From IMG/VR virus record IMGVR_UViG_3300013101_000070, positions 1-26,638 of that record: a stretch of 26,638 bases of DNA; one strand, written 5' to 3'. This document shows positions 1 to 26,638 of this stretch, piece after piece. A model generated the notes under the pieces. That model did no database searches. It had not been told where the DNA came from and saw only the letters and a program-made list of their open reading frames with translations. The position numbers were made by a program, and so were the translations under genes. This DNA comes from a virus. The stretch's first letter is position 1; the number at the start of each line of letters is the position of its first letter.

Positions 1-1259
1 ACAGCGGGAATGGTTATAGTAGTAGTACCGCCATCTTGGCCTTCATGACCAGTAAAGTCTCCGCCATCACCACCACCAGCACCACCACCACCACCACCAA
101 TTATTAAAAATTCAATCATATTAACACCAGCTGGAACTACTATGGAGCCTGCTGCACCAGAGTGGCTACCTACGCCATTATTATCTACTTGGGCTTGAAC
201 AAATGCAGTTGTGGCAATTTTTGTACTATTATCGCTCGTAGTTGGGGTTGGGGCTGTCGGCGTGCCTGTTAATGGTGGACTGACAAGAGGTGCGTAGTTA
301 TCCGTTATAAAATCTCTGCGGGTTAAATGTGCATCGTCTGTTGGTACTGACGCTGTGCCTGTCAATGAAACATTACCAGACAATTCAAGTGTCAATGTAG
401 AATCAGGGAAACCGACAGCGTTGCGTCTATCCCAAGATACATCGCCTGATGTTTCATTAAATGTTAATTGTGAACGTAATACATCAGTTGAACTGCGAAG
501 TTCGAGGCTCGTATTTGTGCTGCTTGGAGCACGTAGTATTAATATAGCATCGGCTGTAGAGTTAACAATGGATAAATTGCCAGTCATAATATCGCCAGTA
601 CGCAGAACCATCAAATCCAATTGTCCTTGAACTGTAGTCACGCCAGAGATACTACTCATACCGATAAGTCTATTAACGTCATCCGATTGTAATGATAATG
701 GACTACCGCCAAGAATTAAACCATCTAAGAATGTATCCTGACCACCACGTAAGTGAACAGTACCATCGTTGATGTGGTCTGTAAGCTCGTTTGTTACTTC
801 ACGGAAAACAGTTGTCCAACCAGCGGGTTCAAAGTTGTATAAAACTTGTTGTGTGGTATTATACCAAAGTTGTCCTATAAGTGCTTCGGTGATACCATTA
901 CCGATACCAAGGTCATACATGTCTTTTGGAACGGCACCATTTCTTGGTGAGCCAGCATTTGGAACAAAGCTTCCTGTTCCAGCAACAAAACCATCGGGGT
1001 CGTCTGTACCCTTCAAGAAATCGCCAGCTACTTTTTCTGGACAAGCATTGTTTTCCAACTGCCGATATTGGTTTTGGTTTACACCTTCACCCCATTTAAT
1101 AGCACCGAAGCCATACAGTTCGAGGTCGCTGTCTTGTGCCAAACCACCCGGACCATTCAATTCACCCGGACCAATTATGAACGAATCCGCTTCGCGTTGT
1201 GTTAAATCAAAGTTATTGTCATCAAAAGCGGTCTTTTTGATATAAAATGTTTCGGACAT
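1..1259 (-). CDS. Phage tail fibre / receptor-binding structural protein (3' end outside window)
   Basis: The frame is open from an ATG at 1259 to the window edge, about 419 codons with no stop, so the C-terminus is missing. The N-terminal part (starting MSETFYIKKT) has aspartate- and glycine-rich text typical of baseplate-attached fibre proteins. Around residues 320-350 there is a PLVSPPLTGTPTAPTP stretch followed by TKIATTAFVQAQVD, a linker seen in many lambda Stf-like and T4-like tail fibres. It is followed by a hydrophobic strand and a poly-glycine run (GGGGGGAGGGDGG), as in glycine-rich phage adhesins. A GATAAATA late-promoter-like box lies about 35 bases upstream, which fits a late virion gene. 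The fibre class is confident; which fibre it is (long, short or accessory) cannot be told. Its closest relatives would probably vary, as adhesins do. Confidence 0.85.
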   Translation of the reverse strand, partial: MSETFYIKKTAFDDNNFDLTQREADSFIIGPGELNGPGGLAQDSDLELYGFGAIKWGEGVNQNQYRQLENNACPEKVAGDFLKGTDDPDGFVAGTGSFVPNAGSPRNGAVPKDMYDLGIGNGITEALIGQLWYNTTQQVLYNFEPAGWTTVFREVTNELTDHINDGTVHLRGGQDTFLDGLILGGSPLSLQSDDVNRLIGMSSISGVTTVQGQLDLMVLRTGDIMTGNLSIVNSTADAILILRAPSSTNTSLELRSSTDVLRSQLTFNETSGDVSWDRRNAVGFPDSTLTLELSGNVSLTGTASVPTDDAHLTRRDFITDNYAPLVSPPLTGTPTAPTPTTSDNSTKIATTAFVQAQVDNNGVGSHSGAAGSIVVPAGVNMIEFLIIGGGGGGAGGGDGGDFTGHEGQDGGTTTITIPA

Positions 1260-1292
1260 CCCATTTACCTATGTAATTTTTAATTATATATC

Positions 1293-1300
1293 TATTTATC
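1293..1300 (-). promoter_or_regulatory. Late-promoter-like box for the tail fibre
   Basis: The minus strand reads GATAAATA, one base from the T4 late consensus TATAAATA. It sits about 35 bases upstream of the tail-fibre ATG. The same GATAAATA variant recurs before other genes here (4760, 17731). Confidence 0.5.
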
Positions 1301-1313
1301 ATATATATATTAA

Positions 1314-1332
1314 CCAAAAACCCGGGCGGGTA
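1314..1332 (-). terminator. Short GC-rich rho-independent terminator
   Basis: Just after the stop of the gene ending at 1337, the minus strand reads ACCC-GCCC-GGGT followed by TTTT. The stem is short (4 bp, perhaps 5), but it is all GC next to a T-run and sits between an upstream operon and the tail-fibre promoter. Confidence 0.5.
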
Positions 1333-1336
1333 AATC

Positions 1337-2023
1337 TTAAAGTTCTAATGCTGCAACACAGTCCTTCGCCAATTTCAAATCGTCGGGGTGGGCTTTAAAG
1401 CGTTTCATCCAATATTCTGGATTGATGATTCTTTCCATGATAACACGTTCTTCTGAATTGGTATTATCGCGAAAGAATTCGGTGAATTTTTTACTATTGA
1501 GGAGTATCCACGGTGATAGCCTGCGTTGGTATAATAACTGAATGATGTCGTTCGGCGCCACGATAGTAAATATATCACCCGTCCCTACACCACCCTCATC
1601 GACGATTTCAAATATTGTTTTGACTGTGACTTCTATCAGCTTTTCCGTAGACATGATTCTAGTAACCCATTCCAAATATTTGGCGTAGGCACGGTCGTCT
1701 GTCCACAGCGGTGGTTCTATGCGTTGCTTAACCATGAGTTCTATGAATGCGTTGGTGTCGGGGAGTTGGGTTCTGCGAACGAAGTCAACAAATTTCATAA
1801 ATGCTATGAAATATTTCGAATCCCTAAAAGCATTCGGGTGTGTAATTGTTGTATGGTGCTTATGTTTCATCCACGCCTTGTAAAACAAATGCGCGGCTTG
1901 TCCTTCCAAAGACCTAATGTCTTCATCTCGTTTCATTGCTTTGCAGTGATGTTTAATAAACCCTTTTTCGGTTTTTAAATGTGCATGGCAATAATCACAT
2001 TGATATTTGTTTTCTAAAGTCAC
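1337..2023 (-). CDS. Conserved phage protein of unknown function with N-terminal C2H2-like zinc finger
   Basis: The product is 228 aa. Residues 9-27 show CDYC ... HHC (C9, C12, H25/H26, C27), a single zinc-finger-like knuckle; the rest is mainly helical with conserved-looking aromatic patches (LSPWILLNSKKF). I recall similar zinc-finger proteins encoded next to the clamp-loader genes of marine T4-like phages, but with no assigned function. The start overlaps the end of the gp62-like gene by 4 bases (ATGA), so it is translationally coupled to the clamp loader and probably has a replication or transcription-related role. That role is inference only. A hairpin terminator follows the stop codon. 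Confidence 0.85.
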   Translation of the reverse strand: MTLENKYQCDYCHAHLKTEKGFIKHHCKAMKRDEDIRSLEGQAAHLFYKAWMKHKHHTTITHPNAFRDSKYFIAFMKFVDFVRRTQLPDTNAFIELMVKQRIEPPLWTDDRAYAKYLEWVTRIMSTEKLIEVTVKTIFEIVDEGGVGTGDIFTIVAPNDIIQLLYQRRLSPWILLNSKKFTEFFRDNTNSEERVIMERIINPEYWMKRFKAHPDDLKLAKDCVAALEL

Positions 2024-2511
2024 CGTTTTCTTTTAGTTTTAAGTTCTTTTTTAATGGCTTTTATTTCAGCGTCCTGCCTGCCAAGTTGTTCCGCAAGGTC
2101 AATTATGTCTGCATCTGTTAATATATTAATGGCTTCTTGTGCTTCCTTTTTACTATAGTCAAATATTTCAACAACAATTTGAACCGCGAGTGGTGTAGTG
2201 CTCGAAAGTTTTGGTTTAGTTTTAATGTACTGGTACCTATGCGCCTTACCCGAAGTGGACGCTGTCATAAGGTTAAATAATAATCTCTTATGCTTATGTA
2301 GGTGAAATACATATGGATTAACCATTTCATTTAAGAAAAATATCTGGCGGGCGTCACCCTTACAACCAGACAGCCAGCGCAAGAACACAATCGGTGCAAA
2401 TTCTTTTAAGTTTTCTTCAGACAGCGTATCGTAGTATCCAACGTTTTTGGTGCTGATATTACTTAACATCGGGAAAAGGTCTATCTTGTATGTTTTCTTT
2501 TTAGCTACCAT
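2020..2511 (-). CDS. 62: Sliding-clamp loader small subunit (gp62-like)
   Basis: The product is 163 aa. In T4, gp62 forms one subunit of the gp44(4)/gp62(1) loader that places the gp45 clamp on DNA. The text YYDTLSEENLKEFAPIVFLRWLSG followed by NEMVNPYVFHLHKHK (residues about 26-95) resembles what I recall of gp62 homologues in marine T4-like phages, and the C-terminus is a charged helix. It starts inside the last codons of the 2501-2839 gene and ends overlapping the 2023 gene. Its position two genes downstream of the gp44-like ATPase supports the call. Sequence identity to T4 gp62 itself is low by eye, so the call rests on the family pattern and context. Confidence 0.75.
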   Translation of the reverse strand: MVAKKKTYKIDLFPMLSNISTKNVGYYDTLSEENLKEFAPIVFLRWLSGCKGDARQIFFLNEMVNPYVFHLHKHKRLLFNLMTASTSGKAHRYQYIKTKPKLSSTTPLAVQIVVEIFDYSKKEAQEAINILTDADIIDLAEQLGRQDAEIKAIKKELKTKRKR

Positions 2512-2839
2512 CAGGCGTTCTCATCTTCTTACCGCAAAATTTACATTCAACATAACCATCCTTTTTAATAAGGTGTTCGTATGGGTGAATGCATTCCTTA
2601 ACCATAACACCACGAAGGTCTGCAATCTTATCAAGCATAGGTTGTTTTTCTTCTGCTATGATAGTAAGAATCTTTTCTTCTATCGGGTGTAATTGTTCTA
2701 ACAAAGCTTCCATGTTTTTAAGCTTACGCTTCCACGCAGTTTTTTCACTGCGGTTGGCATGGTTTGCGATTGATTCTAATTGTAACCGAAGGTCTGCTTG
2801 TTCTTCAGTTTCATTTTCGGGTTTCTTACGTCTAGCCAT
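2501..2839 (-). CDS. Conserved phage protein with C-terminal zinc-ribbon-like motif
   Basis: The product is 112 aa. The first 75 residues are charged and helical, with a likely coiled coil. The C-terminus carries C-I-H-P then CKFCGKK (residues about 83-105), which could bind a zinc ion through two cysteines, one histidine and one further cysteine. It lies between the gp44-like and gp62-like genes, two bases after the former and overlapping the latter by 11 bases, so all three are one transcription unit. Similar small proteins in the clamp-loader cluster of marine myophages have no known function as far as I know. A loader accessory or DNA-binding role is inference. Confidence 0.8.
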   Translation of the reverse strand: MARRKKPENETEEQADLRLQLESIANHANRSEKTAWKRKLKNMEALLEQLHPIEEKILTIIAEEKQPMLDKIADLRGVMVKECIHPYEHLIKKDGYVECKFCGKKMRTPDGS

Positions 2840-2841
2840 GA

Positions 2842-3777
2842 TTACACCTGCGACAGTTCAATAAACATTGCTGCTGCATTGATTTCTGGGTCTGCAACAA
2901 TACTGTTTTTGTATAGATGGTTAGCGATGGTTATCATACCCACTTCCCAATTTTCTTTATTCTTGAACTTAGATGACTTGTCTAAGTTTTCGTATAGGAA
3001 GCGGTATACTGCTGTCCATTCTTCTGGTGCTACATTGGTGCACGCGAGGTGGCGGGCGTCGTCCCACTTATCAGCTGCTATTAAATCTAATAGGGCGAAC
3101 TTATAGTCGCCTGCTTCTGCTGCTCCCACGAAGGACATCAACTGTCCAGAAATAGAATTCTGTTGTAATAAATTTACAATCTTGCGAATGTCTGGATATC
3201 CAACGGCGATATACTTGTCGAGTTTATCAAGGTCGAAAGTTATGTCTTCACTAATTAGAATCTTTGCACAAAATTCAGTGATGTCGTTTTTGTTGCCAGC
3301 TTTGAATCTATAGTGTTGTGACCGCGATTTTAAAGCAGGCATTATTTTATGGTCATAGTTACATGTCAATATAAAACGCGCTTGTGATATTGGGTCTTCC
3401 ATGTACTTACGAAGAACCGCCTGTGCGGGTTGTGATAAGTAATCTGCTTCTTCCATCAATATGATTTTGAAACCACCCATGGCGAATGTGCTAATGAAAC
3501 CCTTAATTACATCGCGCATGTGGTCAACGGAGTTTTCATCGGAAGCGTTGATTACTAAAACGTCTGCGGATTCAAATCCAATTTCATCAATTAATATCTG
3601 CGCTATTGTTGTTTTGCCTGAACCCTGAACACCGGATAGTAAAAGGTGAGGGATTGTTTTATCCGCGACCATCTGACTGAATGCTTTTTTATGCCCTTCA
3701 TCGTGGAATACGTATTCATCAAGCGTGGTTGGTCTGTACTTTTCGCACCATAGAAGATGCTTGGAACTGTTTATCAT
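2842..3777 (-). CDS. 44: Sliding-clamp loader large subunit, AAA+ ATPase (gp44-like)
   Basis: The product is 311 aa, close to T4 gp44 (319 aa). It hydrolyses ATP to open and load the sliding clamp. The N-terminus has the loader signature WCEKYRPTTLDEYV (10-23), the Walker A is GVQGSGKT (49-56), the Walker B-like strand is IILMEEAD (about 105-111), and the sensor/arginine-finger region reads SRSQHYRF in place of the usual SRC. The Walker B has EEAD where most loaders have DE-D. The start has GGAG ten bases upstream. A TTGACA-17-TATTAT promoter lies 28-56 bases upstream, so this gene opens the clamp-loader operon. Confidence 0.95.
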   Translation of the reverse strand: MINSSKHLLWCEKYRPTTLDEYVFHDEGHKKAFSQMVADKTIPHLLLSGVQGSGKTTIAQILIDEIGFESADVLVINASDENSVDHMRDVIKGFISTFAMGGFKIILMEEADYLSQPAQAVLRKYMEDPISQARFILTCNYDHKIMPALKSRSQHYRFKAGNKNDITEFCAKILISEDITFDLDKLDKYIAVGYPDIRKIVNLLQQNSISGQLMSFVGAAEAGDYKFALLDLIAADKWDDARHLACTNVAPEEWTAVYRFLYENLDKSSKFKNKENWEVGMITIANHLYKNSIVADPEINAAAMFIELSQV

Positions 3778-3804
3778 TATTATTATTCTCCAATTTATCG
3801 AAGA

Positions 3805-3833
3805 ATAATACTACATCAGTAAGCTGTTGTCAA
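3805..3833 (-). promoter_or_regulatory. Sigma70-like promoter of the clamp-loader operon
   Basis: The minus strand shows -35 TTGACA (3828-3833), a 17-base spacer, and -10 TATTAT (3805-3810). It is near consensus and lies 28 bases before the ATG at 3777. Confidence 0.8.
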
Positions 3834-3846
3834 CTACTTTAAAAGG

Positions 3847-4737
3847 TTATTTATTCTTCCGCAATGAATGAGCTGGTAGTTTCTTTGATGCTGTATCTGT
3901 ATCACTATGACCATGCATAGCCGCTTTAGCTTTAACTACTGGTTTCGACTTCGGCTGTTTCGGAGGTGCCGCGACAATCTTATCATGATTTTCATGTAGA
4001 TGTTTTTTAACACCGCCTGCGTTATACACAAGAACCTTATTAGTTCCAAGTGTTAACCAAACAGCTAGTGGGTCGAACACGAAGATTAACATAAGGATTA
4101 ACCACTTAACGGCTTCGTCAGTATCGGTGTCAAACGCACCGGCGATAAAGATGATTGCTCCGATATGAACTTCAGTGATTAACTTTTCTTGTTTTAGTTT
4201 CGATACCGCTAAGGTCTTGTTACTTATCTGTTTTGTATATGAAGCAATATCAGTACGAATGGTTTCTAATTCTGGACCATACGACTTCTGTAGCCGTTGG
4301 CGACCCGTAATATAGTTGTTTGGTAGTGACGCAATATCGTCGTCGATTTGCTTTTTACGTAGAATATTTTCATTCTTAAACGCAATCAGTTCTTCTTGTT
4401 CGGATGTAAGTAGTTCAATTTGTTGCTCTTGTTGTTTAAGACCAAGCGTATCTTGTTGATAGCCTTGCGATAAGAAGCCGAATATGCCTGCGGAGGTTAT
4501 CAACATCATAATGCCAATACCAATGTACCCGTATGCTTTACTTCCCCGTGATTCTAAAAACGAATACCGATATATGTACGATACTGCAACCAACTTACCA
4601 TATTCAATAGCAATACCCATAGCAATAATTTCCCAGAACCAACCAGAAAAAATAGATGCTAATCCATATATACTAAAGTAACCTGCGACCGTAGCCAGTA
4701 ATGCTGCGCTAGTCGCCAGAAAGAAAACAAATCCCAT
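3847..4737 (-). CDS. Multi-pass membrane protein with central coiled coil
   Basis: The product is 296 aa. Hydrophobic segments at about 3-25, 33-56, 70-90 and 188-231 are predicted membrane spans. Between them, residues 95-185 are rich in Q, E and K with heptad-like leucines, giving a long coiled coil on one side of the membrane. The tail from about 245 is basic and proline/alanine rich. I recall proteins with this layout in marine myophages, often named only coil-containing protein. The start has GGAG nine bases upstream, and a GATAAATACTATT late-like promoter precedes it, so it is probably made late. Functions such as lysis timing or inner-membrane remodelling are possible, but nothing in the sequence decides. 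Confidence 0.85.
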   Translation of the reverse strand: MGFVFFLATSAALLATVAGYFSIYGLASIFSGWFWEIIAMGIAIEYGKLVAVSYIYRYSFLESRGSKAYGYIGIGIMMLITSAGIFGFLSQGYQQDTLGLKQQEQQIELLTSEQEELIAFKNENILRKKQIDDDIASLPNNYITGRQRLQKSYGPELETIRTDIASYTKQISNKTLAVSKLKQEKLITEVHIGAIIFIAGAFDTDTDEAVKWLILMLIFVFDPLAVWLTLGTNKVLVYNAGGVKKHLHENHDKIVAAPPKQPKSKPVVKAKAAMHGHSDTDTASKKLPAHSLRKNK

Positions 4738-4759
4738 AACAAATCTCCATTTGAAATAG

Positions 4760-4767
4760 TATTTATC
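4760..4767 (-). promoter_or_regulatory. Late-promoter-like box
   Basis: The minus strand reads GATAAATA followed by CTATT, matching the extended T4 late consensus TATAAATACTATT except for the first base. It lies 22 bases upstream of the ATG at 4737. Confidence 0.6.
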
Positions 4768-4779
4768 AATCTTAGAAGA

Positions 4780-5091
4780 TTAGTCTTCTACCGCCATAAC
4801 AACCGATTCATCACTATACCAGAACGTATCATTATCAAATTCGACAGCTTCTGACCATTTCAATGCTTCAATAAGCACCTTATCACCCGATTTGAACTCT
4901 GTAATATCGGCACCACAATTTTCAACTATAACCCAGCGTGGTTGTTTGGCGCTTTCGTCATAACTTGACATGGTGAAACCAAATTCTGTGGTTTCTTCGA
5001 ATTGCGTTCTGCGTTTTTCTAAGTCTGTGCGGATGACAACTTTGTCTACAAACTTAAATGTAAATCGTATTCCTAGAGGTTTTAATATCAT
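4780..5091 (-). CDS. Small GroES-like (co-chaperonin fold) candidate
   Basis: The product is 103 aa, close to GroES (97 aa) and T4 gp31 (111 aa). It begins with KPLGIRFTFK, as GroES begins with a conserved RPL-R pattern. Residues 21-49 form a polar stretch where the mobile loop would be. Then come PRWVIVENCG and KSGDKVLIEA (65-77), which match the GroES GP-V..GD.V.F barrel strands, and the C-terminus SVVMAVED parallels the GroES ILAVLE end. If correct it would cap the host GroEL for folding phage proteins, as gp31 does for the capsid protein. The start overlaps the stop of the upstream gene (ATGA). The hydrophobic tripeptide normally found in the mobile loop is not obvious, so this remains a candidate. 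Confidence 0.5.
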   Translation of the reverse strand: MILKPLGIRFTFKFVDKVVIRTDLEKRRTQFEETTEFGFTMSSYDESAKQPRWVIVENCGADITEFKSGDKVLIEALKWSEAVEFDNDTFWYSDESVVMAVED

Positions 5092-5471
5092 TCTGATTCC
5101 TGTGGTTCTTTTTTAGGTCGAGCGACTTGTTTAGTCGTTTTTCTTTTAACTACTTTCTTTTTCTCTTCCTTGACAGGTTCAACACTTTCTTCTACAGCTG
5201 CAAGTGCTTCTGATACAACTTCCTTAGTATCTTCTTCGATGTGCGATTCGTCAACAGTGGCAGCTGGCTCTGGTAATTCAGGGGCAACGTCTTTGTTGGT
5301 TTCGTCAACTACATTCTGTGCTTTTTTTATTCTGCGCTTTAATCTGTTTTCAATAAAATCTTGGCGAGCTTTTACTTCAAGTGGCGCTGGTGATGATGCA
5401 ATTTGTTTCTTAATTTGCATTAAGTCAAAATCTACAATCGCTCCTTTTGCACTTCGTACTTTTTTACCCAT
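5088..5471 (-). CDS. Conserved marine-phage protein of unknown function, acidic/basic low-complexity C-terminus
   Basis: The product is 127 aa from the ATG at 5471, chosen because GGAG lies seven bases upstream; an ATG four codons earlier lacks this. The N-terminal half (starting MGKKVRSAKG, with VDFDLMQIKKQIASSP and FIENRLKRRIKK) is the ordered, conserved-looking part; I recall similar N-termini in cyanophage and other marine T4-like proteins of unknown role. The second half is glutamate, valine and alanine rich and ends in a lysine-rich tail (KKKVVKRKTTKQVARPKK) that could bind nucleic acid. It is coupled to the GroES-like gene through an ATGA overlap. Confidence 0.8.
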   Translation of the reverse strand: MGKKVRSAKGAIVDFDLMQIKKQIASSPAPLEVKARQDFIENRLKRRIKKAQNVVDETNKDVAPELPEPAATVDESHIEEDTKEVVSEALAAVEESVEPVKEEKKKVVKRKTTKQVARPKKEPQESE

Positions 5472-5488
5472 TATAATCTCCACATATA

Positions 5489-6049
5489 TTATTCGGTTCT
5501 TAAGAATTCTTCTATATTTAGTCCATACTTAAAGCTGTCCACGTCGTGCACGCCCATCAAGTATAAAACATAAGAAGAAACGCTGCTTCCGCGTCCAACT
5601 CCCCAAACCACATTATTTTCTATAAGGGTATTTATAACAAAAATTAAAGTACGTAACACATCCATTAATTCAAGCTTTTTATATAATTCCAATTCGTCAG
5701 CTACGCGTTGCGCACGAAGTGCTAATTTATCATCGTTTGGGGATTGTTCCATTAATTTTGCCACAACGTATTCTGTAATGTTGATGTTCTTATATTCATC
5801 AGGTATGTGCCAGTCGTATGATAATGGACGTATGTTCTCTTTTATACCAATCCTTTCCGACTTTAACGTTACGCTTCTATTGTATTGTTTAATGTCTGGT
5901 GTTAATTCACTTACATAAAGTCCTTTAGTACTTTTACGATTCAATATAGCATGTAAAAGTTCATCGGCGGTAACCGTCGAATCGCCATCGTACCAAAGAA
6001 GCCTTTCAGTAAGTTCAGTATTAAGAGAAGCTGCTGTCGTAACTTCCAT
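5489..6049 (-). CDS. Short relative of DNA polymerase III alpha subunit
   Basis: The product is 186 aa from the ATG at 6049; an upstream GTG at 6082 lies deeper in the preceding gene and is less likely. The C-terminal part, VWGVGRGSSVSSYVLYLMGV then DVDSFKYGLNIEEFLR, matches the GRGSGAGSLVAY...DP..Y.L.FERFLN region of bacterial DnaE/PolC, which is where the polymerase palm begins. The protein ends straight after this motif, so the catalytic aspartates that follow in a true polymerase are absent. Comparable proteins are annotated in some T4-like phages as polymerase III alpha-like. Its role is unknown; it cannot polymerise alone. It could be a relic, or a domain reused for binding. Confidence 0.7.
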   Translation of the reverse strand: MEVTTAASLNTELTERLLWYDGDSTVTADELLHAILNRKSTKGLYVSELTPDIKQYNRSVTLKSERIGIKENIRPLSYDWHIPDEYKNINITEYVVAKLMEQSPNDDKLALRAQRVADELELYKKLELMDVLRTLIFVINTLIENNVVWGVGRGSSVSSYVLYLMGVHDVDSFKYGLNIEEFLRTE

Positions 6050-6464
6050 CACTAGTGTCCAAATTTGGCGTAGCAGGACCACTAAGGTCTACTGGCGGTT
6101 GTACTGGCATTACTGGCACTGGCGGCTTATCTTGCGCCGTCATAACTTGACCAGCAGGAACCCCACCCGCAGGTGGTGGTGGCGGTGGAATATGCGCAGC
6201 GGTCATTTGATGTGGGTTTCCTTGTACTGGCATAACATTAAATGCGGGGTTACTTGTAGGTTTAATATAGCCTTCAAGCATCTTTGCCAATGCGGATGCA
6301 TCTACCGCAGACTTTGGCTCAATTATACCATCAATCTTTTCGCGTATTAATTTCCATTGGTCGGCAGACGGTGCCCAAGCTTCTGGTTGCAATTCTTCCA
6401 CACCACTAAGCCATGCGCGGAATTCCGCCAGTGTTTGTTTTTTTACTCTTCTCCTACCAGCCAT
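6021..6464 (-). CDS. Conserved phage protein, proline-rich, unknown function (paralogue of the neighbour)
   Basis: The product is 147 aa. The N-terminal 50 residues form a helical module, EFRAWLSGVEEL ... QWKLIREKIDGI, which resembles the N-terminus of the preceding gene product (EYQAWITGLYRG ... LDLIAEMASKIA). The rest is low complexity with PPPPPPAGGVPAG and several MPVQ/PV repeats, likely disordered. It begins at the stop of the upstream gene and its 3' end overlaps the polymerase-III-like gene by 29 bases. I recall the helical module in hypothetical proteins of marine T4-like phages; no function is known to me. Confidence 0.8.
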   Translation of the reverse strand: MAGRRRVKKQTLAEFRAWLSGVEELQPEAWAPSADQWKLIREKIDGIIEPKSAVDASALAKMLEGYIKPTSNPAFNVMPVQGNPHQMTAAHIPPPPPPAGGVPAGQVMTAQDKPPVPVMPVQPPVDLSGPATPNLDTSDGSYDSSFS

Positions 6465-7054
6465 TACTTATTTCCTTTCATTAATTTCTTTTTGATTGCG
6501 ACAAGTCTATCTTTTGTAGAAGGAGTGTTGTCTATGCTGACTTCGTTCTTTACAGACCGTTCACGAATTTTAGCTAATATATCTTCCGCACAATAGTGCT
6601 CAACTACTGCATTATTTTCTTCAGGCGTTTTACCACCGTATGTTTGGACTGGGTATGGCGCATACGTACCAATAGGCGATGCACCATAGTCGCCACAGCC
6701 AGAGGCGAAACCACCTATAGCAATACTAGATGGTGCGATACCATTTACATCAGTGAAGCCGATTGTCGCATCGTCGCCTATTGTTATATTGCCGCCATCT
6801 TGTCCGACAGTGCCACACATAGGTTGATTTTCCCACCACGGTGTTTCGTCTGGTTGTTCATAGGTTGGTGTAGGTATAGTCCAAGGAATCGATGGGTATT
6901 GTACATCAGGCGCGATTTTACTTGCCATTTCTGCAATCAAGTCCAAACTTTCTTTGCTTGGTTCAGCACTACCGATACCACGATATAAGCCTGTAATCCA
7001 AGCTTGATATTCTTCAACGGTTATTGTTTCTTTTTCTTCAACATTTTTGTTCAT
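6464..7054 (-). CDS. Conserved phage protein of unknown function with glycine-rich middle
   Basis: The product is 196 aa. Residues about 12-50 carry the EYQAWITGLYRGIG helical module shared with the next gene. The middle (80-145) is glycine, aspartate and isoleucine rich with cysteines (C80, and a CGDYG) and may be extended or beta-structured. The C-terminus is a basic helix (KDRLVAIKKKLMKGNK). A strong AAGGAGA ribosome site sits eight bases upstream. It could be a structural or assembly protein, but there is no recognised domain. Confidence 0.8.
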   Translation of the reverse strand: MNKNVEEKETITVEEYQAWITGLYRGIGSAEPSKESLDLIAEMASKIAPDVQYPSIPWTIPTPTYEQPDETPWWENQPMCGTVGQDGGNITIGDDATIGFTDVNGIAPSSIAIGGFASGCGDYGASPIGTYAPYPVQTYGGKTPEENNAVVEHYCAEDILAKIRERSVKNEVSIDNTPSTKDRLVAIKKKLMKGNK

Positions 7055-7064
7055 TTGGTTCTCC

Positions 7065-7550
7065 TTATATTATATCGCCAACGACTTTGTCTTTAAGGTA
7101 TTTATTATACGCATCGGACGGCGCGACATTAACCCAAGAGGTTGGGTCTATTGGGTGGCAAAGCATTTGATACTTGTTCAAAGACGGTCCCACATTTTGA
7201 TGATTTATTTTATAGTCAATTACTTGGATTGGTTCCAATTCTACGTTCACCATGTCCATGCCATACACAAGCGCCTTAAATTCCTTACCTGCCAGTTCGG
7301 ATATCTCTACTACATCCAGTTGATAAGTTTCCTCATCGGATATAAGAATATTCCAGTTGGCGGGTAAGTCGAAAGTAAACCCGCGCACGCGAAGCGTAAT
7401 CGTCGGGCAGATAACTTCCTCAAATACTAAAAGCGGGGAAAGTGTAAAGTCCATCATATTTAAATCGAGGACATACATGTATTGGGATAATACTGGACCT
7501 TGTATACAGTCCAGCAATATTGCGTCGTTGTTTTCGTCAAATATTAGCAT
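7065..7550 (-). CDS. Conserved phage protein of unknown function
   Basis: The product is 161 aa, mostly beta-strand-like and acidic, with no membrane span. Phrases such as FDLPANWNILISDEETYQLDVVEISELAGKEF (read in parts) and CHPIDPTSWVNVAPSDAYNKYLKD resemble proteins I recall from marine myophages near uvsW, without known function. A near-consensus TTGACT-17-TATAAT promoter lies 30 bases upstream, overlapping the end of uvsW. The leader carries an AATAACAATAATAA stretch seen before other genes in this window. The gene heads the run of unknown genes ending near 5088. Confidence 0.8.
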   Translation of the reverse strand: MLIFDENNDAILLDCIQGPVLSQYMYVLDLNMMDFTLSPLLVFEEVICPTITLRVRGFTFDLPANWNILISDEETYQLDVVEISELAGKEFKALVYGMDMVNVELEPIQVIDYKINHQNVGPSLNKYQMLCHPIDPTSWVNVAPSDAYNKYLKDKVVGDII

Positions 7551-7579
7551 ATTATTTTTATTATTATTGTTATTTGTGT

Positions 7580-7608
7580 ATTATAGACCATTATTAATCA
7601 ATAGTCAA
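7580..7608 (-). promoter_or_regulatory. Sigma70-like promoter before the 7065-7550 gene
   Basis: The minus strand has -35 TTGACT (7603-7608), a 17-base spacer, and -10 TATAAT (7580-7585). The -35 overlaps the last codons of uvsW, so this unit can be read independently of the recombination operon. Confidence 0.8.
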
Positions 7609-9091
7609 CACTTCTTTTCTTATACGGGTACTTAGCATTTTTATAGTGCGATATACGTTTTGTACTGTGGCGTTTGCTGTATTTTAAATCGGAGCAGATG
7701 TCCGCCACAAACACATGGTCTTTATCGCCACCTTTGCGCAACCCTCTACCAATCGCTTGTATAACACGGATAAATGATTTACCAATATCGACCAATACCA
7801 AATTGAATATGCGTGTTATGTCCAAACCTGTACCTGCAATGTTTACTGTTGCAATTACAATTAGGTTATCATTATCTTTAAACCGTGAATAGATTTCTTG
7901 GCGGACTTCTGTTCCGTCTGGACCATGTAAGAAAACCGCGTTGTCAATTTTCGCTGCAAGTTTCTTACCGAAGGGTACACCGTTAACTAAACATAAGACG
8001 TTGCCCGACAACATCGACCTATTAACTAAGTCGTTCGCAATCCAATCTAGGCGTGAGGGTTGTGAGTGTAAAAACTTCTTTTCGGACGTAAAATTGGGAA
8101 AGTATGAACTTTTAAACTTCGCATACGTCGTTTTACTTAATTCGGGGTCATCTTTCACTTGTTCCTTAAACAAGTCATATTCCTTTCTTAAATCTACGTG
8201 CAATTCTACAATATCAATATCAAGCGTAGATAAGTGCCCTGCTTTTATCAATTCGTGGGCTGGTATTTCATATCGTACACTACCGACTGCGATTCTTACT
8301 GCAATTGCATCACTCTCGCCTTCTGGCAGCGTTCCTGTGACACCAAAACGATAGGATATATGCTTGCCGTGGTCATTCAATAACTTCGTTAGCACAGGAC
8401 CACGTAAGCCCTGACACTCATCTACGATGACCATTTGGAATTCGGTGATAACTTGTGGGTTATTTTGAAGCGTTTGCCATGTAGCAACCACGTGTTTATG
8501 TTTTAAATCTTTTTGTGCGCCGCTATATTCACCAACATCTAAACCGAATGCCTCGTAGCTTTTTCTAGTTTGGTCTGTCAGTGTTGTATCTGGTACGATA
8601 ATTATGGAGCGGAGGTTGCCCGTCTGTTCATACGTAAGTGCCAAAGCAGCACACATAGAAGTTTTACCTGCGCCCGTGCCTGCGATACCTATACCATTAC
8701 CTGCGGACAACAACGCGTTAACCATATCGACCTGATAGTCGCGAACTTTCCATGGTTTGCCATCGTCGTCGTTAATATGCGAAAAGAATTTTTCATCTAT
8801 GGGCTTTGGTGTAACAGGTAGTGATTTTCTTTTATCTTGTAGTTCTATCTCATAGCCCAAATCAACAATGCTTGGTACTATTTCATCCAACAAGGTTATA
8901 AAGGTCTTTCCAGTTTTATGGAAATATCTTATCTTACCGTCCCAAGAACCTAATTGGAATTTGGGGCTGAAGAAATAACCTTCAGTATGAATTCCATATT
9001 TTTCATAAAAGTAAGCCATATGGTCGCGGGACAACCCAAGGCATGCACAATTAACTTCATCTACTAATACTATCTTACATATTTTTGTCAT
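7598..9091 (-). CDS. uvsW: UvsW-type RNA-DNA / branched-DNA helicase
   Basis: The product is 497 aa, about the length of T4 UvsW (503). In T4 it unwinds R-loops and recombination intermediates and shifts replication from origin- to recombination-dependent mode. The N-terminal 100 residues match the UvsW substrate-binding domain pattern (FSPKFQLGSWDGKIRYF). The Walker A is AGTGAGKTS (137-145), the DEAx-box is DECQ (224-227), followed by GVTGTLPEG (motif III-like) and IQAIGRGLRKG (motif VI). It starts with an ATGA overlap on the uvsY stop, coupling the two. Confidence 0.95.
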   Translation of the reverse strand: MTKICKIVLVDEVNCACLGLSRDHMAYFYEKYGIHTEGYFFSPKFQLGSWDGKIRYFHKTGKTFITLLDEIVPSIVDLGYEIELQDKRKSLPVTPKPIDEKFFSHINDDDGKPWKVRDYQVDMVNALLSAGNGIGIAGTGAGKTSMCAALALTYEQTGNLRSIIIVPDTTLTDQTRKSYEAFGLDVGEYSGAQKDLKHKHVVATWQTLQNNPQVITEFQMVIVDECQGLRGPVLTKLLNDHGKHISYRFGVTGTLPEGESDAIAVRIAVGSVRYEIPAHELIKAGHLSTLDIDIVELHVDLRKEYDLFKEQVKDDPELSKTTYAKFKSSYFPNFTSEKKFLHSQPSRLDWIANDLVNRSMLSGNVLCLVNGVPFGKKLAAKIDNAVFLHGPDGTEVRQEIYSRFKDNDNLIVIATVNIAGTGLDITRIFNLVLVDIGKSFIRVIQAIGRGLRKGGDKDHVFVADICSDLKYSKRHSTKRISHYKNAKYPYKKRSVDY

Positions 9092-9546
9092 ATTTCGGAA
9101 AATTCCAAATTAGCGATTCGGAGTTTCGACATATTCGTTAACTCGTAGTGACGTTGCTTAAAAGTATCCACGACAGATATATAGTCTTCGTATACTTCTT
9201 CAACTTCAATTAATATTTTATATACATTAAGGTATTCGGGTTCGGCATCAATGTATTTGTTAATCATTTGGATTGATAGTGTGCGGGAATAGTTCTCATT
9301 ATACTTTGTGTACCATACGCCACGAACACGGTCAACCTCCATCCGAAAGAACTTCACTAATGAATGTAACCTAATTCTTCGTTCGTCGTAATAATGCATC
9401 TGTGCAGAATTTTTACTAAGACAATTTTCCAAAAGTTTTCCTTCGTTACTGTATTGTTCCTTGGCGGGCATCAAGTCGTTGGTGAACTGGTCCAATATAT
9501 CTGGTAGTTTTACATAGTCCTTGCCAAGTTGCGGTACCAAACTCAT
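9088..9546 (-). CDS. uvsY: UvsY-type recombination mediator
   Basis: The product is 152 aa (T4 UvsY 137 aa). UvsY helps load the UvsX recombinase on gp32-coated single-stranded DNA. The sequence is highly charged and helical, with VRGVWYTKYNENYSR in the central basic region, a pattern shared by UvsY of marine T4-like phages. Its place directly before uvsW, as in T4 (uvsY-uvsW), strengthens the call. No uvsX is in this window. Start is the ATG at 9546, with GTGGA 12 bases upstream. Confidence 0.85.
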   Translation of the reverse strand: MSLVPQLGKDYVKLPDILDQFTNDLMPAKEQYSNEGKLLENCLSKNSAQMHYYDERRIRLHSLVKFFRMEVDRVRGVWYTKYNENYSRTLSIQMINKYIDAEPEYLNVYKILIEVEEVYEDYISVVDTFKQRHYELTNMSKLRIANLEFSEI

Positions 9547-9549
9547 AGT

Positions 9550-10041
9550 TTAATGTCCACCTTTAACAGTTGAAAATTTTAGCGCCTGTCTTTGTTCTTC
9601 GGTTAAATCTGATAAGTCAAATTCTACATCGGATTGTGTTACGGCTTCCACCATATCTTCCATATTTTCAAACCCTTCGATTTCTGAATACAGATACTTC
9701 ATTATTTCTTCCCTATCGTTCGAAATAACCAATTCAAGTGGTAATGACATATGAACTAGTTGTTGAATTTCTGCGCAATTTTCTTCTGTAATGGGAACCT
9801 GTACACCATTAACATAAGGGGTGGTGCCGGGTTTATAATTGACACTACCAAGAACAATCATTAAGTCGTCCATTAACGTCGCTTCTTCCCACGTTATAGC
9901 ACCTTGGGATATACTATCGTCAACATCGGCTAAGAAGTTTGTGACGCATTCCAACGTGGTTCTAATTTCATTAAGGATTTTAGTCGAATGTGTAGTGAAA
10001 TGTTCGTCGCGCACTTTGAATAGTGCTTTTAAGTGTTCCAT
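9550..10041 (-). CDS. Conserved phage protein between primase and uvsY, unknown function
   Basis: The product is 163 aa, acidic and mainly helical, with a short strand region around VNYKPGTTPYVNGVQVP (about 79-95). No catalytic motif is visible. It stops three bases before uvsY and starts about 30 bases after the primase stop, so it belongs to the primase-uvsY-uvsW unit. The leader has AATAACAACAATAAGG, including a good ribosome site (AAGG eight bases before the ATG). A replication or recombination accessory role is inferred only from its neighbours. Confidence 0.8.
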   Translation of the reverse strand: MEHLKALFKVRDEHFTTHSTKILNEIRTTLECVTNFLADVDDSISQGAITWEEATLMDDLMIVLGSVNYKPGTTPYVNGVQVPITEENCAEIQQLVHMSLPLELVISNDREEIMKYLYSEIEGFENMEDMVEAVTQSDVEFDLSDLTEEQRQALKFSTVKGGH

Positions 10042-10070
10042 TTTTATACCTTATTGTTGTTATTATTATT

Positions 10071-11090
10071 TTAAGATGTGCAGTAGTTACCTAAGAAGGT
10101 TTCTGCATCAACTTTATCTGATGTTTCTGCTGCCAATATTTTTTGGATAACGAACATCTTTCCATATTTCAGCACCGCTTCATCCATGTCTTTTGCATTT
10201 AAACCCAAATCTGGGGTGGATATACTCCAGCCGTAGTCTAATGCTTGCATTGCAGCACGCATACCATCACCTTCGGTGTCTGGTATATAAATCTTTTTGC
10301 GTGGACTCTTATCGAGCCACTGGCGCTGCGATTCGGTTATTATGTTACCCATTACTGCAACACCATCGATTGCATGCGCATCGAACCACCCTTCAATTAC
10401 AAACAGTGGGGATTTATCTTCATAGTCAAATAATTTATCAAATCCATATAGAATTCTTTCTTTTGATATGGCGGGGGTTTCATATTTCTTTGTAGCGTCA
10501 TATAACGCCCGACCGATGTAATATATTAAATTATTATTCTTATATATTGGAATTATAACACGCCCCAACCATTTATGCAAGCGTGGATTGTCTGCTTTAT
10601 GCGATAACATAAATGGGTATGTGTTTGGGTCAATCCCGCGTTCTTCTAAGTATTCATTAGCAGCATCTGCAACGTAGTCGTCGGGTTTTGCATTTTTTAA
10701 GTAATAGAAGTGTTCGGGAACCGCAATTGATTTCGGCTCAATCGATACATTCGCCTTACGAACTTCATCCTTCTTTGTATTACCACCGTTCTGCCACGCA
10801 GGGGATGATAAGATAATCTCTTTATATTCATCATCGGGTATTCCAAACGCATCAAGCGTTGTTATCATGTTTTTAGAATAATATTCGTTTACTTCGGGGT
10901 CGTAGCGGGACGAATGACCACAGTTCCAACATTTGTAGTCAGTGATACCATTTTCAAATTTAAACGCGCCACGAAGCCCCTTGCGCGTGTGGTCGTTACA
11001 TACGTGACATCTTACTGCTTGCCAGCCCTTTTGGCTTTTAGGTTGAAGCTGGACATGTTGATTTATTATTTTTTCTAATGTATTATCCAT
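10071..11090 (-). CDS. 61: DNA primase (gp61-like)
   Basis: The product is 339 aa, matching T4 gp61 (342 aa). It makes RNA primers for lagging-strand synthesis together with the gp41 helicase. The N-terminal zinc finger is CHVC (28-31) with CWNC (54-57). A TOPRIM domain follows, with FVIEGWFDAHA (catalytic glutamate E233) and YIPDTEGDG (D271, D275). No gp41 helicase lies in this window. A possible promoter (TTGATG-17-TAATAT) precedes it. No clear ribosome site is seen before the ATG at 11090. Confidence 0.92.
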   Translation of the reverse strand: MDNTLEKIINQHVQLQPKSQKGWQAVRCHVCNDHTRKGLRGAFKFENGITDYKCWNCGHSSRYDPEVNEYYSKNMITTLDAFGIPDDEYKEIILSSPAWQNGGNTKKDEVRKANVSIEPKSIAVPEHFYYLKNAKPDDYVADAANEYLEERGIDPNTYPFMLSHKADNPRLHKWLGRVIIPIYKNNNLIYYIGRALYDATKKYETPAISKERILYGFDKLFDYEDKSPLFVIEGWFDAHAIDGVAVMGNIITESQRQWLDKSPRKKIYIPDTEGDGMRAAMQALDYGWSISTPDLGLNAKDMDEAVLKYGKMFVIQKILAAETSDKVDAETFLGNYCTS

Positions 11091-11096
11091 CGAGGA

Positions 11097-11125
11097 ATAT
11101 TATCACACAACAAACAAAACATCAA
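11097..11125 (-). promoter_or_regulatory. Possible sigma70-like promoter of primase
   Basis: The minus strand has -35 TTGATG (11120-11125), 17 bases, and -10 TAATAT (11097-11102). It is weaker than the other members of this class and lies only seven bases before the ATG, so the transcript would have almost no leader. Confidence 0.4.
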
Positions 11126-11724
11126 CCCATAGTTTTCTTTAATTCTTTTTCTTTTATCTTAACCATTTTATCGAGGCGGGTGCGAATTTCTGGCGCGTGT
11201 AACCAAATATCACTATCATTTACAATTCCCTCAAATTCCTTTTTGGTTAAAAATGGGATATAATACTTATCGCCGATGTCTGCAAACCATTCCAGTGAGG
11301 CTATCATTTCCATTTCAGCTTCCTTACCCTTACCGTAAATGCCACCACTAAAGTTATGAATCATCATAAGACTGTTGTCGTGAACGAAAAATTGGTCTGC
11401 TGCGAGGAATATTAATGAACCTAAAGATTTTGCTTCGCCTTCTAAGCTACATACAACAGTGGCTTCGGAGTTTTTCATAGCGTTAACAATCTGAATACCA
11501 GTACGTAAGTAACCACCGGGTGTGTTTAAATGAATATAAATCGTATCTTGTGGTTGTGCGATGTTGATGATATGAATCATCTTAACGTATGCCGCAGGTT
11601 CTAATATTATACCGCTTAGATAAAAATGATGTACTTTTGAAATAAGGGGCTGTTCAAAGTATTCAAACGCCTTAACTTCTTCTTCTACTTCTTCACAATT
11701 TCTTGCGTTTTTAATATCAGTCAT
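11122..11724 (-). CDS. clpP: ClpP-like serine protease
   Basis: The product is 200 aa, close to bacterial ClpP (about 200 aa). ClpP is the proteolytic barrel that works with ClpX or ClpA and degrades, among others, tmRNA-tagged proteins. IYIHLNTPGG (62-71) matches the ClpP IN-PGG loop, GEAKSLGSLIFLAA (96-109) carries the likely nucleophile S100, MIHNFSG (121-127) the histidine H123, and NDSDIW (169-174) a candidate acid residue. The motifs drift from the canonical GxASMG, as in other phage ClpP-like proteins. AGGA lies nine bases upstream of the ATG. A TATAAATA late-promoter box precedes it, separated from the tmRNA gene by a terminator. The ATPase partner would have to be the host's. Confidence 0.9.
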   Translation of the reverse strand: MTDIKNARNCEEVEEEVKAFEYFEQPLISKVHHFYLSGIILEPAAYVKMIHIINIAQPQDTIYIHLNTPGGYLRTGIQIVNAMKNSEATVVCSLEGEAKSLGSLIFLAADQFFVHDNSLMMIHNFSGGIYGKGKEAEMEMIASLEWFADIGDKYYIPFLTKKEFEGIVNDSDIWLHAPEIRTRLDKMVKIKEKELKKTMG

Positions 11725-11750
11725 ATTATTTCCTATAATTTATATACTGA

Positions 11751-11758
11751 TATTTATA
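11751..11758 (-). promoter_or_regulatory. T4-like late promoter of clpP
   Basis: An exact TATAAATA on the minus strand, 27 bases upstream of the clpP ATG and directly after the tmRNA terminator. This suggests clpP is expressed late and separately from the tmRNA. Confidence 0.65.
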
Positions 11759-11759
11759 A

Positions 11760-11813
11760 AGCCAGAAATAAGAAGGGACAACCGAAGAATTTGTGCATAT
11801 CGGTTGTCCCTTC
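11760..11813 (-). terminator. Rho-independent terminator of the tmRNA gene
   Basis: Arms at 11772-11785 and 11800-11813 are perfectly complementary over 14 bp (GAAGGGACAACCGA), with a 14-base loop. On the minus strand the stem is followed by TTATTT. It stands about 40 bases after the tmRNA tag stop codon. Confidence 0.85.
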
Positions 11814-11815
11814 AA

Positions 11816-12075
11816 AACTATTGGGTTACAAGGCGTTACCCCCGCATGGTTTACGCTGCTATAGCGAAATCACCATAAAATGAGTCATTAGCTGCATTTA
11901 TTTTAAGTTTCTTTCAATTACGGGTGATTGCTTAACCGCGCTGTGGGTTTATCGTCTACACCCTGTCGAATCCAATTCACCCACAAAGTTCATTTGTAGC
12001 ACAATTAGTGTAAGTGGCGGCTTCGAAGCCGCGTCCAAGATTGCTTATTGTCAACCGTTTATTACAGCGATAAAT
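11816..12075 (-). ncRNA. ssrA: Phage-encoded permuted (two-piece) tmRNA
   Basis: tmRNA frees ribosomes stalled on broken mRNA and adds a degradation tag. In minus-strand order: a P2-strand CGCTGT (12064-12069); the acceptor half GGACGCGG with T-arm (12017-12032), acceptor strand CACTTAC (12010-12016) and ACTA (12006-12009); a 21-base spacer; acceptor strand GTGGGTG (11978-11984), which pairs all seven positions with CACTTAC (two G-U); the tmRNA signature GGATTCGAC (11965-11973); a GGG...ACCC segment and ACAGCG (11939-11944), complementary to CGCTGT; then the tag frame. Having the acceptor half before the coding half is the circularly permuted layout of alphaproteobacterial (and some other) tmRNAs. 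The tag AANDSFYGDFAIAA closely resembles the Caulobacter tag AANDNFAEEFAVAA as I recall it. A consensus promoter lies upstream and a strong terminator downstream. Exact mature ends are not visible. No full CCA is encoded, so it would have to be added. Confidence 0.92.
11851..11895 (-). other. tmRNA tag-peptide reading frame
   Basis: Fourteen codons plus TAA, starting at the presumed resume codon GCA, encode AANDSFYGDFAIAA. The AND start and the small hydrophobic -AIAA end are hallmarks of tmRNA tags; the end is the part recognised by ClpXP (usually -LAA or -VAA). Too short to be listed as an ordinary gene. Confidence 0.9.
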
Positions 12076-12076
12076 A
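12069..12076 (+). promoter_or_regulatory. Possible late-promoter box for the homing endonuclease
   Basis: The plus strand reads GATAAATA five bases before the ATG at 12082. If used, transcription would start about at the start codon, giving a nearly leaderless mRNA. No ribosome site is seen. It overlaps the 5' region of the tmRNA, so it could be coincidence. Confidence 0.25.
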
Positions 12077-12081
12077 GTCAT

Positions 12082-12756
12082 ATGACTACTTTATATACTA
12101 TATATCAAATAACAAATATTGTCAACAATAAAATTTACGTAGGTGCGCATCAGACAGCCGACTCAAATGATGGCTATATGGGTTCTAGTAAAATATTGGA
12201 AGCTGCTATGGCAAAGTATGGAGTTGAAAACTTCAAAAAGGAAATATTGCATATTGTCGATAATGACGAACATATGTATTCTCTTGAGTGTGAAATAGTC
12301 AATGAAGACTTCGTAGTGCGCAAAGATACGTATAATATCCGCATTGGTGGCAGGGGTGGATGGAATCACATCAACAACGACCCGGCGACAAAACAAGCCG
12401 CATTAGAAAAAGCAAGAACTAAAGAAGTACAAGACGAGCGTGTTAAAAAATACAAAAATTGGTATAATGGTGCAAGTGACAGTGAGAAGATGAATTGCAC
12501 ATCAGCTCTAATGCGTGGTAGTGTGGGGCATACAAGGGAACAGCGCGAGCGAGCGAACAAAACCCACAGTGAATCAATAAAGGGTTCAAAAAATCCGCAG
12601 TTTGGAAAGAAATGGTATATTGACCCCGTGACGGAAAAACGGTGTGTTTGTCGTCCCGGCGAACAACCCGAAGGATATGTTCTTAGTGCAGGTTATAAAA
12701 CAAGGAAAAGCCGGGCATACCAAATAGAGCGTAATAGGCGTAAACGAAAAGGTTAA
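12082..12756 (+). CDS. GIY-YIG homing endonuclease (Seg-like)
   Basis: The product is 224 aa and this is the only plus-strand gene in the window. The GIY-YIG-like core is YTIYQITN ... NKIYVGAHQ (5-24), followed by the E-rich helix SLECEIVNEDFV (67-78) and NIRIGGRGGWNHIN (85-98). The C-terminal third has NUMOD3-like text (KGSKNPQFGKKW) typical of DNA-recognition modules of phage homing enzymes. It sits in opposite orientation between acb1 and the tmRNA. Its stop codon overlaps the acb1 stop (the palindrome TTAA), and its first codons contain the tmRNA promoter on the other strand. It is probably a free-standing mobile gene that cleaves related phages lacking it. The invaded site was probably the acb1-tmRNA gap. 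Confidence 0.92.
   Translation: MTTLYTIYQITNIVNNKIYVGAHQTADSNDGYMGSSKILEAAMAKYGVENFKKEILHIVDNDEHMYSLECEIVNEDFVVRKDTYNIRIGGRGGWNHINNDPATKQAALEKARTKEVQDERVKKYKNWYNGASDSEKMNCTSALMRGSVGHTREQRERANKTHSESIKGSKNPQFGKKWYIDPVTEKRCVCRPGEQPEGYVLSAGYKTRKSRAYQIERNRRKRKG
12097..12125 (-). promoter_or_regulatory. Sigma70-like promoter of the tmRNA gene, inside the homing endonuclease ORF
   Basis: On the minus strand: -35 TTGACA (12120-12125), a 17-base spacer, and -10 TATAGT (12097-12102). It points at the tmRNA, with a predicted start near 12090. It is fully embedded in codons 6-15 of the plus-strand GIY-YIG gene. Confidence 0.8.
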
Positions 12757-12765
12757 TCTTTTTCG
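12745..12765. terminator. Weak hairpin at convergent gene ends
   Basis: CGAAAAG and CTTTTTCG flank GTTAAT around the overlapping stops of the GIY-YIG and acb1 genes. The A/T-rich arms could act as a weak two-way terminator. The stem has one bulge and little GC. Confidence 0.3.
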
Positions 12766-13283
12766 GTAATATCCGAATTATCCTTCGCCCAATCAAGGTT
12801 CAGGTCCTCGCCATATTCTTCCACAAGTTCAATCTTACCTTTAAATTTTGGTAAGTCTTTGATTTTCATGTCACCAATGTCATACGAAAATGTGACGTGT
12901 GGTTTGTATTCATCAAAATCGTAAGTTGCGTTGTGTTCATCCATCAAGGTTTTGTGACGTTTAACCAATTCAGGACAAGTATACCTCATAACCAAACACT
13001 TTGCAACATGGTCGTCATCGTCTGGTTGTGAATCCCATACTTCAAATTCTTCTGGTTTGCCGTGCATCGCTTCTTCAAACTTACCCGCAGGCACGTAATC
13101 GGGACAATACTCGCGGCTGTACAACAGCGTGGTGTGCATCTTGTGAAATTTTGTGTGGTTTGGAATATCGTTATCTTTGATGTATTCTTTTATACCATCA
13201 ATGGTTTCTTTACTAAACCGCACACCCGCGTATGTTCCTTTTTTGCTATCGTCTTTTTCTTCAACTAAATCTATCAATTTCAT
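12753..13283 (-). CDS. acb1: Acb1-type anti-CBASS 2H phosphodiesterase
   Basis: The product is 176 aa from the ATG at 13283; a GTG three codons earlier is possible. Two HxT motifs mark the 2H phosphoesterase fold: MHTTLLYS (H50, T52) and PHVTFSYD (H129, T131), close in spacing to the catalytic pairs reported for T4 Acb1 (gp57B). Acb1 degrades cyclic di- and trinucleotides that CBASS immunity uses as alarm signals, so the host abortive response is not triggered. Segments such as GVRFSKETIDGIKEYI, SREYCPDY and EYGEDLNLDWA fit the phage subfamily better than the bacterial RNA 2'-5' ligase-like ThpR. It ends against the homing endonuclease and begins inside the 13261-13473 gene by 23 bases. Confidence 0.88.
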   Translation of the reverse strand: MKLIDLVEEKDDSKKGTYAGVRFSKETIDGIKEYIKDNDIPNHTKFHKMHTTLLYSREYCPDYVPAGKFEEAMHGKPEEFEVWDSQPDDDDHVAKCLVMRYTCPELVKRHKTLMDEHNATYDFDEYKPHVTFSYDIGDMKIKDLPKFKGKIELVEEYGEDLNLDWAKDNSDITEKD

Positions 13284-13473
13284 TTTGTTCACTATTGCAT
13301 ATGTCTAACATTCTATTAATCCACTTCTTCGCCGGGGTGGATTTATGAAATGTTTCTGTTTTTAATTCGTTATGGTTCTTTACCGTTGCTATATAATCGC
13401 CTTCTTCATCTTCATATATTGTGTATGTTATATCCTTTTCTATACCTCCAATGCAAACAATTCCCATAGTCAT
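13261..13473 (-). CDS. Small phage protein of unknown function
   Basis: The product is 70 aa, with an N-terminal strand pattern (GIVCIGGIEKDITYTIYEDEEGDYIATV) and a C-terminal helix containing AKKWINRMLDIC. No known motif is seen. The ATG overlaps the DHFR stop (ATGA) and GGA lies upstream. Its 3' end overlaps the start of acb1, so it is coupled on both sides. Confidence 0.7.
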   Translation of the reverse strand: MTMGIVCIGGIEKDITYTIYEDEEGDYIATVKNHNELKTETFHKSTPAKKWINRMLDICNSEQNEIDRFS

Positions 13474-14018
13474 TTTTTCCTTTTGTAAGTTATAAAAGAT
13501 AAATCATCTGTCTCTGTTCCCCCTTTTATTTCGAAGTTTTTGTTCAAAACATCAATAGGGAAGAACTTGTCGCAGTCATATGTTTTTCCTTTGACTACAG
13601 TCATATATATCGTTTCTGTAAAAGCGAGTGCCTCTTGGAACATCCGCCATCCGCCAAGGATGAATACTGGTCTGTTGTCGCCTATTTCAAGGCATTGAAT
13701 TGCTTGATGAATTCCACTTACTGCCGTGGCGCCATGCGCTTCATAATCTGGATTGCTTGTAACGACATATGATTCCCTGCCCTTCAGGATAGGGTCATCA
13801 ATTTGCCCTTCAGGGTCTTTGCGTTTCGATTGTATCATCTCGAACATATCGGTGTAGGTGTGCCTGCCCATTATACAAACCCCGCCAGTGGTAGTGGTCT
13901 GAAAATGCTTTAGGTCTTCGGGAAAGAACCATGGAATTTTACCATCTTTTCCAAACCCACCTGCTTCGTCTACAGCGACTATTATTGTTAATGGTGGTAT
14001 TCTTTCCTTAAAACTCAT
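13470..14018 (-). CDS. frd: Dihydrofolate reductase
   Basis: The product is 182 aa (T4 Frd 193, E. coli FolA 159). It reduces dihydrofolate with NADPH, restoring the cofactor used by thymidylate synthase, whose gene lies close by at 14562-15536. The folate-binding start reads GGFGKDGKIPWFFPEDLKHF (20-39), with the conserved tryptophan W30 and acidic residue E34, the NADPH site includes CIMGRHTY (48-55), and VFILGGWRMFQEAL (118-131) is the second cofactor loop. GGTGA lies eight bases before the ATG. The two folate-cycle genes support thymidine supply for DNA synthesis. Confidence 0.95.
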   Translation of the reverse strand: MSFKERIPPLTIIVAVDEAGGFGKDGKIPWFFPEDLKHFQTTTTGGVCIMGRHTYTDMFEMIQSKRKDPEGQIDDPILKGRESYVVTSNPDYEAHGATAVSGIHQAIQCLEIGDNRPVFILGGWRMFQEALAFTETIYMTVVKGKTYDCDKFFPIDVLNKNFEIKGGTETDDLSFITYKRKK

Positions 14019-14021
14019 ACA

Positions 14022-14231
14022 TCACCGCAACAACATCGGGTCTGTGGTTTTTAATTTTGCAACAACACGCTTTGCGCGTTCAACAATACGAAGGTCAAAA
14101 CATTGTACCGACATCGGGTCAGATTCAAATTCTGCAACAATTAGTGCGAGTAATTCGAATGCCTCAATTTCCAATTTGGAACGTTCGTGCATTTCTTCTA
14201 TTGCTTTATCTGTTAAATATGGTGAGTGCAT
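14022..14231 (-). CDS. Small phage protein of unknown function
   Basis: The product is 69 aa from the ATG at 14231, which overlaps the upstream stop as TAATG; an in-frame ATG 17 codons earlier lies inside the preceding gene and is less likely. It is a charged, helical protein (EEMHERSKLEIEAFELLALI, then RIVERAKRVVAKLK). No motif is recognised. It sits three bases before DHFR in one operon. Confidence 0.65.
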   Translation of the reverse strand: MHSPYLTDKAIEEMHERSKLEIEAFELLALIVAEFESDPMSVQCFDLRIVERAKRVVAKLKTTDPMLLR

Positions 14232-14560
14232 TATTCTTTGTCCGAAATTATTACATAATTCAATACTGTCATGCCGTAGCAATTGTCTTGCAAATATCGA
14301 ATTTCAAGGTTTGTAATGCCAGCATCTGCCAGCACTTCATTGTTATTGCGATTATCACAGATAACGTTGTATTGTGATATTTTTCCTTCTTCTGCAAGCT
14401 CTTCAAAAAATTCATCAATAACTTCAAGGATAGCATCACGATGGACATCGTGTGCATATAGTATTGAAAATTCATCAATTATTTCGTTGATGAATTCCGT
14501 TACCGTTTTATGAAGGAATTTTGAGGCTATACCTTTTGATTTTAATGTGAATGAATTCAT
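14231..14560 (-). CDS. Small phage protein with a tail-sheath-C-terminus-like pattern
   Basis: The product is 109 aa. The second half reads ISQYNVICDNRNNNEVL ... LEIRYLQDNCYGMTVLNYVI, which resembles the C-terminal domain of contractile tail sheath proteins as I know it (V.CDETNNTPEVID...V.I.I.PA.....I.LNFV). It is much shorter than a sheath protein (over 350 aa) and lies among nucleotide-metabolism genes, so it is not a sheath itself. The first half is helical (EFINEIIDEF ... VIDEFFEELAEEG). It starts one base after thyA ends. Function unknown. Confidence 0.7.
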   Translation of the reverse strand: MNSFTLKSKGIASKFLHKTVTEFINEIIDEFSILYAHDVHRDAILEVIDEFFEELAEEGKISQYNVICDNRNNNEVLADAGITNLEIRYLQDNCYGMTVLNYVIISDKE

Positions 14561-14561
14561 T

Positions 14562-15536
14562 TTACACCGCCACTGGCATTTTTATTATGGGATGATAATC
14601 ATACCCTTCTATGACAAAGTCTTCGTAGGTAAAATCATCAATGCTTTCTATGTCCCGTTCCAGCTTTAATGTTGGTGATGGGAAATAGGTTCGTTTAATC
14701 TGTTCGTTTAATTGTTCTATATGGTTACTGTATATGTGAACGTCACCACCAGTCCATACAAATTCTGTTGCGACATGGTTTGTCACTTTAGCAATCATGT
14801 GTGTAAGGATACTATATTGTACGATATTGAATGGGACGCCTAAGCCTACGTCACAAGAACGCTGATAAAGATGACAACGCAGTTGTCTGCGTGGAACATC
14901 ATGTCTGTCGTACCTTTCGTGTTTGCCTTCGTCCGTCATTGGACAATCATATTGCTGTGGTTTTTTGGAAGCAACCAACCATTCTTCGCGCTGTTCTAAT
15001 GAAAGTTCCGCTGACCAGAACTGGAACATGGCGTGACATGGTGGCAAAGCCATAAGTTCAATTTCGCCAACGTTCCAAGCATTAACGATAATACGTCTGT
15101 CATCGGGATTATTTGTTAACTGGTCAATGACACGTGCAATTTGGTCAACGCCTTTTATATCATCATATAGTGGTGCCCCTGTTGCTGTAGGTAGCTTATT
15201 GTGACCACCCCAATCGCGCCATTGCTTACCATAGACGGGTCCAAGGTTACCGTTTTCGTCCGCCCACTCATCCCAAATTTTTACACCGTTATCGTTAAGA
15301 AATTTGGTGTTTGTGTCGCCACGCAAGTACCACAGTATTTCATAAATGATACTTCTGGTATGCATTTTCTTGGTTGTTAATAATGGTATACTATCGTCCG
15401 ATAAGTCGAAGCGCATTTGTTGGAACGGTAAACTAATGGTTCCCGTACCCGTGCGGTCGGTTTTCTTAATACCATTTTCTAAAATGTTTTTTACTAAGGC
15501 GATGTATTCGCTATCGTGAGTCTTCAGTGTCGTCAT
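14562..15536 (-). CDS. thyA: Thymidylate synthase (ThyA type) with an insertion
   Basis: The product is 324 aa from the ATG at 15536 (MTTLKTHDSEY); a start 19 codons earlier lies in the previous gene. It converts dUMP to dTMP with methylene-tetrahydrofolate. Visible motifs are DRTGTGT (27-33), WDEWAD and LGPVYGKQWRDW (98-109), the catalytic LPPCHAMFQFW (C167), QLRCHLYQRSCDVGLGVPFNI (218-238, read in parts) and DVHIYSNHIEQ. Between FQFW and RCHLYQRS there is an extra segment of about 40 residues (175-215) not present in E. coli ThyA (264 aa), which explains the length. The active-site residues are intact. It pairs with DHFR. Confidence 0.96.
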   Translation of the reverse strand: MTTLKTHDSEYIALVKNILENGIKKTDRTGTGTISLPFQQMRFDLSDDSIPLLTTKKMHTRSIIYEILWYLRGDTNTKFLNDNGVKIWDEWADENGNLGPVYGKQWRDWGGHNKLPTATGAPLYDDIKGVDQIARVIDQLTNNPDDRRIIVNAWNVGEIELMALPPCHAMFQFWSAELSLEQREEWLVASKKPQQYDCPMTDEGKHERYDRHDVPRRQLRCHLYQRSCDVGLGVPFNIVQYSILTHMIAKVTNHVATEFVWTGGDVHIYSNHIEQLNEQIKRTYFPSPTLKLERDIESIDDFTYEDFVIEGYDYHPIIKMPVAV

Positions 15537-15804
15537 TGTTGGCTTCTTTGTTATGATTATTTTTAAGTACCGCTGCGAATTCTTCACGTTCAATTTTATC
15601 TATAAGAGCGCGGATAACCATTTCATTTATAACAGCTTTCGACAATGCAGTAGTAGTATCGGCACCATCGTTGATGTAATCATGAAACGTTGCTAAGGAT
15701 TCTTCACGTAAGAACTGTTCAACGAACATGCGCATTAACGCATCATAGTTATCGTCAGTTAATTCCACTACAATTTTTTCACTTTCTAATTCATTTTCAT
15801 TCAT
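15511..15804 (-). CDS. Small acidic phage protein of unknown function
   Basis: The product is 97 aa, helical and acidic, with a lysine/asparagine-rich C-terminus (KNNHNKEANNDDTED). No motif is recognised. It overlaps the thyA start by 26 bases and shares one base with the upstream gene's stop, so it is part of the same operon. Confidence 0.65.
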   Translation of the reverse strand: MNENELESEKIVVELTDDNYDALMRMFVEQFLREESLATFHDYINDGADTTTALSKAVINEMVIRALIDKIEREEFAAVLKNNHNKEANNDDTEDSR

Positions 15805-16016
15805 TATTCTATCTCATATAAGTCTGTATGTCGCACCCACTTTTGCCATGCGCCATCTATTTTATTAACGGGAGTTATTTCCACACGTTCGTCAGTCTTA
15901 CCTCTTCGCAACGCTCTTGAAGCTATCCTTCCTGTTTTTCTAACTTCTACATCTTCATGCAAAAATGTCTGTTCCTGCTCCGACGACTCTTCCATATTTG
16001 TTTCCCTGTCTGTCAT
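15804..16016 (-). CDS. Small phage protein of unknown function
   Basis: The product is 70 aa from the ATG at 16016, chosen over an in-frame GTG at 16025 that lies within the thg1-like gene. The start is acidic (EESSEQEQ) and the middle basic (RIASRALRRGKTDERVE); it ends in KWVRHTDLYEIE. No known domain is seen. It follows the Thg1-like gene by two bases. Confidence 0.6.
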   Translation of the reverse strand: MTDRETNMEESSEQEQTFLHEDVEVRKTGRIASRALRRGKTDERVEITPVNKIDGAWQKWVRHTDLYEIE

Positions 16017-16018
16017 AT

Positions 16019-16756
16019 TTACCACTCGTTATCCGCGCGCAGGTGCTGCTCGATATAGTCGCGGTCTTGTGTAAAGATTGGGATTTCATTATCCATCCCA
16101 ACAGCATTAGCACAATACCCACGTTTTTGCCACGTAGGAATATCATTCCAGTTCACGCCGTGCTTACTAAAAAGCATTTCTTGAACTTGGTCAGTATTCT
16201 TGGCTTGTAATTCTTTGTGGGAAAAGTAAAACTGCCCCAACATATTTATGCTATTTCTGGTCGCGTCTTGTTGGCGCCAAACAAAATAGTTCGCTACTTC
16301 GTCTACGGGGAGGTTGTACACGCGCGCGTCAAAGAACGCCCACATATTGTCGGTTACCGTATCGATAATTTGTTGATTAAAGAATGCTGTGCACATGGAT
16401 GCTGAAATGGATACCATCTTTTGAACATTTCCATCAAACCATTGGTCAGTCTTTAACTTACCCCAATCATTTAATAAGATTGAAATTTCGTCAGACTGTG
16501 TGTATGTCAACTTTGCATTTTGAATAGTAGATACTAATTCAAATGCGGTTTTTGACATCGAATCGTGCATACAGTCACTGAACGGGGATGTTCGTTCAAA
16601 GCCGTCGGCGGGGTATTCAATTTTTTGTAACCGTTTGGTCCACGCGTGGAACGCCTTACCATCCAAACGAATGACGACAGGTGTCCTGCGCATGAGTTTG
16701 GTTTTGGTTACACGCTCGTATGCCTTCATACGATTACCAATAGATGTCTTATCCAT
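16019..16756 (-). CDS. tRNA(His) guanylyltransferase-like protein (Thg1/TLP)
   Basis: The product is 245 aa. Thg1-family enzymes add nucleotides in the 3'-to-5' direction: eukaryotic Thg1 adds G-1 to tRNA-His, while bacterial and viral Thg1-like proteins repair truncated tRNA 5' ends. Motifs are RMKAYERV (9-16), VIRLDGKAFHAWT (28-40, metal-binding D32) and YTQSDEISILL (85-95, D89). These are the hallmark residues of the polymerase-like active site. With two tRNAs and a tmRNA in the same window, a 5'-end repair role for phage or host tRNAs is plausible; that link is inference. It overlaps the next gene's start by one base (TAATG). Confidence 0.9.
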   Translation of the reverse strand: MDKTSIGNRMKAYERVTKTKLMRRTPVVIRLDGKAFHAWTKRLQKIEYPADGFERTSPFSDCMHDSMSKTAFELVSTIQNAKLTYTQSDEISILLNDWGKLKTDQWFDGNVQKMVSISASMCTAFFNQQIIDTVTDNMWAFFDARVYNLPVDEVANYFVWRQQDATRNSINMLGQFYFSHKELQAKNTDQVQEMLFSKHGVNWNDIPTWQKRGYCANAVGMDNEIPIFTQDRDYIEQHLRADNEW

Positions 16757-17283
16757 TACTTAGCTAACCCATATTTGTTAAGTTCATTAATTAACCACAC
16801 TTGGAACTTAGTGAAAGTGTAATTTCCCATACCATTATCTGATAGCCACTCGCCATATTGGTCGAAATTTTCGATGTCAACCCGTGCGTGTTTAGGACCG
16901 CGTTCGCGGAAAGCATTGCGCACTTCTGCGGCGGTTTCATAAATTACATCTGGTACAACTATACCGACGCAAGTAAGAGCACCGTCGAGTGCTTCTTCGC
17001 TTTCGTGAAACTTTGCGAATGGGTATGTATTGTCGGTGTCGGATAAACTTTCAAAGATTTCATGTAGCGTTGAGCTATATCCAGCATTCAAACAAATGAC
17101 AGTCTTATGATTTTTTAAGTAGTCGTGTAACTGCCGATATTTGTCAAGGTCATCAGCTTCCCAAGAGTCACTTTCGTTTAGGTACGGAGCATACTTGACA
17201 ACCATTTCGTCGCCGCAATGCTTTGCTTGTATCCCTTGTTGGATACTAGATAGGTACATATTGCCAAAGAAGTAGGCACGCAT
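16756..17283 (-). CDS. Phage protein with faint PTH2-like pattern, unknown function
   Basis: The product is 175 aa. It begins FFGNMYLSSIQQGIQAKHCG, continues with NHKTVICLNAGYSSTLHEI (58-76) and then FHESEEALDGALTCVGIVVP (91-110). The order of a QxGIQxxH helix, a K-rich strand, and a final G-LT-VGIV-P strand recalls the small PTH2 / DUF2000 fold (peptidyl-tRNA hydrolase 2), but the active-site residues cannot be matched with certainty. Its place next to the Thg1-like gene would suit a tRNA-linked job. A consensus sigma70-type promoter lies 29 bases upstream, so it heads the operon running to acb1. Confidence 0.75.
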   Translation of the reverse strand: MRAYFFGNMYLSSIQQGIQAKHCGDEMVVKYAPYLNESDSWEADDLDKYRQLHDYLKNHKTVICLNAGYSSTLHEIFESLSDTDNTYPFAKFHESEEALDGALTCVGIVVPDVIYETAAEVRNAFRERGPKHARVDIENFDQYGEWLSDNGMGNYTFTKFQVWLINELNKYGLAK

Positions 17284-17311
17284 AATTTAATCCTCGTTAT
17301 ATTCAGAGGAT

Positions 17312-17340
17312 ACTATACCTTAATGTGGATGGTTTGTCAA
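17312..17340 (-). promoter_or_regulatory. Sigma70-like promoter of the thg1-thyA-DHFR-acb1 operon
   Basis: The minus strand has -35 TTGACA (17335-17340), a 17-base spacer, and -10 TATAGT (17312-17317), lying 29 bases before the ATG at 17283. It has the same -10 hexamer as the tmRNA and prkA promoters. Confidence 0.82.
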
Positions 17341-17342
17341 GA

Positions 17343-17702
17343 TTATTTTAAGTTTGTTTCAAGGTCATGAACACGTAATTCAAGCCGGGCAATGTCCTTT
17401 TTGATATCGTCTATTTCACCAAACGCGTTGTTTTTATCTTGGTTGTGGCTATCACGAGTCATAAACTTATCGTCCGCTTTTTCTACGAACTTGTCAAAGT
17501 TATTTTCAATTCTAACTATCTTTTCACCATAATTTTTGACGTCATTAGACAACGTAGCAGCTCCCCAAGTTATAGCCACTGTTTGAAAGATAACAACACC
17601 GATTAAAGCGACAGGTATTTTCTTGTCAATACCCCATCTATCCTTATCAGGACTTGACATTGTTTCATCTAATTTATGAAGTTCTTCCATCGTTGGCATC
17701 AT
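17343..17702 (-). CDS. Single-pass membrane protein with C-terminal coiled coil
   Basis: The product is 119 aa. One hydrophobic span at about 30-50 (VALIGVVIFQTVAITWGAAT) follows a short polar N-terminus, and residues 55-119 form a charged helix with heptad spacing (VRIENNF..., IARLELRVHDLETNL). Such N-in, one-span, coiled-coil proteins are common in phages near lysis or membrane genes and are often of unknown role. The start codon overlaps the stop of the 7-TM gene (ATGA), and a GATAAATACTA late-like box lies 29 bases upstream within that gene, so the two are probably co-expressed and may interact. Confidence 0.8.
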   Translation of the reverse strand: MMPTMEELHKLDETMSSPDKDRWGIDKKIPVALIGVVIFQTVAITWGAATLSNDVKNYGEKIVRIENNFDKFVEKADDKFMTRDSHNQDKNNAFGEIDDIKKDIARLELRVHDLETNLK

Positions 17703-18430
17703 TTATTCCCTATAACAGTCTTGCTTTTAGTATTTATCGTTTCGTGTAATTCATAGTCCCTATTATCAAGGGTATTTTTGTATAAAAGGTATATTAATAT
17801 AAAACTATAGTATTCTGATATCTTAAGACCGTGCGCCATAAACGAAGGCACATCTAAGCTGCTAAACGATGTAAATGACATTATGGCATGTACCATGATT
17901 CCCTGTGACATAAACAACCAATAAACATGTGGCGGGAACAATATGTGTGCCTTTTTTCGTAGTATTATAGCTGTTATAAGCCACAATACCAAAAGAACAA
18001 AATCGAATGGGCAATGAATAATCGTCCCAAACAGTGTTATTGAATGCGGTTCCATATGGAAGCTACCAACCCCAAGTATGGATGATGTTGCCATAAACAC
18101 CGAAAATATAAGCGGTGTGGCGAGTATTATTGCTAAATTTTTGAGTTTGCAGCGTATAACGTCGAAGCACAAAAATACCATCAAAAACATCAACACGAGG
18201 GTTATTCTACTTGCACCCCACGACATTAACAGCCAATGCTCTGCAATTCCCGGGTAAAATACCGGAACCAATGCGTGAGTCAAATCCGTCACACCTGCAA
18301 TGGTGGTACCTATCGCCATTAGGGGCGAATAGATGCCAGTTGCATTATAACGTATATTAAGCCAAGCTATAAAGAACAGACACGCCGCAGCGGTCAGCTC
18401 CATATACAAGTGAAGTGAGTTTAAATCCAT
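17699..18430 (-). CDS. Seven-helix membrane protein, MASE3-like sensor domain without effector
   Basis: The product is 243 aa with seven hydrophobic spans (about 7-25, 33-53, 68-92, 97-118, 138-158, 168-188, 203-218). The first half carries the arrangement SLHLYMELTAAACLFFIAW, then GVTDLTHALVP, then HWLLMSWGASRI. This looks like the lH--mE and G--DllHtl--- and W-aaR signatures of MASE3, the membrane sensor found at the N-terminus of bacterial histidine kinases and diguanylate cyclases. No kinase or GGDEF domain follows; the protein ends in a short polar tail. It is coupled to a coiled-coil membrane protein. An exact TATAAATA box lies upstream. MASE3 assignment is by eye only. Confidence 0.8.
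   Translation of the reverse strand: MDLNSLHLYMELTAAACLFFIAWLNIRYNATGIYSPLMAIGTTIAGVTDLTHALVPVFYPGIAEHWLLMSWGASRITLVLMFLMVFLCFDVIRCKLKNLAIILATPLIFSVFMATSSILGVGSFHMEPHSITLFGTIIHCPFDFVLLVLWLITAIILRKKAHILFPPHVYWLFMSQGIMVHAIMSFTSFSSLDVPSFMAHGLKISEYYSFILIYLLYKNTLDNRDYELHETINTKSKTVIGNK
17731..17738 (-). promoter_or_regulatory. Late-promoter-like box inside the 7-TM gene
   Basis: The minus strand reads GATAAATA followed by CTA, the same 11-base string as the box at 4760. It could drive the 17343-17702 gene separately. Confidence 0.45.
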
Positions 18431-18468
18431 TTTTCATATAACCTATTGATATATCATGTAAACACATA

Positions 18469-18476
18469 TATTTATA
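18469..18476 (-). promoter_or_regulatory. T4-like late promoter of the 7-TM gene
   Basis: An exact TATAAATA on the minus strand, 39 bases before the ATG at 18430, in the only gap between phoH and this gene. Confidence 0.6.
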
Positions 18477-18491
18477 GATTATATGGAATTT

Positions 18492-19256
18492 TTAAGACTT
18501 TCGGGTATCTTCCGTGGCGATTATCCAATCTCTGACAAAGTCGCTTCGCACAATATCATTTTTGTTGAATTGTACACAGGCAAAGTCGTTCATGCTATGA
18601 AACACATTTAATGCATCTATCATTCCAGATACACCATTTTTCTTACCATCTAAGTCTGTTTGTAAAATATCACCCGTGAATATAATTCTTGAGTTTTTAC
18701 CTACTCTAGTCATGATAGAATTAATTTCATGGAATGTCATATTTTCACCTTCATCGACAATGATAATAGCATTATCCCATGTCAAACCACGAATGAATGA
18801 TGTAACCATAAATTCAATGAGGTGTGCTTCTTTCATATCTCGATAAGATGAATGCTTGCCGACTAAGTCACAAAGTATGTCCTGATAAGGAATTTCATAC
18901 TGTGCAATTTTTTCATCTAAAGTGCCCGGTAAGAATCCTACTTCGCGCGTGGTGACTGCGGAACGTACAATGATAATCTTATTTTGGTTTTTTTGTAGTA
19001 CTTCGTTTAGTGCGAGATACAGCGCAAGAAAAGTTTTGCCAGTTCCTGCGGAGCCGTGTAGGCAGATGTGTTCTTCGTTGAACCAACTATGGAAGACATC
19101 TTCCTGTGCTGGCGTTAGTGGTCGTATTGCTTTTATATCGTGTGTTGTCCAGTGTTTGATTTTCCTTCCTTCCTCCATGGCTTTACCGTTCTGGAATAAT
19201 GCTATGTTAGCATTTGTTAGTTCTTGCCGTTTGTTACTTTGGCGTTTCCTTGACAT
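18492..19256 (-). CDS. phoH: PhoH-like ATPase
   Basis: The product is 254 aa from the ATG at 19256, chosen because GGAGG lies close upstream; an ATG ten codons earlier has no ribosome site. PhoH-family P-loop ATPases are induced by phosphate starvation in bacteria and are frequent in marine phages, where their role (perhaps RNA-related) is unsettled. The Walker A is GSAGTGKT (68-75), the Walker B is AIIIVDEGEN, and the family-typical VRSAVTTREVGFLPGTLDEK and RIIFTGDILQTDL segments are present. It has its own late-like promoter TATAAATA and is preceded by a strong terminator, so it is read alone or as the head of the next unit. Confidence 0.95.
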   Translation of the reverse strand: MSRKRQSNKRQELTNANIALFQNGKAMEEGRKIKHWTTHDIKAIRPLTPAQEDVFHSWFNEEHICLHGSAGTGKTFLALYLALNEVLQKNQNKIIIVRSAVTTREVGFLPGTLDEKIAQYEIPYQDILCDLVGKHSSYRDMKEAHLIEFMVTSFIRGLTWDNAIIIVDEGENMTFHEINSIMTRVGKNSRIIFTGDILQTDLDGKKNGVSGMIDALNVFHSMNDFACVQFNKNDIVRSDFVRDWIIATEDTRKS

Positions 19257-19289
19257 ATATGTCCTCCAAATAGGTGCAAATAACAATTG

Positions 19290-19297
19290 TATTTATA
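19290..19297 (-). promoter_or_regulatory. T4-like late promoter of phoH
   Basis: An exact TATAAATA on the minus strand, 34 bases upstream of the chosen phoH start and directly after the terminator of the spoVR unit. Confidence 0.65.
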
Positions 19298-19316
19298 CAA
19301 TTTATAACCTTAAACG

Positions 19317-19341
19317 AAAAAGGGACGCCGAAGCGCCCCTT
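19317..19341 (-). terminator. Rho-independent terminator after the prkA-yeaH-spoVR operon
   Basis: The minus strand has AAGGGGCGC, a TTCG loop, GCGTCCCTT, and then a T-run. The nine-pair stem with a very stable tetraloop lies about 25 bases after the spoVR stop. Confidence 0.92.
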
Positions 19342-19364
19342 AATGGGATTTCTGAATGAAAATA

Positions 19365-20900
19365 TTAATTATCTTCTAAAAATATATCCAATGCTGTATC
19401 TTGGTCATAGTTTTGATACCCCACCCTAATTTCGTCGTTTTCATCAACGGAATCTATCTTAACATCATATCCCCAAAGGAACGAAATGTATCGAAGGGTG
19501 TCAACGGTTGATTCGCGGTCAAGTGGCTTACCATCAACCATATAGTGACGCAGTGTCATACTCCTGTCGCCCCATTTATCTACATCATACACCTGAATGT
19601 CTGGAACTTTATAACCTATATTGTATTGTTTAGCTAAAGCATCCCGAATGTTTTTGTAACCTTTAGTATTATGGATGCCAGTAACTTCCAATTTTGGGTC
19701 GTCTTCATCGTCGCGGACGTTGAACAACTTGAAATCCCTTATAATTTTAGGGGATAAAAATTGCTGTATGAAACTTTCGTCTTTGAAGTTTTCGATTGCC
19801 CACTTTATATTTTTGATGTAATCACCGTTACCAACCCAATCTTGGTTATGGAACCATGCAATATCTTCTTCGGTTGGCTCCATTGAAATTCGTTCGATAT
19901 CCTTATACATCGCCCAACCCAAAGCATATGGATTGATACCACTAAAGTGTGGGTGGTTAAAGTCTGGTTGTTTTACAACCCCCGTATGGGAGTGTAGGAA
20001 TTCCATCATAGCACCATCGGTCATAATACCCTTGTCATACAAGTCATGCATTATTTTATAATGGAAGAATGTTGCACAGCCTTCGTTCATCAACTGCAAC
20101 TGTCTTTGTGGATGGAAGTATTGTGAAATCTTTCGAACGATGCGAATCACTTCACGCTTCCATTCATCAAGACGTGGTGCGTTCTTTTCGATGAAGTACA
20201 AAATATTTTCTTGTGGTTCAGAAGGAAAATGTTCTTCTACGTCTGCAACATCTGTATCACCTTTAGGGATGGTACTCCACAAAACGTTAAGGTTTTGTTG
20301 AACGTATGCATCACGGTCTTTACGATTCTTTTCTTCCGTGGCGGCTGAAATACGCGAAGGTCTACGATACTTATCGACACCATACACTTGCAATGAGTGG
20401 GCAGCATCCAAAACAGCTTCGACTTCATTGACACCATATCTGTCTTCACATTTACGGATGTACTTCTTAGCATATTTAAGATAATCGATAATACCTTCGG
20501 CATCTGTCCATTGCTTAAATAGATAATTGTTCTTAAAGAAAGTATTATGACCAAACGATGCGTGCGCTATTACGAGCGTTTGCATCATCATAGTGTTTTC
20601 TTCCATCAAGTACGCAATACACGGACTGGAATTAATAACGATTTCGTATGCCAATCCCATGCGACCGCGCCTGTAAGCTTCAAGTTCACGAATGAACTGC
20701 TCACCAAATGTCCAGTGGCTATAGAAGATGGGAAGACCAACAGCTGAATAAGCGTCGAGCATTTGCTCGGATGATATGACTTCTAAATGATTAGGATAAA
20801 CATTAAGGTCATACTTTTCCTTCGCAATCGTTTCGATTTCAGCATAAATTTCATTCAACTTATCGAATGTCCATTCTTGTCCTGAATCAACTTTAATCAT
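19365..20900 (-). CDS. spoVR: SpoVR family protein
   Basis: The product is 511 aa, the usual length of SpoVR / E. coli YcgB. SpoVR is needed for spore cortex in Bacillus, and its homologues are co-conserved with PrkA and YeaH in many Gram-negatives; the molecular activity is unclear. Diagnostic text includes EVISSEQMLDAYSAVGLP (40-57), MMMQTLVIAHASFGHNTFFKNN (104-125, read in parts; H113, H118), a HPQRQLQLMNEGCATFFHY segment and NPYALGWAMYKDIER. The protein looks full length and intact. It is the last gene of a three-gene unit, starting on the YeaH stop (TAATG), and ends just before a strong terminator. Confidence 0.95.
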   Translation of the reverse strand: MIKVDSGQEWTFDKLNEIYAEIETIAKEKYDLNVYPNHLEVISSEQMLDAYSAVGLPIFYSHWTFGEQFIRELEAYRRGRMGLAYEIVINSSPCIAYLMEENTMMMQTLVIAHASFGHNTFFKNNYLFKQWTDAEGIIDYLKYAKKYIRKCEDRYGVNEVEAVLDAAHSLQVYGVDKYRRPSRISAATEEKNRKDRDAYVQQNLNVLWSTIPKGDTDVADVEEHFPSEPQENILYFIEKNAPRLDEWKREVIRIVRKISQYFHPQRQLQLMNEGCATFFHYKIMHDLYDKGIMTDGAMMEFLHSHTGVVKQPDFNHPHFSGINPYALGWAMYKDIERISMEPTEEDIAWFHNQDWVGNGDYIKNIKWAIENFKDESFIQQFLSPKIIRDFKLFNVRDDEDDPKLEVTGIHNTKGYKNIRDALAKQYNIGYKVPDIQVYDVDKWGDRSMTLRHYMVDGKPLDRESTVDTLRYISFLWGYDVKIDSVDENDEIRVGYQNYDQDTALDIFLEDN

Positions 20901-22210
20901 TATACTTCTCGTTTTTCAAATAGTTTTCTAAACACAGGGTAGATTTCGGTTACGTCATTAACAATCGACATTTCCATTTTCTTCGAATTAGCTTTTACGC
21001 TTTCGTATGGTCCCCAAAGGTCGCTTTCGCCTGCGGCTCTGCGTTGGTCAACTTCAACATAAGCGAAGTATTGACTTAACGGCAAAATTTTATTCTGCAA
21101 AACTTCAACGGCATTGACATTATCTTCGTACCAGTTATCACCGTCTGAAATTTGGCATCCGAAAATGTTCCAAGATTCAACAGGATATCGGTCTTTAATA
21201 ACTTCATGCATTAATTCTAACGCAGATGAAACAATCGTACCACCTGTTTCTTTGGAATGGAAGAATTCATCTTCGTCAACTTCCTTAGCCTGCATGTGGT
21301 GCCGTATCCAAACAATATCTACACGTTCGTAATTGTAATGCAAGAATAATAACATAAGCATGAAGAAACGTTTTGCCATTTCCTTTTCCCATTCACCCAT
21401 GGAAGCAGATACATCCATAATACCAAACATGACAGCCTGTGTCGTCGGTATAGGGACTTTCTCCCAACGATTGTAACGTAAGTCCATGTCGTCGAGGAAT
21501 GGAATAGCTTTGATTTGACGTTTAACGGTAGCAATTAACTTTTCAAGTTCTGCAATACGCGTGGTGATTTCGGCGTCTTTTTCTTCATCGTATGTTGTTA
21601 CCGAATCTTTTAGTAATTTGAGTTCAGCTTCATACTTCTTCAGCTTTCTCTTCTTCGGTGAGCGCAGACCAATCTTTCTTCCACGCGCCTGACGCATGGA
21701 TTGCTTGATGTTAAGTCTGCTTTGGTTACCGTCTACAGAGAAGCCAGCACGCTGCATTTCCCATTCATCCAACTTAGCGATATTCTTTTTAATCATATCG
21801 GGTAGTTCAAGGTCTTCAAAGAACAAGTCAAGGAATTCTTCTTTGGTTAATGAAAAGGAAAATTCGTCTTCGCCTATTCCATCTTTGGAACCTTTCTTAC
21901 CACCAGTGCCGCCTCCACCTTCTTCTGGTCGTGGTATGCGGTCGCCTTGGTTAAAGTCTTTGTTGCCGGGGCGGACAGTGTCTCTAACACCTCCGTCTTT
22001 GCTGTGTCCAAAGGTAGGTTGATTCAACCCCTTGCCGGGAATTTTAATCTTCTTATCCTTGCTATTAACGATGTCGCCAATCTTACCATCACGGATAACA
22101 TCTTTGACGGCATCGTTAACTTGTTGTTTGACACGTTTTAGAAAGCGCTGTCGATTGGTAGTACTCTTACCTTTCGAGTTTTTACGTCTGTCTATAATAA
22201 TATGTGACAT
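20900..22210 (-). CDS. yeaH: YeaH/YhbH family protein (DUF444, VWA-like)
   Basis: The product is 436 aa, matching E. coli YeaH (427 aa). The N-terminus is basic (RRKNSKGKSTTNRQRFLKR), followed by a glycine-rich, flexible stretch (about 97-113, GGGGTGGKKGSKDG). The C-terminal half is a VWA-type fold with the MIDAS sequence DVSASM (D266, S268, S270) and GGTIVSSALELMHEVI. YeaH acts with the PrkA/YeaG kinase in stress and starvation responses. It lies between prkA and spoVR, with AAGGA eight bases before its ATG. It is complete, with no sign of decay. Confidence 0.95.
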   Translation of the reverse strand: MSHIIIDRRKNSKGKSTTNRQRFLKRVKQQVNDAVKDVIRDGKIGDIVNSKDKKIKIPGKGLNQPTFGHSKDGGVRDTVRPGNKDFNQGDRIPRPEEGGGGTGGKKGSKDGIGEDEFSFSLTKEEFLDLFFEDLELPDMIKKNIAKLDEWEMQRAGFSVDGNQSRLNIKQSMRQARGRKIGLRSPKKRKLKKYEAELKLLKDSVTTYDEEKDAEITTRIAELEKLIATVKRQIKAIPFLDDMDLRYNRWEKVPIPTTQAVMFGIMDVSASMGEWEKEMAKRFFMLMLLFLHYNYERVDIVWIRHHMQAKEVDEDEFFHSKETGGTIVSSALELMHEVIKDRYPVESWNIFGCQISDGDNWYEDNVNAVEVLQNKILPLSQYFAYVEVDQRRAAGESDLWGPYESVKANSKKMEMSIVNDVTEIYPVFRKLFEKREV

Positions 22211-22251
22211 TTTTGTTTCCTTAATAATTAAAGTTAGGGTTAAGCCTGCTC

Positions 22252-24234
22252 TTAATTATTTTTGGAATAACGTAAGAACCAATCAACTAACCGTCTGACT
22301 TGCTTTTCGGTGTATCCTTTCCTCATCATACGGGATACGAAGTCGTCGTGCTTATCCTGTTCGTCAGATGTCTGCTTTTCTTGGAAAGAAATAACTGGTA
22401 ACAGTTCTTCGGTATTAGCAAACATTTTCTTTTCGATAACATCGCGAAGTTTCTGATAGCTTGTCCAGTCAGGATTGTTGCCGCTGTTGTTTTGTGATGC
22501 ACGTAATACGAACATAACAACTTCATTACGGAAATCCTTTGGATTGCTAATACCAGCTGGTTTTTCAATTTTTTCAAGTTCATCGTTCAATGTATCACGG
22601 TCGAACATGGTACCAGTGTCGTCATCGCGATAATCTTTATCTTGAATCCAGAAGCCAGCCAATTGAATGTATCGGTCAAATAAGTTCTGACCATAGTCAT
22701 GGTATGATTCCAAGTATGCCTTTTGAAGTTCGTCTTCAAGGAATTCAGCATAGCGAGGTTGTAGTTCGCCTTTAATGAACCCGATACGGATTTCTTCTTC
22801 TTCCTGACCAAATTGTTCTTGCAGAATTTGCTGTTCCAAAACATACATAAGGTGGATTGGGTCAGCCGCAATTTCATTTGAGTCGTAGTTAAAGACCTTA
22901 GATAAAATTTTGAATGCGAATCGCGTAGATGAACCAGCCATGCCTTCTGTGACACCTGCAACTTCTTTGTATTCGTCGATAGACTTTGCGGACGGGTCAG
23001 TATCTTTCAGATTCTTACCGTCGTATGTTTCCATCTTAGAATACGTGCTGCTGTTTTCTGGACGAAGTAAACGGGTTAAGATTGAATACTGTGCCATCAT
23101 ATCGATGGTGCCCGGTGCACAAGGTGCGTTTGCCAGTTCGGAATTCGCAATTAACTTGTCGTAAATTAACGCTTCTTCTGTAACACGTAAGACATAAGGC
23201 ACTTTGACGATGTTAACACGGTCAAGGAACGCTTCGTTCTTTTTATCGTTACGGAATGTTGTCCACTCAGATTCGTTACTGTGAGCAAGGATTAATCCAC
23301 TAAATGGGATAGCACCAAACTGTTCAGTACCGTTGTAGTGACCTTCCTGTGTAGCAGTAAGTAATGGGTGAAGCATCTTGATAGGTGCTTTAAACATTTC
23401 CACGAATTCCATGATACCTTGAGAAGCAACGTTCAAGCCGCCTACCCAATTGTATGCATCGGGGTCGTTCTGGTCGTGGTCTTCCAAGTCACTGATGTTA
23501 ACCTTACCAACCAAAGAAGAAATGTCTTGGTTGTTTTCATCACCGGGTTCAACCTTAGTGATTGCAATTTGTTGCAAGATATCAGGCCAAATTTTAACAA
23601 CTTGGAATGTAGTGATGTCGCCTTCAGCTTCCTGTAAACGTTTAACTGCCCATGGTGACATGATGTATTTCAAGTAACGCTTAGGGATGCCGTAGTCAGC
23701 TAAGATGTCGGCACTGTCTTCTGCTACATCGAATAAACCCATTGGTGATTCGAACAGTGGAGAAATTTCCCAAAAGCCTTCGCCAGTATCTTTACCATCA
23801 CGGTCTAAGTTTTTGTTCCATGCCTTCAATGTATAGATAGGCATTTTCTGCATCAGCTCTTTCAAGCGTTCAGCAATGGATGACTTACCGCCACCAACTG
23901 GACCTAAAAGATATAAGATTTGGTTTTCTTCTTCAAGAGATTGTGCGGCGTGGGTTAAGAACGAAACAACATCTTCAATCGTATTTTCCATTCCATAGAA
24001 GTCGGAGAATGCAGGATACGTTTTAATTTTACGGTTTGTGAAAATTCTACTTAGACGTTCATCGTCGCGAGTGTCTACTACGGTAGCATCGCCAATTGCC
24101 ATTAATAGGCGTTCCGAAGTTGATGCGTACATCCCTTTGTCATCTTGACAGCCTTCAAGATATTCGACCAAAGTCATTTCTTCGGGTTGTTTAACTGTGT
24201 ATCGGTTCTGATACTTTTCAAATACGTTGCTCAT
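22252..24234 (-). CDS. prkA: PrkA-type serine protein kinase (YeaG-like)
   Basis: The product is 660 aa from the ATG at 24234 (MSNVFEKYQNRY), chosen because AGAGG lies upstream; 24 further codons are open but have no ribosome site. The E. coli homologue YeaG is 644 aa. The N-terminal AAA-like domain has Walker A GPVGGGKS (111-118). The region around residues 200-460 has the PrkA pattern (GLFDV, LLTATQEGHYNGTEQFGAIPFSGLILAHSNESEW in parts, FLDRVNIVKVPYVLRV). The C-terminal domain carries the kinase/protease-like part of the family. In bacteria it responds to nitrogen or carbon stress. A consensus TTGACA-17-TATAGT promoter precedes it, which suggests early expression by host polymerase. Confidence 0.95.
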   Translation of the reverse strand: MSNVFEKYQNRYTVKQPEEMTLVEYLEGCQDDKGMYASTSERLLMAIGDATVVDTRDDERLSRIFTNRKIKTYPAFSDFYGMENTIEDVVSFLTHAAQSLEEENQILYLLGPVGGGKSSIAERLKELMQKMPIYTLKAWNKNLDRDGKDTGEGFWEISPLFESPMGLFDVAEDSADILADYGIPKRYLKYIMSPWAVKRLQEAEGDITTFQVVKIWPDILQQIAITKVEPGDENNQDISSLVGKVNISDLEDHDQNDPDAYNWVGGLNVASQGIMEFVEMFKAPIKMLHPLLTATQEGHYNGTEQFGAIPFSGLILAHSNESEWTTFRNDKKNEAFLDRVNIVKVPYVLRVTEEALIYDKLIANSELANAPCAPGTIDMMAQYSILTRLLRPENSSTYSKMETYDGKNLKDTDPSAKSIDEYKEVAGVTEGMAGSSTRFAFKILSKVFNYDSNEIAADPIHLMYVLEQQILQEQFGQEEEEIRIGFIKGELQPRYAEFLEDELQKAYLESYHDYGQNLFDRYIQLAGFWIQDKDYRDDDTGTMFDRDTLNDELEKIEKPAGISNPKDFRNEVVMFVLRASQNNSGNNPDWTSYQKLRDVIEKKMFANTEELLPVISFQEKQTSDEQDKHDDFVSRMMRKGYTEKQVRRLVDWFLRYSKNN

Positions 24235-24277
24235 ATCGCCTCTTTTTTGGTTTGTGATTTCATTTAATTGTGTAGAA

Positions 24278-24306
24278 ACTATATAGTAATTTTTTTGGTA
24301 TGTCAA
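24278..24306 (-). promoter_or_regulatory. Sigma70-like promoter of the prkA operon
   Basis: The minus strand has -35 TTGACA (24301-24306), 17 bases, and -10 TATAGT (24278-24283), followed by a leader of about 40 bases. Confidence 0.85.
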
Positions 24307-24384
24307 TAGAGTTTTTACATTAATTCAAATTAATTTCATTTATTTGTTACAATGATTTAAGTTACTATTGTAGCTTTAATTAGG

Positions 24385-24972
24385 TTACGAAGATTTTATT
24401 TTTAACTTATCTAACACTTCGCGCTCGTCAGTAAGGTTTCGTTCATTGGCATCTTCATTCGAAAAACCATCTTTATATCTGGCTTTATCTGACTTCAAAA
24501 GTTTCTGTGCATTAACTTCCAAAATGTCATCCCACTTAATACCAGCTGCATCACAAAAGATTGCTTGGTACCAATTTAGGTCGCCGAACTCTTCACCGAT
24601 GTTTACTAAGTCCATGTCTGCGCCATTAAATTCTAACGCTTCGAGTAGTTCGACTGATTCCGTTGCTGCGCCTAATAGTGCATGGAAGATGCGGGGGTCA
24701 ATATCTAATGTTGTTTCTGCGTCGGATAAGTCATCAACAGTTAACATAGATAGTGTAGTGAGATTTTTTCCTACTGTTACAATGTTGTGGTCAATTGCTG
24801 CGTAATTATATTCGCGATTATAAAAAGCGTGCTTCTTAATCTGGTCAAGAATGTTGCCAGTTGCGATATGCATGGAAAGGATTTGGGTTAAAAATTGTTT
24901 GTTTACTTTTACTTCGTCGATAGTGCTTTCCGTAGAAACTGCACCCGCAACGTATTCGTCAAGTCTTGACAT
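24385..24972 (-). CDS. MazG-like NTP pyrophosphohydrolase
   Basis: The product is 195 aa. The metal-binding ExxE...ExxD pattern of all-alpha NTP pyrophosphatases is present: ESVEL (E105, E108) and GEEFGDLNWYQ (E128, D131). The NAQKLLKSDKARYKDGFSNEDANER tail (read in parts) is typical of phage MazG-like proteins. These hydrolyse (d)NTPs, possibly to recycle nucleotides or to lower ppGpp-type alarm signals; the exact substrate cannot be told. AGAGG lies nine bases before the ATG. The AATAACAATAATAA leader motif is upstream. About 150 bases separate it from prkA. Confidence 0.85.
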   Translation of the reverse strand: MSRLDEYVAGAVSTESTIDEVKVNKQFLTQILSMHIATGNILDQIKKHAFYNREYNYAAIDHNIVTVGKNLTTLSMLTVDDLSDAETTLDIDPRIFHALLGAATESVELLEALEFNGADMDLVNIGEEFGDLNWYQAIFCDAAGIKWDDILEVNAQKLLKSDKARYKDGFSNEDANERNLTDEREVLDKLKIKSS

Positions 24973-25121
24973 GATGTACCTCTTTATTATTGTTATTATA
25001 TGTTATGTGTTATAAAGTTTGTGGTGATGCAGCGCCCGCCGCACAAATTATTCATGGTCCAGCCTCCCCTAAAAAAAGGCAACCAGATATCACTATTTTT
25101 CTTCTTACGAAGCACCACAAT
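24973..25121. other. Non-coding gap between the MazG-like gene and tRNA-Arg
   Basis: About 150 bases with no open frame of note. It holds the leader of the MazG-like gene, a small AGCCTCCCCTAAAAAAAGGC run around 25061-25080, and a CTTC-GTAA-GAAG hairpin near 25101. No tRNA or clear terminator could be recognised. Confidence 0.4.
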
Positions 25122-25197
25122 TGGAACCCATGACAGGAATCGAACCTGCATCTGAATCTTTAGGAAAGACCCGCTCTACCGTTTGAGCTACAAGGGC
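25122..25197 (-). tRNA. tRNA-Arg (anticodon CCT)
   Basis: It folds as a standard tRNA on the minus strand: 5' GCCCTTG acceptor with one mismatch near its middle, D-arm GCTCAAACGGTAGAGC, anticodon loop TTCCTAA on a stem with two G-U pairs, five-base variable loop, T-arm with loop TTCGATT, and an encoded CCA. The anticodon CCT reads AGG. Confidence 0.92.
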
Positions 25198-25203
25198 ATA
25201 AAA

Positions 25204-25623
25204 CTATTTACGATTTTTACGTCGTGCTTTCTTCACCGCTTTGCGTTTCTTTGCTTTAGCAGGCTTCGCTGTTGCTTTCTTCGTGAAGGTGGATTTGAAT
25301 ATTCCCATTTCATGCATCAAGCGAGTTTTGCGTTTCTTACTAAGCATACCTTCTTTAGCTGCGTTCTTAATAGCATCCATCATTTCAGCTTGCGTAAGTG
25401 GCCGTTCTTTTTCTGGTGATTGAATAACGTTTATGTCGTTCTTTGCAGCTTCTATTTCTGCTGCAAAGCTGGCGGCGTCTTCTGGTGATAATTCATTACT
25501 CCCCGCCGCTTCGATATCTTTAATTAATTTGTCGGCAAGCTCTGGGGACAAATCTTTCGTGCTTAGTACTTCGCGTTCGGGTATTTCTTCAAATACACCA
25601 TCTTCAATATCTTCGTTGTTCAT
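25204..25623 (-). CDS. Phage protein with internal repeat and very basic C-terminus
   Basis: The product is 139 aa. Residues about 25-60 contain two similar units (LSPELADKLIKDIEAA and LSPEDAASFAAEIEAA), probably paired helices. The C-terminal 30 residues are almost entirely lysine, arginine and alanine (KKATAKPAKAKKRKAVKKARR), a histone-like tail that likely binds nucleic acid. The leader has AATAACAATAAGG as its ribosome region. It overlaps the upstream gene end by 20 bases. Function unknown. Confidence 0.75.
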   Translation of the reverse strand: MNNEDIEDGVFEEIPEREVLSTKDLSPELADKLIKDIEAAGSNELSPEDAASFAAEIEAAKNDINVIQSPEKERPLTQAEMMDAIKNAAKEGMLSKKRKTRLMHEMGIFKSTFTKKATAKPAKAKKRKAVKKARRKNRK

Positions 25624-25879
25624 TATTATATACCTTATTGTTATTATATTCTATTTCTATAAGTGCGTTGCCCATGACTTTACGAACATCATCCATGGCG
25701 CTTTCAATGGCTTCTTTCATACTATCAGCTTCGCGCGTAAAGTCCATTGCTAACCAACCTTCACATCCACACCCCACTAGCGAATCATCACACCCTGCTT
25801 CATATAGCGCATCCAAGTGTGTTTCCAAACCATATTTGGGGTCAAGCTTAAATTTAAATATGAAGTTATGTTCTTTCAT
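25604..25879 (-). CDS. Small protein related to the N-terminal domain of a bacterial HTH protein family
   Basis: The product is 91 aa from the ATG at 25879, chosen because an in-frame start 33 codons earlier lies deep in the upstream gene. The text LDALYEAGCDDSLVGCGCEGWLAMDFTREADSMKEAIESAMDDV (about 18-61, read in parts) matches a bacterial pattern I know as YEAGCDDATVG...LDFDREA.S..EAI.SAI.DV, where it precedes a helix-turn-helix region. Here no HTH follows, so only the first domain is kept. Role unknown; regulator or antitoxin-like use is speculation. Confidence 0.65.
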   Translation of the reverse strand: MKEHNFIFKFKLDPKYGLETHLDALYEAGCDDSLVGCGCEGWLAMDFTREADSMKEAIESAMDDVRKVMGNALIEIEYNNNKVYNNEQRRY

Positions 25880-26045
25880 TCTTAATACCGTATTGAAAAT
25901 TGTAGAAGGCTGCGTCTGGTTGCATGCGGTCTGCCATTCGTTGAAATTCTTTTTCACGCTTACGGCATCTTTCTTCAAATGCCTTAACGGTGGCTTCTGT
26001 AACTGGACGGTTACGTGCGGCTTCTATAAATTCATCTATTGTCAT
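25866..26045 (-). CDS. Small helical phage protein of unknown function
   Basis: The product is 59 aa from the ATG at 26045, with GAGG close upstream; a GTG two codons earlier is possible. It is charged and helical (DEFIEAARNRPV, EERCRKREKEFQRMADRM). It follows tRNA-Ser by 11 bases and overlaps the next gene by 14 bases. No motif is recognised. Confidence 0.55.
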   Translation of the reverse strand: MTIDEFIEAARNRPVTEATVKAFEERCRKREKEFQRMADRMQPDAAFYNFQYGIKNERT

Positions 26046-26056
26046 ATTCACCTCTG

Positions 26057-26141
26057 CGGAAGAAGGAGGATTCGAACCCCGACCCCGAAGGAGTCACCTG
26101 CTTTCGAAACAGGTCAGCGCGCCGATGCGCCTACATCTTCC
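26057..26141 (-). tRNA. tRNA-Ser (anticodon CGA)
   Basis: A class II tRNA on the minus strand: acceptor GGAAGAT paired with TTCTTCC over six pairs, anticodon loop TTCGAAA (anticodon CGA, reading TCG), and a long variable arm GACTCC-TTCG-GGGGTC, as expected for serine. T-loop TTCGAAT, discriminator G. A full CCA is not encoded, so it must be added. Confidence 0.92.
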
Positions 26142-26148
26142 AAATTAA

Positions 26149-26168
26149 AGTGGGGATTGCTCCCCACT
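26149..26168 (-). terminator. Rho-independent terminator after the HNH gene
   Basis: The minus strand has AGTGGGGA, a GCAA loop, TCCCCACT, then TTAATTT. It stands immediately after the HNH stop codon and eight bases before tRNA-Ser. Confidence 0.85.
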
Positions 26169-26170
26169 AT

Positions 26171-26638
26171 TTAAAGGTCGCGAAATCTGCTGTCTTTAGG
26201 AACTTTCTTTAACAAAAATTCCATTTGGTCAGCAAGTACCTTGCGATTCTGCAAAAGCAACCATTCAGCACGATTTGGTTCGTATGGAACATAAACCAAA
26301 TTCATGTGGATGTCATTCAACATGTGGTTGTCTTTTTCTTTATTGCAACGTTCACACGCCGATACTACATTTGTCCAAACGTTCTTACCACCTTTAGAAG
26401 TTGGGTGAACGTGGTCGCGCGTAAGCTTACCAGCTGGGAAATAATCAGCACAATAGCCACACAAGTTTTGGTCACGACGGAACAACGTTTTGTTGTTCAG
26501 AGGCACACGGTTGTAGTGCTTCATTGCTTTGTCGCTGACTTTGCCTTTAATAGCAATAATTGTGTTCACTGAAAGAACTGTACGTTCTCCCGTAGCGGCA
26601 CAAGTACCACCATAAATATCAAAGTCCACAGCACCCAT
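26171..26638 (-). CDS. HNH endonuclease (start at or beyond the window edge)
   Basis: At least 155 aa. An ATG sits exactly at the last three bases, but the gene may begin further right. Zinc-binding cysteines C60/C63 and C95/C98 bracket the HNH core RDHVHPTSKGGKNVWTN (74-90; H76, H78, N90). The preceding LFRRDQNLCGYC is the common phage HNH/McrA-like form. Proteins of this kind are either free homing endonucleases or part of DNA metabolism and packaging; the sequence does not decide. A strong terminator follows the stop. Confidence 0.88.
   Translation of the reverse strand: MGAVDFDIYGGTCAATGERTVLSVNTIIAIKGKVSDKAMKHYNRVPLNNKTLFRRDQNLCGYCADYFPAGKLTRDHVHPTSKGGKNVWTNVVSACERCNKEKDNHMLNDIHMNLVYVPYEPNRAEWLLLQNRKVLADQMEFLLKKVPKDSRFRDL

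What the first reader, a model, noticed from the sequence alone, without database searches (positions are those of the whole stretch)
19365..24306. Complete PrkA-YeaH-SpoVR stress cassette in a phage
All three host-type genes are full length, in one unit with a consensus promoter and a strong TTCG-loop terminator. In bacteria prkA/yeaG and yeaH adjoin and spoVR is co-conserved; together they act in starvation and stress survival. A phage keeping all three intact (almost 5 kb) suggests they benefit infection of starved or slow-growing hosts, and the sigma70-like promoter suggests early use.
Basis: partly seen in the sequence, partly recalled or inferred. Interest (0 to 1): 0.7.

Follow-up and report, generated by a model that had tools for sequence, protein, structure and literature searches.

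The report
Bacterial starvation-response operon inside jumbo phages
A virus of bacteria carries a complete three-gene bacterial starvation-survival operon with its own promoter and terminator, and several separate lineages of very large phages have captured and kept the same three genes, which suggests they use it to control the state of the infected cell.

Summary
Window 19365-24306 (minus strand) encodes full-length PrkA/YeaG, YeaH (DUF444) and SpoVR with catalytic motifs intact. A TTGACA-17-TATAGT promoter precedes them and a TTCG-loop terminator follows. One correction: the 684-aa PrkA start (TTG 24306) lies in the -35 box; the real start is ATG 24234 (660 aa).

It is not a one-phage curiosity. 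The window belongs to an XacN1/RsoM2USA-type jumbo-myophage lineage (nine sampled members, same gene order). The same operon occurs in a second jumbo-phage group and in ~640-kb huge phages. A divergent version occurs in Thermus phages and a 595-kb huge phage. In 175 of 237 viral loci all three genes stand in one order; nearly all exceptions are contig ends or host DNA at prophage edges.

The three protein trees recover the same clades, so the genes moved together. An AU test rejects one phage origin, so there were at least two captures. Purifying selection is strong (dN/dS 0.03-0.08). SpoVR is predicted to have a gluzincin-like fold and YeaH a vWA fold with MIDAS.

Most likely it is an AAA+/vWA/SpoVR protein-remodelling set that holds the infected cell in a quiescent state. 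Function, timing and host are untested.

The parts
22252..24234 (-). prkA/yeaG CDS (660 aa from ATG 24234): AAA+ ATPase with PrkA C-terminal domain
   Evidence: Pfam PF08298 529.5 bits and PF06798 215.1 bits; NCBIfam NF011999 1104.6 bits. In the 684-aa numbering: Walker A GPVGGGKS 135-142 and K466, the counterpart of E. coli K426.
20900..22210 (-). yeaH (DUF444) CDS, 436 aa: vWA-fold protein with complete MIDAS (D266, S268, S270, T325, D356)
   Evidence: PF04285 538.4 bits; invariant MIDAS residues; AF2 model matches vWA domains, Z up to 18.6
19365..20900 (-). spoVR/ycgB CDS, 511 aa: gluzincin-like fold predicted; invariant H113, H118, E273
   Evidence: PF04293 530.1 bits and PF24755 75 bits; AF2 pLDDT 84.5, pTM 0.84; VIA-align top rows are M1, M32, M3-type and M61 metallopeptidases, Z 7-12
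24278..24306 (-). sigma70-type promoter TTGACA-N17-TATAGT
   Evidence: 11 of 12 consensus, 1% of shuffles; conserved upstream of prkA in most group-A relatives
24239..24243 (-). ribosome-binding site AGAGG, 4 nt before ATG 24234
   Evidence: read directly from the sequence
19320..19341 (-). intrinsic terminator, 9-bp stem, TTCG loop, T-rich tail
   Evidence: stem-loops in the same place in most group-A relatives
24385..24972 (-). MazG-like gene upstream (phage neighbour; same place in most group-A contigs)
   Evidence: phrog_229 E 4.9e-30; synteny
18492..19286 (-). phoH gene downstream (phage neighbour)
   Evidence: PF02562 170.9 bits; synteny in group A

Best explanation
A complete bacterial PrkA-YeaH-SpoVR operon was captured as one unit by the ancestor of an XacN1/RsoM2USA-like jumbo-myophage lineage and has been kept functional (shown by sequence). 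It is probably transcribed by host sigma70 RNA polymerase together with the phage's early or middle genes (inferred from the promoter). PrkA is an AAA+ motor, YeaH a vWA/MIDAS adaptor and SpoVR a protein with a predicted gluzincin-like fold; together they most likely form an ATP-driven protein-remodelling or processing set (inferred from domains, motifs and co-inheritance). During infection it most likely reproduces what the host copy does in starvation: lower metabolism, keep toxin-antitoxin genes down and sustain the RpoS programme. The cell then stays alive and supplied through a long infection, or through an infection begun in a starved host (inferred from E. coli work).
For: Intact genes with family-defining motifs. 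Conserved promoter and terminator. Same gene order in 175 of 237 viral loci, 86 of them distinct. PrkA, YeaH and SpoVR trees recover the same clades. dN/dS 0.03-0.08 where dS is not saturated. A single phage origin is rejected, so the set was captured more than once. Inteins at one identical SpoVR site in two distant phage groups. [quoted passage not shown] yeaG represses the mqsRA and dinJ-yafQ modules and supports rpoS (PMC4664914); YeaGH is described as a metabolic brake and the K426A variant as catalytically deleterious (PMC10954441). The isolated relative RsoM2USA, which carries SpoVR and PrkA, has a 270-min latent period against 90 min for XacN1 (PMC8504454), and XacN1 lacks the genes. 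Replication of the related phage Paride in dormant cells depends on host RpoS and (p)ppGpp (PMC10761892).
Against: No expression, timing or phenotype data for any phage copy. The latent-period contrast is one pair of phages with different hosts. Paride replicates in dormant cells without the cassette. A metabolic brake could hurt rather than help phage yield. Physical assembly of the three proteins is not demonstrated in any paper found here. The divergent Thermus-phage PrkA proteins lack the lysine that matters in E. coli YeaG.
Confidence: 0.5

Rival explanations
1. The cassette is a machine for the phage's own proteins: the AAA+/vWA/SpoVR set remodels or processes phage structural or replication proteins, and host physiology is not its target.
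For: In Thermus phage Lalka8 the three genes sit between the portal/minor head genes and terminase, and in phiYS40 they lie near terminase. The huge phage LR745206 carries dnaK and group-B contigs carry EF-G or peptide deformylase close by.
Against: In the window's lineage the operon lies among nucleotide-metabolism and replication genes behind a sigma70-type promoter, not in a late cluster. The bacterial orthologues act without phage proteins.
Confidence: 0.17
2. Counter-defence: the cassette keeps host toxin-antitoxin modules silent or clears activated toxins, so that infection is not aborted.
For: E. [quoted passage not shown] Capture has recurred in unrelated phages.
Against: That effect was seen for only two toxin-antitoxin modules, in nitrogen starvation, and the mechanism is unknown. 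No PADLOC defence model fits the proteins beyond one marginal AAA match, E 0.009.
Confidence: 0.13
3. Passenger cargo: host genes picked up by large-genome phages and carried without benefit.
For: Jumbo phages carry many host-like genes. Some related jumbo phages (XacN1, Stenotrophomonas CM1 and RAS14) do without the set.
Against: Strong purifying selection on all three genes, G+C matching the phage genome, repeated capture of the same three genes and a conserved promoter.
Confidence: 0.08
4. The contig is bacterial or chimeric and the cassette is ordinary host DNA.
For: Some database cases are exactly that: Enterobacter phage LAU1, IMG/VR contigs L010 and L017, and E. coli prophage contigs with yeaH at one edge.
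Against: The window is phage on both sides (clamp loader, UvsW, primase, PhoH, MazG). Relatives from other samples share its order, and records up to 363 kb carry gp23 capsid and terminase genes.
Confidence: 0.01

Closest known systems
Ralstonia jumbo phage RsoM2USA ORF28-ORF30 (PMC8504454)
   Same: Isolated XacN1-related jumbo phage annotated with SpoVR (ORF28) and PrkA (ORF30), both on the minus strand, with a ~1.36-kb gap of YeaH size between them.
   Different: The paper lists the genes in separate functional classes and does not recognise an operon; ORF29 is not named. Its record was not in the collections here, so YeaH there is inferred.
Bacterial PrkA-YeaH-SpoVR operon (Pseudomonas, Thiothrix, Alphaproteobacteria) and E. 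coli yeaGH plus ycgB
   Same: Same three families; same order and strand in the sampled non-enterobacterial Pseudomonadota.
   Different: Chromosomal starvation/stress genes. In Enterobacteriaceae SpoVR is not next to yeaGH. The phage copy has lower G+C than most bacterial copies compared and a phage-type promoter.
Thermus phage vWA-SpoVR-PrkA cluster (phiYS40, phiLo, MN1, Lalka)
   Same: All three families clustered in a phage.
   Different: About 25% identical in PrkA, different gene order, D or N in place of the lysine conserved elsewhere; a separate lineage.
MoxR-type AAA+/vWA pairs such as RavA-ViaA (from general knowledge)
   Same: An AAA+ ATPase encoded beside a vWA/MIDAS protein.
   Different: PrkA is a different AAA+ clade with its own C-terminal domain; SpoVR has no counterpart there. 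Analogy only, not tested.

Membership tests
PrkA/YeaG | AAA_PrkA domain plus PrkA C-terminal domain over full length, Walker A | tested here: met
   529.5 and 215.1 bits, equivalog 1104.6 bits, GPVGGGKS
PrkA/YeaG | Lysine equivalent to E. coli K426 | tested here: met
   K466 (684-aa numbering); K in all sampled phage groups A, B and C; D or N in Thermus phages, LR756511 and one divergent bacterium
PrkA/YeaG | Kinase, protease or ATPase activity | not testable with these tools
   Activity is disputed in bacteria (PMC13001217 found none)
YeaH (DUF444) | Full-length DUF444 profile and vWA MIDAS residues DxSxS, T, D | tested here: met
SpoVR/YcgB | SpoVR and SpoVR_C domains, equivalog level | tested here: met
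Gluzincin metallopeptidase | Gluzincin-type fold | tested here: inconclusive
   Best VIA-align rows are almost all M1, M32, M3-type and M61 peptidases, Z 7-12, about 180-200 residues; Foldseek alone had no E<0.001
Gluzincin metallopeptidase | HExxH catalytic motif | tested here: not met
   The window has HASFGH (113-118) and NEG with E273: possible metal ligands, but no catalytic E after the first H, and an extra residue
XacN1/RsoM2USA-like jumbo phages | Shared replication-gene order and capsid/terminase of that clade | tested here: met
   Clamp loader, DnaE fragment and UvsW in the XacN1 order, 43-45% identity; gp23 and terminase on longer relatives, since the window itself is a fragment
PrkA-YeaH-SpoVR operon | All three genes adjacent, same order, one promoter | tested here: met
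MoxR-vWA chaperone systems | MoxR-family AAA+ ATPase | not tested
   No MoxR profile among the Pfam matches of PrkA at E<0.001, but no dedicated comparison was made

The most novel reading that the evidence does not exclude
Several unrelated lineages of large phages have independently captured the whole PrkA-YeaH-SpoVR operon as a dedicated 'quiescence module' that sets the physiological state of the infected cell (a virus-imposed hibernation or slow-infection programme).
Probability: 0.35. Interest if true: 0.75.

Novelty: new variant of a known kind. Interest (0 to 1): 0.52.

Why it matters
The biochemical job of the widespread PrkA-YeaH-SpoVR set is unknown in bacteria. Repeated capture by phages suggests that the three genes are a self-sufficient unit that works outside its usual regulation, and gives natural versions to study. 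It would also offer a genetic handle on how phages deal with starved or dormant hosts, the usual state of bacteria in nature. A search of the open literature held here found no paper treating the trio as a phage module; only scattered annotations exist.

Tried and rejected
Bacterial or chimeric contig: rejected for the window by synteny and phage hallmark genes in independent relatives. Database hits that are not true cargo were set aside: Enterobacter phage LAU1 and L010 (Citrobacter/Enterobacter-like yeaGH at a contig end), L017 (integrase beside a betaproteobacterial operon) and E. coli prophage contigs beginning in yeaH. One phage origin for all copies: rejected for groups A+B (p 1.8e-6) and A+B+C (p 6.4e-6) on a set without the longest branch, p 0.017 on the larger set; A+C as one clade is not rejected (p 0.61 and 0.058). 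Known anti-phage defence family: no. Foldseek alone gave no significant PDB match for SpoVR. Empty-site comparison: in XacN1 mazG and phoH lie 2.7 kb apart on opposite strands with other genes between, so the insertion point is not exact. Bacterial sampling was limited to Pseudomonadota, so the donor cannot be named. RsoM2USA and the phiYS40 paper could not be opened.

Full report
What is there. The window is a 26,638-base IMG/VR virus record. On its minus strand, 24306-19365, lie PrkA, YeaH and SpoVR, all full length and above the curated cut-offs of Pfam and NCBIfam. The first-listed PrkA start (TTG 24306) is inside the promoter; the homologous start is ATG 24234 behind AGAGG, giving 660 aa. 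A TTGACA-17-TATAGT promoter precedes it and a 9-bp TTCG terminator follows SpoVR. The promoter is found 38-49 nt before the PrkA start in most relatives, as more than chance matches. The general promoter and terminator counts in the region are at or below shuffle level, so only these conserved sites carry weight.

Whose genome. Clamp loader, UvsW, primase, PhoH, MazG and ClpP-like genes surround the cassette. UvsW and clamp loader are closest to Stenotrophomonas phages CM1 and RAS14, Xanthomonas phage XacN1 and the PA5oct/Paride group, and XacN1 has the same local gene order. Nine contigs including the window (group A) share hnh-mazG-prkA-yeaH-spoVR-phoH-thg1-thyA-DHFR in whole or part. Of them, G002 (363 kb), G005 and G007 carry clear gp23 capsid and terminase genes, and G004 a clear gp23. 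The isolated phage RsoM2USA, of the XacN1 clade, is annotated with SpoVR and PrkA (PMC8504454). XacN1 itself has none of the three.

How widespread. Beyond group A, the operon occurs in group B (jumbo phages up to 342 kb with gp23 and terminase) and group C (huge phages LR745206, LR756502, LR756504 and relatives). In LR756502 SpoVR lies about 240 kb from the pair. Divergent versions occur in LR756511 and the Thermus phages. In three IMG/VR scans, 175 of 237 loci hold all three genes in the same order (86 distinct by YeaH). The remainder are contig ends, E. coli-type prophage contigs starting in yeaH, and one real exception, L298. Loci from different scans overlap, so 86 is the better count.

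One unit, more than one capture. Trees of the three proteins on the same 82 taxa each recover groups A, B, C, the beta/gamma-proteobacteria and A+C+beta/gamma as clades; pairwise distance correlations are 0.86-0.88. The three genes therefore travelled together. On concatenated data, a single clade A+B is rejected at p 1.8e-6 and A+B+C at p 6.4e-6 (p 0.017 for A+B+C on the larger set). A+C is not rejected. The capsid tree instead joins A with B (support 89). So at least two captures occurred, plus the separate Thermus-type lineage. Group A is sister to, not inside, the sampled beta/gamma sequences, so the donor is unresolved; only Pseudomonadota were sampled.

Kept working. dN/dS among group-A pairs is 0.03-0.08 where dS is not saturated, and G+C (0.40-0.41) matches the phage. 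PrkA keeps Walker A and the lysine whose loss is described as catalytically deleterious in E. coli YeaG. YeaH keeps all MIDAS residues, and its AF2 model matches vWA domains, Z up to 18.6 over about 160 residues. SpoVR keeps H113, H118 and E273 in every row of alignment A1. Its model (pLDDT 84.5) gives as best VIA-align rows almost only gluzincin metallopeptidases, Z 7-12 over about 180-200 residues. The HExxH catalytic glutamate is missing, so peptidase activity is not claimed. Inteins sit at the identical NEG|C site next to E273 in L002 (group A) and LR756504 (group C), and another before the serine aligned to window position 53 in L275. Inteins favour functionally central motifs (general knowledge), which fits E273 being part of the working site.

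How it may work. In E. coli, yeaG and yeaH act together, quiesce metabolism in nitrogen starvation, repress two toxin-antitoxin modules and support rpoS (PMC4664914, PMC10954441). B. anthracis PrkA is an AAA+ protein without detectable kinase or protease activity (PMC13001217). The simplest model is that AAA+ PrkA, vWA YeaH and SpoVR form a protein-remodelling set, and that the phage supplies it to impose or prolong a quiescent, stress-tolerant cell state. Two outside hints agree, both weak. RsoM2USA has a latent period of 270 min against 90 min for XacN1. Replication of the related phage Paride in dormant cells needs host RpoS and (p)ppGpp (PMC10761892), although Paride itself lacks the set. 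Assembly of the complex, its substrates and its timing in infection are inference.

Verdict. Observation confirmed; interpretation partly supported. The gene families are known and single annotations in phages exist, so this is a new variant of a known kind. The new points are its recurrence as an intact three-gene unit in several large-phage lineages, co-inheritance, more than one capture, and inteins in phage SpoVR.

Noticed in passing
window 11851-12069 (-): Permuted tmRNA gene (Rfam RF04321, 87.7 bits against cut-off 47), apparent tag (A)ANDSFYGDFAIAA, with a TTGACA-17-TATAGT promoter at 12125-12097; ARAGORN missed it. Also in group-A relatives L009 and L260.
   Followed up: partly
L002 11280-14051; L166 14513-16420; L275 6989-9247: Inteins inside SpoVR: homologous ones at the same NEG|C site in L002 (with LAGLIDADG domain) and huge phage LR756504 (mini-intein), and a different one near SpoVR residue 53 in L275, whose SpoVR appears to be the same sequence as in L279 and L345.
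   Followed up: partly
L019 12994-15063: A group-B jumbo-phage contig encodes a full translation elongation factor G directly downstream of spoVR.
   Followed up: no
L164 1585-3459 and 13646-14182; L043 15836-16399 and 14992-15897: DnaK and NusG near the trio in huge phage LR745206; peptide deformylase and a cation-efflux protein near it in group-B phage L043.
   Followed up: no
window 16019-16756 (-): Thg1-like tRNA-His guanylyltransferase gene (PF04446, 91.8 bits).
   Followed up: no
window 5489-6082 (-): Short fragment-like gene matching the DNA polymerase III alpha domain (PF07733); XacN1 has a counterpart at the same place.
   Followed up: no
L370-L394 and others; Enterobacter phage LAU1 record start: Many prophage contigs begin in host yeaH (LAU1 in yeaG), which suggests an integration site next to yeaGH in enterobacteria and inflates counts of 'phage' yeaH.
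   Followed up: partly
phrog_22605, phrog_19072, phrog_35217: PHROG families listed as unknown function can be named PrkA, YeaH and SpoVR.
   Followed up: yes
L298: Only locus with SpoVR and 1.8 kb of upstream DNA but no adjacent YeaH.
   Followed up: no
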